A DNA stretch of 61,576 nucleotides, taken from Acidobacteriota bacterium. Lineage in GTDB: Bacteria; Acidobacteriota; Blastocatellia; Pyrinomonadales; Pyrinomonadaceae. The translations under genes were made by a program, and so were the position numbers. Within the stretch, counting starts at the first letter, position 1; every line of letters starts with the position of its first letter. Location: NCBI GenBank assembly GCA_003222895.1, contig QHXI01000120.1:1-61576 (forward strand). Reading direction: 5' to 3'. Under the pieces are notes generated by a model. The model saw nothing but the letters and a program-made list of their open reading frames with translations, was not told where the DNA came from and did not search any database. Positions 1-61,576 of the stretch are shown here, piece after piece.

Positions 1-88
1 CCTTTGCGTTTACAAGCAGTCTCGATTTCAGTTGCGCGATTCGCTTCTGGCAATCAGCGCGTAGAATTAGTGCTTCTGCTAGCTTCAT
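1..88 (-). CDS. DIP1984-family protein, N-terminal part (runs off the window)
   Basis: Only the first 29 codons are inside the window, read leftward from the ATG at 88-86. The peptide starts MKLAEALILRADCQKRIAQL, which fits my memory of the DIP1984 (septicolysin-like) family N-terminus, an amphipathic helix rich in Leu, Lys and Arg. An AGGAGGT ribosome site lies about 8 bases before the ATG and fixes the start. A small open frame ends 13 bases upstream and may be coupled to it. The family has no settled function. The rest of the gene lies outside the window, so the assignment rests on the N-terminus alone. Confidence 0.6.
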   Translation of the reverse strand, partial: MKLAEALILRADCQKRIAQLKSRLLVNAK

Positions 89-101
89 TTTCGTTTACCT
101 C

Positions 102-275
102 CTAAAGAATCAGCCTTACATCGTCATAAGGCCGAGCAAATATCTGTACTTCATCTTCGTAATGAACGTACCCGGTCTTTCGCGACCTGATCGTCCAAAT
201 CAAAACGTCATTCCTTTCAAGAATCGCGACTAACTCCCACGCTCGCTCAAGATGTTCACGGGCGGTTGGCTTAAA
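102..275 (-). pseudogene. 58-codon open frame without a start codon, directly upstream of the DIP1984 gene
   Basis: This frame is open from just after a TAG (276-278) to a TAG at 102-104 that abuts the next gene's ribosome site. It reads like real protein: ...ERAWELVAILERNDVL..., then YVHYEDEVQIFARPYDDVRL. There is no ATG or GTG in the frame, and the only TTG is late. It is either the 3' remnant of a longer gene or a small gene with an unusual start. I do not recognise the family. Its stop lies 13 bases from the DIP1984 ATG, which would suit translational coupling. Confidence 0.4.
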
Positions 276-291
276 CTAACAAATCGCTTGT

Positions 292-510
292 TCATAGCGC
301 CGATCGCGTGGCAAACAATCGAAGGGTGAGTGCATATGAACATTGAACCAGTCCTTCAATTCTGTGAGCGCCTCGAATCAGGCAAGCCCTCAGACCATCG
401 TAGTTGCGACGCAGCACAAAACAGGCCGCCGCGACGTGCGAGCGCTCATCAATCTCAGCGCCGACAAAACGAATAAACATGACTTCAAGATCCACGACTT
501 TCTTCTTCAT
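292..510 (-). CDS. Small hypothetical protein next to the tRNA array
   Basis: This is a 72-codon frame from the ATG at 510, starting MKKKVVDLEVMFIRFVGAEI and ending LTLRLFATRSAL. A weak AAGAGG lies about 12 bases upstream. It sits just downstream of tRNA-Gln on the same strand. I see no recognisable domain, membrane segment or signal peptide. Overlapping frames of similar length exist on the other strand, so coding is doubtful. It may be spacer sequence that happens to stay open. Confidence 0.25.
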   Translation of the reverse strand: MKKKVVDLEVMFIRFVGAEIDERSHVAAACFVLRRNYDGLRACLIRGAHRIEGLVQCSYALTLRLFATRSAL

Positions 511-551
511 CAAATCAATCGAAATACCTCTTGCGAATTTGAAAGAAATAG

Positions 552-623
552 CTGCGGGAGAAGGAGTCGAACCTTCATCTTCGAGTTCAAAGCCCGATGT
601 GTTGCCGGTTACACCATCCCGCA
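552..623 (-). tRNA. tRNA-Gln (anticodon UUG)
   Basis: The reverse strand folds as a full cloverleaf: acceptor TGCGGGA with TCCCGCA, anticodon loop CTTTGAA (U33, UUG) and T loop TTCGACT. The discriminator is G, as expected for Gln. No 3' CCA is encoded (the next bases read CTA), unlike most of the array. It is the last tRNA of the array in the direction of transcription. Confidence 0.93.
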
Positions 624-629
624 AAATAA

Positions 630-713
630 GTTTCAGGTTCCATGTTTCAAGTTTCAGGTTCGTGACATTTAACTGATCCCAACTTGAAACCTGAAACTTG
701 GAACTTGAAACTG
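630..713. repeat. Long imperfect inverted repeat between tRNA-Gln and tRNA-Ile
   Basis: Both arms are built from the unit TTTCAAGTTTCAGGTT. The left arm (about 630-661) is the reverse complement of the right arm (about 681-713), with a short spacer. The RNA would form a stem of about 30 base pairs with a few mismatches. No reading frame uses it convincingly. Confidence 0.7.
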
Positions 714-718
714 AAAAT

Positions 719-793
719 TGGTCGCGGTGGAAGGAATTGAACCGACATCGCTCGATTATCAATCGAGTGCTCTGGCCGTTGAGCTACACCGCG
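719..793 (-). tRNA. tRNA-Ile (anticodon GAU)
   Basis: The acceptor stem is CGCGGTG with CACCGCG. The anticodon arm is CTCGA, loop TTGATAA, TCGAG, with U33 and anticodon GAU. The T loop is TTCAATT, the discriminator is A and the 3' CCA is encoded at 719-721. The structure is canonical throughout. Confidence 0.95.
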
Positions 794-798
794 CGAAG

Positions 799-874
799 TG
801 GTTGACCCGACGGGGCTCAAACCCGCACCTCACGGCTTAAAAGGCCGCCGCTCTGTCACTCGAGCTCCGGGTCA
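799..874 (-). tRNA. tRNA-Lys (anticodon UUU)
   Basis: The acceptor is TGACCCG with CGGGTCA. The anticodon arm is GCGGC, loop CTTTTAA, GCCGT (closing G-U), anticodon UUU. The T arm has loop TTTGAGC. The discriminator is A and the 3' CCA is encoded. Confidence 0.94.
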
Positions 875-885
875 GCAACATTTTC

Positions 886-974
886 GATTTCCGAATTTTG
901 ATTGCCGATTCTCGCGTGAGAAAAATCAACTTCATAAAGCTGCCAATCGCAAATCGGCAATTGGCAATCGGCAA
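886..974. repeat. Inverted repeat of the GATTGCCGATT family
   Basis: The left arm has GATTGCCGATT and the right arm has AATCGGCAATTGGCAATCGG, about 50 bases apart. The same units recur at 4777-4871 and 5064-5147 in this array, and singly near 20945. The repeat fills the spacer between tRNA-Lys and tRNA-Asn. Confidence 0.65.
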
Positions 975-979
975 TGATC

Positions 980-1056
980 TGGCTGTGGCGGAAGGATTCG
1001 AACCTTCGCATCGCCGGATTAACAGTGCGGTGCCTTACCAACTTGGCGACGCCACA
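980..1056 (-). tRNA. tRNA-Asn (anticodon GUU), with a C-C mismatch in the anticodon stem
   Basis: The acceptor is TGTGGCG with CGCCACA, the discriminator is G and the 3' CCA is encoded. The anticodon loop is CTGTTAA (GUU). The anticodon stem CCGCA with TCCGG contains a C-C opposition next to the closing A-U pair, where bacterial tRNA-Asn usually has a fully paired stem. The D and T arms look normal. Confidence 0.9.
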
Positions 1057-1064
1057 AGAGATCT

Positions 1065-1175
1065 TTACAGAACCGCTCGCGGTAGCGAGCGGATCATGGA
1101 AGTAATTCGATGATCTTTGGGCCTTTATTAGAAGTTAAATCATTATCCCGCTCGCTATCGCTCGCGGTTCTGTAA
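1065..1175. repeat. Long inverted repeat, TACAGAACCGCTCGCGGTAG family
   Basis: The left arm (1065-1092) contains TACAGAACCGCTCGCGGTAG and the right arm (1148-1175) is its near-perfect reverse complement, with about 55 bases between. A related half-copy lies at 3372-3408, and diverged relatives flank genes at 15174-15298 and 55245-55337. It fills the spacer between tRNA-Asn and tRNA-Thr. Confidence 0.75.
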
Positions 1176-1181
1176 CATTCC

Positions 1182-1261
1182 TGGAGGCGACGAAGGGAGT
1201 CGAACCCTTATCGTTCGGTTTACAAGACCGACGCTCTGTTATCCAGTTGAGCTACATCGCC
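1182..1261 (-). tRNA. tRNA-Thr (anticodon UGU)
   Basis: The acceptor is GGCGATG with CGTCGCC. The anticodon arm is TCGGT, loop CTTGTAA, ACCGA, with U33 and anticodon UGU. The T loop is TTCGACT, the discriminator is U and CCA is encoded. The D loop (AACTGGATAACA between GCTC and GAGC) is a little longer than usual but keeps the GG. Confidence 0.93.
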
Positions 1262-1266
1262 GGATT

Positions 1267-1340
1267 TGGTGGAGCTGAGAGGAGTTGAACCTCTGCGTCC
1301 TGCTTGCAAGGCAGGCATCATCCCGTTAGATCACAGCCCC
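1267..1340 (-). tRNA. tRNA-Ala (anticodon UGC)
   Basis: The acceptor is GGGGCTG with CAGCTCC and contains the G3-U70 pair, the alanine identity element. The anticodon arm is CCTGC, loop CTTGCAA, GCAGG. The T loop is TTCAACT, the discriminator is A and CCA is encoded. Only a few bases separate it from tRNA-Thr. Confidence 0.95.
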
Positions 1341-1346
1341 GAGAAT

Positions 1347-1422
1347 TGGTCGCGGAGGCGGGAGTCGAACCCGCACCCTTCCGTTTATGAGACGAATGCT
1401 CTTCCACATGAGCTACTCCGCA
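1347..1422 (-). tRNA. tRNA with CAU anticodon (elongator Met, or Ile2)
   Basis: The acceptor is TGCGGAG with CTCCGCG (first pair U-G). The anticodon arm is TTCGT, loop CTCATAA, ACGGA. The T arm is GCGGG, TTCGACT, CCCGC, and CCA is encoded. It lacks the features of an initiator tRNA. CAU can mean elongator Met, or Ile for AUA after lysidine modification by TilS, and the sequence alone does not decide. Confidence 0.88.
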
Positions 1423-1434
1423 AAGAATTAATGT

Positions 1435-1522
1435 TGGAAGCCCGCGGAGGAGTTGAACCTCGTGCCTTTCCACCCAGCTCTTGCAGGTTCGGTTTAGAAG
1501 ACCGACGCCGGGAACGCGGGCC
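1435..1522 (-). tRNA. Aberrant tRNA-Arg (anticodon UCU): no D arm, enlarged variable region
   Basis: The acceptor is GGCCCGC with GCGGGCT (first pair G-U), the discriminator is U and CCA is encoded. The anticodon arm is perfect: TCGGT, loop CTTCTAA, ACCGA (UCU). Only 10 bases (GTTCCCGGCG) separate acceptor and anticodon stem, so no D arm can form. The variable region is about 26 bases. The T arm keeps GAGG, TTCAACT, CCTC but opens with a C-C opposition. TTCC in the short linker could pair with GGAA in the variable region. It is either a decayed gene or a minimal noncanonical tRNA. The intact ends and anticodon arm argue against random decay. Confidence 0.55.
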
Positions 1523-1529
1523 AGAATTT

Positions 1530-1642
1530 AGCCGCGGATGAACGCGGATAAAATTGATCTGAAAAAGCGATTTCGAAACTGGTTGGTCGCTCTTTATTCT
1601 TTCCTTCTTATCTGCGCTAATCCGCGTTCATCTGCGGCTAAT
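1530..1642. repeat. Inverted repeat, CCGCGGATGAACGCGGATAA family
   Basis: The left arm reads AGCCGCGGATGAACGCGGAT and the right arm, ending near 1642, is its near-perfect reverse complement. The same kind of unit, with CACAGAT replacing CGCGGAT, recurs at 2004-2101 and 2715-2827. The stem would be about 25 base pairs. Confidence 0.75.
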
Positions 1643-1646
1643 TATT

Positions 1647-1731
1647 TGGTCGGGGCGTGAGGCCGACGACGCCTCTTCAAACTCCACGCTCCCAGACAGT
1701 CACCGTTCTGCCGGGATGAGTCACGCCCCGA
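1647..1731 (-). ncRNA. tRNA-shaped element with 8-11 bp terminal stem and encoded CCA, no canonical anticodon arm
   Basis: The element sits in line with the tRNAs and ends in discriminator A plus CCA (1647-1650) as they do. Its ends form a perfect 11-bp stem (1650-1660 with 1721-1731). Next to it is a 5-bp, 7-nt-loop hairpin where a T arm should be: GAGGC, GTCGTCG, GCCTC. It lacks the TTC motif. A second hairpin pairs CCCGGCAG with CTGTCTGGG around the loop AACGGTGA. I find no 7-base anticodon loop on a 5-bp stem. An 8+5 acceptor/T-arm layout recalls tRNA-Sec, but the UCA anticodon arm is absent. It may be a tRNA relic or a small structured RNA. Confidence 0.4.
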
Positions 1732-1749
1732 TAACTTGCGAACTAAATT

Positions 1750-1825
1750 TGGTGCCCAAGGAAGGACTCAAACCTTCAACCTCTGGTTTGTAGGACCAGC
1801 GCTCCGTCAATTGAGCTACTCGGGC
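1750..1825 (-). tRNA. tRNA-Val (anticodon UAC) with C33
   Basis: The acceptor is GCCCGAG with CTTGGGC. The D arm is GCTC/GAGC and the T arm is GAAGG, TTTGAGT, CCTTC. CCA is encoded. The anticodon arm is CTGGT, loop CCTACAA, ACCAG. Reading the loop as positions 32-38 puts C at position 33, where nearly all elongator tRNAs have U. The anticodon UAC and the rest of the molecule are normal. Confidence 0.9.
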
Positions 1826-1831
1826 AAGGGA

Positions 1832-1918
1832 AATCAGTAGGCAGTAGGCAGAAGGCAGTAGCAGTAAGAACCAGGGGTCTGTTCCTGCCATCTGCCTGCT
1901 GCTTTCTGCCTTCTGATT
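1832..1918. repeat. Inverted repeat, AATCAGTAGGCAGTAGGCAG family
   Basis: The left arm near 1832-1860 carries repeated AGGCAGTAGGCAGAAGGCAG units and the right arm, ending near 1918, is their approximate reverse complement. It fills the spacer between tRNA-Val and tRNA-Phe and makes the surrounding DNA low in complexity. Confidence 0.65.
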
Positions 1919-1920
1919 TT

Positions 1921-1992
1921 TGGTCGGAGTTGGAATCGAACCAACCTTTCGGGCTTTTCAGACCCGCGCTAATCCGTCTCAGCTATCCGACC
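1921..1992 (-). tRNA. tRNA-Phe (anticodon GAA)
   Basis: The acceptor is GGTCGGA with TCCGACC. The anticodon arm is CGGGT, loop CTGAAAA, GCCCG, anticodon GAA. The T arm is GTTGG, TTCGATT, CCAAC and the discriminator is A. The next bases are AAA, so CCA is not encoded. Confidence 0.94.
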
Positions 1993-2003
1993 TAAGATGA
2001 TTC

Positions 2004-2101
2004 GCCACAGATGAACACGGATAGCACTGATCAGAAATTCCATCCTAGTACAGTCGGATCACCTCCTTTCCATCGGTGTAAATCCGTGTCTATCTGTGGT
2101 T
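2004..2101. repeat. Inverted repeat, CCACAGATGAACACGGATAG family, overlapping the HNH gene 3' end
   Basis: The left arm has GCCACAGATGAACACGG and the right arm, ending at 2100, has CCGTGTCTATCTGTGG. The HNH reading frame enters the repeat and stops inside it at 2031-2033. A sister copy lies at 2715-2827, just upstream of the same gene, so the HNH gene is flanked by two copies. Confidence 0.75.
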
Positions 2102-2687
2102 GCTCAGACCGCCGCTTCCGTTCGCGATGCACTTTCTCCATGACGTCACGATCATCGTGTACGTCCATGAAGAGGTACTTTCGCCATTCGGCTCTCGCCT
2201 CTGCGTAGTGACAGAGCACGACGCGTTCGAGCTTCACGCGCAACGCCGTCTGCGAAGTCAGCAAAGGCATTCGTGCTTCTGCCGGTGTGCGATTGCTTTT
2301 CCGGTTGTTGCACTTGATGCAAGCGGTGACGATGTTGACCGGCGAATTATCTCCGCCACGCGAACGCGGCAGGATGTGATCGAATGTTAGCTCAGCCACG
2401 CCCCTTTTCTCACCGCAGTACTGGCAGCGGAACTTGTCGCGCATGTAAATTCGCAAGCGCTTCATGCCCGATTGCTCGCGGCGGCGCCGAACATTGATGT
2501 AAGTGCGGCGGCGAATTACCGACGGCACAGGCCACTCATCATGGGCCGAACGAAGCACGCGATCGCCGTCGAATTCCTCGACGAAGACCGTGTTCTTGAA
2601 CGTCATGATGATTGCGCGCGCGACACTGACGGTGCCGAGCGGCTCGTAAGTTTGGTTCAGTAGCAGAACTCTGCCATTGAGTGCCAT
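2031..2687 (-). CDS. HNH endonuclease embedded in the tRNA array
   Basis: The start is the ATG at 2687, which has a strong AAAGGAGGTG site 7 bases upstream, so the longer upstream frame is not used. The 218-residue protein starts MALNGRVLLLNQTYEPLGTV, a pattern I associate with a widespread HNH family. The HNH core lies at about residues 88-130: zinc pair C88/C91, D103-H104, zinc pair C123/C126, then N127-N128 and R129. The last 23 or so residues (QPQIDTDLHRWKGG and beyond) are encoded by the inverted repeat at 2004-2101 and look like a recent addition. The enzyme should cut DNA as a metal-dependent nuclease. Its place among tRNA genes may reflect array mobility, but that is inference. Confidence 0.85.
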   Translation of the reverse strand: MALNGRVLLLNQTYEPLGTVSVARAIIMTFKNTVFVEEFDGDRVLRSAHDEWPVPSVIRRRTYINVRRRREQSGMKRLRIYMRDKFRCQYCGEKRGVAELTFDHILPRSRGGDNSPVNIVTACIKCNNRKSNRTPAEARMPLLTSQTALRVKLERVVLCHYAEARAEWRKYLFMDVHDDRDVMEKVHRERKRRSEQPQIDTDLHRWKGGDPTVLGWNF

Positions 2688-2714
2688 TACTCGGCACCTC
2701 CTTTCTGGATTTAT

Positions 2715-2827
2715 TAGCCACAGATACACACAGATCTGCACGGATAAGACAGAACGATTTGCCACGGCCGCTCTAATGGTTTTTTGTCTTATCTGATCCG
2801 TGTTTATCTGTGTCCATCTGTGGCTGA
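2715..2827. repeat. Inverted repeat, TAGCCACAGAT family, upstream of the HNH gene
   Basis: The left arm begins AGCCACAGATACACACAG and the right arm ends TCTGTGTCCATCTGTGGC. It lies between tRNA-Cys and the HNH start and is the sister of the copy at 2004-2101. A 3-way relationship with the repeat at 1530-1642 is evident from the shared ...GATGAACACGGATAA core. Confidence 0.75.
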
Positions 2828-2833
2828 TTGATT

Positions 2834-2908
2834 TGGAGCGCGCGGTGAGATTCGAACTCACGTATACCGGATTTGCAATCCGGCGCCTGGCCGCTTGGCG
2901 ACGCGCGC
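2834..2908 (-). tRNA. tRNA-Cys (anticodon GCA)
   Basis: The acceptor is GCGCGCG with CGCGCGC. The anticodon arm is CCGGA, loop TTGCAAA, TCCGG, anticodon GCA. The T arm is GTGAG, TTCGAAT, CTCAC. The discriminator is U, as required by CysRS, and CCA is encoded. Confidence 0.95.
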
Positions 2909-2910
2909 AT

Positions 2911-2982
2911 GTAGCGCAAGCTGTTAGCTTGCGATGACGTTAAATAGAAGATTGAAAATCGCAAACTAACAGTTTGCGTTAC
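2911..2982. repeat. Inverted repeat, GTAGCGCAAGCTGTTAGCTT family
   Basis: The left arm starts GTAGCGCAAGCTGTTAGC and the right arm ends CTAACAGTTTGCGTTAC, its near reverse complement. Each arm is itself partly palindromic (GCAAGCTGTTAGCTTGC). It occupies the spacer between tRNA-Gly and tRNA-Cys. Confidence 0.7.
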
Positions 2983-2988
2983 GAAGTT

Positions 2989-3063
2989 TGGAACGGAAGG
3001 AGAGATTCGAACTCTCGAATCGAGTTTGGAAGACTCGCATGTTTCCCGCTACATCACTTCCGC
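2989..3063 (-). tRNA. tRNA-Gly (anticodon UCC)
   Basis: The acceptor is GCGGAAG with CTTCCGT (first pair G-U). The D arm is ATGT/ACAT, typical of bacterial tRNA-Gly. The anticodon arm is CGAGT, loop CTTCCAA, ACTCG. The T loop is TTCGAAT, the discriminator is U and CCA is encoded. Confidence 0.95.
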
Positions 3064-3068
3064 GAGCG

Positions 3069-3178
3069 GCGCGAGTTGTAAACTTGCGCCCTTCATCAAG
3101 TACGGTTCGTGGAGAAACCGCACCTTAGTTGTGGGGTGAGAATTTTTTAGGACAGCGCGCAAGTTAACACTTGCGCCA
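3069..3178. repeat. Inverted repeat with GCGCGAGTTGTAAACTTGCG arms
   Basis: The left arm is GCGCGAGTTGTAAACTTGCG (about 3069-3090) and the right arm is CGCGCAAGTTAACACTTGCG (about 3155-3177). Each arm is also a small palindrome. It lies between tRNA-Arg(UCG) and tRNA-Gly. Confidence 0.6.
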
Positions 3179-3180
3179 GA

Positions 3181-3255
3181 TGGAACCCCCGATAGGATTC
3201 GAACCCATACCTGATTCGTTCGAAGCGAACCGCTCTTCCGTTGAGCTACGGGGGC
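3181..3255 (-). tRNA. tRNA-Arg (anticodon UCG)
   Basis: The acceptor is GCCCCCG with CGGGGGT (first pair G-U). The anticodon arm is GTTCG, loop CTTCGAA, CGAAT, anticodon UCG. The T arm is ATGGG, TTCGAAT, CCTAT. The discriminator is U and CCA is encoded. Confidence 0.93.
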
Positions 3256-3256
3256 A

Positions 3257-3352
3257 TGTGTCAGAAGCCCGAGCGTAAGCGAGGGCAACCATCGCATTCG
3301 CGGAAGTGCGGTTCCGGATCTTGCCCTCCCTGACGGTCGGGCTTCTGACACG
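3257..3352. repeat. Inverted repeat, GTGTCAGAAGCCCGAGCGTA family
   Basis: The left arm is TGTGTCAGAAGCCCGAGCGT and the right arm, ending near 3352, is its near reverse complement (GTCGGGCTTCTGACACG). The same family forms the repeat at 47374-47447, inside the end of a histidine kinase gene, and a half-copy at 59870-59900. Confidence 0.75.
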
Positions 3353-3409
3353 ATATTCGGAAGGTGCTCGTCATGATCCGGTCGCTACCGCTCGCGGTTC
3401 TGTAACGGA

Positions 3410-4588
3410 TTATCCCTTCACACAGACCACTTGCTTGATCTCAGCGACGACTTCAACCAGGTCTTCCTGGTTCTTCATCACCGCTTCGATTGATTTGTAA
3501 GCGCCCGGAATTTCATCCAGCACGCCTACGTCTTTGCGACATTCAACGCCCGAAGTCTGACGAGCGAGGTCGTCTTTGGTAAAGGCTCGCTTCGCAGCGC
3601 CACGGGACATCTTGCGGCCAGCACCATGAGAGCACGAATTGAAACTCTCAGGTGTACCGCGTCCTTTAACGATGAACGATTTCGCGCCCATCGATCCGGG
3701 AATGATGCCGTAGACGTCTCTGTCAGCATTAATGGCGCCTTTGCGCGTGACGAAAACTTTCTCGCCATAGTGCTCTTCGAGCGCAACGTAGTTGTGATGA
3801 CAATTGACCTGAAGCTCAGGCCTGAACGGCTGGCGATGATTGAACATCTTATTAAAGACCTTCAACAGACGCGCCATCATGATCTCGCGGTTCTTCATCG
3901 CGTAGGTTTGCGCCCACTTTAGGTCTTTCCAGTACGCCGCGAATTCCGGCGTGCCCTGGATAAAATAAGCGAGATCGGGTGCCGGAAGTTCCGACAATCT
4001 CCACAGCGATTTTGCCGTCGAGATGTGACGCTCAGCGAGTTCCTTACCGATGTTGCGCGAGCCGGAGTGCAGCATCAACCACACGAAGTTTTCTGTGTCC
4101 AGACAAACTTCGATGAAGTGATTGCCGCCACCCAGCGTTCCGAGTTGCTTCATAGCTTTCGCTTTGCGATCGTGGACTCCTTCGTGCAATTCGCTGAAGT
4201 CTTTCCAACCATCCCAGTACGAGGATTCATCAACTGATTCCTTGTACGCATTGAAGCCGACCGGGATCTCTTCTTCTATAGCCAAACGCAAGTCTTTCAA
4301 TTTGCCGTCGAGTATGCCGCTCTTGAATGGTGTCTTCACGGCCATCATGCCGCAGCCGATATCCACGCCGACTGTGGCGGGAATCACTGCTTCCTTGGTT
4401 GCGATTACCGAACCGACCATGCTGCCTTTGCCCAGGTGCGCATCAGGCATCAGCGCGACATGCTTAAACAAACATGGCAAGCGCGAGACGTTTCTCAGCA
4501 TCGATTGCTCTTCAATGCTGAAATCGTGGTTGGCCCACGACAGGATCTCGCTGTGTGCGCCACCGATTGGTAGCTTCTTGTAAGGCAT
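3410..4588 (-). CDS. rtcB: RtcB-type RNA ligase (3'-phosphate / 2',3'-cyclic phosphate with 5'-OH)
   Basis: RtcB joins RNA ends left by nucleases, using GTP and Mn2+ through a GMP-histidine intermediate. The 392-residue protein is full length for the bacterial form (about 408). All core residues are visible: D76 and C79 in GVDIGCGM, N156-H157 in LGGGNHF, H174 in LHSGSR, H264/H265 in NCHHNY, and H321 in SHGAGR, matching the guanylylated His by spacing to the E. coli enzyme. The ATG at 4588 has an AAAGGGGG site upstream. The gene lies inside a tRNA array on the same strand, between tRNA-Arg(UCG) and tRNA-Arg(GCG), with no archease or RtcA neighbour. Its likely substrates are cleaved tRNAs, which is inference from position. 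Confidence 0.95.
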   Translation of the reverse strand: MPYKKLPIGGAHSEILSWANHDFSIEEQSMLRNVSRLPCLFKHVALMPDAHLGKGSMVGSVIATKEAVIPATVGVDIGCGMMAVKTPFKSGILDGKLKDLRLAIEEEIPVGFNAYKESVDESSYWDGWKDFSELHEGVHDRKAKAMKQLGTLGGGNHFIEVCLDTENFVWLMLHSGSRNIGKELAERHISTAKSLWRLSELPAPDLAYFIQGTPEFAAYWKDLKWAQTYAMKNREIMMARLLKVFNKMFNHRQPFRPELQVNCHHNYVALEEHYGEKVFVTRKGAINADRDVYGIIPGSMGAKSFIVKGRGTPESFNSCSHGAGRKMSRGAAKRAFTKDDLARQTSGVECRKDVGVLDEIPGAYKSIEAVMKNQEDLVEVVAEIKQVVCVKG

Positions 4589-4692
4589 TTGTTTCCCCCT
4601 TTCTAAGGTTTAGTTGATTATTGAAATATGGCGACAGCGCCCAGCACGCATCAGCTTTCTGCTCACTGCCCACTCCGTAAGAATTTTTGATT

Positions 4693-4770
4693 TGGTGGAC
4701 CTGGCACGATTTGAACGTGCGACCTCGACCTTCGCACGGTCGCGCTCTAGTTCCGCTGAGCTACAGGTCC
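4693..4770 (-). tRNA. tRNA-Arg with the rare GCG anticodon
   Basis: The acceptor is GGACCTG with CAGGTCC, the D arm is GCTC/GAGC, the T arm is GCACG, TTCAAAT, CGTGC, and CCA is encoded. The anticodon arm is CGACC, loop GTGCGAA, GGTCG: U33 and anticodon GCG, with an unusual G at position 32. Most bacteria read CGU/CGC with an ACG anticodon edited to ICG by TadA, so a genomic GCG form is uncommon. The rest of the fold is canonical. Confidence 0.9.
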
Positions 4771-4776
4771 GAACAT

Positions 4777-4871
4777 TTTCGATTGCCAATTGCCGATTGC
4801 CGAATTGAAGGTGTATCAAGATCACTTTTCATCCCAGACCAATTGGCAATCAGCAATTGGCAATCGAAAAT
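4777..4871. repeat. Inverted repeat, GATTGCCAATTGCCGATTGC family
   Basis: The left arm has ATTGCCAATTGCCGATTGCC and the right arm has AATTGGCAATCAGCAATTGG, with about 35 bases between them. It is the same family as the repeats at 886-974 and 5064-5147, and fills the spacer between tRNA-Ser(GCU) and tRNA-Arg(GCG). Confidence 0.65.
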
Positions 4872-4875
4872 GATT

Positions 4876-4959
4876 TGGCGGAGGCGGCAGGACTTGAACC
4901 TGCACACGCAATGCGCGGCGATTTAGCAAACCGCTGCCATACCATTAGGCGACGCCTCC
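4876..4959 (-). tRNA. tRNA-Ser (anticodon GCU)
   Basis: This is a class II tRNA. The acceptor is GGAGGCG with CGCCTCC, the discriminator is G and CCA is encoded. The anticodon arm is GCGGT, loop TTGCTAA, ATCGC, anticodon GCU. A long variable region follows, then the T arm GCAGG, TTCAAGT, CCTGC. G73 and the long variable arm fit serine identity. Confidence 0.93.
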
Positions 4960-4970
4960 AATTTGTGAAT

Positions 4971-5057
4971 TGGCGGAAGGGACAGGACTTGAACCTGCAA
5001 GCGACAAATGCGCGGTAGTTTTCGGGACTACTGCCTTACCAGTTAGGCTACCCTTCC
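4971..5057 (-). tRNA. tRNA-Ser (anticodon CGA) with C33
   Basis: This is a class II tRNA. The acceptor is GGAAGGG with CCCTTCC, the discriminator is G and CCA is encoded. The anticodon arm is perfect (GTAGT with ACTAC), but the loop reads CCCGAAA, so position 33 is C rather than the near-universal U and the anticodon is CGA. The variable arm and the T arm (GCAGG, TTCAAGT, CCTGT) look functional. It is the second C33 tRNA in the array. Confidence 0.85.
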
Positions 5058-5063
5058 AAACAT

Positions 5064-5147
5064 TTTTGATTGCCGATTGGCGATTGCCGATTGATTATTC
5101 CGCGACGAGACCAGCAATCGAAAATCGGCAATTGGCAATCGGCAATG
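5064..5147. repeat. Inverted repeat, TTTGATTGCCGATTGGCGAT family
   Basis: The left arm is TTGATTGCCGATTGGCGATT and the right arm has AATCGGCAATTGGCAATCGG. It is the same family as 886-974 and 4777-4871 and lies between the two last serine-type tRNAs. Confidence 0.65.
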
Positions 5148-5150
5148 TTT

Positions 5151-5236
5151 TGGTGCATGTGGTAGGACTCGCACCCAGGAAGTCGTTAGACGCCTGATTT
5201 CGAAGGAGGGTGCCTTTGCTGCTAAGCCACACATGC
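5151..5236 (-). tRNA. Degenerate Ser-like class II tRNA (loop reads CGA or UCG)
   Basis: The acceptor is perfect (GCATGTG with CACATGC), with discriminator A and encoded CCA. The variable arm forms GTC, TAAC, GAC. The anticodon arm is damaged: CCTCC faces TCAGG, so only three pairs form and the loop opens to 11 bases around TTCGAA. Register decides whether the anticodon is CGA or UCG. The T loop is TGCGAGT, replacing the conserved TTC by TGC, and the T stem opens with a C-C opposition. Discriminator A rather than G argues against normal serylation. It is the first tRNA transcribed in the array, and either decayed or noncanonical. Confidence 0.5.
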
Positions 5237-6173
5237 GAGATCGATTTGAGATCTCAGATCTCACAGTTGAGATTTCAGATTCCAGATCGCTTCGTGCTAA
5301 AAAATAGATGAAGGCAGAGAGAACAATGCCGCGAACACACTTCGAGGCACACTTCTCCTGAAGATGGCGATCTCGCGGACTCTCGCAAAGGACCGAGATC
5401 GTCATCCGTTGAAGGCTCCCTGCCTTCATCTCTCGCAAATAGGTACTTCGATTGTCAAAAAACAAAAAGAGCGGGCTTTAAGCCTCCCAGGGAAGCTGCC
5501 CGCTCCTTCAATTCTCGCGATTTTTGCTTTGAGATTTGGGAGCGGGAGGCCGCTCCCGCTGATTAATGCCTGATTCGACGGCTATCTATGGACGCTTCTT
5601 GTCCGAGTCTGCCGCCAAAAATATTGGTCCGCAATGAGACCGACGCCGAACTCAGATCTAACGCACAGACGACCATATACATGGCGGCGCACGGCTGCCA
5701 TTTGTCGACCGGTTGTTTGTTTGTCCTGCTCGTCATCATTGAAAGTTTCTTCCTCGCAGTGCGCGATCAGTCGTTCGCGCGAACTCTCTTGTATAAAGTA
5801 TCAATAGCGATCGTGTCAAGATAATTCTCCCGAAAAACGATCACCGCTGCTTCGATACCTTTAAGCTTGTCGCAGGTTGCCTGTGATTCACTGTGCCAGT
5901 TCTGCTCGACCACCTTGAAGTTGTGCTTAAGGACTGGTTCGACATCGCCGTCGCCACACTTGGTTGAGAGATTGGTAGTTTCGACTCCGCCTGATACGGT
6001 AATCGATGCTGAGGTTGTGCGCCGTGCACTGTGCAATTATCCTAATATTCCGCGAGTTTCTACGACCAACCAGCCATTTAGCTACGTTAAACGGGGCCGC
6101 AGCTTAACAATTAGGGCTGCCGGTTTCTCGCTACAGGACCACTGACAAATCAACACCTGTACTTCTGCCCCCC
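5237..6173. other. Region between the tRNA array and the marR promoter, no convincing gene
   Basis: Near 5246-5275 are short palindromes based on TGAGATCTCAGATCTCA. At 5367-5398 CGATCTCG pairs with CGAGATCG, and at 5411-5427 GAAGGC pairs with GCCTTC, so the stretch could form a structured RNA. At 5538-5558 GGGAGCGG pairs with CCGCTCCC. An open frame on the minus strand at 5767-6036 (start MHSARRTTSASITVSGG) might be a fragment of a secreted protein. It has no ribosome site and I do not call it. Confidence 0.4.
5464..5505 (-). terminator. Rho-independent terminator on the minus strand, ahead of the tRNA array
   Basis: On the minus strand GAGCGGGC (5505-5498) pairs with GCCCGCTC (5476-5469). 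The 8-bp stem, with further pairing inside, is followed by TTTTTGTTTTTT. It would stop transcription coming leftward about 230 bases before the first tRNA. It isolates the array from upstream transcription, or ends a short leader RNA. Confidence 0.65.
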
Positions 6174-6214
6174 TTGACATGTGCCTCGACGCGCAGTATC
6201 TTGACATCAAGGTA
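6174..6214 (+). promoter_or_regulatory. Promoter with overlapping palindromic operator ahead of marR
   Basis: The -35 box TTGACA (6174-6179) is 17 bases from the -10 box TATCTT (6197-6202). The -10 lies inside the near-perfect palindrome TATCTTGACATCAAGGTA (6197-6214), a typical MarR-type operator. A regulator bound there would block RNA polymerase, so autoregulation of the marR-pirin-doxX group is likely. The predicted transcript start is about 6209, only some 13 bases before the marR ATG. Confidence 0.7.
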
Positions 6215-6221
6215 CTTCCAG

Positions 6222-6704
6222 ATGGGCACCAAGAAGCAAGAATCGTTGACGGGTGGGAGCGGCGTTCATGTATTTTTGGTCTTGTGGAAAGCAGCGAACG
6301 CGGTTCACTCCTATGCGGAAGAGAGCCTCTCCGAGTTGGAGATGTGTGCCAGCGACTTCGCGGTGCTGGAAGCCCTGCTGCATAAAGGATCGCTGCCGGT
6401 CAACGAAATTGGAAGAAAGGTTTTGCTGACCAGCGGCTCTATCACAGTTGCGGTTGACCGCTTAGAGACTAAAGGACTAGTGGAGCGACGGGCGCATGGC
6501 ACAGACCGGCGGACAAAAATGGTTCACCTGACGAGCGCAGGTAAAAAGCTGATCACGCGCGCCTATGCCAATCATGCCACAGACCTGGAACAGCTCGCGT
6601 CCGCATCTCTGACCATTACAGAGCGCAAGTCCCTCATCCGGCTGTTGAAGAAGATCGGTTACGAGGCCGCGAGAGCATCAGATGCAAAGAAAAGTACGGC
6701 GTGA
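6222..6704 (+). CDS. MarR-family transcriptional regulator
   Basis: The start is taken as the ATG at 6222 because the promoter elements occupy 6174-6214. The longer upstream frame would begin inside the -35 box. The 160-residue protein has a winged helix: helix-turn-helix around LPVNEIGRKVLLTSGSITVA, then the wing with DRLETKGLVERR and DRRTKMVHLT, the classic MarR pattern. It forms dimers on palindromes such as the one in its own promoter. The next genes, pirin and DoxX, are its likely targets. MarR/pirin/DoxX clusters are usually linked to quinone, phenolic or redox stress. The inducer cannot be read from the sequence. Confidence 0.88.
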   Translation: MGTKKQESLTGGSGVHVFLVLWKAANAVHSYAEESLSELEMCASDFAVLEALLHKGSLPVNEIGRKVLLTSGSITVAVDRLETKGLVERRAHGTDRRTKMVHLTSAGKKLITRAYANHATDLEQLASASLTITERKSLIRLLKKIGYEAARASDAKKSTA

Positions 6705-6734
6705 ATTTTTCCGCCGGGTAGCAAAAGAGATTTT

Positions 6735-7658
6735 ATGTCGATAGTGATTGAAGCATTAATAAAAGAGAAAATTCGCGCCGGCAGTAGCCGCGGCGTCGCC
6801 GGCATCGTGAACAGCATCGAGACTTTGGAAGGCGGTGGCTTTCTAGTCCGCCGTCCATTCCCCAAAGCCTCTTTTTCAGAGTTCGATCCATTTCTATTAC
6901 TTGATGAAATGGGTCCGATGGAGGTCGGGCCCGGTGAGGCCAAAGGCGCGCCGGATCATCCGCATCGCGGCTTTGAGACAGTGACCTATCTGCTTTCCGG
7001 CGACATGGAGCACAAGGATTCCAGCGGCCATGCCGGACGGCTGAGAGCCGGTGACGTGCAGTGGATGACTGCCGGCGCGGGAGTGGTCCATTCAGAGATG
7101 CCGAGCCGTGAGTTCGCGCGCACCGGCGGGCGCATGCACGGATTTCAACTTTGGGTAAATCTGCCGCAACGCGACAAGATGATCAAGCCTCGCTACCAGG
7201 AGATTTCAAGTTCACAAATTCCCAAAGCAACTTCAGGCGACGGCCTCGTGACGGTGAGCGTGATCGCAGGCGAAGCGATGGGCCAGAAAGCCGTCATTGA
7301 AACGCGCACACCGATTATCTACTCGCACTACCGGATTAGAGCCGGCGGCGCAGCCGTCCAGAAGGTGCCGGAAAATTACAACGCCTTCGTTTACATCGTG
7401 GAAGGTGAAGGGTTATTCGGAGCTGAGCATGAACGCGCCGGTGCCGGCCAGATGATCATGTTTGCGCCCGATGGCGACGAAGTGAGAATCGAAAACGCGT
7501 CAGACGCGAAGACTACCCTGGAAGTCTTACTCATCGCCGGCGTGCCGCTGAACGAACCGGTGGCCCGCTATGGACCATTTGTAATGAATACGGAAGGCGA
7601 AATTCGTCAAGCAATCGAAGATTATCAGCTGGGCCGGATGGGCGCGATTAACTCTTAG
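6735..7658 (+). CDS. Pirin-family bicupin protein
   Basis: This 307-residue protein begins 30 bases after marR. The N-terminal cupin has the pirin metal ligands: H75 and H77 in DHPHRGFETV, H119 and E121 in GVVHSEMP. A second cupin with no clear ligands follows at about 185-290. Bacterial pirins are Fe-binding cytoplasmic proteins, and some have quercetin 2,3-dioxygenase activity. Its place behind a self-regulated MarR gene and before DoxX suggests a role in detoxifying aromatic or quinone compounds. The exact substrate is unknown. Confidence 0.9.
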   Translation: MSIVIEALIKEKIRAGSSRGVAGIVNSIETLEGGGFLVRRPFPKASFSEFDPFLLLDEMGPMEVGPGEAKGAPDHPHRGFETVTYLLSGDMEHKDSSGHAGRLRAGDVQWMTAGAGVVHSEMPSREFARTGGRMHGFQLWVNLPQRDKMIKPRYQEISSSQIPKATSGDGLVTVSVIAGEAMGQKAVIETRTPIIYSHYRIRAGGAAVQKVPENYNAFVYIVEGEGLFGAEHERAGAGQMIMFAPDGDEVRIENASDAKTTLEVLLIAGVPLNEPVARYGPFVMNTEGEIRQAIEDYQLGRMGAINS

Positions 7659-7724
7659 GTGTGGTCCTCGAAGGCTTCCCAATTTGAAACAAGCGGATCG
7701 AACGAAATCTGAAAGGAAAGAAAA

Positions 7725-8105
7725 ATGAAAACCGTTATCTTGATCGCTCGGCTTTTACTCGGGCTGATCTTTGTTGTCTTTGGGTTGAATGGGTTCTTGA
7801 ATTTCCTCAGCATGGGACCGATGCCGACGGGATTGGCGGGTCAATTCATCGGCGCGCTCTTCCAGTCGCACTACTATTTTGTCGTAGCCGGTCTACAAAT
7901 CGTCGGCGGCCTGCTGTTGCTGGTGAACCGTTTTGTGCCGCTGGCTCTGGTGCTGCTTGGACCGGTGATCGTGAACATCCTTTTGTATCACTTGTTCCTA
8001 AATCCAGCCGGTATTGCACTGGCACTTCTCGTGACAATCCTATGGTTTATCGTCTTCTATGGCCATCGCCAATACCTCTCCGGAATTTTTGTGCAACGGG
8101 CCTGA
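7725..8105 (+). CDS. DoxX-family membrane protein
   Basis: The 126-residue protein starts at an ATG with GAAAGGAAAG upstream. It has four hydrophobic segments, near residues 5-25, 45-65, 70-90 and 95-115, including LLLGLIFVVFGLNGFLNF, typical of DoxX/DoxD-like proteins. It lies 66 bases after pirin, so it is probably cotranscribed from the marR promoter. DoxX proteins are linked to membrane redox reactions with quinones or thiosulfate. Which reaction applies here is not visible. Confidence 0.85.
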   Translation: MKTVILIARLLLGLIFVVFGLNGFLNFLSMGPMPTGLAGQFIGALFQSHYYFVVAGLQIVGGLLLLVNRFVPLALVLLGPVIVNILLYHLFLNPAGIALALLVTILWFIVFYGHRQYLSGIFVQRA

Positions 8106-8112
8106 TAAGCGA

Positions 8113-9501
8113 TCAATGATCACGGGCAACCTTGTGCGGGAGCGAGCGGCTGATGGGTGAGCGCGCTTCAAGCGCCAACTCACTCATAATCGCCACGGCG
8201 CGCTTCCGCACCTGCTCGGGGTCTTCATCGATATTCGCGAAAACTTTCAGGCGGGCTGGCCATTCAGGCCGATGGTAAAAATTCAGCATCGCGTCTGGAT
8301 TCCAGTCATCGTCAAATGAATAGACCAAACCACGAGCGACGAAACAATGTAAGTCCGGTGGTCCAGAGTCAAGGTTCGCAACAAACGCAACCGGGCGGCC
8401 CGCAGTTACTGCGTCGACGAGCACGCTCGAGTTTCCACCCAACACAATGTCCACCTGCTGAATGTCATTGGATACTGAACCGCATGAAGACAAAGTAACG
8501 CGCCCATCTCTGAGCGATTCGATCCACTTCGGCAGGCCTTTCCAAAGATTTTTCGGATGCGGCCGAATCAGGACCCGCCCAATTCTCGTCTGACTCAACA
8601 GCTCGGCCGTTAGGGTTCGCAGCCGATGTTCATTAACGTCTTTGCAAAGAAATATTCCGGCGCTCAGCGAGTATGGCAACGCTTTCGGCATCGCCGCATA
8701 ATTCTGCCGCCGTCCGTGAATCAGGACGCGACCCATTAGACAACCGTCTTCGGCATAGCTCTGATGCGCAGCCTCATTATGTACTACTGCGAGGTTGTAA
8801 CTCAGCCTGGCGACCGGACGGACAGGCATGCCATGAGTGATCAGCACAGTCGGGATCCTAAGCTTTCGCGCGGCGAGATTGAAAGCGATCCCATGCGGAT
8901 TGCTGTGATTGGACACCAGCGCAATTTTGAAATCGCCCTGTTGGAAAATTTCCGCGTAGCGCGTATGGAATCCGATGAATTCAATCACCCGAAGAACCTT
9001 GAAAAAGTGGTAGCGCCGATGCAGCCGTCGCGTGATCCTGAAAATCGCTTTGGGATTGCGGCCCTTGAGAAGCGCAAGCAAGGCGGTAGGATCCGGCAGC
9101 GGACGAAACTCGAGCTCGTGCCAATTCAAGTCGGACGATAGTGAAAGAAACGGTTCGATCGCCCGGCGCTCATTACTTAAGCGCGCAATCCAGACACCAT
9201 CTTCGCGATCCTTGATTGATCGCACCGAGAGAAAACTCCGCAGCCAACCGATGAGCGCGATAAGACCCGGAAGCGGACTGTTGCGAGTCTTCTCGATCAA
9301 TGCCGAAAGCAAACGCAGACTTCGATGTTGTGAGATTACATAGTGCGCGATGCCCTGGACGACTCCTGATTCATCACAGCGCAGCATTTCCCTAATGCCC
9401 CGACAAAGAACCCAGTCGGAATTCTTCGCTGCATCGATCTTCGCCAGAGCAGCGGCGCTCGCAGAATTCGTTGTTGATCCGAAGTTGCTCGTCGCGCTCA
9501 T
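8113..9501 (-). CDS. Surface-polysaccharide glycosyltransferase-like protein
   Basis: This 462-residue protein is the last gene of a three-gene coupled operon. The N-terminal half has no domain I can name. The middle holds IPTVLITHGMPVRPVARL and the C-terminal half holds IRPHPKNLWKG, then DIVLGGNSSVLVDAVTAGRP. This RPHP plus nucleotide-binding layout is seen in GT-B-like transferases for capsule and teichoic polymers. Upstream lies a CMP-sugar synthetase, so a CMP-activated sugar is the likely donor. Its start overlaps the previous stop by 4 bases. There is no signal peptide, so it should work at the inner face of the membrane. Confidence 0.6.
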   Translation of the reverse strand: MSATSNFGSTTNSASAAALAKIDAAKNSDWVLCRGIREMLRCDESGVVQGIAHYVISQHRSLRLLSALIEKTRNSPLPGLIALIGWLRSFLSVRSIKDREDGVWIARLSNERRAIEPFLSLSSDLNWHELEFRPLPDPTALLALLKGRNPKAIFRITRRLHRRYHFFKVLRVIEFIGFHTRYAEIFQQGDFKIALVSNHSNPHGIAFNLAARKLRIPTVLITHGMPVRPVARLSYNLAVVHNEAAHQSYAEDGCLMGRVLIHGRRQNYAAMPKALPYSLSAGIFLCKDVNEHRLRTLTAELLSQTRIGRVLIRPHPKNLWKGLPKWIESLRDGRVTLSSCGSVSNDIQQVDIVLGGNSSVLVDAVTAGRPVAFVANLDSGPPDLHCFVARGLVYSFDDDWNPDAMLNFYHRPEWPARLKVFANIDEDPEQVRKRAVAIMSELALEARSPISRSLPHKVARDH

Positions 9502-10439
9502 TGGCTTTCTCTCAACGCGTTCAAAAGGTTTTCGATCGTCGCTTCATTAACCCGTCGTCTGGCTTCGCGACTGCTATTTGCGTTGTGAGGCGCAAGCAAA
9601 CAATTCTTTAGCATGCGCAGTTCGCTGTCATTAGAGAGCGGCTCGACCTCGAACACATCGAGCGCCGCGCCGCCAATCATACCTGCAGCGAGAGCTTCGG
9701 TCAGTGCAGGCTCATCCAGCACCGGGCCGCGCGACGTATTAATCAAATAAGCCGATCGTTTCATCCGCCGAAGTTCGTCGCGGCCAATTAAATGAAACGA
9801 GGATTCATTTAGATCGCAGTGAAGTGAAACGAAGTCCGCCTGCGCGAGCAACTCATTAAGCGACATGATGGTCAGATCGCTTTCGCTAACAAATGCGGCG
9901 TCTATCGGCGCTCGATCATTGCCGAGCACCGTCATTCCAAAGCCGCGCGCGCGGCGCGCTACCGCCTTCCCGATGTTGCCGACGCCAACGATGCCGAGCG
10001 TGCACTCGCGGAGAGATGACAGCTCGGGTTTGCTCCATAAACCGCGGCGCACGGCCGCATCCATCTCGCTCAAACCGCGCGCGAAGTTAAGAAGGTAACC
10101 CAGCGTGGTGTCGGCCACGGCATCAGTGAAGGCATTCGGCGTATTGCACACTCGAATTCCGCGCCGGGCCGCGGCGTTGAGATTGATCGAATCTACGCCG
10201 GTGCCCCACTTCGAAATTACCTTTAATCGCGGCGCCGCGTTCAGCACAGCTTCCGTGAACCGATCGTCGCCGCAAATCACCCCATCGATTGTTTTCAGCA
10301 TCGGAAGCAATTCAGCTTCATTGAAACGTTCACGCACCGGCATCAGGATGATTTCAATACCGGCGGCTTCGAAACGTGGGCGAAACTCTTCGATAACCGG
10401 GAGCAGATAAGGCGCTGTAATCAATACTCGCCAGTTCAT
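9498..10439 (-). CDS. D-isomer 2-hydroxyacid dehydrogenase (SerA/PGDH-like)
   Basis: This 313-residue NAD-dependent dehydrogenase has GIVGVGNIGKAVARRARGFG (Rossmann loop), the substrate Arg in NTSRGPVLDE, the Glu in LDVFEVEPL and the His in LLAPHNANSS, the standard catalytic trio. It starts within the stop of the cytidylyltransferase gene and its own stop overlaps the next start, so the three genes are translationally coupled. In this setting it probably acts on a 2-keto or 2-hydroxy acid in making the sugar activated by the neighbouring synthetase, not in serine synthesis. That role is inference. Confidence 0.8.
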   Translation of the reverse strand: MNWRVLITAPYLLPVIEEFRPRFEAAGIEIILMPVRERFNEAELLPMLKTIDGVICGDDRFTEAVLNAAPRLKVISKWGTGVDSINLNAAARRGIRVCNTPNAFTDAVADTTLGYLLNFARGLSEMDAAVRRGLWSKPELSSLRECTLGIVGVGNIGKAVARRARGFGMTVLGNDRAPIDAAFVSESDLTIMSLNELLAQADFVSLHCDLNESSFHLIGRDELRRMKRSAYLINTSRGPVLDEPALTEALAAGMIGGAALDVFEVEPLSNDSELRMLKNCLLAPHNANSSREARRRVNEATIENLLNALRESQ

Positions 10440-11221
10440 GTCGATCCCGTGCGAGCAACGCGCTCGTGGTATTTGAGAATCAACGGATCGTGTTTCATCG
10501 CCGCCTCAACGAAACTCAAATCTTCCGGGGTATCGACTGAATGAGTTTCGGTTTCAGTTGGGACCATGCGCACGCATCTGCCGTGTTCGAGCACACGCAG
10601 CATGTCGATTGATTCGACCTGCTCGAGCGGAGTTGGCGCGAGTCGAGCGAATTCGCACAGAAAGTCGCGGCGGAATGGAATCACGCAAACCTGCTTGAAA
10701 ACTGAAAGGCGATCAAGCTGCGCGGCCTCCAGCTCTGGAATCGGCGCCCGCGAAAAGGAAAGCGCATCATTTGTTTCATTCATCACAACTTTGATCGTGT
10801 TTGGATCGAGATACTCATCGCGACTCGTGATCCGATGCGCGAGATTTACGCACTGGATCGATCTATCGTCAAGCATGGGCGCGATCGCCGCCGAAATCAT
10901 CTCCGGTGTGACCATTGGCTCGTCGCCCTGGACCATCACGACGATGTCGGCTTGAATCTGTGCGGCGGCTTCGGCCACTCGATCCGTCGCGCGCTCGTGC
11001 GCCGCTGAGGTCATGATCACGCGTCCGCCGAAGTCTTCCACTGCTGCTTTGATTTCTTCGTCGCAGGTGGCGACCCAAACTTCGTCCACTTCCTGACACA
11101 TCGACGTCCGTCGAAACACATGCTCGATCATGGGTCGATTAAGCAGCGATGCGAGCGGCTTTCCCGGAAAACGCGACGATCCCATGCGTGCGGGAATTAT
11201 CGCGATGATGCGCTCCGTCAT
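10436..11221 (-). CDS. kdsB: CMP-Kdo synthetase-like cytidylyltransferase
   Basis: The start is the ATG at 11221 (MTERIIAIIPARMGSSRFPG). The longer frame upstream overlaps the divergent radical SAM gene and is not used. The 261-residue protein shows the family hallmarks: IIPARMGSSRFPGKPL for CTP binding, MVQGDEP for the metal site, and ALSFSRAPIP. It matches 3-deoxy-manno-octulosonate cytidylyltransferase, which activates Kdo for lipid A and core synthesis. Here it leads an operon with a hydroxyacid dehydrogenase and a glycosyltransferase, so it could be a paralogue for a related keto-sugar acid rather than the housekeeping KdsB. Confidence 0.8.
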   Translation of the reverse strand: MTERIIAIIPARMGSSRFPGKPLASLLNRPMIEHVFRRTSMCQEVDEVWVATCDEEIKAAVEDFGGRVIMTSAAHERATDRVAEAAAQIQADIVVMVQGDEPMVTPEMISAAIAPMLDDRSIQCVNLAHRITSRDEYLDPNTIKVVMNETNDALSFSRAPIPELEAAQLDRLSVFKQVCVIPFRRDFLCEFARLAPTPLEQVESIDMLRVLEHGRCVRMVPTETETHSVDTPEDLSFVEAAMKHDPLILKYHERVARTGST

Positions 11222-11293
11222 ATTTGATCTGTCGGAATCTGCGGAAACGGGCGTAGAATAACGCCACCCGTCGGGTTTTAGAAGTGAAACGCG

Positions 11294-13534
11294 GTGCTCG
11301 AAAAGTCGATGCACACCTCCACAAAATATTTCGAGAAAGCGCTCGCCATCGCGGCCAACGGCGCCTGGTTCGTTTTCAAGCGCGTCAATAACGTTTGGCC
11401 AAACCAATCGTTCACGCCAACCTGGTCCGATAGACCCTTATTGAAATCGTGGGAAAAGACAAAGCCGCCCCTGGGTTGGCCGCGCCAGACAGATTCGCTT
11501 TGCCCTGTCTGTGTGCGCGAAGCGCGTGAGGAAATTCTCGGCGGGAAGAAAGATCTAAGCGTGCTGCTAAACGATAGCGTGGGCGAGATCAAAGCCACTA
11601 TTCTCGAACGCGACGGCAAAATCCTCATGGTCAAAGATTGCCCAACGCACGGTCATTTCGAGGACGTCATGTCGATCGATCCGGAGTTCTTTCGACATCT
11701 CGAAGAAGTCTTTCCGGGACGAGACATCCGCGCCCATCGCGACGAAGCACTTCACAATCACGGCAATAGTTCAATTCAGTATGGCCGCGGCGCGGTTTTG
11801 ACGATCGACCTTACGAATCGCTGCAACATGATGTGCGATCCGTGCTTCATGGACGCAAATCAGATTGGCTTCGTCCATGAACTGAATTGGGAAGAGATTA
11901 AGCAGTTGCTCGACAATGCAATTTCGATCCGGCCGCGCCGCCAGCTTTCTGTGCAGTTCTCCGGCGGCGAGCCAACATTATCGCCACATTTCCTTGACGC
12001 CGTTCGCTACGCGCGCAAGGTTGGATACGAAGTCGTGCAGGTCGCCACCAATGGGATTGAATTCGCCAAGCGCCCCGAGTTTGCCAGGTCCGCGGCCGAA
12101 GCAGGTCTTCGTTATGCCTATCTGCAGTTCGACGGCGTTGGTAATGGTCCCAATTCGCATCGCGGCGTGGGAAACCTTTTCGATGTGAAGCTGCAGGCAA
12201 TTGAAAATCTCTTCAACGCCGGCGTCAGCATCGTTCCGGTCATTACCATCGTCAATGGCGTGAATAATGAACAAGTGGGCCGCGTGATCCGGTTTGCCCT
12301 CGACAACCCGAAGAAGATTGTTTTTCTTTCCTTCCAACCGGTTTCTTTCACAGGCCGCGACGAAGAAATTTCCGACGAGCGCCGGCAGGCGCAACGTTAC
12401 ACCTTGTCGCACTTGGCTCACGACGTGAAACGTCAGACCGGCCTCGGCGAGCCGGTGCGCGATTGGTTTCCAATTTCATTCATGTCCACGTTTTCGGATT
12501 GGGGCGATCTTGTTCGGGGACCAGAGTCGCAGTGGGGCCAGCTTGCCTGCGGCTGCCATCCGAATTGTGGAACCGGCATAGCATTGATCATCGACAAGTT
12601 CACCGGCGAGGCAGCGCCGATGACCGCGTTTCTTCGCGCAGAGAGATTCGCGAAAGATCTTGCTCATGTGAATGACGCGGCGCGCGGTCCGATGCTTTCA
12701 ATTTTGGGCATGACGCTGGCTCTGCTCCGTAATTACGATCCGTTCATGTCGCCGACGCACTTTCGGCTAATCGATCTGCTCAGGAAGTTCGGCAAGAAAT
12801 TCGGTGTCGGCGCGCGCCGAACCTCCCTCGGAAAACAACGAGCCGAGACGCTTGCCGAAGCAGTCAGGCGACGGCGCACAGATCGTTGGAACTTCCTCTT
12901 CATCGCCGGCATGTGGTTTCAGGATCTATTCAATTACGATTTTCGCCGCACTGAAATGTGCATCATCCCTTACGCGACGCAAGAGGGAGAGATTTCGTTC
13001 TGTGCCTACAACACCGGTGTCGGCTGGCGCCAAATCGTTGAAAAAATGCACATGACGGCCACCCTGATGAAATGGCACGAGGAACACGGGCGTCATGAAA
13101 TTTTTGCGGGCGGGAAGAGCGTGCCGCTTCCACCGATTCAGCATTCTTTGGTGCTCGATCCGGACGCGATCGCCACGCCGGCGCAGATGGATCTCGATTC
13201 CGCGAGCATTCCCAGGACTGCGCGAGAGGAAAAGTTCTTCGCTGCCAGCCGCGATCGCGAGTTAAAGCGGCAGGCAGTCACTCTCTCGACTATTGAGGAC
13301 GAAACCTATCATCTGGAAATGGCGCGGCTCTATCGCCAGCATGTGCTCGGCGAAAAGCCAACGATCCAGATTCAACCGCTAAGACGCACAACCAAAGCGG
13401 AGCGCCGACTCGAAAAGATTACCTCGCGCCAATCCAGCCGCGATGAACAAGATCATCCGCGGATTTCCGCAATTCGCCGATCGAGGAATCGCCGCTCGCT
13501 TTCGTTAGTCGCTAACATCAGCGCACGTTCATAG
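11294..13534 (+). CDS. Radical SAM protein of the Tes/MJ0619 type (possible membrane-spanning lipid synthase)
   Basis: Of about 746 residues, this starts at GTG 11294 or, in frame, ATG 11309. It begins with a zinc or rubredoxin-like site (CPVC at 70-73, DCPTHG at 115-120), typical of the MJ0619 group. The radical SAM motif is CNMMCDPC (C177, C181, C184), followed by the FSGGEPT loop at 222-228. Extra cysteines for auxiliary clusters are CGCHPNC (419-425), C556 and C570. Members of this group include tetraether synthase, which couples lipid tails through C-C bonds, and acidobacterial relatives linked to iso-diabolic acid. It is divergent from the kdsB operon, and the last 80 bases overlap the sigma factor gene tail to tail. 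Confidence 0.7.
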
Positions 13535-14784
13535 CTCTTCATCGCTTCATTCGAATCTCCCAATCGACGATAGAGATCCGCGCGCGTTGCATGCAGAAGA
13601 TGATACTGGTCAAGGCAGCCTGACGATTCCAATTCGTCAACGATCGGCAGGGCCTTCTCTGGTCCGTCGGCCATCGACACGGCCACGGCGCGATTTAGTG
13701 CCACGATGGGCGAAGGCTGAATGCGCTCGAGCCAATCATAGAGAGAAACGATTCGTTGCCAGTCGGTTTCTTCGGCGCTGGCCGCGCGACAGTGTTGCGC
13801 AGCGATTGCAGCTTGTAACGCAAATGGCCCAGGCGCCCGGCGCATCGATTCCGCGACGAGCGGCAACGCTTCCGCGATCTGTTTCCGATCCCATTTCGTC
13901 CGATCCTGGTCCTCGAGGGTGATCAGATCACCCGCGTCGTTAACCCGAGCCTCGCGCCGCGAATCGTGCAACAGGATCAGCGCAAGCAAGGCCGTCGCCT
14001 CTTCGGGCGGATAAGGCGCCATCAACACGCGCACGATCCGCGCCAGGCGAATCGCTTCTGAACATAGATCAGTGCGGACCAAATCTTCACCACGCGTTGA
14101 CGCATAGCCTTCGTTGAAGATCAGATAAATGACCGTCAACACAGCATCCATTCGCTCCGGCAACTGGTGTGAATCAGGGACTCTGTAGGGAATGCCGGCG
14201 TCGCGAATCTTTCGCTTGGCGCGCACCAGGCGTTGGGCCATCGTCGCGTTCGGCACCAGAAACGCGCGCGCAATTTCATCTGTCTCTAGTCCGCAAAGCG
14301 TTCGCAGCGTCAAAGCAACTTGTGATTCAGGCGCCAGCGCCGGGTGACAACAGGTGAAGATCAGACGCAACCGATCGTCAGGAATTTCATCCGTCCCGAT
14401 CTCAGGCTGTTCGGTTGTCGTCGGTATTTCGTATGCGTAGGATTCGACCTTCTCGTGAAAATTCTTTTGGCGGCGAATGCGATCGATCGCTTTGTGTCGC
14501 GCGGTTTGAATAATCCACGCAGCGGGCGAGTCAGGGATGCCTTGAATCCGCCATTGATCGACTGCGGCCGCGAAAGCTTCCTGCGCAGATTCCTCCGCCA
14601 AATCGAAATCACCGAATGAACGGATCAGCGTGGCCACAATGCGGCCCCAATCTGAGCTGTAGACCGCATCAACGGCTGTGTTCGCATTCAAAGGCACGAA
14701 GCATGGTAAAAAGTTTTTGACTAACTGTCGATTCGTCGCCTCGTCATTCGACTTACCGATGGAGAGGGCATTAACCTGCCACAA
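13453..14784 (-). CDS. ECF42-type RNA polymerase sigma factor with C-terminal TPR-like domain
   Basis: This is a 443-residue protein. Sigma region 2 includes [19 protein letters not shown] and [18 protein letters not shown]. Region 4 includes [20 protein letters not shown], followed by the [18 protein letters not shown] recognition helix. The long C-terminal half (about 190-443) is the extra domain of this sigma group, ending in TPR-like helices ([20 protein letters not shown]). ECF42 sigmas have no classical anti-sigma factor and use this domain for control. Two DGPF/YCII proteins lie divergently 31 bases away, the known partner genes and likely targets. Confidence 0.85.
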
Positions 14785-14815
14785 GCAAGGCCGCGGCTAG
14801 TTCTTAGGAGCAAAT

Positions 14816-15172
14816 ATGAAATACATGCTACTCGTTTATATGGACGAACAGGCGATGACCGACGAAGAGCGCGAGCATTGCTATGTCGAATCCGCCCAGC
14901 TCACGCAGGATCTTAATGCGAGAGGTCAGTACCTCGGCGCGGGGCCGCTGCATTCAGTTTCGAGCGCGACCAGCGTACGCGTGCGCGACGACAGGCGGCT
15001 GGTGACCGATGGCCCATTCGCGGAAACACGCGAACAACTCGGCGGCTATTACGTGATTGAAGCAAAGGATCTCGATGAAGCGATCGAGATCGCCGAGCGC
15101 GTTCCGCCAGTGCGATACGGCACGATCGAAATTCGTCCGGTTATGGAGATTCCAGGCTTGCCGGAAAATTGA
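14816..15172 (+). CDS. YCII-related DGPF-domain protein
   Basis: The 118-residue protein has the start MKYMLLVYMDEQAMTDEE and the signature VTDGPFAETREQLGGYYVIE. The ATG has TTAGGAG upstream. It adopts the alpha+beta barrel fold of YciI-like proteins. The biochemical role is not settled, and the link to ECF42 sigma factors is the strongest clue to function. It is 31 bases from the divergent sigma gene, leaving room for only one compact promoter region. Confidence 0.88.
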   Translation: MKYMLLVYMDEQAMTDEEREHCYVESAQLTQDLNARGQYLGAGPLHSVSSATSVRVRDDRRLVTDGPFAETREQLGGYYVIEAKDLDEAIEIAERVPPVRYGTIEIRPVMEIPGLPEN

Positions 15173-15173
15173 G

Positions 15174-15298
15174 TGTCAGAAACAAGTGGCGGGTCAGTAC
15201 CGGGAGCGGTAGCGACCGGATCACGGCGTTTCCAAAGCAAGAGGTGTTTTTCTAACGCAATTATTGGATCCATCGCTATCGCTCCGGGTACTGACACG
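15174..15298. repeat. Long inverted repeat between the two DGPF genes
   Basis: The left arm includes GTCAGTACCGGGAGCGGTAG and continues CGACCGGATC. The right arm includes CATCGCTATCGCTCCGGGTA and ends in CTGACA. Related copies lie at 55245-55337 and, more diverged, at 1065-1175. It sits between two genes on the same strand and may act as an RNA hairpin in the transcript. Confidence 0.7.
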
Positions 15299-15331
15299 AC
15301 GCAAACCCAAATTCAAACAGGAGAAACGAAG

Positions 15332-15754
15332 ATGCGATTCATGGTGATTGTTAAAGCCGATAAAAATTCCGAAGCGGGTGTCATGCCTGGTCAGCAGTTG
15401 CTCGCCGACATGGGAAATTTCAATCAGCAATTGGCGGACGCCGGCGTAATGCTGGCGGGCGAAGGTCTTCATCCCAGCAGCAAGGGTGCGCGGGTGAAGT
15501 TTTCGGGCGGACAAAAATCGGTCATCGATGGCCCATTCGCCGAAACGAAGGAGTTGGTCGCCGGATTTTGGTTGTGGAAGTGCAAGTCGCTCGCTGAAGC
15601 GATCGATTGGCTGAAGCGCGCGCCCTTTGAAGAGACTGAAGTCGAGATTCGCCAAGTGTTCGAAGCGGAAGACTTCGGCGCTGAATTCACTCCCGAGTTG
15701 CGAGAGCAGGAAGCGCGCATTCGTTCAAAGATCGAAACGCAAACCGCAGGCTGA
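15332..15754 (+). CDS. YCII-related DGPF-domain protein, second copy
   Basis: The start is the ATG at 15332 with AGGAGAAACGAAG upstream. The longer upstream frame is the repeat and is not used. The 140-residue protein starts MRFMVIVKADKNSEAGVMPG and has VIDGPFAETKELVAGFWLWK, the DGPF signature. The C-terminal half continues with helical sequence ending SKIETQTAG. It is the second protein of this family next to the ECF42 sigma factor and is probably in the same regulon. Confidence 0.88.
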   Translation: MRFMVIVKADKNSEAGVMPGQQLLADMGNFNQQLADAGVMLAGEGLHPSSKGARVKFSGGQKSVIDGPFAETKELVAGFWLWKCKSLAEAIDWLKRAPFEETEVEIRQVFEAEDFGAEFTPELREQEARIRSKIETQTAG

Positions 15755-15804
15755 GGCATCGGGCGATTTCTGAAGTATCATGTTGGTCGCATCAACAAAA
15801 CCCT

Positions 15805-16416
15805 TTGAAGATTCGCCCAATCATTCTTGAAGGTCAACACGTGCGCCTGGAACCACTGACCCAGGCGCACGCAGAACCTCTCATCGCCGCTGCCAGTGAC
15901 GGCGAACTTTGGAATACTCAAGTCACAATCATTCCTTCGCGTGCGGGGATGAAGGACTACATTGAGTTCGCGTTGGACGGATTGGCCAGGGGACGTGAGC
16001 TGCCGTTTGTGATTGTCAGGAGGGACTGGAGCGCCAGCGGCTCGCTGGCTCGTGATGAAGTTGTCGGCACCACGCGCTTTTATGAAATTCGCCCGCAAGA
16101 TCGCGCTGCCGCCATTGGGTATACGTGGCTGGCCAAGAGCGCTCAACGCACGCTGGTAAACACTGAAAGCAAGTTGTTACTGCTGACGCACGCGTTCGAA
16201 CACTGGAGGTGCAATCGAGTCGAACTCATAACCGATGTCCTCAACGAACAATCGCGCGCTGCGATTCTTCGTCTCGGCGCGAAACAGGAAGGCATTCTCC
16301 GCAAACATCTCATCCTACCAAGCGGCCGCGTCCGCGATTCGGTCATTTTCAGTATCCTCGACGACGAATGGCCCGAAGTGAAGGAGCGTCTGCAGAATCG
16401 CTTGCGACAGACATGA
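15805..16416 (+). CDS. GNAT acetyltransferase (RimJ/RimL-like)
   Basis: The frame starts at TTG 15805, with no ATG in frame near it. The 203-residue protein has the N-terminal RLEPLTQAHAEPLIAA typical of RimJ/RimL-type enzymes. The acetyl-CoA region is GYTWLAKSAQRTLVNTESKL and the later helix is AILRLGAKQEGILRKHLILP. These enzymes acetylate amino groups of proteins or small molecules. The stop overlaps the start of the carbonic anhydrase (ATGA), so the two are coupled. The substrate is unknown. Confidence 0.8.
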   Translation: MKIRPIILEGQHVRLEPLTQAHAEPLIAAASDGELWNTQVTIIPSRAGMKDYIEFALDGLARGRELPFVIVRRDWSASGSLARDEVVGTTRFYEIRPQDRAAAIGYTWLAKSAQRTLVNTESKLLLLTHAFEHWRCNRVELITDVLNEQSRAAILRLGAKQEGILRKHLILPSGRVRDSVIFSILDDEWPEVKERLQNRLRQT

Positions 16417-17012
16417 ATTCACTCGATCATCTTTTCGAAAACAATCGCGCCTGGGCTGCTAGCATGACGACTCAGGATCCTGATTTCTTTCGGCGGCTGT
16501 CAGCCCAACAATCGCCGCACTATTTCTGGATCGGATGTTCAGACAGTCGCGTTCCGGCCAATCAAATTGTCGGTCTAATGGCCGGCGATATGTTCGTGCA
16601 TCGCAACGTCGCGAACGTCGTCGTACACACGGACCTGAATTGCCTGTCGGCGATTCAGTTCGCGGTTGATGCGTTGGGCGTCGAGAACGTCATCATCTGC
16701 GGACATTACGGATGCGGCGGTGTGCTCGCGGCTTTACAAGACAGCCGGCTCGGATTGATCGACAATTGGCTGCGTCACGTTCAGGATGTGCAGGCGAAAC
16801 ATCGTTCTGAGATTGACGCATTGAAAACAGAATCAGAGCGCCACCGGCGGCTGTGTGAACTCAACGTGATCGAGCAGGTCACGAGCGTCAGTCAAACAAC
16901 GATCGTCAGAGAAGCGTGGGCGCGCGGGCAGAGCCTGTCCGTTCATGGTTGGATTTACGATATTGCTGACGGTCTGCTGCGCGATTTGGGAGTAACGGTT
17001 GAGGCGGCTTAG
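16413..17012 (+). CDS. Beta-carbonic anhydrase
   Basis: The start is the ATG at 16413, overlapping the previous stop by 4 bases. A longer frame inside the acetyltransferase is a shadow. The 199-residue protein has all catalytic residues: C42, D44 and R46 in IGCSDSRVPA, H98 and C101 in ICGHYGCGG. The fold matches bacterial Can-type enzymes, which interconvert CO2 and bicarbonate in the cytoplasm. Translation coupled to an acetyltransferase is unusual but does not by itself suggest a joint pathway. Confidence 0.93.
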   Translation: MNSLDHLFENNRAWAASMTTQDPDFFRRLSAQQSPHYFWIGCSDSRVPANQIVGLMAGDMFVHRNVANVVVHTDLNCLSAIQFAVDALGVENVIICGHYGCGGVLAALQDSRLGLIDNWLRHVQDVQAKHRSEIDALKTESERHRRLCELNVIEQVTSVSQTTIVREAWARGQSLSVHGWIYDIADGLLRDLGVTVEAA

Positions 17013-17190
17013 CGACCGGCGGTTACACAACTGATCGGCGAGCGGGTTGGGCGCACTCCCGTCTGCTCTCTCGCGGCGGGGTAATGAAATGATTCTCTAA
17101 AAACCTCTTACCTATTTGGCGGCCGCGGTGTAAACTGCCGCGCAATCCAACCCGACAAATATTTGACTTCAAATTGGGAGGTGGGCATTG

Positions 17191-18357
17191 ATGAAGAAAC
17201 TTATTCCAGTTCTTGCTTACTCAAGAAGCGCTCCAGAACTCTCAGCCTTTGCTGGCCGATTGTTGTCGAGCGCGCTTCTGATTCCGGCATTGGTCGTTCT
17301 ACTGCTTTCTACAGTCACTTCATTCGCGCAGGATCAACCGACGATTCAGAAAGACTCGGTTCAAGTAACAGCTTTCACGCTGAGTTCTTACAAAAAAGAT
17401 TTTAAGGTTTTTAGTTGGGTCCCCAAATTGAACTTGCGCGTCAATGGACCAATCGCCAGCGGCAGTCAAATCTATGCTGAGTTCAACGCGCCTGGCGGCA
17501 TTACGTGGAAATTTGATTGCAAAACGGAAGAGACCGGCGCCGGCCATTGGTGGCAGGTCGAGGATTGCGGCGGACGCGATGCGCTCGGCGAAGACAAAGG
17601 AACCACCTACACCGGACCGATCAATTTCACGATCAAGATGAGAAATGAATTGATGGGCGGCGACACGACGCTCTTTGCCGGCAAATTCAAGGTCGCGAAG
17701 GTGCATTCAAACGAAACCGGTCCCGACTACGTGAATCATTTTGTTTACTACGTCGATCAGGATTCGAACTTACCGATCGGTTATGTGTTCTACAATCGCG
17801 ACGACGTTCGCGGCATGAACTATCCAATGTTCGGCTTCGCGTTCTGGGCTCGTGGTGAATATAACGCGCCGTATGAACCTCATCTTTTTCATAACGGCAA
17901 AGAGGTCGGCAAGCTGATGTATGAAGGCGAGGAAGTAGGCAAGGCGAGCTGCGGCACCACCGAGATCGAGGACAATCCTACTCATATCACTTCGCCGCAA
18001 GGCCAATTCATTTGGACACGTTGGGGTTGCAGCTTTCCAAACGTTCGTGCCTGGAATAAAACCGGAGAGAAGATCGACAGCATGTTCGGGCCGCTTCATT
18101 TGATGAGTGAAAACGCCGGCGATTACGAGATCAAGATTCTCTACAAAGGTCACCTGGTGCGCTCGATCAAGTTCGCTGTGGATGCGGAAGGAAAGATCGT
18201 CGACAACGGCATCGGCGCGGCAAATAAGTTAGGCAACGGCCGCGTAATTGTTCCGGTTCAGGTGCTCGGGGATTCAGATGGAACATGGGACAAGAACGCC
18301 TGGAAGACTGATGCATTTTATGGAAATCCGTTGACCGGGTTTACGGCGCCGCCGTAG
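17191..18357 (+). CDS. Secreted protein of unknown function
   Basis: The ATG at 17191 has TTGGGAGGTG upstream. The TTG just before it is not needed. The protein of about 388 residues has a long N-terminal signal with the hydrophobic core LLIPALVVLLLSTVTSFA and a likely cleavage after SFA. The mature part is beta-rich, with many G, N and T and few cysteines, and includes GAGHWWQVEDCGGRDALGED and IWTRWGCSFPNVRAWNKTGE. I recognise no catalytic motif. It has the look of a periplasmic or surface beta-sandwich protein. No neighbour suggests a partner. Confidence 0.7.
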   Translation: MKKLIPVLAYSRSAPELSAFAGRLLSSALLIPALVVLLLSTVTSFAQDQPTIQKDSVQVTAFTLSSYKKDFKVFSWVPKLNLRVNGPIASGSQIYAEFNAPGGITWKFDCKTEETGAGHWWQVEDCGGRDALGEDKGTTYTGPINFTIKMRNELMGGDTTLFAGKFKVAKVHSNETGPDYVNHFVYYVDQDSNLPIGYVFYNRDDVRGMNYPMFGFAFWARGEYNAPYEPHLFHNGKEVGKLMYEGEEVGKASCGTTEIEDNPTHITSPQGQFIWTRWGCSFPNVRAWNKTGEKIDSMFGPLHLMSENAGDYEIKILYKGHLVRSIKFAVDAEGKIVDNGIGAANKLGNGRVIVPVQVLGDSDGTWDKNAWKTDAFYGNPLTGFTAPP

Positions 18358-18382
18358 TCGTGCGAGTCGTTGCACAAGATAA

Positions 18383-18443
18383 CCGCATAGCGGTGAAAGA
18401 TAGTAGCCGGGGGTAAGCGACCGCGGGTCGCGCCACCCCCGGA
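18383..18443. repeat. REP-like palindrome, GTAGCCGGGGGT family, copy 1
   Basis: The sequence CGCATAGCGGTGAAAGATAG is followed by GTAGCCGGGGGTAAGCG, a short loop, and CGCGCCACCCCCGG, forming a GC-rich hairpin. A close copy lies at 20063-20127, at the other end of the amidohydrolase gene, so the gene is bracketed by the two. Short pieces (CACGGCTACGCCGTGAAA) recur near 22483 and 23037. Confidence 0.7.
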
Positions 18444-18609
18444 ACCAGCTCAATTTTGTTTTTCCTGAGCGCGCGAAGCGGGCGACGGGACAAGCCACGA
18501 TTATGCTCGCTTTCATTTCCTTGAATTGCCGCATACCGCATCGTATTCTGTCACCCGCTTCGCGGGCTTATGTTTTTGTTCGACTTTGAGGCTGACAATT
18601 TGAAATCCT

Positions 18610-20064
18610 ATGAAAACCAGAATTGCTCTCCTGTGTCTGTTCGCGCTGTCAATCACTTCCCTCGCCCAGGCTCCGCAATCCGATCGCCAACAATTCATTC
18701 GCGTCGACGCGCCCGTGATCGCGCTCACACACGTGCGTGTGATTGACGGTACCGGCGCGCCGGCGATGGAAGATCAAACGATCGTTATCGCCGACGGCAA
18801 GATCAAATCAATCGCGCCGAGCGCGACGGCGCAGGTCGATCCGAATGCGAAGAGTCTCGATCTGAAAGGTTATGCCGTTCTTCCCGGCCTGGTCGGCATG
18901 CACGATCACATGTTCTTTCCGATGGGCGGCACGCCGCCGATGTACTCGAACATGGGCTTCAGTTTTCCGCGGCTGTATCTCGCGCTCGGCGTGACGACGA
19001 TTCGCACCACCGGGAGCGTCCAGCCTTATCTCGATTTGGAAATCAAGAAACTCATCGACAGCGGCCGCATGATTGGTCCGAAGATGCACATCACTGGGCC
19101 CTATCTCGAAGGCGTCGGCTCTTTCACTCCCGTGATGCACACGCTGACGGGCGCAGACGACGCGCGGAAGATGGTGAACTTTTGGGCCGATCAGGGCGCG
19201 ACTTCTTTCAAAGCCTATATGAACATCACCCGCGATGAACTGCGCGCGGCGGTGGAAGAAGCGCACAAGCGCGGATTGAAAGTGACGGGACATCTTTGTT
19301 CGATTGGATTCCGGGAAGCGGCTGAGATAGGGATCGACAATCTCGAGCACGGCTTGCTGCCCGATTCCGAATTCGTTGCGAACAAGCAGCCGGACAAATG
19401 TCCCGGCGCCGCGGTGAACGCAAGCCTGCGAACGCTCGATATCAACGGCGATGCTGTGAAAGAGACGATCAGAACTTTGGTGGCGAAGAAAGTGGCGCTG
19501 ACTTCGACGCTGCCGGTCTTTGAAGCAAGTTCTCCTCTCGCATCAACGCAAGCCGGACCAACCGCGATTGGCGCGCCGAGCGCGGTGCTGAATCCGCGCA
19601 TGCTGAGCGTCATGAACAACGACGCGCGCGTGCGTTATCTGACTGCACGCTCGCGCATCGCGGCTGATTCAAGTTCTGCGATTCTTGTTCGCAAGTCGAT
19701 GGACTTCGAACGCGCGTTCGTTGCTGCCGGTGGTTTATTAATTGCGGGTCTCGACCCAACGGGCAACGGTGGAGTCGTCGCCGGCTTTGGCGATTTGCGC
19801 GAAGTCGAACTATTGGTAGAAGCCGGCTTCACTCCGGTCGAAGCGATCAAGATCGCGACGTTGAATGGCGCGAAGTTTCTCGGCGAAGACTCCCACATCG
19901 GCTCAATCGCGATCGGCAAACAAGCGGACTTGATGATCGTGAAAGGAAATCCTGCTACGAAGATCGGCGACATCGAAAACGTCGAGATCGTTTTCAAAGA
20001 CGGCGTCGGCTACGACTCAGAGAAATTGATTCAGAGTGTTCAGGGTTTGGTGGGGATTAGATGA
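18610..20064 (+). CDS. Exported amidohydrolase-family enzyme
   Basis: This 484-residue protein has a signal peptide (MKTRIALLCLFALSITSLAQ). Metal-binding motifs of the amidohydrolase superfamily are visible: GMHDHMFF (first two His), TGHLCSIGFREAAEIG, then the NLEHGLL His, and GGLLIAGLDPTGNGG near the catalytic Asp. The C-terminal part contains ASKIATLNGAKFLGE-like sequence (LNGAKFLGEDSHIGSIAIGK), the usual closing barrel and beta domain. Such secreted enzymes hydrolyse amides, imides or peptides such as proline dipeptides. The substrate here is open. A 47-base copy of its 3' end lies about 920 bases downstream. Confidence 0.85.
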   Translation: MKTRIALLCLFALSITSLAQAPQSDRQQFIRVDAPVIALTHVRVIDGTGAPAMEDQTIVIADGKIKSIAPSATAQVDPNAKSLDLKGYAVLPGLVGMHDHMFFPMGGTPPMYSNMGFSFPRLYLALGVTTIRTTGSVQPYLDLEIKKLIDSGRMIGPKMHITGPYLEGVGSFTPVMHTLTGADDARKMVNFWADQGATSFKAYMNITRDELRAAVEEAHKRGLKVTGHLCSIGFREAAEIGIDNLEHGLLPDSEFVANKQPDKCPGAAVNASLRTLDINGDAVKETIRTLVAKKVALTSTLPVFEASSPLASTQAGPTAIGAPSAVLNPRMLSVMNNDARVRYLTARSRIAADSSSAILVRKSMDFERAFVAAGGLLIAGLDPTGNGGVVAGFGDLREVELLVEAGFTPVEAIKIATLNGAKFLGEDSHIGSIAIGKQADLMIVKGNPATKIGDIENVEIVFKDGVGYDSEKLIQSVQGLVGIR

Positions 20065-20127
20065 TCACGGCGTAGCCGTGAAAGACAGTAGCCGGGGGTA
20101 AGTGCGAAGCACGCCACCCCGGATCAC
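20063..20127. repeat. REP-like palindrome, GTAGCCGGGGGT family, copy 2
   Basis: It begins ATCACGGCGTAGCCGTGAAA, continues GTAGCCGGGGGTAAGTGCG, and closes with CGCCACCCCGGATCACG. It pairs with the copy at 18383-18443. The outermost bases start at the amidohydrolase stop codon. Confidence 0.7.
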
Positions 20128-20330
20128 GTCAGCATCAATTTCCTCAAGCCCGCGAAGCGGGCATTGGAGGCCACAATTTGTGACCTCCAATGCCGACCGA
20201 TACGAATCGATCACAGACTTTACGCATTCACAGAGTCCTTCAAGTTGAGACCTGTCGGAGGCCAGCTTGTAAGCTTGCAAAATTCTTTACTTTCTCAATT
20301 CTCGGTCTTCCTCTAATATGCGCCGTCAAC

Positions 20331-20903
20331 ATGACGGCGCGAGCGAACCCATCGAAGCATTCGTCTCTTATTCCGATTGAGAAAATCGAACGAGTAATCT
20401 ATTTCATTCGCGGCGAGAAGGTAATGCTCGATCGCGATCTGGCAAAGCTGTACGATGTTTCAACGAAGGTCTTTAACCAGGCTGTCAAGCGCCACCGCGA
20501 AAAATTCCCACCTGACTTCATGTTTCAACTCACGAAAGACGAAGCGCGCGAGTGGTGGTTAGCAGTTAACGCGAATCGTTTAAGGTCACAAACTGTGACC
20601 TTAAAGAGGGGCCAGCATCTGAAGTACCGGCCATACGCCTTCACCGAACACGGAATACTAATGTTGTCGAGCGTCTTGAATAGTGAACGTGCGATCCGAG
20701 TCAACATCGAGATCATGCGTGCGTTCGTAAAGCTGCGACAGATGCTTGCGTCAAACTCCGAACTCTCTCGCCGTTTGAACGAACTTGAGAGCAAGTATGA
20801 TCGTCAGTTCAAGGTTGTGTTCGACGCAATCCGGGAATTGGTGTCGCCGCCGGTTGCCGCTCGCAAACAAATCGGATTTCGTTCGCGATCGGCTAAGAAG
20901 TAG
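20331..20903 (+). CDS. ORF6N-domain DNA-binding protein
   Basis: The start is the ATG at 20331 (MTARANPSKHSSLIPIEKIE). The upstream frame has no start with a ribosome site. The 190-residue protein has the ORF6N pattern: [20 protein letters not shown], then VFNQAVKRHREKFPPDFMFQ, and YAFTEHGILMLSSVLNSERA. The C-terminal part is a coiled helix ([20 protein letters not shown]). ORF6N proteins are phage-like or mobile-element DNA-binding proteins of unknown target. A dead copy lies at 25265-25803, with the upstream 60 bases also duplicated. Confidence 0.88.
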   Translation: MTARANPSKHSSLIPIEKIERVIYFIRGEKVMLDRDLAKLYDVSTKVFNQAVKRHREKFPPDFMFQLTKDEAREWWLAVNANRLRSQTVTLKRGQHLKYRPYAFTEHGILMLSSVLNSERAIRVNIEIMRAFVKLRQMLASNSELSRRLNELESKYDRQFKVVFDAIRELVSPPVAARKQIGFRSRSAKK

Positions 20904-20980
20904 ATGTTAACAGTTCCCCCGTCTTCCTCGATTGGTGTTCTCAATAGGCAATCGGCATTTGGCAATCGAAAATGTTGCGC

Positions 20981-21027
20981 GACTCAGAAAAACTGATTCA
21001 GAGCGTGTAGGGTTTGGTGGGGATTAG
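20981..21027 (+). pseudogene. Duplicated 3' end of the amidohydrolase gene
   Basis: This stretch (GACTCAGAAAAACTGATTCA... to GGATTAG) matches the last 47 bases of the amidohydrolase at 20018-20064 with only a few substitutions. No upstream part of the gene precedes it. It is a relic of a tandem second copy that was lost, or of recombination at this spot. Confidence 0.7.
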
Positions 21028-21038
21028 GTAAAACCGTT

Positions 21039-21365
21039 CTACGCCATTTCAGTACGTTGTATCCGCACAATCATCAGCGACTCATCAGTTAAAGGAATAA
21101 TACTCTGCCGCTCCTTGGGTTTGAATATTCGTGCTTCATCACCGATGCCGAGTGACCGAAGATCCGTCAAGAGGTCCCGCAGTACAGTGCGAGATTCTTC
21201 GCCTGCTAAATCCGCAAACTTGCGAGACAACTGTAGTGCAAAATTCTTTGGACTAATCGCGCGGCCCTCATGCGGTTCGCTTTTCCACATTGGCGTAGAA
21301 TCCGGTGCATCGAAGTAGATAAAGTGATTGTCGTTGTCATCGTAAATGTCGGGACAGCTTCTCAT
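21039..21365 (-). CDS. Hypothetical protein, downstream part of a probable split gene
   Basis: The 108-residue frame starts MRSCPDIYDDNDNHFIYFDA, and the acidic FIYFDAPDSTPMWKSEP segment is a plausible conserved motif. It begins inside the end of the frame at 21337-21720, 29 bases overlapping, in a different frame. The ATG has no strong ribosome site. Together they may be one protein broken by a frameshift and deletion, or two small genes. I do not recognise the family for sure. Confidence 0.4.
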   Translation of the reverse strand: MRSCPDIYDDNDNHFIYFDAPDSTPMWKSEPHEGRAISPKNFALQLSRKFADLAGEESRTVLRDLLTDLRSLGIGDEARIFKPKERQSIIPLTDESLMIVRIQRTEMA

Positions 21366-21720
21366 TTTTCTTTGTGTCTAGTTTGGATCGATAGTGCGGC
21401 GAATTCGTAACTGCGGGTGGCGTATAGATGCTGCGATTTCCTTTTACTTGAACGACCTTAAATTGAAGGAAGTAGCCGAATAGAAGATCGTCAAGTTTGT
21501 ACGACGTGGAGGCGGCACTCGTCTTAAGCATATCGAAGAACTGATCGTCTGTAAGATTCGTCTTTACATACGCTTGATCAAATCCGACGAAACACTCTTT
21601 CTGTGGCGACCATTTATAAAAATTCATTTGACCGGTTGGTTCGACCCCAAATGTCTCTCGGATGAGATCCATGAGTGGCCTATGAAAATGCATTTCCAGA
21701 ACGGTTTCCGTGACAGCCAT
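21337..21720 (-). CDS. Hypothetical protein, upstream part of a probable split gene
   Basis: This 127-residue protein begins MAVTETVLEMHFHRPLMDLI and includes NFYKWSPQKECFVGFDQAYV and YFLQFKVVQVKGNRSIYTPP. The last residues, LDTKKNEKLSRHLR, look out of frame relative to the body. The next frame continues 29 bases earlier with a distinct acidic motif. The body is convincing coding sequence of unknown family. Confidence 0.5.
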   Translation of the reverse strand: MAVTETVLEMHFHRPLMDLIRETFGVEPTGQMNFYKWSPQKECFVGFDQAYVKTNLTDDQFFDMLKTSAASTSYKLDDLLFGYFLQFKVVQVKGNRSIYTPPAVTNSPHYRSKLDTKKNEKLSRHLR

Positions 21721-21918
21721 TTAGGTCACCTGTTTTCTAAGACTGCGGCGGCGCGCATTATACGGCGCGTCCTGTCTATCGGCCGCGATAATTCTACGCC
21801 TCACTGAAATAGTTGGGCCTAAGGCTTGATTGAATGATTCGGAATCCGTTCCGAGCATCGGGATTGCGCGACATGAAATCCGCTGGCGACCTCGCCGGCC
21901 GCAGTTCGGTTACCTACC

Positions 21919-22212
21919 TTATCTAATTCGATCCAACCAATATCCTGGCCGCTTATGCAGGTTAGCGACCGCAACGATCAGAATTTCGGATTCTAGTATT
22001 TGGTAAATCACGCCGTAGGGAAACCGATGCGTCTGACACCGGCGAGTATTCTCGGTGTAAGGATGCCACGCTCTTTGAAACTTTATGATTCGCTCAAAAG
22101 CAGCGAGCGCTTCGAGCAGGAACTGATCACCAAGGCCAGCCAACTTATTGTTGTAATACTCGACCGCTTCATCGAGTTCTTGCTGAGCTACGTCGAGAAG
22201 ACGAATCTCCAT
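21919..22212 (-). CDS. RelE/ParE-type toxin
   Basis: The 97-residue protein has the ParE/RelE fold signature: VAQQELDEAVEYYNNKLAGL, then RRCQTHRFPYGVIYQILESE and IVAVANLHKRPGYW. It starts 3 bases after the antitoxin stop. Such toxins cut ribosome-bound mRNA or poison gyrase and are held inactive by the antitoxin. The catalytic residues cannot be read with confidence. Confidence 0.85.
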   Translation of the reverse strand: MEIRLLDVAQQELDEAVEYYNNKLAGLGDQFLLEALAAFERIIKFQRAWHPYTENTRRCQTHRFPYGVIYQILESEILIVAVANLHKRPGYWLDRIR

Positions 22213-22215
22213 TAT

Positions 22216-22434
22216 TTAGCTGTGGTATTTTGCGAGGACTTCTTCGAGCGAAACGGACTTCAAGCTCCCATCGTTGTAAGCCCTGATGCGATCTTCTACT
22301 TCCTTTCGCCACAAAGCGTCGATTGCTTCGTCAGGCTGATCAAGGCTGGACAGAAGCTTATCAACGACCAGAGCTTTATCGGCTGGTGGAAGGCTTAGCG
22401 CTCGATCGATGATTTCTTGAATGTCCGTGCTCAT
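22216..22434 (-). CDS. Antitoxin of a RelE/ParE-type module
   Basis: The start is the ATG at 22434 (MSTDIQEIIDRALSLPPADK), 72 residues. It matches the addiction-module antitoxin group with an LPPADKALVVDKLLSSLDQP helix and the short C-terminal tail DGSLKSVSLEEVLAKYHS that would wrap the toxin. The toxin starts 3 bases downstream. The pair is probably autoregulated by the complex. Confidence 0.85.
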   Translation of the reverse strand: MSTDIQEIIDRALSLPPADKALVVDKLLSSLDQPDEAIDALWRKEVEDRIRAYNDGSLKSVSLEEVLAKYHS

Positions 22435-22527
22435 GAACCGGATTATAGCAAACAGACGATACGATGACCCGTTAATTTCTGTCACGGCTTAGCCGTAAAG
22501 CATTGACGCTGGCGGGATCGTCAACTC

Positions 22528-22803
22528 CTAAACCGCCGGATGAAACCGAAGCGCAGTACGCTCTCGGGCTTTTGCAGCTTCAACTTCCCGGTCGCGCGGT
22601 GGTGAGTTGGTGACAAGCGAATCGAGAAGTTCGGTCGCGGCCTTCGTTACCTGCTCGACTGCGTGATCAAACGCTGCTTCGTTTGCCTTTGAAGGTTTGG
22701 TGAATCCGCTGAGCTTTCGCACAAACTGAATTGCGGACGCGCGAATCTCTTCTTCGGTCGCCGGTGGTTTGAAGTTATGCAGGGTTTTGATGTTGCGACA
22801 CAT
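22528..22803 (-). CDS. DUF2277-family protein
   Basis: The start is the ATG at 22803 (MCRNIKTLHNFKPPATEEEI). The 91-residue protein has the family form: MCRNIKTL at the N-terminus, then ASAIQFVRKLSGFTKPSKAN. These small cytosolic proteins are widespread and of unknown function. It lies next to the toxin-antitoxin pair but has its own start. Confidence 0.85.
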   Translation of the reverse strand: MCRNIKTLHNFKPPATEEEIRASAIQFVRKLSGFTKPSKANEAAFDHAVEQVTKAATELLDSLVTNSPPRDREVEAAKARERTALRFHPAV

Positions 22804-23095
22804 ATCTCTTTTCCTGGGCTCCTTGATAAGGGTTAACACGACGATAATTGTTGGCGCGCGCAAAATCCAGTCTCTGCGGCTTCTGCGGAGACCTTGGTCT
22901 TCTCTCTGGTAGGCTTTTCAGATCTTTACCGCCCGCTAAAGCAGGCTGGGAAATAATTGGGGGCCCTGATCCCAGCACTAAAGTGCTGGTCTATTTTCAA
23001 AAGTCCGCTAACGCGGACGAACCCGGCTACTGTCTGTCACGGCTACGCCGTGAAATCTCTCAATGCCAACCGAATTATTGAAGTAACAAAATACC
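22804..23095. other. Intergenic stretch with short GC-rich palindromes
   Basis: I see no gene here. Short palindromes lie around 22930-22955 (CCCGCTAAAGCAGGCTGGG), 22970-22992 (CCAGCACTAAAGTGCTGG) and 23004-23022 (GTCCGCTAACGCGGAC), plus CACGGCTACGCCGTGAAA near 23037-23054, a fragment of the REP-like family. Such strings are typical of intergenic repeat debris. Confidence 0.5.
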
Positions 23096-25159
23096 TCACA
23101 CGACCAAAGGCAAATTTCCTTCAACCTTCGTCCGCTCAATTTGCGGTCTCGCGCCGGCGGGCCAAAGGTCAGCCCGGTGCGTCACGCGATAAACCAGCGG
23201 CCCTCCATCTTCAGTCGTGCTGCGAGCGAGTGGCCGAGGCAGACAAACAAATTCTACTTCCAGATGTGTTTCATCGGCCCGAACGACTGCATAACCATGT
23301 CCGCCAAGATCTACGAACGACAAATGCGGCGCCACTTGGGGATTTCTTTCCGCCAGCGCTTGTTGCAGATTACCCGTCCGCTGCAACGCAAGACTCGCGC
23401 GCACACCATGCATCAGCGAGAAGTTGATCGCCGGCTGCACTTGAGAGGACGTCGATGGTTGATGCAGATAGATCGCGCGCAGAGGGTGATCCTTCGCCAG
23501 TGAATACTCAGCCGATTCGAACAAGCCCGGCGCAGAGATCGATCCCGTGATGAACTCGAGCATCACCGGATCAAAACTCTTCGGCGGCAGCGCCGGAGAA
23601 ACCACGCCGGCTTCGAACGCATGGCGATCGCCGCAGATGGCCGCGACTCCGTTGATGCGTTGTTTGCGGATAAAGTCCAAAACGCCGGACCGATCATGAC
23701 GATACGCGGACCAGTCTTCATCGAGGAGCGTTGCGTAACCATCGTCCGGCCACCTGGGCCCGAGATCCTGCGGCAGATTTTGAAAATCGATTCGCCACTC
23801 AAGCATGCCAATCGAATTGCCCCAAAGCTTCCACGCCGCCGAAGACGTTCGCAGCCGTTCGAGGAACCACGCGCGCTGCTCGCCGCCGAGCATCGATTGC
23901 GGCGATTCGTTCTGGCGCGGATTGGAAATATCGCTTCCATTAAATCGGATCGTGGCCGGCGGCTTTCCGTGATTGTAAGCGCGGCCGCTGTCCAGGATTT
24001 CGACGACGTTGTCCGAATTGGCGTAAGGAAAATTCTTTGGCTGAAAGACTGTAGCTTCCGCGCGCTGCATTACTGGCTGAGATCGAAACGAACGATTATC
24101 GGTAAGGATCAAATCGACGTTGCGGCCATAACGCAACGAACGATACAGCTTGAGACTGTTGATGGCCGCGAGATTCCCCGGCTCTAATCCCAAACCGTGA
24201 TCGTCAAAGTTTCTTAAAGGCTCGTCGGTTACGTCGGGCGGTTCGTAACTATCCAGAGTCGGATTCTTTTTGATCACTCGCGCCGGTTGATATTCAAACC
24301 AGGCCTGGTTGGCGGCGACCTTTCGAGTTTGCGCCGGCCGGACTCCGCTGAAGTCCTGTTGACTCTGCCAACCCTTCCACGAAAATTCGTGGTTGTCCCA
24401 CATGCAGACAAACGGCCAGCGCGCTCGGGCTTCCGTTAGATCGGGATCGGATAGATAACTGCGATAGAGAGCGCGATAGTCGTCGACCGTGGCCGGTACG
24501 TGAAAGTCCCGAGTCTTCTCTCCCGTTGGATAACGCACCACGTCGCGCAGCTTGCGCGCGTAGTAACCCTGCGGTCGATCTTCCGGATACCAGACAACTT
24601 CATAAACGAAATCACCGAGATGAAGTACAAACCCGAGCTGCTCAGCTAAAGGCTTCTGCTTGTCTTCCCAAATCATTCGTCGATAAGCATTAGAGGCGCC
24701 CATCGAAACATTCTGGCAACTCACAAAGGCAAAGCTGACCGGTCGGTTGTCTTTCTCGGAAGGCGCGGTGATCGTACGTCCAAGCGGACTCCCAAGGCCG
24801 TGTTCATCCGTGAAGCGATACCAATAGATGGTGCGCGGCTTTAAACCCGCGATCAGAACGCGACACGTCCAATCGGTTTTGGCCGAGACGATCGTTTTGG
24901 CGGATGCGACGACGCGTTTGAAATCTGCGTCCTCAGCAACTTCGACAACGAGCTTATCGATTTCGCCGTTCGTCGACGGACGTCGCGTCCAGAGGATTAC
25001 ACTGTCTGAGTGTGGATCGCCGGAAGCGACGCCTTGCGGATAGAGATCTCGACGCTCATGCCAATCAATTGTTGAAGCGCGCCATCGCCGTGAGGTGAAA
25101 GCGAGCGACGCGCCGTACGCAGCGGCGAGTTCCATGAATCTGCGTCTGGATATGTTCAC
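23096..25159 (-). CDS. PhoD-like alkaline phosphatase, Tat-exported
   Basis: This 687-residue protein starts MNISRRRFMELAAAYGASLA, a twin-arginine signal. The N-terminal Fn3-like domain is followed by the PhoD metallophosphoesterase: FAFVSCQN, LHLGDFVYEV, FVCMWDNHEFSWKGW, LILTDNRSFRSQ and GDRHAFEAGVVSP carry the metal ligands. The enzyme releases phosphate from organic esters in the periplasm with Fe and Ca. The length is above typical (about 550-580) because of inserts in the middle. The start has no strong ribosome site. Confidence 0.88.
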   Translation of the reverse strand: MNISRRRFMELAAAYGASLAFTSRRWRASTIDWHERRDLYPQGVASGDPHSDSVILWTRRPSTNGEIDKLVVEVAEDADFKRVVASAKTIVSAKTDWTCRVLIAGLKPRTIYWYRFTDEHGLGSPLGRTITAPSEKDNRPVSFAFVSCQNVSMGASNAYRRMIWEDKQKPLAEQLGFVLHLGDFVYEVVWYPEDRPQGYYARKLRDVVRYPTGEKTRDFHVPATVDDYRALYRSYLSDPDLTEARARWPFVCMWDNHEFSWKGWQSQQDFSGVRPAQTRKVAANQAWFEYQPARVIKKNPTLDSYEPPDVTDEPLRNFDDHGLGLEPGNLAAINSLKLYRSLRYGRNVDLILTDNRSFRSQPVMQRAEATVFQPKNFPYANSDNVVEILDSGRAYNHGKPPATIRFNGSDISNPRQNESPQSMLGGEQRAWFLERLRTSSAAWKLWGNSIGMLEWRIDFQNLPQDLGPRWPDDGYATLLDEDWSAYRHDRSGVLDFIRKQRINGVAAICGDRHAFEAGVVSPALPPKSFDPVMLEFITGSISAPGLFESAEYSLAKDHPLRAIYLHQPSTSSQVQPAINFSLMHGVRASLALQRTGNLQQALAERNPQVAPHLSFVDLGGHGYAVVRADETHLEVEFVCLPRPLARSTTEDGGPLVYRVTHRADLWPAGARPQIERTKVEGNLPLVV

Positions 25160-25264
25160 GAGTTGGCTTCGCGCAAAGTGATCAGGAAAAAGCTTTCCCG
25201 CAACCGCCTCGCAAGATTCGTTACTTTCGCAATTCCGCGTTCTCCTTTAAGATGCGCGGCCAAC

Positions 25265-25803
25265 ATGACAGCGCGAGCGAACTCATCGAAGCATTCATCT
25301 CTTGTTCCAATTGAGAAAATCGAATGAGCGATTTATTTCATCCGCGGCGAGAAGGTGATGCTGGATCGCGATCTCGCAGTCCTTTACGAGGTCGAGACCC
25401 GCGTCCTCAATCAAGCCGTAGGCCGCAACCGGGAGCGTTTTCCTGCCGATTTCGCGTTTGAGCTTACGCGCGAAGAGATAATGCGGATATCACAAGTTGT
25501 GACATCCTCGAATCTGAAATTCTCCAAGCGCGTGACCGTCTTTACCGAACAAGGCGTGGCCATGCTGTCGACAGTGTTGCGGAGCAAGCGTGCAATTTCA
25601 GTCAACATTGAAATCATGCGCGCCTTCGTGAAGCTGCGACGATGCTCGCATCCAACGCTGAGCTCTCTCACCGGCTGGACGAACTTGAGAACAAGTATGA
25701 TCGGCAGTTCAAAGTTGTGTTCGACGCGATTCGGGCATTGATGTCATTGCCGGTTCCGGCGAGGAAACAAATCGGCTTTCGTTCGCGACCTGGGAAGAAG
25801 TAA
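25265..25803 (+). pseudogene. Dead second copy of the ORF6N-domain gene
   Basis: The sequence follows the intact gene at 20331-20903 from ATGACAGCGCGAGCG to the end. A CGA to TGA change makes a stop at codon 21, and one base is missing in the codon run for KLRQML, which shifts the frame near 25640. Without these, the C-terminus would read [20 protein letters not shown]. The upstream 60 bases also match, so the whole unit was duplicated and then decayed. The two copies are about 5 kb apart. Confidence 0.85.
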
Positions 25804-25953
25804 GAGCCTCCGCAAAAGATCAGCGACATGTCAGTATTACCTGCCTTGTGCGGGTAAACATCGAGGTCGTTAGCCATTGCTCTCGGCTGCGCGGTGAAAT
25901 CCCTTGTCTCATGGATCACTGGTGCTCGATCCGACCGCAACCACCGCGAAGAG

Positions 25954-28900
25954 CTATTCGCTACTCTGCGGTAATGGCTCTGCTTCTTCGGGACTGTTGG
26001 TTATCGGCTGAGCTTCATGATGCCTCGAGCCAAAGAAGGAAGTGCGATCGAGAACGGTCTCCTGGAATCTTTCGAGATAAAGATAAATCACCGGCGTGAT
26101 GAATAGCGTGATGAATTGCGAAACAACCAGACCGCCGACCACGACCAGGCCCAACGGCCGGCGTGACGAACCGTCCGCGCCATAGCCGAGCGCGATCGGC
26201 ATCGCGCCAAATACCGCCGCCAAGGTGGTCATCAGAATCGGACGAAAACGATCCATGCTGGCATCGTGAATTGCCTTGTCCGCTTGCTCGCCCGCTTCGA
26301 CGCGCGCGCGCGCAAAGTCGACGATCATGATGCCGTTCTTCTTCACGATACCCATCAGCATGAACATGCCGACGAAAGCATACAGCGACGCTTCCTGGCC
26401 AAAGACGAAGAGCGTCAAGAGACCGCCAACCAAAGCTGTCGGCAAAGTCGACAGAACCGTCAGAGGGTGCACGTAACTTTCGTAGAGAATCGCCAGAATC
26501 ACGTACATCACAAACACCGCGAGGCCCATCAGGATCGTCATGCTGGTGACGGTGTTGCTGAAGGTTTGCGCTTCGCCTTGCAGTTCGCCGCGAATCGTCG
26601 ACGGAACAATTTCGGCCGCCGTTTTTTGAATGTAGTTGGTCGCGTCGCCCAGCGCCACGCCCGGTTTCAGATTGAAGAAGAGCGTCATGCTGGTGAATTG
26701 ATTCAGGTGGTTGACGGCTTGCGGTCCAAGCGTCTGCTTCCAGGTAACCAATTCGCCGAGCGGCACCAGTCTCTGTCCGTTGTCTGATCGAATATAGAGC
26801 TTTGAAAGATCGTCCGGATTCGCGCGCGCTGAGTCTTCCATTTCAAGAATTACCTGATATTGATCCTGCGGCTTCTTAACCAGGTAGACGTAATTCTGCG
26901 AATAAGCATTCCGCAGCAGCGACAGAATTCTGGCTTCTGAAACTCCGTAAGTCTTTGCCTGATCGCGGCGCAATTCTACGTTGAGATTCGGCGTGTTGTT
27001 GAAAAAGTCGGACGAGACGGAAAGGAAACCAGGATACTGCATCATTCGCGTCTTCAGTTTTTGCCCGACTTCATAAACTTCGGGACCGTTCACACCTGAG
27101 ACGGCGTAAGCGTACTGGCCCTGTTGTTGGGCCGTGACGCCGGTGCTGATTTGCAAAACCGGAAACGGCTGCAGAAAAGTAAACACACCCGGAATCGAGT
27201 TGAGTTTGCCCATCATCTCGCCGGCCACTTGTTGAATCGGCAGCCGCTGTTCCGGCGGACGAATGAATGTAAAAGTAATGCCCTGATTCGCCGACAAAAA
27301 TCCAGTCGCGCCAGTCAAAGTAAAATCAGTTATCACATTTGGATCCTGATGCAGCATTTGATCGACGCGATTTTGTAACGCCTTCATTTGCTCGGGCGAT
27401 GAACCTTCGCGAGCAATGAACGCGCCGAAAATTACGCTGCTGTCGCCCGGCGGCAGAAAGGCTTTGGGCACCAGCATGAAAAGTACTATCGTGCCGGCCA
27501 GACAGAGCACCCAAACCAGCGCCGAGACCCAACGATGCCGCAGAAACCACCAGAGCGAACCGCCATAAACACGCAGCACGCGCTTTTCGATTCCGCCGAT
27601 CACGCGCTCGACCCAGTTCTTCTTGATACCGGCGCCGCGCGCTTTCAAAAGTCGCGCACACATCAGAGGCGTCAGCGTCAGTGACACGAGGCCGGAAGCG
27701 AAAATGGCGATCACAATCGTGATAGCGAATTCGCGAAAGATGCGGCCGACCAGACCGGTCATGAATACCAGCGGAATGAATACGGCGGCCAGCGAGATCG
27801 TCATCGACATGATCGTGAAACTGATCTCTTTCGCGCTGTTGATGGCGGCTTCGAACGGTTGCTCGCCGTGCTCCATTCGGCGCACAGTGTTCTCTAAAAA
27901 CACGATCGCGTCGTCGACCAGGAATCCAATCGCCAGGGTCAGCGCCATCAGCGACAGGTTGTCGAGGCTATAGCCCAACATGCGCATCGCGACAAAAGTG
28001 ATGAGCAGAGACAAAGGCAGCGCGACGGTAGGGATCAATGTATCGGTTGCGCGTCCGAGGAAAGCAAAAATAACGAGGACGACCAGGACAAAGGCAATCA
28101 CCAAAGTGGTCTCGACATCGACAACTGAGTGGACGATGCTCAACGAACGATCATAGATCGGCGTGACGCGGATCGAGCCCGGCAACTCGTTGCTGATCAT
28201 TGGCAAGATTTCATGAATGCTCTTGGAAACTTCCACCGCATTTGCGCCGGCGCGACGATTCACCGCGACGATCGTGGTAGCCGACGGGATATCGTAGCCA
28301 CGCACCCAAAAGCGCATGTTAACGCGCTCGTCCTGCACTGAATCTTTGACGGTCGCGACATCGCGAAGATAAACCGGCGCGTTTCCCGTGCCGCCCACAA
28401 TCAAGTTGGCGTATTGATCCGCTGTTTCGAGCTGCCCCTGCGGCCGCAGGATCGCAGTGCCGGAACTACTGTCCAATTGGCCCGCGCCGGTATAGCTGGT
28501 GCCGCTGCGAATCGCGTTACTCAGATCATCGACTGAAATTCCGCGCGCCCACATCGCCGCCGGATTGGCTTTGATTCGAATTGCCGACTTCGTTCCAAAC
28601 ACATTTACCCTAGAGACACCCGGCAAAATGCTGATGCGTTGGCCCACTTGCGTGCTGGCGTAATCGTAAAGTTGTCCCGGCGTAACTGAATCGCTGGTCA
28701 GCGCGATATACATGATCGGTTGATCGTTGGGGTTGCTCTTCGAATAGGTCGGCGGCGAAGGCAGATCGGCAGGCAGACTGCCAGAGGCCTGCGAGATCGC
28801 CGTCTGCACATCAGTCGCGGCCGCGTCGATGTTCTTATCGAGCGCAAACTGAAGTGTGAAGGTCGCGACGCCCTGCGTGCTCTTGGAAGTAACTACCTCA

Positions 28901-29130
28901 AGGCCGTTGATCTGCATGAACTGGCGCTCGAGCGGGGTCGCGATGTTGTTGGCGATCGTGTCGGGACTGGCTCCGGGATAACCGACAGTGACCTGGATGA
29001 CGGGATAATCGACTGCCGGAAGATCGTTGACCGGAAGTTGCCAGTAAGCGAGTCCGCCAAAAAGGATCACCGACAACGTCAAGACGGCGGTCATCACGGG
29101 ACGCCGAATGAATGGCTCGGAGAGATTCAT
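25954..29130 (-). CDS. RND efflux pump, inner-membrane transporter (HAE1/MdtB-like)
   Basis: This 1058-residue protein has the twelve-segment RND layout: N-terminal TM1 (VMTAVLTLSVILFGGLAYWQ), a large periplasmic loop, TM2-6, a second loop and TM7-12. The proton-relay region includes LAIGFLVDDAIVFLENTVRR (two adjacent Asp). It pairs with the adaptor gene, whose stop overlaps its start (TAATG). No outer-membrane channel gene is adjacent, so a shared TolC-type protein is expected. Substrates of HAE1 pumps are drugs, dyes and detergents. Confidence 0.92.
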   Translation of the reverse strand: MNLSEPFIRRPVMTAVLTLSVILFGGLAYWQLPVNDLPAVDYPVIQVTVGYPGASPDTIANNIATPLERQFMQINGLEVVTSKSTQGVATFTLQFALDKNIDAAATDVQTAISQASGSLPADLPSPPTYSKSNPNDQPIMYIALTSDSVTPGQLYDYASTQVGQRISILPGVSRVNVFGTKSAIRIKANPAAMWARGISVDDLSNAIRSGTSYTGAGQLDSSSGTAILRPQGQLETADQYANLIVGGTGNAPVYLRDVATVKDSVQDERVNMRFWVRGYDIPSATTIVAVNRRAGANAVEVSKSIHEILPMISNELPGSIRVTPIYDRSLSIVHSVVDVETTLVIAFVLVVLVIFAFLGRATDTLIPTVALPLSLLITFVAMRMLGYSLDNLSLMALTLAIGFLVDDAIVFLENTVRRMEHGEQPFEAAINSAKEISFTIMSMTISLAAVFIPLVFMTGLVGRIFREFAITIVIAIFASGLVSLTLTPLMCARLLKARGAGIKKNWVERVIGGIEKRVLRVYGGSLWWFLRHRWVSALVWVLCLAGTIVLFMLVPKAFLPPGDSSVIFGAFIAREGSSPEQMKALQNRVDQMLHQDPNVITDFTLTGATGFLSANQGITFTFIRPPEQRLPIQQVAGEMMGKLNSIPGVFTFLQPFPVLQISTGVTAQQQGQYAYAVSGVNGPEVYEVGQKLKTRMMQYPGFLSVSSDFFNNTPNLNVELRRDQAKTYGVSEARILSLLRNAYSQNYVYLVKKPQDQYQVILEMEDSARANPDDLSKLYIRSDNGQRLVPLGELVTWKQTLGPQAVNHLNQFTSMTLFFNLKPGVALGDATNYIQKTAAEIVPSTIRGELQGEAQTFSNTVTSMTILMGLAVFVMYVILAILYESYVHPLTVLSTLPTALVGGLLTLFVFGQEASLYAFVGMFMLMGIVKKNGIMIVDFARARVEAGEQADKAIHDASMDRFRPILMTTLAAVFGAMPIALGYGADGSSRRPLGLVVVGGLVVSQFITLFITPVIYLYLERFQETVLDRTSFFGSRHHEAQPITNSPEEAEPLPQSSE

Positions 29131-30344
29131 TACTTCGTCCCGGTATTTCCTTGATTGGGGGTTCCCTGATTGTTGGCTGGCGCTTCGATGCGGACTTTGC
29201 CGCCCGGTGTAACACCCGCCTGCCCGTTAGTCACGACGCGCTCTCCGGGTTGGACTCCCTGATCGATGACGACTTGATCGCCCTGACGCTGGCCCAACGT
29301 TACCTGGCGTTGATCTACTGTCATGTCCTGCTTGACGACATACACGTACGATCCTTTGGCCGACATTTGCGGCGCCGTCGCCGGCACCAACACCGCGCCG
29401 TGAATCGTGTTCAGAACAAGACGAATGTTAACGAACCGTCCGGGCCAAAATCTTCGATCAGAATTGGGAATTGTGGCGCGTAAGCTCACCTGCCCCGTTT
29501 GATTCTGCACTGAGTTGTCGAGGAACGTGAGTTGTCCCGCGATCGGATCAGTCGCGTCAGGCAAACGCACTTCAGTCTTGAGCGTGCCCGCGTGCATCTG
29601 CTCCTGAACTTTCGTCAGATCGTTTTGCGAGATCGTGAAGTCGGCGTAGATCGGATCCAAACGCTCAATCACCAGCATTGCGTTGCTCGGCGGTCCGTTG
29701 GACGTCGAGCTAATCGCGTTGTTGCCGCTCGAAGAGCCTGGGTTAACCACGTTTCCAATATCGACCAGACGTTGGCCCGCACGTCCGTCGATCGGCGCGT
29801 GAATGTAGCAGTAACTGAGATCGACCTTCACGCGTTCCACCGCGGCACTGTCCGCCTTAATTGATTCGCCACGCGGGACAACGCCGGCGGAAACCAACTG
29901 ACCGTAACGCTTGACCTGGAGCGCATCCCACTTTGCCTGCGCAAGATCTCGATTCAGATTAGCTTCGGCTTGTTTCTTTAGCGCGAGATCTTTTGCCACC
30001 GCCGCCTGCGCCTGACTTAAGGCCGCTTCAAACGGACGCGTGTCGATGGTGAAAAGCATGTCACCTTTTCTAACGTTGGCACCGTCGGTGAAATGTATTT
30101 TGGTGATGCGTCCGGAAACCTGGGGCTGAATCGAGACGACTTCGCGAGCCACGGTCTTCCCAATGGCGTCGAGATAAACGGGAACGTCTTGTGACGCGGC
30201 TTCGGCGACGGTCACTGGCGCTGGCGGGCGCTCGAATCCAGCAGGTGCTGCTTTATTCGTACAGCCAGCTAATGTTGACAGCGACAGACAGACGACGAAT
30301 GCAAGTCCGAGAAAATATTGATTGTAGGAGCGATTGTGACTCAT
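29130..30344 (-). CDS. RND pump periplasmic adaptor (membrane fusion lipoprotein)
   Basis: The start is the ATG at 30344 (MSHNRSYNQYFLGLAFVVCL). The lipobox SLSTLAGC follows the hydrophobic segment, so it is a lipoprotein. The body shows the HlyD layout: VSIQPQVSGRITKIHFTDGA in the first biotinyl-lipoyl motif, a helical hairpin rich in A, K and L, then PIDGRAGQRLVDIGNVVNPG in the second. The C-terminus is low-complexity (APANNQGTPNQGNTG). It couples the transporter to an outer-membrane channel. Its stop overlaps the transporter start. Confidence 0.92.
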   Translation of the reverse strand: MSHNRSYNQYFLGLAFVVCLSLSTLAGCTNKAAPAGFERPPAPVTVAEAASQDVPVYLDAIGKTVAREVVSIQPQVSGRITKIHFTDGANVRKGDMLFTIDTRPFEAALSQAQAAVAKDLALKKQAEANLNRDLAQAKWDALQVKRYGQLVSAGVVPRGESIKADSAAVERVKVDLSYCYIHAPIDGRAGQRLVDIGNVVNPGSSSGNNAISSTSNGPPSNAMLVIERLDPIYADFTISQNDLTKVQEQMHAGTLKTEVRLPDATDPIAGQLTFLDNSVQNQTGQVSLRATIPNSDRRFWPGRFVNIRLVLNTIHGAVLVPATAPQMSAKGSYVYVVKQDMTVDQRQVTLGQRQGDQVVIDQGVQPGERVVTNGQAGVTPGGKVRIEAPANNQGTPNQGNTGTK

Positions 30345-30536
30345 TGTTTTCCGATAGAGCAGATGACGCCGGGAAAAGATTATCGCCCGGTGAGTACGAT
30401 CACGCAAACGCAGAAGTTTCGATCGTGAAGTCGCGAAGACTCACTATCGCCTAAGCTTCACAACTTTTTACAACTTGCGGACAACAAGGGATCCTGATTT
30501 TTGGCTCTTCTCAGCGTGTCCTGGCTTTCTCAGTGA

Positions 30537-31076
30537 TCATGAATTTTGGGGAATCGAACTCGCCGTCAGCGCGGCCGGTTCGTCGATAATCAATTCCATA
30601 ATGTCTTCACGCACAGCAAATCCGTTGCGTTCATAGAGTGGACGGCTGCGTTCAGTAGGCCAAAGAATGATTGCGTGAACGTCACGCATTCGGCACCACG
30701 AGATCGCTTCGTCAAGCAATCGCGATCCTACTCCTCGGCCGCGGATCGACTCCTGCACATAAAAGCTCGTGATGTATGCGTGATGTTCGGCTTCCGACCT
30801 TGGATTTGGAATCTTCTCAACCAGTTGCAACCACAGACAACCCATCGCTTCTCCGCGCGTTTCTGCGAGCCAACAGTGCCAAAGGCTGGCTTCGCTTAAC
30901 CGTTGCTCCATCCAGACGGCGCAGCGACCGAGAAAAGTTTTTTTGTTCTCAGTGGCGACGCCCGTAGTCGACCGCAATTCATAACGTAACATGGCTAACG
31001 GGAGCGCGTCGGAGGGTGCGGCCACACGAACGGTTAGGCCAACCTGGTCGACAGCATTGTTTGGGTCGCGTTTCAT
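30537..31076 (-). CDS. GNAT-family acetyltransferase
   Basis: The start is the ATG at 31076 (MKRDPNNAVDQVGLTVRVAA). The longer upstream frame has no ribosome site. The 179-residue protein shows the acetyl-CoA motif YVQESIRGRGVGSRLLDEAI, with RGRGVGSR as the pyrophosphate loop, and LYERNGFAVREDIMEL as the last strand and helix. The substrate is unknown. The aminotransferase gene lies just upstream on the same strand with a 55-base gap. Confidence 0.85.
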   Translation of the reverse strand: MKRDPNNAVDQVGLTVRVAAPSDALPLAMLRYELRSTTGVATENKKTFLGRCAVWMEQRLSEASLWHCWLAETRGEAMGCLWLQLVEKIPNPRSEAEHHAYITSFYVQESIRGRGVGSRLLDEAISWCRMRDVHAIILWPTERSRPLYERNGFAVREDIMELIIDEPAALTASSIPQNS

Positions 31077-31131
31077 CAAAAGTAAAACAGAACATCGATG
31101 ACAGTTAGTAACACCTGCGTAAGCAGGTGGG

Positions 31132-32472
31132 TTAAACAGGGTCCAAGCCCTTAGCCTCGTCGGTAATTTCCAGACCTCTATCGATAATCGCGAACGCTTC
31201 GCGCAGCTCCGCTTCACTAATACACAGTGGCGGATTGGTGAAAAAGGTATTCCAACGCACCAACGTGTAGAGACCCTCCTGGCGAAAGTACTTACCGAGG
31301 GCTTGCATCTCGGGCGAAGTGCCGTTGAAGGGAGCCATCGGCTCCCGCGTCTCCTTGTCTCGCACTAACTCGACGATGCCGAAGAGCCCAATGTTGCGCG
31401 TCGCGCCGACCGAAGGATGACGAGCCTTCAGATCATCGAGCAAGCCATGCATCACTACGCCCATGTCGCGCGCCCACTCGATAAAGTTGTCCTCTTCATA
31501 CACCGCAATGGTCGCCAGGGCCGCGGCGCAGGCGAGCGGATGACTGTTATAGGTGAGCCCGCCGTAAAAAACATTCTTCGCAAAATGATCCGCAATCCCC
31601 CGTCGCATGCCTACTGCGCCCAGCTGCACATACGCACTGGTTAATCCTTTCGCCATCGAGATCAAATCCGGTTCGACCTTCCAGTGATCCACCGAGAACC
31701 ATTCGCCGGTGCGCCCGAAGCCGGCCATCACTTCATCGGCAATCAGAAGAATTCCGTACTTGTCGCAGAGAGCGCGCAGACCCTGCATGTAGCCATCGGG
31801 AGGAATCAGAATGCCGTTTGTTCCGGTAACCGGTTCGACAATGATGGCCGCGATCGTGTTCGCTCCTTCGAGCTGAACGATCTCTTCAGTGCGCGTCAGC
31901 ACTTCTTCGGCGGTTTCGATTTGCTTGTCGACGCCGTGATAGAACTCGGGAATGCGAAAGACTCCGGGGATGCCCGGTTCAGCGGCCCAGCGTCGCGGAT
32001 CGCCGGTCAGGGTTAACGCGCCTGCCGTCCCGCCGTGATAGGAACGATAACGCGCGCCGATTTTGTGCCGGCCGGTGAACAACCGCGCGATGCGGATCTC
32101 GTTTTCGTTCGCTTCGGCGCCACCGTTGGTGAAGAAAAAAGCATCGATGTCGCCCGGCGTTAGCTCCGCGAGCTTGGCACTGAGGCGCGCACGCACTTCG
32201 GTTGCCATAAATGGGTTTGCATACGGCAGGATGGCGGCCTGCTCTTGGATCGCTCGGACAACGCGTTCGTCGCCATGGCCGATGTTGACGCACATCAACT
32301 GGCTATTGAAGTCGATGAAGCGCTTATCTTCGGGGGTCCAGAAGTAGATGCCCTTGGCGCGGGCGACCGGAATAGGATCGACCGCTGCTTGAGCTGACCA
32401 TTCAAAGAGTGTGTGCCGGCGGCAGAGCTCGACGATCTCCGGCCCGGTCATTGTTTCAGTGGTGACAGTCAT
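31132..32472 (-). CDS. Class III PLP-dependent aminotransferase
   Basis: This 446-residue protein has the class III signature with the PLP lysine K275 in ISMAKGLTSA and D246 in LIADEVMAGFGRTGEWF. FFFTNGGAEANENEIRIAR is the cofactor phosphate region. It resembles omega-aminotransferases such as taurine- or beta-alanine-pyruvate types, which take an amine and pyruvate or oxoglutarate. The GNAT gene follows at 55 bases. Which amine it uses cannot be read from the sequence. Confidence 0.88.
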   Translation of the reverse strand: MTVTTETMTGPEIVELCRRHTLFEWSAQAAVDPIPVARAKGIYFWTPEDKRFIDFNSQLMCVNIGHGDERVVRAIQEQAAILPYANPFMATEVRARLSAKLAELTPGDIDAFFFTNGGAEANENEIRIARLFTGRHKIGARYRSYHGGTAGALTLTGDPRRWAAEPGIPGVFRIPEFYHGVDKQIETAEEVLTRTEEIVQLEGANTIAAIIVEPVTGTNGILIPPDGYMQGLRALCDKYGILLIADEVMAGFGRTGEWFSVDHWKVEPDLISMAKGLTSAYVQLGAVGMRRGIADHFAKNVFYGGLTYNSHPLACAAALATIAVYEEDNFIEWARDMGVVMHGLLDDLKARHPSVGATRNIGLFGIVELVRDKETREPMAPFNGTSPEMQALGKYFRQEGLYTLVRWNTFFTNPPLCISEAELREAFAIIDRGLEITDEAKGLDPV

Positions 32473-32652
32473 AGTACCGCGATGCTATTAGAAAGCGTGG
32501 CGGTTTGACAATGAGGCGGACGGGAAAATCAATTAGGGCAGAGTAAACGTCAATCTTAGAAGTGTGTCACCCCCAAACGAGATTCTCGGCTGGCAACATT
32601 AACTACGATCTGAACTTAAGCGTTTGACCGAAGATTCGCCATCATTTCTGCG

Positions 32653-33033
32653 TTAAGACGACCGCAGTGCAACTTGATCCTCGGAATTCATATTGAGCAC
32701 TCGGATTGTGGTTCTGCCTGTGGCTGTCTTGCCAATTATGTAGACTCCCTGTAATCCAAAATGTTCATTTCAGCTCTGAAGTCGAGGATGAAATAGTTCA
32801 GTCACCTTGTTCGTTTGCGGATCGATCCCAGTCAAGTTGGTTCCTTTGTGTAGATTGCAATCGATGCAAGCCAGCGCGAGATTGTCGAGTTCATCAGTTC
32901 CGCCGTGAGCTTTTGGAATTACGTGCTCCACATGAAGCGCAGCCAGCGGCGAATCATCCTGATGGAGATGGCAATACTCGCAAGCGTTTTGAGCGCGCTC
33001 GTGGACTTGAGTTCTAGTCTGCGGCCCGATCAT
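32653..33033 (-). pseudogene. HNH endonuclease gene interrupted by one in-frame TGA
   Basis: From the ATG at 33033 the frame encodes the HNH core (CEYCHLHQDDSPLAALHVEH, then HGGTDELDNLALACIDCNLH) and stops at TGA 32770-32772 after LFHPRLQS. The same frame then continues NEHF, IIGKTATGRTTIRVLNMN and ends at TAA 32653-32655. In the family I recall, the stop position holds a Trp before (N/D)(E/D)HF, so TGG to TGA is likely. The tail is conserved. The protein made is either truncated at 87 residues or extended by stop readthrough. It follows the small gene at 33034 with no gap. Confidence 0.75.
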
Positions 33034-33297
33034 CTAGGACTGTGAGTTAGAGAGCTGTTTGGCCTGGCGCTTGAGAATAGCGACGAACTTGTTTGCGCGG
33101 ACGTAACCGGTGTATTCAGCCCGCTCATCTTCGGTTAGCTCGCCTTCAGTTGATTTTAGCGCAAGTTCTTCGATACGCGTTTGCAGTTCTAGATCGCCGC
33201 GAAAGCTGATAATTGCATCTGCATTTTCCGGCAGCACAATCTCCATCACCGGTCGAATGCCGCGATCAAAGGCCAGGCTTTCGGACGTTGTCGCCAT
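33034..33297 (-). CDS. Small protein upstream of the HNH gene
   Basis: The 87-residue protein starts MATTSESLAFDRGIRPVMEI. A region of charged helix follows (LELQTRIEELALKSTEGELT, then EDERAEYTGYVRANKFVAIL). Its TAG directly abuts the HNH ATG, so the two are coupled. The pairing recalls small accessory or antitoxin-like proteins next to HNH nucleases. No domain is recognised with certainty. Confidence 0.65.
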   Translation of the reverse strand: MATTSESLAFDRGIRPVMEIVLPENADAIISFRGDLELQTRIEELALKSTEGELTEDERAEYTGYVRANKFVAILKRQAKQLSNSQS

Positions 33298-33462
33298 GTG
33301 CCGAAGTTAACATCACAATCCGTTGTTTGGCAACGATTCTTAGCTTCACCCCGCACGTCACCCAGAATTGACCATTCGCCGTGCGGAGGACAAAGACTTC
33401 GGTGACGCGGCCCAGAATCGGCTAGTTGCTATGACGCCAGGTTCAGCAATCACGCTGTGCGA

Positions 33463-33924
33463 TTATTTTTTAGATTTGAACTTTACTCGTTTGTTTGGAT
33501 CGGAAGGTTTCTTGCCTGCGGCAGCGGCTCTCATAGTTTTTGTTTCAGAAATCGCTGAGGTCGGCCAAGGAGTCCATCCCGGCGTTTGCGCATTGATAAA
33601 GACCGAAATTCGCGTCGGATGTCCGCCGGGTCCCGTCCAATTTCCGATGCCGGGTCCGGATGCGTTGTTAGACCCGACCACAGGACACGACCCGTACCAA
33701 GCGTATTCGCGCATTTCATTATCAATCTTAGCGACATAGTAAACGGTTCCCTCAGCTCCTTCGCTGAAACAAGGATCATCGAAGTGAACTTCATATTGTC
33801 GTCCATCGCTGGGGATCGTTGGTGGGGCGTTGCATGGAGAACAGGAACCTGAGTCCGCTCTCATAAAACCAAGCGGCGCGCCAGTGTTATTTGTGATTTC
33901 GATGTAGACGCCGAAGTTAGCCAT
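33463..33924 (-). CDS. Hypothetical beta-rich protein, possibly aegerolysin/ET79-like
   Basis: The 153-residue protein starts MANFGVYIEITNNTGAPLGF and has GSCSPCNAPPTIPSDGRQYE and AEGTVYYVAKIDNEMREYAW. The NNTG... and P.I...G... EGTVYY pattern recalls aegerolysin or crystal-protein ET79-like beta sandwiches that bind lipids, but the match is by eye. There is no signal peptide. The C-terminus is basic (KKPSDPNKRVKFKSKK). No nearby gene suggests a partner. Confidence 0.55.
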   Translation of the reverse strand: MANFGVYIEITNNTGAPLGFMRADSGSCSPCNAPPTIPSDGRQYEVHFDDPCFSEGAEGTVYYVAKIDNEMREYAWYGSCPVVGSNNASGPGIGNWTGPGGHPTRISVFINAQTPGWTPWPTSAISETKTMRAAAAGKKPSDPNKRVKFKSKK

Positions 33925-34032
33925 GTCTTCTATTTTCCCTCTCGCGATCTTCGTTGTTTATTATCATGTTCCACCAGCCAATGCCAATGTGATAAGAAGC
34001 ATAGCTCTATGCCGAAACGCAGGAGGTCTTTC

Positions 34033-34207
34033 TGAGATCCACGAAAATCATTCTCTGTCTCCTTATCGTGATCGTGCCGGCATGCACCCAGACGCCGGCA
34101 CAATCAAGACGCATAATCATTTCCGCGAGCACCGTGCTCGACGCCAAGAGTCACGAGTCGTGTTCGTGATGAAAGGCGGCGGCGTCTACAAACACGCCGC
34201 ACATTAA
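34033..34207 (+). pseudogene. Remnant of an exported amidohydrolase gene with its middle deleted
   Basis: The bases after 34033 read KIILCLLIVIVPACTQTPAQ and SASTVLDAKSHES in one frame, a lipoprotein-type signal plus the first beta strand of amidohydrolases (...ISASTVLDG...). In a second frame, 34144-34207 reads RVVFVMKGGGVYKHAAH, the usual C-terminal end of the same family. No start codon fits the first frame. The catalytic centre between the ends is absent, so this is a gene relic with a large internal deletion. Confidence 0.5.
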
Positions 34208-34343
34208 CGTCAAAAACATTGCGCCGTGTCTTACTTTGCAGTTTTTCTCTGGCTCGCAAAGCCAAATTACGAGAGCCCAAAAAATTCAGTTTGCTTTTCA
34301 TCCCCTCCTGAGTTAGAAAACCCCCACCGAAGGAGTTTTTGTG

Positions 34344-34811
34344 ATGGCTTTCAACTTAACCGTCAACGGCAGAGCAGTGACTGTCGATGTGCCCGCGGAC
34401 GTGCCTCTGCTTTGGGTGATTCGCGAAGTGCTGAATCTGCCCGGCACGAAGTATGGCTGCGGCATGTCCATATGCGGCGCGTGCACGGTGCACGTGAACG
34501 GTGTCGCCACGCGATCGTGTGTGACTGAGATCTCGCAAGTAAAAGGGAAACAGATCACAACGATCGAGGGATTGTCCGCCGACGGAAAACATCCGCTGCA
34601 AAGGGCCTGGATGGAAGTCGACGTGCCGCAGTGTGGTTACTGCCAGGTCGGACAAATCATGTCGGCGGCAGCACTGCTGAGGGAATATCCGAATCCAACC
34701 GATGCTCAAATTAGCGAATCGATGGACGGCAACCTCTGCCGATGCGGAACATATTTGCGCATTCGCGAAGCAATTCATAAGGCGGCAGCCGGAAACGGGA
34801 GGCCGTCATGA
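34344..34811 (+). CDS. Molybdenum hydroxylase small subunit, (2Fe-2S) binding (IorA-like)
   Basis: The start is the ATG at 34344 with AAGGAG upstream (the GTG just before is also possible). The 155-residue protein has two 2Fe-2S sites: [17 protein letters not shown] (plant ferredoxin type) and [10 protein letters not shown] with [14 protein letters not shown] (helical type). It carries electrons from the molybdopterin subunit. The stop overlaps the next start by 4 bases. The pair resembles isoquinoline 1-oxidoreductase and related aldehyde or N-heterocycle hydroxylases. Confidence 0.93.
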
Positions 34812-37036
34812 AACGCAGATCGATCAGCAGAAGAACATTCCTGCAAGTCTCTTCCGTTGCCGGCGGCGGAGTATTGCTCGGTTTGTATTTCAAACCGTCT
34901 GTGTTCGGACAAGGACCACCGCGCGTGATTCCGGTTCCGAGTTCGTTCATTCGCATCACGCCTGATGGCATCGTAACGATCATGGCGAAGAATCCTGAGA
35001 TTGGTCAGGGCGTGAAGACTTCCCTTCCCATGACGATCGCGGACGAACTCGACGTCGATTGGAAAGACGTACGCATCGAACAAGCTGATCTCGATACGAC
35101 TAAATACTCGAATCAGTCGGCGGGTGGCAGCACGTCAACGCCGAACAGTTGGAACGCGATGCGACAAGTCGGCGCCGCGATGCGCGCGATGCTTGTCACT
35201 GCTGCGGCGCAAACCTGGAACGTATCGGAAGCCGAGCTGAAAACTTCATCGGGAAAAGTAATTCACGCCTCGACCAAGCGAACAATCGGCTATGGCAAGT
35301 TGGCTGAAAAAGCTGCGATGCTAACGCCACCGGACTTGGAAAAGGTGAAGTTGAAAGATCCGAAGGATTACAAAATCATCGGCACGCCGCAGCACGGAGT
35401 TGACAATCTCAAGATCGTCACCGGCCAGCCGCTTTTCGGAATTGATTTCACCGTTCCGGGAATGCTCTGGGCCACCTTCACAAAGTGCCCCGTGTTCGGC
35501 GGCAAGGCAGTCTCCGCGAATCTCGACGCAATTAAATCAATGCCCGGCGTGCGGCACGCGTTCATCGTAGAAGGTGGAAGCGATCTCAACGGCTTGTTGA
35601 GTGGCGTCGCGATTGTTGCCGATCGTTGGTGGCAAGCTAAGTCCGCGCGCGAAAAATTGGAAGTGAAATGGGATGAAGGCCCAACGGCTTCACAGAGTAG
35701 CGCCGGATTCGCTACGCAAGCGGAAAGCCTGTCCAAAGCGAAGCCGCAACGGTCGCTGCGCAGCGACGGCGATGTCGAAGCCGCTTTTAAGAACGCTGCG
35801 AAAGTTGTCGAAGCTGCTTACTCGTATCCTTTCATCGCCCACGCGCCGATGGAACCGCAGAACTGCACCGCGCATTTCAAAGACGGCCGTATGGAAATCT
35901 GGGCGCCGACACAGACGCCTGCCGGCGGATTGAATCTGGTTTCGCGGACGCTGAACATCGCGCCGGCGGATATCAAAATTCATTTGCTGAGAACCGGCGG
36001 CGGATTTGGCAGGCGGCTGAGCAACGACTATGTCGTCGAGGCCGCGGCCATCGCAAAACAGATCGGGGCGCCGGTGAAGTTGTTGTGGACTCGCGAAGAC
36101 GATATGACGCACGACTTCTATCGCCCCGCCGGATTTCATTTCTTTAAGGGCGGAGTCGACGCCAACGGCAAATTGATCGCGTGGCGGAATCACTTCGTGA
36201 CTTTCGGCGCCGCCGAGCGATTCGCAGCGAGCGCCGGAATCAACGCGACTGAGTTTCCTGCGCGCTTTGTTCCAAACTTTGCGCTCGACACGTCGGCCAT
36301 GGCTTCAGGCGTGCCGACCGGCGCCTTGCGCGCGCCCGGCAGCAACGGTATCGCGTTCGTGATGCAATCGTTCATCGATGAGCTCGCGCAAGCCGCCGGA
36401 AAAGATCCGGTCGAGTTCCGCTATTCGATTCTCGACGCCTCGCCGCTTCCGCTTCCATCGCCTTCACCCGGGCAACCCGCTCCACCAAGCGGCGGATTGG
36501 GCGCCCCTTTCAATGCCAAGCGAATGCGCGGTGTGCTGGAACTGGTTGTCGCAAAATCAAGTTGGGGCAAACAAAATCTGCCGAAAGGCACCGGCGAAGG
36601 CGTCGCGTTTCATTTCAGTCATTCAGGTTACTTTGCTGAAGTCGCGGAGATCAACGTCGATGCGTCAAATAGAGTTAAGGTCAACAAGGTTTGGGTCGCG
36701 GCCGACATTGGCAGTCAGGTTGTCAACCCGCTCAACGCGGTAAATCAAGTGCAAGGCTCGGTCGTCGAAGGCATGAGCCATGTCATGGGTTACGAAATCA
36801 ACATCAAGAATGGCCGCGCCGTGGAAAAGAATTTTGACGTGTACACGCCAGTGCGAATGTCTGAGGCGCCGGCGCAAGTCGAAGTGCATTTCCTGAAAAC
36901 CGAATTCCCGCCGACGGGCTTAGGCGAACCAGCACTGCCTCCGGTGCTACCGGCAATCTGCAATGCGATCTTCGCGGTTACCGGAAAGCGCATTCGCTCG
37001 CTGCCGCTATCGAAGCACGGATTCAGTTGGGCTTAA
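34808..37036 (+). CDS. Molybdenum hydroxylase large subunit (IorB-like), Tat-exported
   Basis: The 742-residue protein begins [20 protein letters not shown], a twin-arginine signal, as in periplasmic IorB-like enzymes. Mo-cofactor motifs are visible: [60 protein letters not shown] and [20 protein letters not shown] (the catalytic Glu loop). The electron partner is the small subunit just upstream. It hydroxylates aldehydes or N-heterocycles with water as the oxygen source. A small membrane protein follows. The electron acceptor is unknown. Confidence 0.92.
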
Positions 37037-37061
37037 TTTCATAAAAGGAGGACGAAGAGTC

Positions 37062-37802
37062 TTGGCGACGTTAGCTGCAACCTTCGACGATCGCGATCGC
37101 GCCAAATTTCGCGAACGCGCTTTCTATGCCGCGATGTCCGGAGTATTTCTCATTCTGGTCTTTCTTGGTTTCTCGCGCACCTTCTTTCTTAGGCCATATT
37201 TTCAAACGGAAGCGCTGATGCCGCTTCTGATTATGCACGGCGTTCTTTTCTCGTCGTGGATTGCGCTTTTTCTTATCCAAACTACTCTCGTCGCGTCAAA
37301 GCGCACGCGCGTTCACCGCAAGCTGGGCGTCGCCGGCGGAATTTTGGCTACATTCATGGTCATCGTGGGAACGGTCACGGGAATCGTGCGCGCGAAAACT
37401 GTTGTGCCCCCGCCCGGTTTCTCTTCCGGACTGACTTTTCTGACGATCCCTCTCGGAGACGTGCTGGTTTTTGGAATTCTGATTGGCGCGGCGCTCTATT
37501 ATCGAAATCGAGTCGACATTCACAAGCGTTTGATGATTATCGCCACTATCACTCTGATGCCCGCGGCGGTGGCCCGCCTGCCCGGGGCTTTTTTCGAGCA
37601 GGGTGGACCACTTGTTTTCTTTGGGGTCAGCGACCTGCTAATTATGCCCCTTCTGATTTATGACGTGGCGACGCGCGGACGGCCGCATCGAGCGACAGTC
37701 ATTGGCGCGGCGCTTCTCGTTATCTCGCATCCCCTGCGAATAATTATCGGGAACACACATGCGTGGATCGCTTTTGCGACATGGCTAACGCACTGGACAT
37801 AG
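37062..37802 (+). CDS. Multi-pass membrane protein, unknown function
   Basis: The start is TTG 37062 with AAAAGGAGG 8 bases upstream, and the earlier frame is inside the previous gene. The protein of about 246 residues has six or seven hydrophobic segments (FLILVFLGFSRTFFLRPYF, LIMHGVLFSSWIALFLIQTT, GILATFMVIVGTVTGIV, ISHPLRIIIGN). It follows the molybdenum hydroxylase with 25 bases between, so it may belong to the operon as a membrane electron carrier or anchor. No domain is recognised with confidence. Confidence 0.6.
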   Translation: MATLAATFDDRDRAKFRERAFYAAMSGVFLILVFLGFSRTFFLRPYFQTEALMPLLIMHGVLFSSWIALFLIQTTLVASKRTRVHRKLGVAGGILATFMVIVGTVTGIVRAKTVVPPPGFSSGLTFLTIPLGDVLVFGILIGAALYYRNRVDIHKRLMIIATITLMPAAVARLPGAFFEQGGPLVFFGVSDLLIMPLLIYDVATRGRPHRATVIGAALLVISHPLRIIIGNTHAWIAFATWLTHWT

Positions 37803-37890
37803 TCCGGAAAGCGCCTTTGAAAAAATTCTCTAGCCGCGGTGTCGATATCGCCGATTCCCATTCGACTAGCCTATAGAAGGAGACAAAACA

Positions 37891-38373
37891 ATGTCGGTTA
37901 CACGCAGAATTACACCATTTCTTTGGTTCGATAATCAGGCTGAAGATGCCGCGAACTTCTATTGTTCGATTTTCAAGAATTCAAAGTTGGGCCAGATTGT
38001 CCGTTATGGCGACGTCGGACCAGGGCCCAAAGGCCAAGTCATGATTATTAATTTCGAGCTTGACGGGCAAGATTTCACGGCGCTGAACGGCGGACCGCGA
38101 TTTAAGTTCGACGAAGCAATTTCGTTCGTCGTGCACTGCGAAACGCAGGAGGAGATCGACTACTACTGGGACAAACTAACTGCCGACGGTGGCGCGCCGA
38201 GCATGTGCGGGTGGCTCAAAGATAAGTTCGGCCTCTCATGGCAAGTCGTACCGACGATGATCGGCGAGCTAATGTCCGGCGATGCCGAAAAGTCCGGACG
38301 CGTGATGCAGGCCGTCATGCAGATGCAGAAGTTAGACCTGCAAAAGATGAAAGACGCTTACGAGGGGAACTAG
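37891..38373 (+). CDS. VOC-superfamily protein, PhnB-like
   Basis: The 160-residue protein has the PhnB-like layout: TPFLWFDNQAEDAANFYCSI, MIINFELDGQDFTALNGGPR, then the second half with SFVVHCETQEEIDYYWDKLT and FGLSWQVVPTMIGELMSGD. The metal residues of VOC enzymes are only partly kept. It is the first of three VOC genes in a row. The function is unknown in this clade. Confidence 0.85.
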   Translation: MSVTRRITPFLWFDNQAEDAANFYCSIFKNSKLGQIVRYGDVGPGPKGQVMIINFELDGQDFTALNGGPRFKFDEAISFVVHCETQEEIDYYWDKLTADGGAPSMCGWLKDKFGLSWQVVPTMIGELMSGDAEKSGRVMQAVMQMQKLDLQKMKDAYEGN

Positions 38374-38398
38374 ACACGATAAACAAAAGGGGAACATC

Positions 38399-38815
38399 AT
38401 GAACATTAATCCACATCTGAACTTTAACGGACAGTGCAAGGAAGCTTTCGAGTTTTACGAAAACGTGCTGGGAGGCAAGATCGTTTTCAGCATGACCTGG
38501 GGTGAGATGCCAGGCGGCGCGGCTGATCAATTCCCGCCGGAAACGCACAGTCGAATCATGCACACGGCGCTGAAGGTTGACGGTCAAACCATCATGGGCG
38601 CAGACGCGCCACCGGATCGTTACGCTCAACCGAAAGGGATAACCGTTTCGATTGGCGTGAAAGACAAAAGCGAAGCCGAACGAATCTTCAACGCGCTGTC
38701 CGATGGCGGCAGCATCACGATGCCGTTCAGCCAGACATTCTGGTCACCGGGTTTCGGCATGTGCGTCGATCGATACGGTATTCCGTGGATGGTTAATACT
38801 GAACAAGACATGTAA
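38399..38815 (+). CDS. VOC-superfamily protein, PhnB-like, second
   Basis: The 138-residue protein starts MNINPHLNFNGQCKEAFEFY, with AEAAFEF-type start of PhnB relatives and the closing DRYGIPWMVNTEQDM. The middle MHTALKVDGQTIMGADAPPD holds a His at the usual metal site. It lies 25 bases after the first VOC gene and is likely cotranscribed. Confidence 0.85.
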   Translation: MNINPHLNFNGQCKEAFEFYENVLGGKIVFSMTWGEMPGGAADQFPPETHSRIMHTALKVDGQTIMGADAPPDRYAQPKGITVSIGVKDKSEAERIFNALSDGGSITMPFSQTFWSPGFGMCVDRYGIPWMVNTEQDM

Positions 38816-38843
38816 GGCCAGCAGACGCAGAGTGGAAATCAAC

Positions 38844-39209
38844 ATGGAACCAACATTTGGCAACGGCAAAATCTGTTACATCGAAATTCCCGCGGCGGAT
38901 ATCAACGCGTCGGCGAATTTCTACAAAGAAGTTTTCGGCTGGGGCGTTCGCACCCGCGGTGATGAGCATTTGGCATTCGACGATGGTGTGGGCCAGGTGA
39001 GCGGCACCTGGGTTCTTAACCGTAACCCGATGACGGAGGTTGGCTTGCTGATTTACATCATGGTCGATAGCGTGGCTGCGACCATTGAAAAAGTAACTGC
39101 GGCTGGCGGCGTAATCATCCAACCGATCGGAGCCGACGCTCCGGAGATAACCGCGAGGTTCAAAGATCCCGCGGGTAATATTCTCGGTTTGTATCAGCAG
39201 CGGCAGTAA
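38844..39209 (+). CDS. VOC-superfamily protein, glyoxalase-like
   Basis: The start is the ATG at 38844 (MEPTFGNGKICYIEIPAADI). The longer upstream frame overlaps the previous gene. The 121-residue protein has the repeats of the VOC fold: IEIPAADINASANFYKEVFG and TARFKDPAGNILGLYQQRQ, the second with the closing Glu missing. It is 28 bases after the PhnB-like gene. The function is unknown. Confidence 0.85.
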   Translation: MEPTFGNGKICYIEIPAADINASANFYKEVFGWGVRTRGDEHLAFDDGVGQVSGTWVLNRNPMTEVGLLIYIMVDSVAATIEKVTAAGGVIIQPIGADAPEITARFKDPAGNILGLYQQRQ

Positions 39210-39335
39210 ACGCGGCAGCTAACCGGTCCATGGTAATCGGCGCCGATTGCTATGGATCATCTGATGGTTATTCGTTAAGATGTCCGCCGCTTTCACGTAG
39301 TTAGTGCTAAGGAGCCCCAAAGGAGACAACGTCTA

Positions 39336-39884
39336 ATGATCAAGAAGATTCTTCTCTATGGTGTCGTCGTTATCGTGGTCATCATCGCGGTTCTCTGCGT
39401 AGTCGTCGCGCTGCAGCCCGCGCATTATCAAGTCGAGCGTTCGACTACTATCAACGCACCTGCGGCCGTCGTTTTTGCGCAGGTCAATGATTTTCACAAA
39501 TGGCAAGCGTGGTCGCCGTGGGCCAAGATGGATCCCAACATGAAACAAACATACTCAGGCCCTTCCGCTGGAAACGGCGCTTCCTACAGTTGGGTAGGCA
39601 ACAACGATGTTGGCGAAGGGCGCATGACGATCACGGACAGCAAACCGAGCGAAGCCATAAAGATAAGACTTGAATTCCTCAAGCCGTTTGCCGCCACGAA
39701 TGCGACCGACTTCACTTTCATATCGCAAGGTAGTCAAACAAATGTGAAGTGGACCATGTCCGGAGAAAAGAATTTCATTTCAAAGGCCTTCACCATATTT
39801 ATGGACATGGACAAAATGGTCGGTAGCGACTTTGAGAAAGGCCTGACGGAAATGAAGAAAGTATCTGAGGCTGCCGCGAAATAA
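39336..39884 (+). CDS. SRPBCC-fold protein with N-terminal membrane anchor
   Basis: The 182-residue protein starts with a hydrophobic segment (KILLYGVVVIVVIIAVLCVV) and then a polyketide-cyclase-like domain: YQVERSTTINAPAAVVFAQV, WQAWSPWAKMDPNMKQTYSG, ending in LTEMKKVSEAAAK. START/SRPBCC folds bind hydrophobic ligands. Such anchored forms are common in Acidobacteria and have no known role. It is near the VOC genes on the same strand. Confidence 0.85.
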   Translation: MIKKILLYGVVVIVVIIAVLCVVVALQPAHYQVERSTTINAPAAVVFAQVNDFHKWQAWSPWAKMDPNMKQTYSGPSAGNGASYSWVGNNDVGEGRMTITDSKPSEAIKIRLEFLKPFAATNATDFTFISQGSQTNVKWTMSGEKNFISKAFTIFMDMDKMVGSDFEKGLTEMKKVSEAAAK

Positions 39885-39890
39885 GGTTCC

Positions 39891-39990
39891 GTTTCCCTCT
39901 CCCTGTGGAAGAGGGTTAGGGTGAGGGTTTCTTAGCCGCGCAAGCTTCGCTCCCTCATCCCCATCCCTTCTCCCAATGGGAGAAGGGCGT
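39891..39990. repeat. Inverted repeat, CTCTCCCTGTGGAAGAGGGT family
   Basis: The left arm has CTCTCCCTGTGGAAGAGGGT and TAGGGTGAGGG. The right arm has CCCTCATCCCCATCCCTTCT and CCCAATGGGAGAAGG. A sister element lies at 49363-49520. It is a common intergenic repeat type across many bacteria. Confidence 0.7.
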
Positions 39991-39997
39991 CAAACCT

Positions 39998-40372
39998 ATG
40001 AATATTCTGCTTTGGATCATTCAAGTATTGCTCGCGCTACTTTTCCTTTTCAGCGGCACGATGAAATTCCTGATGCCCGTTGAAGAGATGAATCGGCAAG
40101 CGCCAGTCGTGTTGCCGGGATTGTTTCTGCACTTCATCGGAGTGTGCGAGATTCTTGGCGGCGTCGGTATGATTCTTCCTTCCCTTCTCCGCATCAAGCC
40201 TGGGCTAACACCGCTCGCCGCCGCGGGACTTGCGATCATCACGATCGGCGCAACGGTAATCACGGCGGCCGGCGGAATGGTCGTGTTGGCTATCTTTCCA
40301 TTCATTGTTTGCGTGCTTTCAGTTTTCGTCGCTTATGGCCGCTGGCGAGTTGCACCCGTGCATCCGAAATGA
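39998..40372 (+). CDS. DoxX-family membrane protein, second
   Basis: The 124-residue protein has four membrane segments (LLWIIQVLLALLFLFSGTMK, LHFIGVCEILGGVGMILPSL, GLAIITIGATVITAAGGMV, LAIFPFIVCVLSVFVAYG). It matches DoxX-like proteins. It starts right after the inverted repeat and may be co-transcribed with the SRPBCC gene. Confidence 0.85.
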   Translation: MNILLWIIQVLLALLFLFSGTMKFLMPVEEMNRQAPVVLPGLFLHFIGVCEILGGVGMILPSLLRIKPGLTPLAAAGLAIITIGATVITAAGGMVVLAIFPFIVCVLSVFVAYGRWRVAPVHPK

Positions 40373-40579
40373 AAGAGCGTCTCAGCCGCAGAGCGGCAAA
40401 ATATTTATAGTGACCGTAACGAATAACGAAAATACCGAACAGAGCGAATCTTATTCGCCCTGTTCGGCATAAGCTTTTTGGGCGGTCGAATGCTATAAAC
40501 ATTTCGTGCCTAACGGCACTTTCCTCTGAATTAACCTACAATGTTTGCGTCCTTCAACTTAGTTCCGTCGGAGGCTGTA

Positions 40580-42790
40580 ATGAAGAAGAAGTTCGTTCGT
40601 CTTCCCGCCTTGCTCTTGCTCGCGCTGCTGGCGATCACTGCGCAGGCGCAAAATTCTGACCTTCAACGATACGAGCACGAAGCACAGAACGTCACCGTCA
40701 CGCGTGACGATTGGGGCATCGCGCACGTGCACGGCCAGACCGACGCCGACGCGGTGTTCGGAATGATTTACGCCCAAGCCGAAGACGACTTCAATCGCGT
40801 CGAAACGAACTACATGAATTCAACTGGCCGCGCCGCCGAGGCGGAAGGCGAGAGCGCGATCTGGCGCGATCTGCGCATGAAGATCTTCATCGATCCGGCG
40901 GAGATGAAGCAACGGTACGAAACAAGCCCAGCATGGTTGAAAGCGTTGATGGATGCATGGGCAGATGGATTGAATTTCTATCTCGCGAAGCATCCCGAGG
41001 TGAAGCCAAAAGTCATCGCACACTTCGAACCGTGGATGGCGCTGACCTTCAGCGAAGGCAGCATCGGCGGCGACATTGAAACGATCAATCTGAATCAGTT
41101 ACAGGCGTTCTACAGCAAGCCAGCCGTCGCGAACTTAAGCAGCCAGAGTGACAACAATCTGGCCGCCGCGAATGAAGCACGCGATCCGAATATCGATCCC
41201 GGCGGTTCGAATGGAATCGCGATCGCTCCGTCAAATACGGGGGGACATCACGCGTTGCTCCTCATAAATCCGCACACGTCTTTTTATTTCAGATCAGAAT
41301 TGCAGATGACTAGCGACCAGGGGCTGAACGCTTACGGCGCGGTCACCTGGGGCCAGTTCTTCATCTACCAGGGCTTCAACGAGCATTGCGGCTGGATGCA
41401 CACGTCGAGCGCGGTCGACGCGATCGATGAATACCTGGAAACGATCGTGAAGAAGAGCGACAAGTTTTTTTACAAGTACGGCAACGAAGAAAAACCAGTC
41501 ACGACTTCGACCATCAAAGTGCCTTACAAGACAAACGCGGGCATGGCGGAACGAACGTTCACCGTGTATCGCACGCATCACGGCCCAATCATTCGGGCGC
41601 AGAATGGAAAGTGGGTGAGCATCGCTCTGATGCAGGAACCGCTGAAGGCCCTGACGCAATCTTACTCGCGCACGAAGGCGCGGAATTATAAAGAGTTCAG
41701 GCAAGTCATGGAGCTGCACACGAACTCTTCGAACAATACGATCTTCGCTGACGCCGATGGCGACATCGCTTATTTTCACGGCAACTTTATTCCGCGCCGC
41801 GATCCGAAATTCGATTGGACCAAGTCCGTCGATGGCAGCAATCCGGAAACCGATTGGCGCGGTCTGTTGTCAGTCGACGAGACGCCGAGACTTCTTAATC
41901 CGGCGAGCGGCTGGCTTTACAACAGCAACAACTGGCCCTGGTCCGCCGCTGGGCCAAGCAGTCCAAAGCAATCCAATTATCCGAAGTACGTCGACAACGG
42001 AATCGAATCGCCGCGCGGCCTGCACGCGATTCGAGTTTTGGAAAACAAGAAGAACTTTACGATCGAATCGTTACGAGCAGCCGCGTACGACGGTTATCTG
42101 ACGTGGTTTGAGAAACCGATCCCGGCGCTAATCAAAGCCTGGGATAACACGCCGGCGAGCGACCCGCTGAAAACGAAATTGGGCGATCAGATTGCAATTC
42201 TGAAAGCCTGGGACTTGCGCTGGGCGGAGAAATCGATCCCAACATCACTGGCGGTCTTCTGGGGCGAAGACCTTCAGCGCCGCCTCAATGTCGATGCGCG
42301 CAGCGAGGGAGTTTCTCTTCCTGAATACATCTCGACGAAGGCGAGGCCGGAGCAGTTGCTGAAATCTCTCGCGGCTGCATCAGACAAACTCACGGCCGAC
42401 TTCGGCACGTGGAAAACCCCTTGGGGGGATATCAATCGATTTCAAAGATTAACGGACGACATCGTTCATCCGTTCACTGACGCCGGCCCAAGCATTCCCG
42501 TGGGCTTCCCTTCGGCCATCTGGGGATCGCTGGCATCGTTCGCTGCGCGGCCATACAAAGGATCGAAAAAGATTTACGGCACCAGCGGCAACAGCTTTGT
42601 CGCTGTCGTTGAGTTCGGTCCGAAAGTTCGAGCGATCGCGGTCACTGCCGGCGGCGAAAGCGGCAATCCCTCTTCAAAGCATTTCAACGATCAAGCGAAG
42701 CGATACAGCACGGGCGCTCTGCGTGAAGTCTATTTCTATCCGGCGCAACTAAAGGGGCATACCGAGCGGACTTACGCTCCCGGAAACTAG
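40580..42790 (+). CDS. Penicillin acylase-family Ntn hydrolase
   Basis: The start is the ATG at 40580, with GGAGG upstream. The protein of about 736 residues has a signal peptide (LPALLLLALLAITAQAQN). The catalytic N-terminal Ser of the beta chain after autocleavage should be S210 in DPGGSNGIAIAP. HALLLINPHTSF then gives the oxyanion region. The alpha part holds DDWGIAHVHGQTDADAVFG, typical of this family. Members hydrolyse acyl amides such as penicillin or acyl-homoserine lactones in the periplasm. The substrate is not predictable. Confidence 0.9.
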   Translation: MKKKFVRLPALLLLALLAITAQAQNSDLQRYEHEAQNVTVTRDDWGIAHVHGQTDADAVFGMIYAQAEDDFNRVETNYMNSTGRAAEAEGESAIWRDLRMKIFIDPAEMKQRYETSPAWLKALMDAWADGLNFYLAKHPEVKPKVIAHFEPWMALTFSEGSIGGDIETINLNQLQAFYSKPAVANLSSQSDNNLAAANEARDPNIDPGGSNGIAIAPSNTGGHHALLLINPHTSFYFRSELQMTSDQGLNAYGAVTWGQFFIYQGFNEHCGWMHTSSAVDAIDEYLETIVKKSDKFFYKYGNEEKPVTTSTIKVPYKTNAGMAERTFTVYRTHHGPIIRAQNGKWVSIALMQEPLKALTQSYSRTKARNYKEFRQVMELHTNSSNNTIFADADGDIAYFHGNFIPRRDPKFDWTKSVDGSNPETDWRGLLSVDETPRLLNPASGWLYNSNNWPWSAAGPSSPKQSNYPKYVDNGIESPRGLHAIRVLENKKNFTIESLRAAAYDGYLTWFEKPIPALIKAWDNTPASDPLKTKLGDQIAILKAWDLRWAEKSIPTSLAVFWGEDLQRRLNVDARSEGVSLPEYISTKARPEQLLKSLAAASDKLTADFGTWKTPWGDINRFQRLTDDIVHPFTDAGPSIPVGFPSAIWGSLASFAARPYKGSKKIYGTSGNSFVAVVEFGPKVRAIAVTAGGESGNPSSKHFNDQAKRYSTGALREVYFYPAQLKGHTERTYAPGN

Positions 42791-42834
42791 AAACAGAAGT
42801 TTACAGTAGGCCGGAATTCTGCGATAAATACTTC

Positions 42835-43029
42835 ATGAGCACTCAAGAGCTAATTACGAAAGAGCTTCAGAATCTACCCGAGCCGCTCAAGCGTGAAGTG
42901 TACGATTTCATCCGATTCCTTCGCGACAAATCAACCGACGATCATTTCAACGGGTTGCTATCGAGCGAGTCTGCTTTAAAGAAGGATTGGGAATCGCCTG
43001 AGGAAGATGCCGCATGGGCAAACCTTTAG
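42835..43029 (+). CDS. DUF2281-like antitoxin
   Basis: The 64-residue protein starts MSTQELITKELQNLPEPLKR and has EVYDFIRFLRDKS, the DUF2281 pattern. It overlaps the toxin start by 16 bases. Such proteins are antitoxins to MazF-like partners. Confidence 0.75.
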   Translation: MSTQELITKELQNLPEPLKREVYDFIRFLRDKSTDDHFNGLLSSESALKKDWESPEEDAAWANL

Positions 43030-43341
43030 TCGGCGAAGTTGTCGTCCTGCACTTCCCGCAAACGGATCTTCAGCAAGGCAAGCGGCGTCCAGCTTTAGTC
43101 GTGGCAGAGTTGACCGGCTATGATCTCATCCTTTGTCAAATTACCAGTCAATCGCGGCACGATAGCTATTCAGTCTCACTATCCTCAAATGATTTTGCGC
43201 GGTCGCCTGAATGTCGATAGTTTCATCAGGTGTAATCGTATCTTCACAGTGGACCAATCAGTAATTCTCTACACCGCCACGAAGATCAAATCTTCCAAGT
43301 TTTCGGAAGTCCGCAGTCGCATTCGCGATCTGTTCGCCTGA
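43014..43341 (+). pseudogene. MazF/PemK-like toxin with a frameshift
   Basis: The ATG at 43014 opens MGKPLVGEVVVLHFPQTDLQ, with KRRPALVVAEL, the MazF hallmark. The frame stops at 43215 after NDFARSPECR. One base earlier or later, the neighbouring frame continues RLNVDSFIRCNRIFTVDQSV and ends at RDLFA, as an intact family member would. So one base is missing between the codons for DFAR and RLNV, near 43196-43206. The toxin is probably inactive, and the antitoxin is intact. Confidence 0.8.
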
Positions 43342-43349
43342 CCCGGTTC

Positions 43350-44171
43350 ATGGTTATTCATCTCATCGACGGCACCTACGAACTGTTTCGGCACTTCTAC
43401 GGCCTGCGTCGCTTCCATAAAACCGATCCGCCGTTTGGCGCCGTCGCCGGCGTGCTCGCGATGATCGCCAAAATGATCGAAGATGGTGCCACTCATATCG
43501 GTGTCGCCACCGATCACGTCATCGAATCTTTCCGTAACGATCTATGGCCGGGATACAAAACCGGCGCGGGAATTGAACGCGCCTTGCTCGCGCAGTTTCA
43601 TCCGTTGGAGGATGCGCTCGCGGCGATGGGCGTGGTCGTCTGGCCAATGGTCGAATTTGAAGCTGATGATGCGCTCGCGGCTGCCGCTTATCTATCTGCA
43701 AATAATAAACGCGTTGAGAAAGTTTGCATCTGGACGCCGGATAAAGATCTCGCGCAATGCGTCGTCGGCGATCGCGTCGTGCAAATTGATCGGCGCAGGA
43801 ATGAAATTCGCGATGAACTTGCCATCAAAGCCAAGTTCGGCGTCGCGTCTGAATTCATTCCTGACTATCTCGCGTTGGTCGGCGATGCGGCTGACGGTTA
43901 TCCCGGAATCAAGGGCTTAGGCGCAAAGACGTCGGCTTCGCTCATCAATCGATACGGACACATAGAAGACTTCCCCGCTGAGATTCTTTCGTCAGAAAAT
44001 CGTTTGCTCGCGTTGTTGTTCAAAGACTTGGCGACGCTCCGTACAGACATTCCGCTCTTCAAGCGCGTTGATGAATTGCGATGGAAAGGACCAACCGCCT
44101 CTTTCGCGGCAGTTGCGAAAAAGATCGATGCGCCTCGGTTGGCAGTTCGTGTACACAAACTGAAAACTTAA
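43350..44171 (+). CDS. 5'-3' exonuclease / flap-endonuclease-like protein (PolI N-terminal domain type)
   Basis: The 273-residue protein starts MVIHLIDGTYELFRHFYGLR, with the first metal Asp. Further motifs are FEADDALAAAAYLS, WTPDKDLAQCV and LVGDAADGYPGIKGLGAKTS, the helix-hairpin-helix. All are the PIN-fold of DNA polymerase I's 5' nuclease. There is no polymerase domain, so this is a stand-alone form like ExoIX. It should process flaps in replication and repair. It has its own start right after the toxin relic. Confidence 0.88.
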   Translation: MVIHLIDGTYELFRHFYGLRRFHKTDPPFGAVAGVLAMIAKMIEDGATHIGVATDHVIESFRNDLWPGYKTGAGIERALLAQFHPLEDALAAMGVVVWPMVEFEADDALAAAAYLSANNKRVEKVCIWTPDKDLAQCVVGDRVVQIDRRRNEIRDELAIKAKFGVASEFIPDYLALVGDAADGYPGIKGLGAKTSASLINRYGHIEDFPAEILSSENRLLALLFKDLATLRTDIPLFKRVDELRWKGPTASFAAVAKKIDAPRLAVRVHKLKT

Positions 44172-44202
44172 CAACTCTTAACTACTTCGGGCCCTTATCT
44201 AA

Positions 44203-45690
44203 GTGTATTATGTTTTGCCAAGCCTGAATTTCGGAATGCTTCTGATCCAGCAGAACATCGCTCAATCTTTCCAGTCGCCAATCGTGCGCGTGCTGCTTGG
44301 CGCCATCGCGATTGCGTTGCTGTATGTCTTTTACAAAGAAGTTCGCAAGATTCCAGCGAAGCTCTTCACGCTGATGATCACGGCGTTCATCGATATGGTT
44401 GGATTGCTGATGATCATTCCGCTGTTGCCGTATTACGTGCAGGATTTAAGCGGATCTGGCTTGACTGTGTGGCATCTGCACATCGGCGTCGGAACCATCT
44501 TAGGATTCATCGTCAGCTCTTACACGGTTGCGCAACTTTTGAGTGCGCCGCTTTGGGGAAAGTTTTCTGATCGAGTTGGTCGCCGTCCCACGCTGCTTAT
44601 CGCATTGGCGGCATCAGGAATAGCCTACCTTATTTTTGGCTTCGCCCATTCGCTGCTGTTGTTATTCATTTCGCGAGTGGTGCAGGGTGCAGGCGGTGGC
44701 ACCGTCGGAGTCATTCAAGCTTACGTCGCCGATTCTACTGAACCGAAGGATCGCACACGTGCTTTGGGTTGGTTGTCGGCAACGACGAATCTGGGCGTTG
44801 TTATAGGGCCGGTCATTGGCTCCTTCGCCGTAACCTTAGGCACAAGCAACGCACTCAGTGGACCTTCGATGATGGCCATCGGCCACGCGGCGCCTGGGAT
44901 TCTGGCGGCTGCGCTTTGCCTTATCAACATCATTTTCGCCGCGCGCTACTTAACTGAGTCTCGCGGCGTTGAGCAAGCTGCGTCAGGTGACGCTGCCGAA
45001 CCGGCGCGCAAGTCGCGTCAAGCCATTTGGCGCGTTATCTCGCATTCGGGTGAGCCTGCGTCACGCCTGATCTGGATTTACGCGATTGCGATTGGCGCGT
45101 TTCAAGGAACCTTCGCCGTGCTGGCGCTTTTCTTCAACGTGCGCTTCCACGTCACCGCGCAGATGATCGGATACTTCTTCATGTACACAGCCGCGATTTC
45201 AGTTTTCACGCGCGTGCTTCTGCTCGGACGCATGGTCGATTGGCTGGGCGAAGCAAAGCTTTCGCGACTCGGCCTGGTGCTGTTAGCCGGGGGTGTCGTC
45301 GGTATGCCGCTGTCAGGAAATCTCGGCACGCTGGCCATCGCCGTGGCTCTGATTCCCTTAGGCACTGCCTTTACTTTTCCCTGTGTCACCGCGTTACTGT
45401 CGCGCGTTGTTAGCCAAAGAGAGCGCGGCCTTTACATGGGAATGCAGCAAACCTATGGTGGCGTGACTCGAGCAATTGCGCCAGTCCTCTACGGCCGGGC
45501 GTTCGATACGCTCGGGGTGTCGTCGCCTTATTATTTTTCGAGCGCGATCATTCTGGCAACAATTTTCCTGGGATTTGGTTTAGATAAGTATGCGCGGCAC
45601 GAAGTGCCCTCGCAGCCCATAGTGGAAATCACACCGGAACCACCGGAAGTTGGTTTAGCGGCGAAAGCCGCAGGCGCAGAGCCTGACTAA
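44203..45690 (+). CDS. MFS transporter (TetA-like)
   Basis: The frame opens at GTG 44203 or ATG 44236, both without clear ribosome sites. The 485-495-residue protein has about 12 membrane segments plus an extra N-terminal one. The MFS motif A is WGKFSDRVGRRPTLLIALAA, and motif C-like sequence is near NLGVVIGPVIGSF. It belongs to the tetracycline/drug exporter type (DHA1). The substrate is unknown. It converges with the PP2C gene by 4 bases. Confidence 0.88.
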   Translation: MYYVLPSLNFGMLLIQQNIAQSFQSPIVRVLLGAIAIALLYVFYKEVRKIPAKLFTLMITAFIDMVGLLMIIPLLPYYVQDLSGSGLTVWHLHIGVGTILGFIVSSYTVAQLLSAPLWGKFSDRVGRRPTLLIALAASGIAYLIFGFAHSLLLLFISRVVQGAGGGTVGVIQAYVADSTEPKDRTRALGWLSATTNLGVVIGPVIGSFAVTLGTSNALSGPSMMAIGHAAPGILAAALCLINIIFAARYLTESRGVEQAASGDAAEPARKSRQAIWRVISHSGEPASRLIWIYAIAIGAFQGTFAVLALFFNVRFHVTAQMIGYFFMYTAAISVFTRVLLLGRMVDWLGEAKLSRLGLVLLAGGVVGMPLSGNLGTLAIAVALIPLGTAFTFPCVTALLSRVVSQRERGLYMGMQQTYGGVTRAIAPVLYGRAFDTLGVSSPYYFSSAIILATIFLGFGLDKYARHEVPSQPIVEITPEPPEVGLAAKAAGAEPD

Positions 45691-46556
45691 GGTTGCGCCG
45701 CGCGTCGCACAACCACCAGCGACATGTCGTCTTCCAACGGTCGCGTTGCTGCGAAATCCTGCACCGCTCCCAACACGGAAAAAAGAACCGCGTCCGCTGA
45801 TTCGGTTTGGGCGTTTCGTAGTTGAGTTTTCAGACGCGCATAGCTGAATTCTTCGCCGCTCTGGTTGCGTGATTCGATGATGCCGTCGGAATAAACCAAA
45901 AGCATGTCGCCGGAATTCAGTTGGATCGATCCGCGCGCGTACTTTGCATCTTCGATCGCACCCAACAGCAGGCCACCGTCTGTCAGCGATTCCAATACAC
46001 CGTTTGCGCGCAAGAGAAATGCCGGAGGATGACCCGCACTGCAGTAGTCAAGTTTGCCAGTTTCCGGATTGAGATTAGCCAGGAACAAACTCGCGAGCGG
46101 ACGCACCAGCGGCACCAGACAAATGTCGCGGTTAACGGCACTCACTATCTCTTCAACTGCTGATGTTCTCGCCGTGTTCGCGCGCACGAGACCGACCAAA
46201 TGCGTGGTCCACATCCCGGCGGCCAAACCTTTGCCGCAAATGTCGCCGAGCGCGAGGATGACGCCGTCATTCGTCTCTTCAACCGTAAAGAAATCTCCCG
46301 GCAGATGACGGACGGCGAAGATCTCGCTGGCGATTTCAAAATCCTGGTAATGCAATTGGCGCGGCGCGCAAAGACGCCGATGGACTTGCGCAGCTTCGAA
46401 GATTGCGGTGTGCAACTCGGCGTAGTCTTTTTGCAGCGCGGCTAGTTTCGCTTCGAGATGTTCGCGCGACTCTCTGACCACAGTGCGATGCCGCGGAGAG
46501 ACTGCTAAGTCCGGGCGTCTCGGTGCTAACGCTGGAGTGAATGCAGCTTGAGCCAT
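45687..46556 (-). CDS. PP2C-type serine phosphatase (SpoIIE/RsbU-like)
   Basis: This 289-residue protein has a helical N-terminal region (HLEAKLAALQKDYAELHTAI), then the SpoIIE domain: EIASEIFAVRHLPGDFFTVE (first metal Asp region), LALGDICGKGLAAGMWTTHL, YCSAGHPPAFLLRANG and DMLLVYSDGIIESRNQSGEE. It should dephosphorylate anti-anti-sigma-like proteins in a partner-switching system. It is the third gene of the kinase-regulator-phosphatase run, after a 13-base gap. Confidence 0.9.
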   Translation of the reverse strand: MAQAAFTPALAPRRPDLAVSPRHRTVVRESREHLEAKLAALQKDYAELHTAIFEAAQVHRRLCAPRQLHYQDFEIASEIFAVRHLPGDFFTVEETNDGVILALGDICGKGLAAGMWTTHLVGLVRANTARTSAVEEIVSAVNRDICLVPLVRPLASLFLANLNPETGKLDYCSAGHPPAFLLRANGVLESLTDGGLLLGAIEDAKYARGSIQLNSGDMLLVYSDGIIESRNQSGEEFSYARLKTQLRNAQTESADAVLFSVLGAVQDFAATRPLEDDMSLVVVRRAAQP

Positions 46557-46569
46557 ATGAAGTTTTGTA

Positions 46570-47334
46570 TCAGCCGACGAATTTATAACCAGTGCCGTGA
46601 ACGGTAAGAATGAAACGCGGCTCCTCAGGATTCGGTTCCAACTTTTGCCGCAGGTGAACTATGTGCGTGTCGACCGTGCGGGTGTTCGGATAATTCTCGT
46701 AACCCCAAACGGCGTCCAACAAACGATCGCGACTCAAAGTCTCAGCCGGATGCGCGACGAAATAAGCGAGCAAAGCAAATTCTTTCGCTGAAAGTTCGAC
46801 GCGGTTCCCGTTGCGCAGAACTTCGTTGCTACGCACATTCACTTCAACATCGCTGAACCGATAGATGTCTTCTGGCGTCTGCGGCGAAACGCGGCGCAGC
46901 ACCGCTTTGACCCGCGCCATCAATTCGCGAATCGAAAATGGCTTAGTCACGTAGTCGTCTGCGCCGAGTTCCAGGCCGACGACTTTATCGATCTCCTGCC
47001 CGCGCGCGGTCAGCATGATGATCGGCAAAGAAGGCTTTTTCACCTTAAGCTGCTTGCAAACGTCCAGGCCGCTCATCCGCGGCATCATCACATCCAGCAC
47101 GACCAAATCAGGATTGTCGGCCAGCGCGCGATCCAGTCCTTCGACGCCGTCCGCCGCGCTGATCACGTCATAGCCTTCGTACTCAAAATTGTCGCGCAGA
47201 CCGGCCACCATCGCCGGTTCATCCTCGACGATTAGAATGCGGGTTCTCTTCGCACTCGTCTCGCCATTGGTGAGACTTGCAGTTCCGTTTGCGCGGCCGT
47301 TGCCGTTTCCGTTTGAATGCTCGTTGTTAGCCAT
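46570..47334 (-). CDS. OmpR/PhoB-type response regulator
   Basis: The start is ATG 47334 (or 47346, in frame). The N-terminal 30 residues are low-complexity (NGNGNGRANGTASLTNGE). The receiver has E37, D38 and the phosphoacceptor D81 in LVVLDVMMPRMSGLDV, plus LTARGQEIDKVVGLELGADD and the Lys in DYVTKPFSIRELMARVK. The C-terminal winged helix ends with PRFILTVHGTGYKFVG. The kinase lies just upstream on the same strand. Confidence 0.92.
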   Translation of the reverse strand: MANNEHSNGNGNGRANGTASLTNGETSAKRTRILIVEDEPAMVAGLRDNFEYEGYDVISAADGVEGLDRALADNPDLVVLDVMMPRMSGLDVCKQLKVKKPSLPIIMLTARGQEIDKVVGLELGADDYVTKPFSIRELMARVKAVLRRVSPQTPEDIYRFSDVEVNVRSNEVLRNGNRVELSAKEFALLAYFVAHPAETLSRDRLLDAVWGYENYPNTRTVDTHIVHLRQKLEPNPEEPRFILTVHGTGYKFVG

Positions 47335-47373
47335 AGTTCTTAACATGTCAGTTAATCCAATTCTAAAGCTTAC

Positions 47374-47447
47374 GTGTCAAAAGCCCGACCGTAAGGGAGG
47401 GCCAGTTTATATAGAGGCCGTTGCTGACGCGCGGGCTTCTGACACCG
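47374..47447. repeat. Inverted repeat of the GTCAGAAGCCCG family overlapping the kinase 3' end
   Basis: The left arm is CGTGTCAAAAGCCCGACCGT and the right arm is CGCGCGGGCTTCTGACACCG. It is the same family as 3257-3352. The kinase stop (47407) and its last dozen codons lie in the right half, encoding VSEARASATASI. Confidence 0.75.
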
Positions 47448-49122
47448 CGCTCGTCGCAGTCTCGAGCGGCAGCGATAAAATAAATTTGCTGCCCATTCCC
47501 GGCGTGCTCTCGACGACGATATCGCCGCCGTGCGCTTCGGTTATGTGTCGCACCAACGAAAGACCGAGCCCGCTGCCTTTCGTGTTATGAACCAGCGGAT
47601 CGCCGGCGCGATAAAACTTTTCAAAAATTTTCGATTGATCCCGACGAGCGATGCCGATGCCGCGATCGGCAACCTCTAGCTTCACCGCGCCATTTTCTCG
47701 ATACAGTTTGACGCCCAAAAACTTTTCATCGCCGGAATATTTGAGCGCGTTGTTCACCAGGTTCACCAGCGCGCGCGCGATTGCTTCGCGATCGACGCGA
47801 ACTTTCGGCAACGTCGCATCGATGCTTTCTTCGAACGCGAAGCCCTGCTGCTCGATTTGATATCGGTACGAATCGAGCGTATTCCTAACGAGATCGGCGA
47901 TGTCGGTTTCGCGAAACTCGTATTCCTTCCGGCCGGCTTCGATGCGCGAAAAATCCAGAATGTTATTGATCAGCGCCGTCAGCCGCTCGCTCTCTTTGCG
48001 GATGATCCGATAGTACTGCTGCTTCTTCTCTTTCGTGGTAATCCGGCCAAGTTCAAGCGTCTCAGCGTACAAACGAATCAAGGCCAGCGGCGTACGCAGC
48101 TCATGCGAAACGTTCGAGACAAAGTCAGACTTCAATTTTGCGACCGCCATCTCCTTGCTCACCATGTGTTTCGTGAGCGCCAGGCCTGCGATGATCATGA
48201 CCGAGAGAAATCCCAGAATGATAAAGCTGCGACGCATCCACGTCTCGCCCAAAGCGTCAACGCTCACGCCCTGATACTTGACGCCCAAGGCCAGGCCGCG
48301 AAACACGTCATCCATTTTGCGCATGACTTCGGGCTTGCCTTGATCCCAGCCGGTCGTGGCGACAATCGGCTTGATCTCGCTTCCTTCAGATGTATCGGCG
48401 CGATAGATAACCATTGCCAGCTTATTGCCACCCTGGTCGTTCGATTTTTGGTTGACGACATCGTCGAGCATTTCCGGAAAGAAGTTGCTCTTCAGGTAAC
48501 ACGGATCGAAGATGATGCCGCCAAACGCATAGTAATCGTTTGAACTATCCGGCAAGGGGAAGAACGCGGTGAGCAAATACGCTGGGCCATCAGCGCGCTT
48601 GCTTTGCATTGGTGAGAAAAAGATGTGCTGAGGCTTTTTCGCGATGCTTTCGGACATCCCTTTGACTTCTTCTTTGCTGCTGAACCAGTTGCGATACATG
48701 TCCAGCATGTGATCGTGCTCTTCGCGCACATAGCGATCAGTCATCTGACCTGCTTGCGTCTGAAAAGTCAGATCCTTGCCGTCAAAAATGAAGGCGTGAT
48801 CAAAGCACGAACAGTTCGCCAGGATCTCATCCAGTTTCTTCTCTCTCTCGGCGTCATCATCCTTGCGCGACGGGAACAGATCCATCACGTTTTTTACCTT
48901 GGCATAGGCCTTCTTATTCATGTTCTTCTCAGAGATGGCCAGCACATCCTGAAAGTCGCGATGAATTATGGCCTGCAAGCCTTTGTCGCGCGCGAAACTT
49001 CGCAGTTGACTGAAGTTGACGTAGATAAGCGCGGCCGCCGGCAATAGCACCGCCAGGATTAACGTCAGCATCAGCCGAAACTTATTGAGGCCTCCGAACA
49101 AATTTCTTTTCTTCAAAGTCAT
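47407..49122 (-). CDS. Membrane sensor histidine kinase
   Basis: The start is taken as ATG 49122 (the GTG at 49128 is possible). The protein of about 571 residues has TM1 (LMLTLILAVLLPAAALIYVN) and TM2 (FIILGFLSVMIIAGLALTKH). The long periplasmic part between them (about 40-300) senses something not recognised. HisKA has FVSNVSHELRTPLALIRLYA. HATPase has RALVNLVNNALKYSGDEK, ADRGIGIARRDQSKIFEKFY and GSGLGLSLVRHITEAHGG. The last residues (VSEARASATASI) come from the inverted repeat. The regulator and phosphatase follow. Confidence 0.92.
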   Translation of the reverse strand: MTLKKRNLFGGLNKFRLMLTLILAVLLPAAALIYVNFSQLRSFARDKGLQAIIHRDFQDVLAISEKNMNKKAYAKVKNVMDLFPSRKDDDAEREKKLDEILANCSCFDHAFIFDGKDLTFQTQAGQMTDRYVREEHDHMLDMYRNWFSSKEEVKGMSESIAKKPQHIFFSPMQSKRADGPAYLLTAFFPLPDSSNDYYAFGGIIFDPCYLKSNFFPEMLDDVVNQKSNDQGGNKLAMVIYRADTSEGSEIKPIVATTGWDQGKPEVMRKMDDVFRGLALGVKYQGVSVDALGETWMRRSFIILGFLSVMIIAGLALTKHMVSKEMAVAKLKSDFVSNVSHELRTPLALIRLYAETLELGRITTKEKKQQYYRIIRKESERLTALINNILDFSRIEAGRKEYEFRETDIADLVRNTLDSYRYQIEQQGFAFEESIDATLPKVRVDREAIARALVNLVNNALKYSGDEKFLGVKLYRENGAVKLEVADRGIGIARRDQSKIFEKFYRAGDPLVHNTKGSGLGLSLVRHITEAHGGDIVVESTPGMGSKFILSLPLETATSAVSEARASATASI

Positions 49123-49519
49123 GTGCACCTCAGAACAAGGGCGCGGAATCCAACGGCAGCATACGCTGAACTTCTAATAGGACGTGTCAATCGGAAGTAA
49201 AAAAATGTTAAGAGTTGTGAAGTCAGAAACCTCCAAACGCCACCAAGATAAATCCAACCAGCACTAAATCGGCCAATTCAGTTTTCCCATGGGCTACTCT
49301 TATCACAGAGGACACAGAGGGTGAACAGGAATTTATTGCGCTTGATCGCACGAATGTAATTTGTCTCCCTCTCCTTCTGGGAGAGGGCTGCGGTGAGGGC
49401 GCGTAGCTTATGCGAACAGGAATAATTTTCACTACGCGAGTCCCAGCCTCGCGCAGCCATATCTAAAAATCCTGTTGCATAAGCCCTCACCCTAACCCTC
49501 TTCCAGGGGAGAGGGAACA
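49123..49519. other. Intergenic region with nested inverted repeats
   Basis: No gene is seen. The stretch 49363-49519 has outer arms CCCTCTCCTTCTGGGAGAGG (left) and CCCTCACCCTAACCCTCTTC (right), and an inner pair based on CTTATGCGAACAGGA and TCCTGTTGCATAAG. The outer arms match the repeat family of 39891-39990. Confidence 0.65.
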
Positions 49520-50692
49520 TTATTTTTGCTTCGCGTGCCAGGCAGCGAGCACAGCGGCTTCGCGTTCGGCGGTGAGTCCTGCGTACAACTTTGCTTGTCT
49601 TTCAGCGGGTTGCTTCTTGAACCATTCAAGAGTCGCTTGCGTCGTGTCCGCGAGCGGACGGAACGTCAATTCTTTATCAAGAGCCTTCTGGATGCTGATC
49701 GACGAGAAACCGACCTCTTCACCGCGAGGCGGAATCCAAACAGGCATGTCCGACCATGGCCGCACTTTTTGCTCGGCCAAAAAATCAGCATTGACCCAGG
49801 TGAACTGGGCGTTCGACTTTGTCGCTTTCTTTATTCCGTCGAGCATTGCCCCGACGCCCATCTTTTTTTTCGGACCGGTTGCGTTGAATGTTCCGACGAT
49901 TCGGTGCTCGGCCATGCGAATGATCCATTCGGCGAGGTCGCGCGCGTCGATGAACTGAACCGGATCGGTAGGATTGCCCGGCGCCAGAACTTCGCCGCCT
50001 CGATTAACGCGAACCGGCCAATAAGTAAATCGATCAGATGGGTCACCCGGACCAACTATCAGACCGGGACGTACTACCAGGGTTTTCCCCGGGAACCATT
50101 TTTCGGCTTCAGCTTCCGACAGCGCTTTCAGCGGACCATAAAGAGCATAGTTTGACGCGGTCAGAGTCGCCGACGTTTCTTTCATGGCATCAGCGCCGGT
50201 GTATTTCTGAAGCGGCGCACTCTCGTCCGCGCCGGGCTTGCTAACATCCGAATAGACTGAGATCGTCGAAACGAAAACATATCGATCGACGTTGCCCTGA
50301 AGAACCTGCGCCGCATCGCGAACCCAAACCGGCAGTGTCGTCGGAATGTCGATGCACACGTCCCACTTTCTTCCTTTGAGCGCGTCAAGCTGGCTGTTGC
50401 GATCGCCAACCAACTGTTCAGCTTCTTTCGGCAGCTCGCCGGGATGCGTTTTGCCGCGATTGAAGACTGTGACTTTGTGGCCGCGGCTTAACGCATACTT
50501 CACCTGGAATGGACCAGTGAAACCTGTGCCGCCCAGAATTAAAATATTTAGCGGCTTCGGCGCACGGCCCAATGTCGACATCGACTCACTGAAACTGTTC
50601 GCAAAATTTGAGGAGCTCGCCATCAATCCCAAACCGACACCGCTGCCGGCGATCGCCGAAAGCTTTAAGAACTCCCGTCTACTCGTTGACAT
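49520..50692 (-). CDS. Tat-exported NAD-dependent epimerase/dehydratase-like protein
   Basis: The start is ATG 50692 (MSTSRREFLKLSAIAGSGVG), a twin-arginine signal. The 390-residue protein has the NAD-binding Rossmann loop in NILILGGTGFTGPFQVKYAL, then VDRYVFVSTISVYSDVSKPG and GKTLVVRPGLIVGPGDPSDR. The YxxxK pair of SDR enzymes is not plain (NYALYGPLK is the nearest). Export of such an enzyme is unusual, since NAD is a cytoplasmic cofactor unless carried in folded, as Tat allows. The substrate is unknown. Confidence 0.8.
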   Translation of the reverse strand: MSTSRREFLKLSAIAGSGVGLGLMASSSNFANSFSESMSTLGRAPKPLNILILGGTGFTGPFQVKYALSRGHKVTVFNRGKTHPGELPKEAEQLVGDRNSQLDALKGRKWDVCIDIPTTLPVWVRDAAQVLQGNVDRYVFVSTISVYSDVSKPGADESAPLQKYTGADAMKETSATLTASNYALYGPLKALSEAEAEKWFPGKTLVVRPGLIVGPGDPSDRFTYWPVRVNRGGEVLAPGNPTDPVQFIDARDLAEWIIRMAEHRIVGTFNATGPKKKMGVGAMLDGIKKATKSNAQFTWVNADFLAEQKVRPWSDMPVWIPPRGEEVGFSSISIQKALDKELTFRPLADTTQATLEWFKKQPAERQAKLYAGLTAEREAAVLAAWHAKQK

Positions 50693-50833
50693 CAATGTTC
50701 TCCTTGAATGATTTCGCTTTTCGATTTGGCCGGCCAAAGATCAAAGCAAGCCGCGCATCAGGTTCGCGATTCGGTTTGCATACGCGAGCCACGCCCGGAT
50801 TGTTTCAGACGTTCGAGGAAATGCAAACGAGCA

Positions 50834-52663
50834 TTAGTATTTGCGATTTGGAACTGCCTTCAAAATCTCGGAGAGCGTTCCGAGATCGAATGGCTTGGTG
50901 AGATGAGAAAAGAATCCTTCGTCTTGCGCCCGATGAATATCTTCGGGCCGTCCGAATCCAGTCAGCGCCAACACCGGGACATCTTTTTTCCCGGGCAGCT
51001 CGCGCAGTCGCCGCACAAATTCGAATCCATCCATGCCCGGCATCGAGATGTCTGAAAGTACCACATCGAAATCGCGTTCACTTGCGATACGCAACGCTTC
51101 GACCCCGCTGGTCGCGGTCGTCACTCGCGCGCCGCCTTGCTCGAGCATCGCGGTCTCGGTCTCGGCAGTTCGCGGCAAGCGAACTTCAAAAGAGGCGCCT
51201 AAACCTTGTCCGGCGGAATGAACTGAGACAATTCCGCCGTGCAGTTCGACAAGCTGGCGAACCAAAGCGAGCCCAATGCCCATGCCTGATTGCGACCGGC
51301 TTGTGCTCGCATCAGCCTGGCGAAACATTTCAAAAACATACGGCACAAACGCGGGGTCGATTCCCTGCCCCGTATCAGCAACGCTCAACACAGCATCGTT
51401 GCTGTCTTTGGCCGCGCGAACCGAAATGCTGCCGCCGGCCGGCGTGAACTTCACCGCGTTGGTGAGCAGGTTCCAAACGATTTGCTCGAGTCGTAGCAGA
51501 TCGCCCTGGACAAAAAGCGCTTCGGGGGTGTCAATCGTGAGGTTGATATTCTTCGCCGCAGCGTCCGCACGAACAGTCTCGACGGCGTTCATGATCGCGG
51601 TCGTGAGCGAGACCGTTTCGGTGTTAAGAGTCAGCTTGCCGCTACGCAATCGCGAGAGATCGAGCAGGTCACGAATCAAGTGTGATTGCGCGAGCGCATT
51701 TCGTCGCATGGCCTCGCCCATCTTCAGCAGTTGCGGTGAATTCTTGATCTCATCTGTCCGCAGCAGCAGTTCTGAATAACCCAGAATCACATTCAGCGGA
51801 TTGCGCAACTCGTGCGACATGGTCGCGAGAAATTCATCCTTCAGACGATTCGATTCTTCGGCTGCTAATCTCAATTCCTGCTCGCGCGCCAACAACGCTT
51901 CCAGTTCGGCCTCGGCGATTCTGCGATCGGTGACGTCGCGCGCGATCTTCGACGCGCCAATGATTTCTCCGGCGTTGTTTTTGATCGGAGAAATTGTCAG
52001 CGAGACATCGACGGGTGTTCCATCTTTGCGCAGACGCACCGTCTCGTAGTGCTCGACGCGCTTGCCGGCGCGCAATCTCGACAGGATGTAATCTTCCTCG
52101 AATTGATTCTCCGGCGGAATCAAACGAAGAATTGACTCGCCAATCATTTCCGCCGCAGTGTATCCAAACATCGCCTCAGCCCCATCATTCCATGAGGTGA
52201 TGGTGCCTTGAAGACTCTTTGAAATAATCGCGTCCGATGAAGAGGCGACGATCGCGGCCAAGTGAGCCGAAACCTCGTCGGCTCGGCGGCGTTCCCCCGC
52301 AATATTCGTGGCCCGGGCGTTCGCGCGATGCATCGATTCAATCGCCACCGCAATTGCAAGCCCGGCCAAAACGAAACTAATTAATCCAATCAGCTCCGCC
52401 GTATTCGAAATCCATAAACTGCGCCGAGGTTCAATAAAGAAATAATTCGCAAGCACCGCGCTCAAGCCAATCGCCAAAATCGCCAGTCGCGCCCGGCCAT
52501 ACCATGCAGCGAGAACAATTGCCGGGAAAAAGAAAATGAATGGCAGCGCCGTCGGCCCCCAGACAGGCGTCAGCGCTTCGCGTAGCAGCCACGCGAGCAC
52601 TACTCCGCCGATGGCGATCACATATCGCGCCAGCGCTTTCATTCGCTTAGAAGTTCCCGGCAT
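50834..52663 (-). CDS. Hybrid histidine kinase with DUF4118-like membrane part, PAS, and a truncated receiver
   Basis: The 609-residue protein has a KdpD-like DUF4118 membrane part (about 10-110), PAS (130-250), HisKA (H284 in FLATMSHELRNPLNVILGYS) and HATPase (NLLTNAVKFTPAGGSIS, then MGIGLALVRQLVELHGG). A receiver with D538 in VVLSDISMPGMDGFEFV and K590 in LTKPF closes it. The receiver begins straight at TAMLEQGGARVTTATSG, so the first strand and the acidic pair that binds Mg2+ are missing. Phosphotransfer to D538 is doubtful. There is no response regulator next to it. Confidence 0.88.
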   Translation of the reverse strand: MPGTSKRMKALARYVIAIGGVVLAWLLREALTPVWGPTALPFIFFFPAIVLAAWYGRARLAILAIGLSAVLANYFFIEPRRSLWISNTAELIGLISFVLAGLAIAVAIESMHRANARATNIAGERRRADEVSAHLAAIVASSSDAIISKSLQGTITSWNDGAEAMFGYTAAEMIGESILRLIPPENQFEEDYILSRLRAGKRVEHYETVRLRKDGTPVDVSLTISPIKNNAGEIIGASKIARDVTDRRIAEAELEALLAREQELRLAAEESNRLKDEFLATMSHELRNPLNVILGYSELLLRTDEIKNSPQLLKMGEAMRRNALAQSHLIRDLLDLSRLRSGKLTLNTETVSLTTAIMNAVETVRADAAAKNINLTIDTPEALFVQGDLLRLEQIVWNLLTNAVKFTPAGGSISVRAAKDSNDAVLSVADTGQGIDPAFVPYVFEMFRQADASTSRSQSGMGIGLALVRQLVELHGGIVSVHSAGQGLGASFEVRLPRTAETETAMLEQGGARVTTATSGVEALRIASERDFDVVLSDISMPGMDGFEFVRRLRELPGKKDVPVLALTGFGRPEDIHRAQDEGFFSHLTKPFDLGTLSEILKAVPNRKY

Positions 52664-52870
52664 TCGCGTCTTGGCGATTCAGAGATTAGTTCTGGCCTCG
52701 AGCGTTTTCAACCGAGGGAAGAAAATCAACTCGCTACGTGACCAGTTCGGGCGGGGAAAACAAATTCTTAGGGGACGGTCGAATCCGAAACAGCAGGAGC
52801 CGAACTCGACTTGAGCAGAGTTTATACCGATCGAATGCTGGCGGCAACAACGCGAGCGAAACACCCGTGG

Positions 52871-54205
52871 TTACCTGGCGGCCAACTCGATTCGGGTTCC
52901 GCGCACTGAACGCGAATATTCAGGAAGCAAATGAACAATGCGGCCGCGGACAATCGTGGCGACGACCCCGCCGCGAAAGCTGTAACCATTAAAGGGGCTG
53001 TTGCGGCTCTTCGATTTTGAACGTGAGACATCGAACGTCCAGGTCATCTCCGGATCGAGGATGGTGACATCGGCGCGCGCTCCCGCGCTCAGTGTTCCGC
53101 GATCCTGTAACTTCAAAATGCGCGCCGGATTCGTCGCACAAAGTTCGACCAGGCGTTCGAGGGAAATGACTCCGGTATTCACCAGTCGCTCCATCGCCAA
53201 ACCGATTGAGGTTTCTAATCCGACAATTCCATTTGGCGCTTGATCGAATTCGAGTGCTTTCTCGTCCGCGTGATGCGGCGCGTGGTCGCTGGCGATCGCA
53301 TCGATTGTTCCATCACGCAAGCCCTCGAGAATCGCATCGATATAATCCTGCGAGCGAAGCGGCGGGTTCATCTTCGTGTTCGTGTCATAGCCCTGGCAAG
53401 CTTCATCAGTCAGTGACCAATGATGCGGGGCGACTTCGCAGCTGACGTGCAAACCTTTTTGTCTTGCGCGACGCACGGCTTCGATCGCGCCACGCGTAGA
53501 CAAGTGAGCGAGATGAACGCGCGCGCCGGTAAGTTCCGCGAGCACACAATCGCGTTCCGCATCAACCTCCTCCGCGGCGGCGGGCATTCCACGCAAACCG
53601 AGCACCAGCGACCAATGACCTTCGTGCATGACGCCGCCACGCGCCAGCGATTTGTCTTCGCAGTGATCGATCACCGGCAGATCGAATCCGCGCGCGTATT
53701 CCATCGCCCGGCGCATCATGCCCGCAGTCGGAACTGGACAGCCGTCATCGGAAACCGCGACGATGCCGGCGTCTTTCATCTCGCCCATTTCCGCGAGTTC
53801 GATCCCTTCAGAATTTTTCGTAACGGCGCCGATCGGAAGGACGCTCGCGAGTCCAGCGCGCTCAGCTTGCTCGATCACAAACCGCGTTACCGCGGCGTTG
53901 TCATTCACCGGACTCGTATTCGGCATCGCGCACACGGTCGTGAATCCGCCGGCGACTGCCGCCGCCGCGCCGCTCGCGATCGTCTCTTTGTATTCGTGTC
54001 CGGGCTCGCGCAGGTGCACGTGCATGTCGATGAAACCAGGCGCGACGATCAATCCCGTTGCATCAAAAAGTTCGGTTGCCTCGGGAATCGGATCGCTGTA
54101 GCCCAGGACGCCGACGATCCGGCCGTCTTCGACGAGAAGATTCTTCCCGGTATTCAAGCCCTGCGCCGGATCGATGATGTAGCCGTTTTGAATTAGTAAC
54201 CGCAT
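52871..54205 (-). CDS. pyrC: Dihydroorotase, class I
   Basis: The 444-residue protein has the metal ligands of active dihydroorotases: H62 and H64 in [11 protein letters not shown] in [10 protein letters not shown] in EVAPHHWSL, and D in [13 protein letters not shown]. It closes the ring of carbamoyl aspartate to dihydroorotate. It follows pyrB by 3 bases and shares its transcript. The end GTRIELAAR extends past the normal beta sandwich. Confidence 0.93.
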
Positions 54206-54208
54206 TGA

Positions 54209-55243
54209 TCAGTTTCGAGTTCCGCGTCGCGGCTTTCGCGTTCGGCCGCGAACTCCGCCAACCGAGCGCGATGTTTCGTCAGATTCCGCGACAACATTCA
54301 CATCACGGCTGACTTCCTGTCCATCTTTGCCGGCGCCTGCGAGCAGATACAACACCGCCATCCGCACCGCAACCCCGTTGGTAACTTGATCGAGAATCAA
54401 CGAACGTCCGCCGTCGGCAATTTCGGAAGATATTTCAATGCCGCGATTCATCGGCCCGGGGTGCATGACGATGGCGTCCGTCGCGGCCAGATTCAGATGA
54501 TTGAGATGCAACCCGTAATGAACGGCATATTCACGCATTGATGGAAAGAAGGCATCAGTCTGCCGCTCGCGTTGCATGCGGAGAATCATTACGACGTCAC
54601 TGTCGACGATTGCATCCTCGATTCTTTGTTCGACGCGCACGCCTTGCTCAATCAGTTCCGCGAACTCGGGTGGCACGAGCGTGCCGGGACCGGCGACGCT
54701 AACCGTCGCGCCCAGCTTCGACAACAGATAGATATTTGACCGAGCAACACGCGAATGCAGAATGTCGCCGATGATCGCCACCTTCAATCCATCGATCCCA
54801 CCTTTGTGTTCGCGAATTGTCAGCGCGTCGAGCAGAGCCTGCGTGGGATGTTCGTGCGCACCATCGCCGGCATTCACGATCGCGGCGTCGCATACGCGAG
54901 TCAGGTGATACGGAGCGCCTGCCGATTGATGTCGAATCACGATGCAGTCAGGCGCCATTGCTTGCAGGTTGCGCGCGGTATCGAGCAACGTCTCGCCTTT
55001 CGAAACGCTCGATGTTGAAACGCTGATATTGACGGCGTCGGCGGACAGGCGCTTGGCAGCAATCTCGAATGACGTGCGCGTGCGTGTCGAAGCTTCGAAG
55101 AAAAGATTGATGACTGTGCGACCACGCAGCGCGGGAACTTTCTTGATCTCGCGTTTTGAAATGTCGCGAAAGGTTTCTGCGGTGTCGAGCAGATGAACGA
55201 TCTGATCGGCCGAGAGTTCACGAATGCCCAGCAGGTGTTTCAT
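54209..55243 (-). CDS. pyrB: Aspartate carbamoyltransferase catalytic subunit
   Basis: This 344-residue enzyme carries the carbamoyl phosphate loop at 50-56 ([20 protein letters not shown]) and the [11 protein letters not shown] loop. It makes carbamoyl aspartate. The C-terminal 35 residues ([20 protein letters not shown] and on) are an extension beyond the usual length (about 305-310). The ATG at 55243 lies 4 bases after the inverted repeat 55245-55337, and no ribosome site is visible. pyrR lies upstream, separated by a terminator. Confidence 0.93.
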
Positions 55244-55244
55244 C

Positions 55245-55337
55245 GTGTCAGTACCCGGAGCGATAGCGACGGGATCTGTAAGGCTCCATTCATAATGAAC
55301 TCACTCGTTGATCCGGTCGCTACCGCTCCCGGTTCTG
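55245..55337. repeat. Long inverted repeat ending at the pyrB start codon
   Basis: The left arm is CGTGTCAGTACCCGGAGCGA and the right arm is GGTCGCTACCGCTCCCGGTT followed by CTGACG. It is of the family of 15174-15298. It fills most of the pyrR-pyrB spacer and its right end touches the pyrB start. Confidence 0.75.
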
Positions 55338-55342
55338 ACGCT

Positions 55343-55370
55343 AATAAAAAAGCGGCCTCGGAGGCCGCTT
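55343..55370 (-). terminator. Rho-independent terminator after pyrR
   Basis: On the minus strand AAGCGGCCTCCGAGGCCGCT is followed by TTTTTTATTAG. The stem GCGGCCT with AGGCCGC is 7 base pairs and GC-rich. It starts at the pyrR stop codon and sits between pyrR and pyrB, where an attenuator would be expected. No anti-terminator pair was seen. Confidence 0.7.
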
Positions 55371-55939
55371 CATGCTGCAGCTTCTGCTGCCGGTCGTTCG
55401 ACGATTACGACGCCTTCGTCTTCATCAAAATCCGTAAGCATCACTTTAATGATTTCGCTCTTCTTCGTCGGCACCAGCTTGCCGATGTAGTCCGCCTGAA
55501 TCGGAAGTTCGCGATGCTCGTTGCCTCGATCAACCAGCACGGCGAGTTGCACGCGTCGCGGGCGGCCGAAATCAATCAGTTGATCCAGAGCCGCACGCAC
55601 GGTGCGCCCCGTGTAAAGCACATCATCAATCAAAACGATCGTACGCCCTTCGATGTCGCCGGGCAGTTCAGTGCCACTGACGATCGGCTTGGCTCCTACG
55701 GTCGAAAGATCGTCGCGATAGAGCGTGATGTCGAGGATCCCAACCGGCGGACGCGTTCCTTCCAAGTCTGAAATCTTGTCGGCGATGCGATTCGCGAGCG
55801 GCACACCTCTGCGGCGAATTCCCACCAAAATCAAATCAGTTAGGCCGTGATTTTCTTCGACGATTTCAGAAGCCAGGCGGGCCAGCGCGCGATTGATGCG
55901 CGCTTCGTCCATGATGCGAGCTTTCTCAGTGAATTCCAC
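55370..55939 (-). CDS. pyrR: PyrR bifunctional pyrimidine operon regulator / uracil phosphoribosyltransferase
   Basis: The start is GTG 55939 (or ATG 55912). The 189-residue protein has the PRPP motif [20 protein letters not shown] at about 101-120 and the [14 protein letters not shown] and ITLYRDDLS segments of PyrR. In other bacteria it binds pyr mRNA in response to UMP and stops transcription. Here it lies ahead of pyrB and pyrC, with a terminator between. The end ERPAAEAAA is an Ala-rich tail. Confidence 0.92.
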
Positions 55940-55962
55940 CGGGGCAAGATACTAACAAGACG

Positions 55963-56132
55963 AGTCACAAGTGACAAGTCTGAATCGAGTGACAAGTGAC
56001 AGGTGACGAGATAGACTCTGGCGACTGAAGATAGACATATTTGTGAACGGGCGATTGAGCGGCACAAGTAATCCTGCTTGTGACTAGTCTCTCGTCACTG
56101 GCTTCTGATCCACTTGTCACTGTATTCACTCA
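55963..56132. repeat. Inverted repeat of AGTGACAAGTGACA units between pyrR and pyrD
   Basis: The left side carries GTCACAAGTGACAAGTC and AGTGACAAGTGACAGGTGAC. The right side carries GTCTCTCGTCACTGG and CCACTTGTCACTG, their reverse complements. The pyrD start (TTG at 56114) falls in the right arm. So it fills the divergent promoter region of the pyr genes. Confidence 0.65.
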
Positions 56133-57217
56133 TCCGTCCGATTCTGTTTCGCCTGCCGGCAGAGTCAGCGCACCAGTTTGCTTTGAGGTCGTTGCGCGTT
56201 AGCCTGGCAAGCTCAGTTGCGCGCAACGCTGTTTCGCGGCGATTGCAAAGCGAACCGTTCGGCAAGCTCAAACGATTCGGCCTCGAGTTCCAAAATCCAA
56301 TTGGTTTAGCTGCCGGTTTTGATAAGAACGGAAGTTACGTTCGCGAACTGGCAACGCTAGGTTTTGGATTCATCGAGATCGGCACCGTCACAAATGAAGC
56401 GCAACCTGGAAATCCAAAGCCGCGCTTGTTTCGCCTTCCGAAGGATCGCGCGCTGATAAATCGCCTCGGATTCAATAATATCGGCGCTAAACGAGTCGCA
56501 GAGAATCTGCGCCGGTATCCGCCCGACTGTATCATCGGCGTCAACATCGGAAAGTCGCGCAGCGTGGCGATCGCAGATGCGGTTCCTGATTACCTTGCCA
56601 GCTTCGAAGCCGTATACGACGTCGCCGACTACGTCACGGTCAACGTCAGTTCGCCCAACACGCCGAACTTGCGCACGTTGCAGCAGCACGAATTGCTCGC
56701 AGAGTTGTTATCGTCACTGCAGCGAAGAAACGAGGAGCTGAGCAAGCGCGGTTCGCTCAAGCAACCGAAGCCTCTGCTTCTAAAGATCGCGCCGGACCTT
56801 TCTGAATCAGAGATTGAATCGATTGTTGACGTAGCGTTGCGAACGAAAGTCTCCGGAATAATCGCAACGAATACCACGACCAGTCGCGACGGGTTGCGAA
56901 CTTCGATTGATGAAGTGCGGGCTTGTGGCGAAGGAGGCCTCAGCGGCGCTCCAATTCGCGATCGATCCAGCCAGGTGATCTCATTTATTTATCGAAACGC
57001 GCGCGGCAAGCTGCCGATCATCGGAGTCGGCGGCGTATTCACGAGTGAAGATGCCTGGAAAAAGATTTGCGCCGGCGCAAGCTTGGTTCAGCTTTATACT
57101 GGATTCATTTATGAGGGGCCGGGTGTCGTGAAACGAATTAACGAAGGACTTGCCGAGATCATGCGTCGCGAAGGATTTAGCAAGCTTGATGATGCGGTAG
57201 GGTGTCGGGTCAAATGA
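56114..57217 (+). CDS. pyrD: Dihydroorotate dehydrogenase (quinone), class 2
   Basis: The frame starts at TTG 56114, inside the repeat arm, and no ribosome site is visible. The 367-residue protein has the class 2 features: an N-terminal helical membrane association part, NPIGLAAGFDKNGSYVREL, and the catalytic Ser in VNVSSPNTPNLR. The FMN phosphate site is PIIGVGGVFTSEDAWKKI. It oxidises dihydroorotate and passes electrons to quinone. Its stop overlaps the pyrF start (ATGA). Confidence 0.93.
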   Translation: MSLYSLIRPILFRLPAESAHQFALRSLRVSLASSVARNAVSRRLQSEPFGKLKRFGLEFQNPIGLAAGFDKNGSYVRELATLGFGFIEIGTVTNEAQPGNPKPRLFRLPKDRALINRLGFNNIGAKRVAENLRRYPPDCIIGVNIGKSRSVAIADAVPDYLASFEAVYDVADYVTVNVSSPNTPNLRTLQQHELLAELLSSLQRRNEELSKRGSLKQPKPLLLKIAPDLSESEIESIVDVALRTKVSGIIATNTTTSRDGLRTSIDEVRACGEGGLSGAPIRDRSSQVISFIYRNARGKLPIIGVGGVFTSEDAWKKICAGASLVQLYTGFIYEGPGVVKRINEGLAEIMRREGFSKLDDAVGCRVK

Positions 57218-57945
57218 AAACGGAATCCGCTAAAGACAAACTGATCGTCGCTCTCGATGTCGATTCGCAGTCGCGCGCGCTTGATCTATTCGAGCGACTG
57301 CGCGAACACGCCGGCATGTTCAAGGTGGGGATGCAGCTTTTCACCGCTGCCGGACCAGACATTGTGCGAAGAATCGTCACGCGCGGTAGCCGCGTTTTTC
57401 TTGATCTGAAATATCACGATATACCCAACACGGTCGCAATGGCCGCAATTGAAGCAACCAGGCTTGGCGTTTCAATCTTCAATATCCACGCATCGGGTGG
57501 CCGCGAGATGATGAAGCGCACCACGGAAGCAGTTAGCGAAATCTCTCTTCGCGAAAATTTGCCAAAGCCCGAAGTAATCGCGGTGACTCTGCTCACGAGT
57601 GTTGACTACGAAACTCTGAAAGGAATCGGAATCGATGAGGCGCCGGCAGCAGTCGTGTCTCGCTTAGCTTCAATTGCTGAAGCCTGTGGGCTTGATGGCG
57701 TCGTCGCCTCAGCTCAGGAAGTGACGAAGATTCGCAACACAGTTTCGCGATCCGATTTCCTAATCGTGACCCCGGGAATTCGCAGCGCCGCAAGCGCCGA
57801 CGATCAGCTCAGAACAATGACCATAACCGAAGCGATTCGGGCCGGCGCGGATTATCTCGTTGTGGGGCGGCCGATTCTGAGGGCAAATGATCCAATCGCA
57901 GCTGCACGAGGAGTTGTCGAAGAGATTGAAAGTGCTCTCGCGTAA
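57214..57945 (+). CDS. pyrF: Orotidine 5'-phosphate decarboxylase
   Basis: The start is ATG 57214 (MKTESAKDKLIVALDVDSQS), 4 bases overlapping the pyrD stop. The 243-residue enzyme has the catalytic set D64, K66 and D69 in FLDLKYHDIPNTV, and the phosphate loop IVTPGIRSA and VVGRPILRAND. It makes UMP. Coupled to pyrD. Confidence 0.94.
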   Translation: MKTESAKDKLIVALDVDSQSRALDLFERLREHAGMFKVGMQLFTAAGPDIVRRIVTRGSRVFLDLKYHDIPNTVAMAAIEATRLGVSIFNIHASGGREMMKRTTEAVSEISLRENLPKPEVIAVTLLTSVDYETLKGIGIDEAPAAVVSRLASIAEACGLDGVVASAQEVTKIRNTVSRSDFLIVTPGIRSAASADDQLRTMTITEAIRAGADYLVVGRPILRANDPIAAARGVVEEIESALA

Positions 57946-58083
57946 CTCTCAATTAAACTCGCCCTCCCTCACAGCCGGGGTTGGTGTCATATCTGTTGGA
58001 ACAAAGTTGCCACTAAGGCGTTCCAATGAATGTGTTTGCGCGAGGCAACGACTTGCCATTATCATTCGTACGTGCGCCGATCA

Positions 58084-59631
58084 GTGAACTTCTCACTCAA
58101 AATTGTGCAATTAGTCGCGTTACTTGTTTTGCTCACTTGCACAATCACCGCTCAAACCAAACTGGATGTCATCCAGACTCCCTTCAACTCAAACGCCATT
58201 CGCGTCGGCGAGCGCCTAACCTACAACGTAAACTATTCGCAATTTGTTAGCGCTGCGCATGTTGAATTGTTTGTAGCGGGGCGCGGAACTTTTTATGGGC
58301 ATGAAGGAATTCAGTTGAGAGCGCACGTTGAGACAACCGGTGTCGTCAATGTAGCGCTGCTTTCAATCAATAACGACTACACCACTTTCATCTTTCAGGA
58401 CAGCGGCCTGCCATATCGCTCGCAACAGGTCGTGCGCGAAGCGGGCCGCACGTCTGAAGCTTCAGTCGATTACAACCAGCCCTACGGCACAGATGCTATT
58501 CCCTCGAAGCTACGTTTCGGAGAATTTCCCGGAACTTACGATCTGCTTTCAGCGCTTTATCGAGTTCGCGCGATGCCGCTGACCACGGGCTCTTCATATT
58601 TCATTGCGGCCCGTCATGAAGCCGAGGAGTATCAGGCGGAGATCAAAGTGACCGGCAAGCAACTAATCAAGACGGGCGTCGGTTCGTTCGACGCCATCGC
58701 CACGCGCCTGAACATCAAAGGAAACAAAGACAACATTCGCGTCTACTTCAGCGATGACCAATGGCATGTTCCGGTGCTGATCGCAGCGCGGCACGAAGGC
58801 GCTGATATTCAGATTGAACTTGCCGGTTCAGCGCTGACCACGCCGCTCATAACTTCACCGCGCACGGTAGTCGAACCCACAACGATTCGTCCGATTAGTA
58901 CCCCAACGCCTACACCGGTGGTTCGCGTTCCCAGCCGCATTGAAGCTGCGCCCCCAACCGTCCTCGATCTTCCTTTCAGAGTTGGCGAGCAACTCAACTA
59001 TCAGGTTTATCTGGGCAGCAGCGATAAGCCCGTAGGTTCTCTCAGTTTTGCGCTGAAGAGTCACGGCCGATTTTTCAATCGTGACGGCCTGATGTTTTCC
59101 GCAACTGCGCAAACCGTTAACGGGGCAATCATCGCGGTTCGCGATCAAATGACCTCTTACGTAGATCCTGCGACGCTGCTTCCCTTTCGCACTGAAATGA
59201 ATTTTTCGGAGGGCAAGTACCGCAGCGCTCGCGCCTATAATCTCGATCAGGATCGCGGCGCCGCAACCACTGAAAACAGTCGCGAGCGAATCGAGATACC
59301 GATAGGCACGCACGATCTGCTATCCGCATTCTATGCGCTGCGAAGTTTCGATCTCACGATCCAAAAACAGAATGCGGTTTCCATCATGGCGGTGCATCAT
59401 CCGCGGGCGTTGCTCGTCAAATCAACACGCCGTGAAACGATCGACTTGAACGGCCAGAAGATTCCCGCGATTATGCTGACGCTGACAACCGACGACCCGC
59501 AGCCGGACAAGTTGCAAGTCCGAATTTGGGTGGGCGATGACGCGCGCCATCTTCCCCTGCGATTGACCGCGGCGACTGAGTTCGGCGCGATTCGGGCTGA
59601 TCTGGTAATCGTACCGTCTACGCCTCGATAG
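58084..59631 (+). CDS. Exported protein with two DUF3108 repeats
   Basis: The start is taken as GTG 58084 so that the signal peptide VNFSLKIVQLVALLVLLTCT is N-terminal. The ATG at 58030 is in frame but has no ribosome site. The protein of about 515 residues has two homologous halves: GERLTYNVNYSQFVSAAHVE to about 240 and GEQLNYQVYLGSSDKPVGSL to the end, each starting with the DUF3108 motif. A linker with PTPTPVVRVPS joins them. DUF3108 proteins are periplasmic beta-barrel-like lipid-binding folds of unknown role. Tandem copies in one chain are less usual. Confidence 0.8.
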   Translation: MNFSLKIVQLVALLVLLTCTITAQTKLDVIQTPFNSNAIRVGERLTYNVNYSQFVSAAHVELFVAGRGTFYGHEGIQLRAHVETTGVVNVALLSINNDYTTFIFQDSGLPYRSQQVVREAGRTSEASVDYNQPYGTDAIPSKLRFGEFPGTYDLLSALYRVRAMPLTTGSSYFIAARHEAEEYQAEIKVTGKQLIKTGVGSFDAIATRLNIKGNKDNIRVYFSDDQWHVPVLIAARHEGADIQIELAGSALTTPLITSPRTVVEPTTIRPISTPTPTPVVRVPSRIEAAPPTVLDLPFRVGEQLNYQVYLGSSDKPVGSLSFALKSHGRFFNRDGLMFSATAQTVNGAIIAVRDQMTSYVDPATLLPFRTEMNFSEGKYRSARAYNLDQDRGAATTENSRERIEIPIGTHDLLSAFYALRSFDLTIQKQNAVSIMAVHHPRALLVKSTRRETIDLNGQKIPAIMLTLTTDDPQPDKLQVRIWVGDDARHLPLRLTAATEFGAIRADLVIVPSTPR

Positions 59632-59645
59632 CTGCGCGGTAATTT

Positions 59646-59864
59646 ATGAAGCGAGGCTTCCTCAATCAACGGGTCATCACCAAGATCGCCTTCTGGACGA
59701 CAAGCGCCTGCATTTTGATCGCCGTCGTGGCTTGCCTGTTGGCGATTTGGGACTTTGCAAAGACCGACGTCCTTTGGCGCACAGTCGCGACCTGTGCGGT
59801 GATCGGCGGCGGCATGATTGCATTCTACGTCGTCAACGGAATCTTCGATCGACCGAATGAATGA
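59646..59864 (+). CDS. Small two-segment membrane protein
   Basis: The 72-residue protein has two membrane segments (CILIAVVACLLAIWDF and VATCAVIGGGMIAFYVVNGI) with an intervening KTDVLWRT. It follows the DUF3108 gene by 14 bases and could be on its transcript. No family is recognised. Confidence 0.6.
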   Translation: MKRGFLNQRVITKIAFWTTSACILIAVVACLLAIWDFAKTDVLWRTVATCAVIGGGMIAFYVVNGIFDRPNE

Positions 59865-59987
59865 CGTGTCTTAAAGCCCGAGCGTCAGACCTCCCTGGCG
59901 TTCTCTCTCTAAGTAAGAAATCGCTTCCCCATTACCAGACACCACGAAAGCTGTCGGCCGCAATAGCTCGGAGAACTAACCTCCGGC

Positions 59988-60020
59988 GATATTGACAATC
60001 ATTTTCAATTTGGACATACT
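59988..60020 (+). promoter_or_regulatory. Fur box over a promoter ahead of the iron permease gene
   Basis: The sequence GATATTGACAATCATTTTC (59988-60006) matches the 19-base Fur consensus at 16 positions. The -35 box TTGACA (59992-59997) lies inside it and a -10-like CATACT (60015-60020) follows after 17 bases. Iron-loaded Fur would block this promoter, so the FTR1 gene should be induced by iron shortage. Confidence 0.75.
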
Positions 60021-60080
60021 TCCAACCCGGCACAGATTTCAGTCTGTGATTCTAAGACGTTTCAGGCTATCGAAGTTTCC

Positions 60081-60923
60081 ATGTTGCAATCTTTCATCAT
60101 AATCCTACGCGAAGGCTTCGAGTCATTTCTTCTCGTCGCGGTGATCTTTTCTTATTTGCGCAAGTCAGGTCAGCGACAACTCGCGTCGGCGGTGTATCTC
60201 GCGATCGCGGTCGCGCTCGGCATCAGCGGCGGGCTCGGTTACCTGCTCTTTCAAATGCAAACCGGTCACGAAGAATCCGTCGAGAAATATTTCGGCGCCG
60301 GCGTCGCTCGTTTCCTCGGCAATGAAGCGCTGCGCGAAGCCGTTCTCGGCGTAGTCGCAATCGTGATGGTCGGGTCGCTGGTGATTTACATGTGGCGGCA
60401 CGGCGCGAAGTTGAAAGAGCGAATGGAAGAAAGGCTCGGCGCGGTTTCGACGAAGCGTTCAGGATGGATGGCTTACGCCGGGGTCTTTTTGTTCACTGCG
60501 CTGACGATCAGCCGCGAAGGAATGGAGACCGCGCTGATGCTTCTGCAAGTGCGCACGCCGCGATTGATTTGGGGCGCGCTGCTTGGACTCGCGGCGGCGG
60601 GCAGCATGGCGTGGGCCTGGGGACGATTCGGTCACCTGATCAATGTTCGCCGTTTCTTTCAAGTCACCGGAATTTTTCTTCTGCTCTTCATGGCCCAGGT
60701 CGCGATTTATTCTTTCCACGAATTTTCAGAAGCCGGCGTTCTGCCAAACAGTGAAGTACTTCACGCAGCTACCGAAAAATTTTCTCCCGAAGGCGTCTAC
60801 GGCCAGTGGTTTTCAGTCGTGATGGTTGGCGCGTGCGCAGTGTGGTTGGTTGGTGCTTGGCTGGTCGATCGCGCGAAAGGCGTCCGTGGGTCGTCAACCA
60901 ACCTAAGTTCAGTTCGAACGTAA
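60081..60923 (+). CDS. FTR1-family iron permease
   Basis: The 280-residue protein has seven membrane segments and the two iron-binding motifs of the family, REGFE (10-14) and REGME (145-149). It moves iron across the inner membrane. EfeO/EfeB-type partners are not adjacent. A Fur box lies upstream and a terminator downstream, so it is probably a single-gene unit. Confidence 0.92.
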   Translation: MLQSFIIILREGFESFLLVAVIFSYLRKSGQRQLASAVYLAIAVALGISGGLGYLLFQMQTGHEESVEKYFGAGVARFLGNEALREAVLGVVAIVMVGSLVIYMWRHGAKLKERMEERLGAVSTKRSGWMAYAGVFLFTALTISREGMETALMLLQVRTPRLIWGALLGLAAAGSMAWAWGRFGHLINVRRFFQVTGIFLLLFMAQVAIYSFHEFSEAGVLPNSEVLHAATEKFSPEGVYGQWFSVVMVGACAVWLVGAWLVDRAKGVRGSSTNLSSVRT

Positions 60924-60949
60924 TCAAACAGACCATGCAAGAAAAAGAA

Positions 60950-60980
60950 GGACAAGGCATTGCTGCCTTGCCCTTTTTCG
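60950..60980 (+). terminator. Terminator after the FTR1 gene, possibly bidirectional
   Basis: CAAGGCA with TGCCTTG forms a 7-base-pair stem around TTGC, followed by CCCTTTTTCG. On the other strand an A-rich run preceding the hairpin gives TTCTTTTTC, so it may also end the leftward gene at 61014. Confidence 0.65.
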
Positions 60981-61013
60981 TCACATGAGGACAATCAAGT
61001 AAAGATGATCGAA

Positions 61014-61576
61014 CTACTTATTCTTAGAGAAGTAGCTTACGCATTGACCCTGATTCTTGAACGGACCTGGAGCCGACGTGAATTGCTCCCAACCACCCTT
61101 CTTACAGGTCTCAGCACTTTCAAAAGTCGTCACGTCATTATTGATAGCGACGTTGTCGGCGCGCAGTGTTTGATTGTTTCCTGGTACCGCCCAACCACCA
61201 TCTGCAACTAACTGGATCCCAGTCACTTGATAACTTCCATATTTAGTTTGAGCAACCGAATACGGATCGTAGAAGGTGCCCAGCGGCAGTTGACTGGTAT
61301 CCACTAGGTTAACTGGAGCTGCCAGATTCCCGCTATTTTGCCAAATGCCAAGAGTGCACGGGCTGTAGGTAGGTGGTGGACCGATATACATGAAGATATT
61401 GCCGGTGCCGCTGGGGGTGCCATTGGTGACGTTTACCTGAAATCGTGGTGAGCCGCCACCACAACCACCGGCGGAAAAATTGTAGTCGGTACTAAGGTTG
61501 TTAAGACCGGCAACCGTTAATCCCGCGGGCACTGTAAAGCCAACGCCCGAAAACGTGAAGGTGTTATTGGCGAAGC
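61014..61576 (-). CDS. Secreted protein, C-terminal part (5' end outside the window)
   Basis: The frame is open from the right edge of the window leftward to a stop at 61014. The visible part is beta-rich (NTFTFSGVGFTVPAGLTVAG) and has several Cys. It ends CKKGGWEQF, then FKNQGQCVSYFSKNK. The CK.GGW..F...F.NQG.CVSY tail is a motif I have seen at the end of extracellular proteins of several phyla. The true start lies outside. An internal GTG at 61532 is not needed as the start. Confidence 0.7.
   Translation of the reverse strand, partial: FANNTFTFSGVGFTVPAGLTVAGLNNLSTDYNFSAGGCGGGSPRFQVNVTNGTPSGTGNIFMYIGPPPTYSPCTLGIWQNSGNLAAPVNLVDTSQLPLGTFYDPYSVAQTKYGSYQVTGIQLVADGGWAVPGNNQTLRADNVAINNDVTTFESAETCKKGGWEQFTSAPGPFKNQGQCVSYFSKNK

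Follow-up and report, generated by a model that had tools for sequence, protein, structure and literature searches.

A sister family of tetraether synthase in Acidobacteriota as a candidate for the making of membrane-spanning lipids

We have identified a radical SAM protein of a soil-dwelling Acidobacteriota bacterium (Pyrinomonadaceae) that, judged by sequence, belongs to a Tes-like sister family and is not tetraether synthase (Tes) itself. The gene lies in a 61,576-nucleotide contig (QHXI01000120.1, assembly GCA_003222895.1), referred to here as the window. By analogy with Tes, we propose (probability about 0.6) that this Acidobacteriota-centred family couples iso-C15 lipid tails, with a copy on contig C59 as the general enzyme and the window copy as a laterally gained extra.

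Gene, predicted fold and metal sites

The open reading frame at 11294-13534 on the plus strand begins with GTG and encodes 746 amino acids. ATG at 11309 appears the likelier start, because the N-termini of homologues resemble MHKPIKYVEK; the resulting 741-residue protein (11309-13534) provides the numbering used below unless otherwise noted. The last 82 bases of the frame (13453-13534) overlap a convergent sigma-factor frame, and model confidence is low there. A search for promoter-like sites from 11100 to 13700 gave none. The top NCBIfam model for the protein is the Tes equivalog (NF045702; 305.9 bits, E 4e-91), although the score falls under the curated cut-off of 450 bits. The closest solved structure by sequence is GDGT-MAS, the Tes of Methanocaldococcus jannaschii (MJ0619, hereafter MJ Tes; PDB 7TOL, E 4e-62; E 1e-76 in a profile search). 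Matches so far beyond chance establish that the frame singled out in a preliminary description is real. The runner-up in NCBIfam is the TrsS radical SAM (seleno)protein (NF045646), which scores 208 bits against a cut-off of 490 and has its best stretch over residues 98-383 only. Pfam recognizes a radical SAM domain and an HMPTM zinc ribbon (51.8 bits).

Contamination was ruled out because a 12 kb stretch of the contig aligns with the DNA of genus members in blocks of more than 1 kb, at up to 86% identity. Elsewhere in the window are two dispersed repeats: one of about 72 bases (47374-47445) with many copies in genus genomes at ~80-88% identity, and one of about 34 bases (15190-15223) with dozens of copies across genus genomes, mostly 90-100% identical.

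An AlphaFold2 model was generated from 65 sequences (mean pLDDT 87.7, pTM 0.85; the last 37 residues have pLDDT <50). Foldseek ranked 7tom and 7tol first. Using VIA-align, the model was superposed on 7tom and 7tol with Z scores of 43.8 and 39.6, rmsd of 2.2 and 2.3, and 474 and 471 aligned residues, respectively, at 32% identity. The next radical SAM fold was MoaA, at Z 20.7 over 272 residues; that other folds are missing from the result list has no meaning by itself. The predicted model has the Tes fold, and a fold is no proof of function. Outside the part aligned with 7TOM is an N-terminal helix (residues 4-27; 11318-11389, plus strand) with a modest hydrophobic moment (0.27-0.38), which could possibly contact the membrane.

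Metal sites were mapped in 62 distinct family rows and eight bacterial Tes-proper rows, leaving out L001-L003, L009 and two duplicates. Counts of CPxC and of extra cysteines were taken from a separate set of 64 rows that includes one mis-sorted row. The published ligands of MJ Tes are a rubredoxin motif (C9x2C12x20C33x2H36), an N-terminal cluster bound by C73, C77, C80 and a histidine, a radical SAM CX3CX2C motif, and Met439 as a labile ligand on the C-terminal cluster (PMC9433317). Mapping of these ligands (PMC9433317) places a rubredoxin-type iron site, C65-x2-C68 ... C111-x2-H114, at 11501-11650 (plus strand, as are all sites in the protein), with a gap of 42 residues compared with 20 in MJ Tes. 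Its C111 (MJ C33) is kept in 62/62 rows and H114 (MJ H36) in 61/62, and CPxC occurs in all 64 rows of the second set, the mis-sorted one included. The radical SAM motif C172-x3-C176-x2-C179 (11822-11845), located by Pfam and row mapping, retains its three cysteines in every one of the 62 family rows. The SAM/5'-dA loop QPVSFTGR (12335-12358) is identical to the MJ Tes loop Q268-R275. Positions Q268, R275, C338, M439, C455 and C470 (MJ numbering) are likewise kept in 62/62. At the C-terminal auxiliary cluster site (12911-13003; 62/62 rows), M535, C551 and C565 correspond to M439, C455 and C470, and C420 of the motif C414-x-C416-x3-C420 (12548-12568) aligns with MJ C338. Their conservation suggests that C338, C455 and C470 are ligands of the C-terminal cluster.

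Several features set the protein apart from Tes. The stretch that matches the N-terminal auxiliary cluster (11747-11770) has A, H and S in place of C73, C77 and C80. These cysteines are kept in none of the 62 family rows, compared with 8/8 Tes-proper rows, and the family has H at 77 and S at 80 throughout; by alignment, the cluster is lost across the family rows examined. R210, a 5'-dA binder in Tes, is R in 5/62 family rows versus 8/8 Tes-proper rows. C414 and C416 (C419 and C421 in the 746-residue numbering) are extra conserved cysteines of the family, present in 63/64 and 64/64 rows with one row mis-sorted. The window protein also has additional N- and C-terminal parts. The CPVC, DCPTHG and CX3CX2C sites named in the preliminary description were thus found where it placed them. 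Of its "extra cysteine clusters", the C-terminal one was recovered, but the N-terminal auxiliary ligands are missing. Its assignment to the MJ0619/Tes type holds for the type and for the predicted fold, but is not supported for Tes itself, given the score below the cut-off, the missing cluster and the separate branch described next.

A phylogeny with Tes and bacterial homologues, which had been suggested as a check, was inferred with IQ-TREE from 66 rows, including six bacterial Tes-proper rows and MJ Tes as the single archaeal row on a very long branch. The family splits from Tes-proper plus MJ Tes at 100/100; the deep branching order is uncertain owing to long branches, chiefly that of MJ Tes. 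The bacterial Tes-proper of Acidobacteriota (8 rows, e.g. L039:11837-13489 and L047:5820-7439) belongs to the same superfamily as the window protein, but keeps the N-terminal cluster, is 33-36% identical to the window protein (six rows aligned) and forms a separate branch. In two genomes (G121 and G073; loci L039 and L040), a Tes-proper gene and a Tes-like family gene share a strand and are separated by 3.4 and 5.6 kb, and the genes between them suggested no pathway on reading. In another genome (G006; L047:1196-7439), Tes-proper lies beside kdsA, kdsB, kdsC and a gene resembling archaetidylinositol-phosphate synthase (151.6 bits, below the cut-off of 180).

Three copies and an accessory stretch

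The genome (4.77 Mb, 96.4% complete) carries three family members, one each on contigs C59, C133 and C14; the window is C14. The window protein shares 64% identity with the C59 copy and 51% with the C133 copy. In the IQ-TREE phylogeny, the window copy pairs with a copy from genome G349 (100/100), inside a group of seven rows that includes one from family f19 (98/87) and, beyond that, a clade of 27 (100/100). The C59 copy groups with rows of its own class, and the C133 copy falls in a third branch. A fast tree without the G349 copy put the window copy in the same broad place. Recent duplication within the genome was considered and ruled out, as the window copy joins the G349 copy (100/100) away from the C59 copy of its own genome. 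Between the window and G349 copies, dN is 0.119 over 581 codons; dS was not computable, as with saturated silent sites. Among seven genus genomes, the window type occurs only in this one. The six others, one of which is only 79% complete, give matches of 65-66% (C59 type) and 47-52% (C133 type).

The window copy is a third, accessory copy, not the main one of the genome, and was probably gained laterally; the conserved C59 copy is the likely general enzyme. The preliminary description had offered the window gene as a candidate for tail coupling. The broad idea survives as a hypothesis, but with the window type in one of seven genus genomes the C59 copy is the better candidate for the general role.

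The window gene is part of an accessory stretch of four genes (8113-13534); the window-type gene is absent from the six other genus genomes. Its divergent neighbour encodes KdsB2, a second KdsB-like CMP-Kdo synthetase (10436-11221, minus strand) that is 38% identical to the other copy in the genome, on contig C60. Also in the KdsB2 operon are a 2-hydroxyacid / phosphoglycerate dehydrogenase-like gene (9498-10439, minus strand) and a gene for an uncharacterised 462-residue protein (8113-9501, minus strand) that has no Pfam or NCBIfam match and, on reading, is perhaps a glycosyltransferase. Four genus genomes share the right flank (13453-15754), which carries sigma factor and YCII genes. The operon side (8100-11400) had no substantial DNA match among the genus rows listed. 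In four genus genomes, the surroundings of the sigma gene held neither pirin nor DoxX, the genes that lie to the left here, and neither a left border nor an empty site was seen.

The 462-residue protein occurs in 7/147 genomes of its own class (Blastocatellia), all of one family, and in the six others all three operon genes occur together. Two of the seven have an intact window-type gene next to the operon: this genome and G349, where it is at the opposite operon end and 78% identical. Broken window-type remnants lie beside the operon in a third (G075; L217:8393-8871). In the other four, there is no window-type gene beside the operon or elsewhere, and the best matches are 63-66%. Outside its own family, the best relatives of KdsB2 in a sample of 119 genomes are in f27, f48, f32, f19 and f35, which are families of the class of genome G125; window gene and KdsB2 operon may therefore share a source. 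At 0.553, the GC content of the stretch does not stand out from the values across the window (mean 0.543, sd 0.011) and so does not support transfer.

Distribution and the lipid record

Genomes were counted with one profile at E<=1e-60, which also picks up Tes-proper at about 1e-125 or weaker. A match was found in 137/247 genomes of the phylum sample and in 139/147 genomes of Blastocatellia (97/99 of high quality). The class of G217, taken as Terriglobia because the G217 gene sits with that of Granulicella aggregans (L105) in the fast tree, gave 240/250 (high quality 199/203). The class of G125, tentatively subdivision 6 and Luteitalea pratensis-like, gave 125/193 (high quality 85/119). The class of G027, probably Holophagae, gave no match in 93 genomes, 60 of them of high quality, the other classes serving as positive control. 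The best match was weaker than 1e-130, indicating Tes-proper or a fragment, in 20/137 genomes of the phylum sample, 1/139 of Blastocatellia, 4/240 of the G217 class and 4/125 of the G125 class; each of the five inspected among the 20 proved to be Tes-proper.

Scanning named genomes for the motif gave at least 116 stretches; among those listed, 107 were from Acidobacteriota, seven from Myxococcota, one from Latescibacterota and one from a genome labelled Bordetella. This last (L148, labelled Bordetella parapertussis) is a metagenome bin; the tree places its gene with those of Bryobacterales, and we doubt the label. We also doubt that of L156 ('Holophagales'), as its gene sits in the fast tree with that of G176, a genome outside the Holophagae-like set of 93.

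In a survey of 46 acidobacterial strains, subdivisions 8, 10 and 23 were reportedly the negative ones. Across the seven subdivisions that it covered, the survey records iso-diabolic acid in subdivisions 1, 3, 4 and 6 (PMC13274423). Reported makers include Pyrinomonas (PMC4644332) and Edaphobacter (PMC11354219), and in Chloracidobacterium validum iso-diabolic acid is among the primary fatty acids (PMC12816986). The last species belongs to Blastocatellia, in keeping with the earlier remark that this class is known for the lipid. In the genome assigned to it (G096), just one of seven candidates, all of them scored, matches at E<=1e-60, and the gene (L072) is placed within the core clade of Blastocatellia. 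A single match is found in many strains, so a clean knock-out looks possible. The distribution of the family follows the published iso-diabolic acid map, as a correlation at class level with few independent events and two tentative class names.

Proposed working and alternatives

The protein most likely works like Tes. By analogy, the radical SAM cluster would generate a 5'-deoxyadenosyl radical that abstracts hydrogen from the methyl group at the end of an iso-branched lipid tail (iso-C15), whose terminus is described as the same as that of phytanyl (PMC8941075). The C-terminal [4Fe-4S] cluster would hold the tail as a carbon-sulfur adduct until a second radical event on another tail allowed an end-to-end join, giving membrane-spanning chains of the iso-diabolic acid type. 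The family would dispense with the N-terminal auxiliary cluster of Tes. The window copy, tied to the KdsB-like operon, would perhaps serve a special envelope lipid.

Coupling is favoured by GDGT-MAS as the closest solved structure both by sequence and by predicted fold, by the invariance (62/62) of the radical SAM and C-terminal cluster positions, and by a distribution that matches the lipid map. Against it stand the score below the Tes cut-off, the missing N-terminal cluster, the variable R210 and the extra C414 and C416. In addition, the counting profile also takes Tes-proper, at least seven motif-scan loci are from Myxococcota, and Solibacter usitatus, with two Tes homologues, is reported to make brGDGTs without detectable iso-diabolic acid (PMC10087280). 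A tail-coupling enzyme reported to produce such lipids elsewhere, the bacterial membrane-spanning lipid synthase Mss, is described as having the catalytic architecture of Tes in models (PMC13274423).

The neighbourhood of the C133-type paralogue (paralogue 2) raises another reading. Among loci cleared of duplicates that have 2.5 kb or more on either side, and above a score floor that removes Tes-proper loci such as L043 and L047, lpxD, lpxA or lpxB lies within 6 kb of paralogue 2 in 17/28 loci, compared with 0/36 for the core type (Fisher p 1.6e-8, overstated because the loci are kin). In the genome studied here, paralogue 2 (C133; L076:5981-9268) is divergent from and adjoins lpxD. The lpxD, lpxA and lpxB neighbours recur in two families (f1 and f31), with a heptose kinase in f31, and the LpxD, LpxA, LpxB and heptose kinase members tested pass their NCBIfam cut-offs. 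Among paralogue-2 loci fetched from f31, lpxD is 13-337 bp away in 8/8. Among 20 loci fetched blind to neighbours, lpxD is present in ten; six of genus g2 are without it. We found no paper joining lpxD and tetraether among the open-licence papers searched, and the apparent linkage of a Tes-like paralogue to LPS genes is a new lead. The family might accordingly couple or modify the acyl tails of lipid A instead of, or besides, those of glycerophospholipids, with paralogue 2 acting alongside LpxD/LpxA/LpxB and the window copy, which adjoins KdsB2, on a Kdo-type glycolipid. Acidobacterial iso-diabolic acid is reported to be freed only by direct acid hydrolysis of cells and not by Bligh-Dyer extraction, which its authors read as a sign of large, very polar head groups (PMC5462960). 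We nonetheless consider this role of the family unlikely: 11 of the 28 paralogue-2 loci, including all six fetched from g2, are without lpx genes, lpx linkage is seen at none of the core-type loci, glycerol-based iso-diabolic tetraesters have been reported from Koribacter (PMC13274423), and an intact window-type gene lies beside the KdsB2 operon in only two of seven genomes. A bolder version, to which we give slightly less credence still, is that Tes-like enzymes (paralogue 2 and, perhaps, the window copy with its Kdo link) fuse the acyl tails of lipid A with opposing ones, which would produce an outer membrane with covalently spanning LPS; such fusion would explain the solvent resistance of acidobacterial iso-diabolic acid.

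A different radical reaction on lipid tails, such as thiolation, desaturation or an internal cross-link in a single lipid like that of macrocyclic archaeol, is improbable to a further degree. The products of Tes itself include macrocyclic archaeol and a sulfur-bearing lipid (PMC9433317), and the extra cysteines, missing cluster and variable R210 could shift the outcome, but the positions linked with coupling, those of the radical SAM and C-terminal clusters, are conserved. We think it very unlikely that the substrate is not a lipid at all, be it a peptide, a cofactor, or a pterin for methylation, the first-named role of MJ0619. The HMPTM zinc ribbon and the rank of TrsS as second-best model would fit such a substrate; however, in the light of its crystal structure MJ0619 is unlikely to act on pterin (PMC9433317), and GDGT-MAS aligns over far more of the protein than the next radical SAM fold does (474 versus 272 residues).

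A role of bacterial Tes homologues in membrane-spanning lipids has already been proposed in print and is not new here. Zeng et al. (2022) listed 456 such homologues, one of them in Edaphobacter aggregans at 32% identity, and proposed a role in brGDGTs (PMC8941075). Halamka et al. proposed the same for the S. usitatus homologues (PMC10087280), and a paper of 2025 treats the activity of such bacterial homologues as unconfirmed (PMC11868695). The present analysis narrows the candidates to one Tes sister family, near-universal in two classes where iso-diabolic acid is found. Widely used climate proxies rest on iso-diabolic acid and brGDGT lipids, and its close resemblance to the archaeal tail-coupling enzyme makes this family a strong candidate for the making of membrane-spanning lipids in many Acidobacteria.
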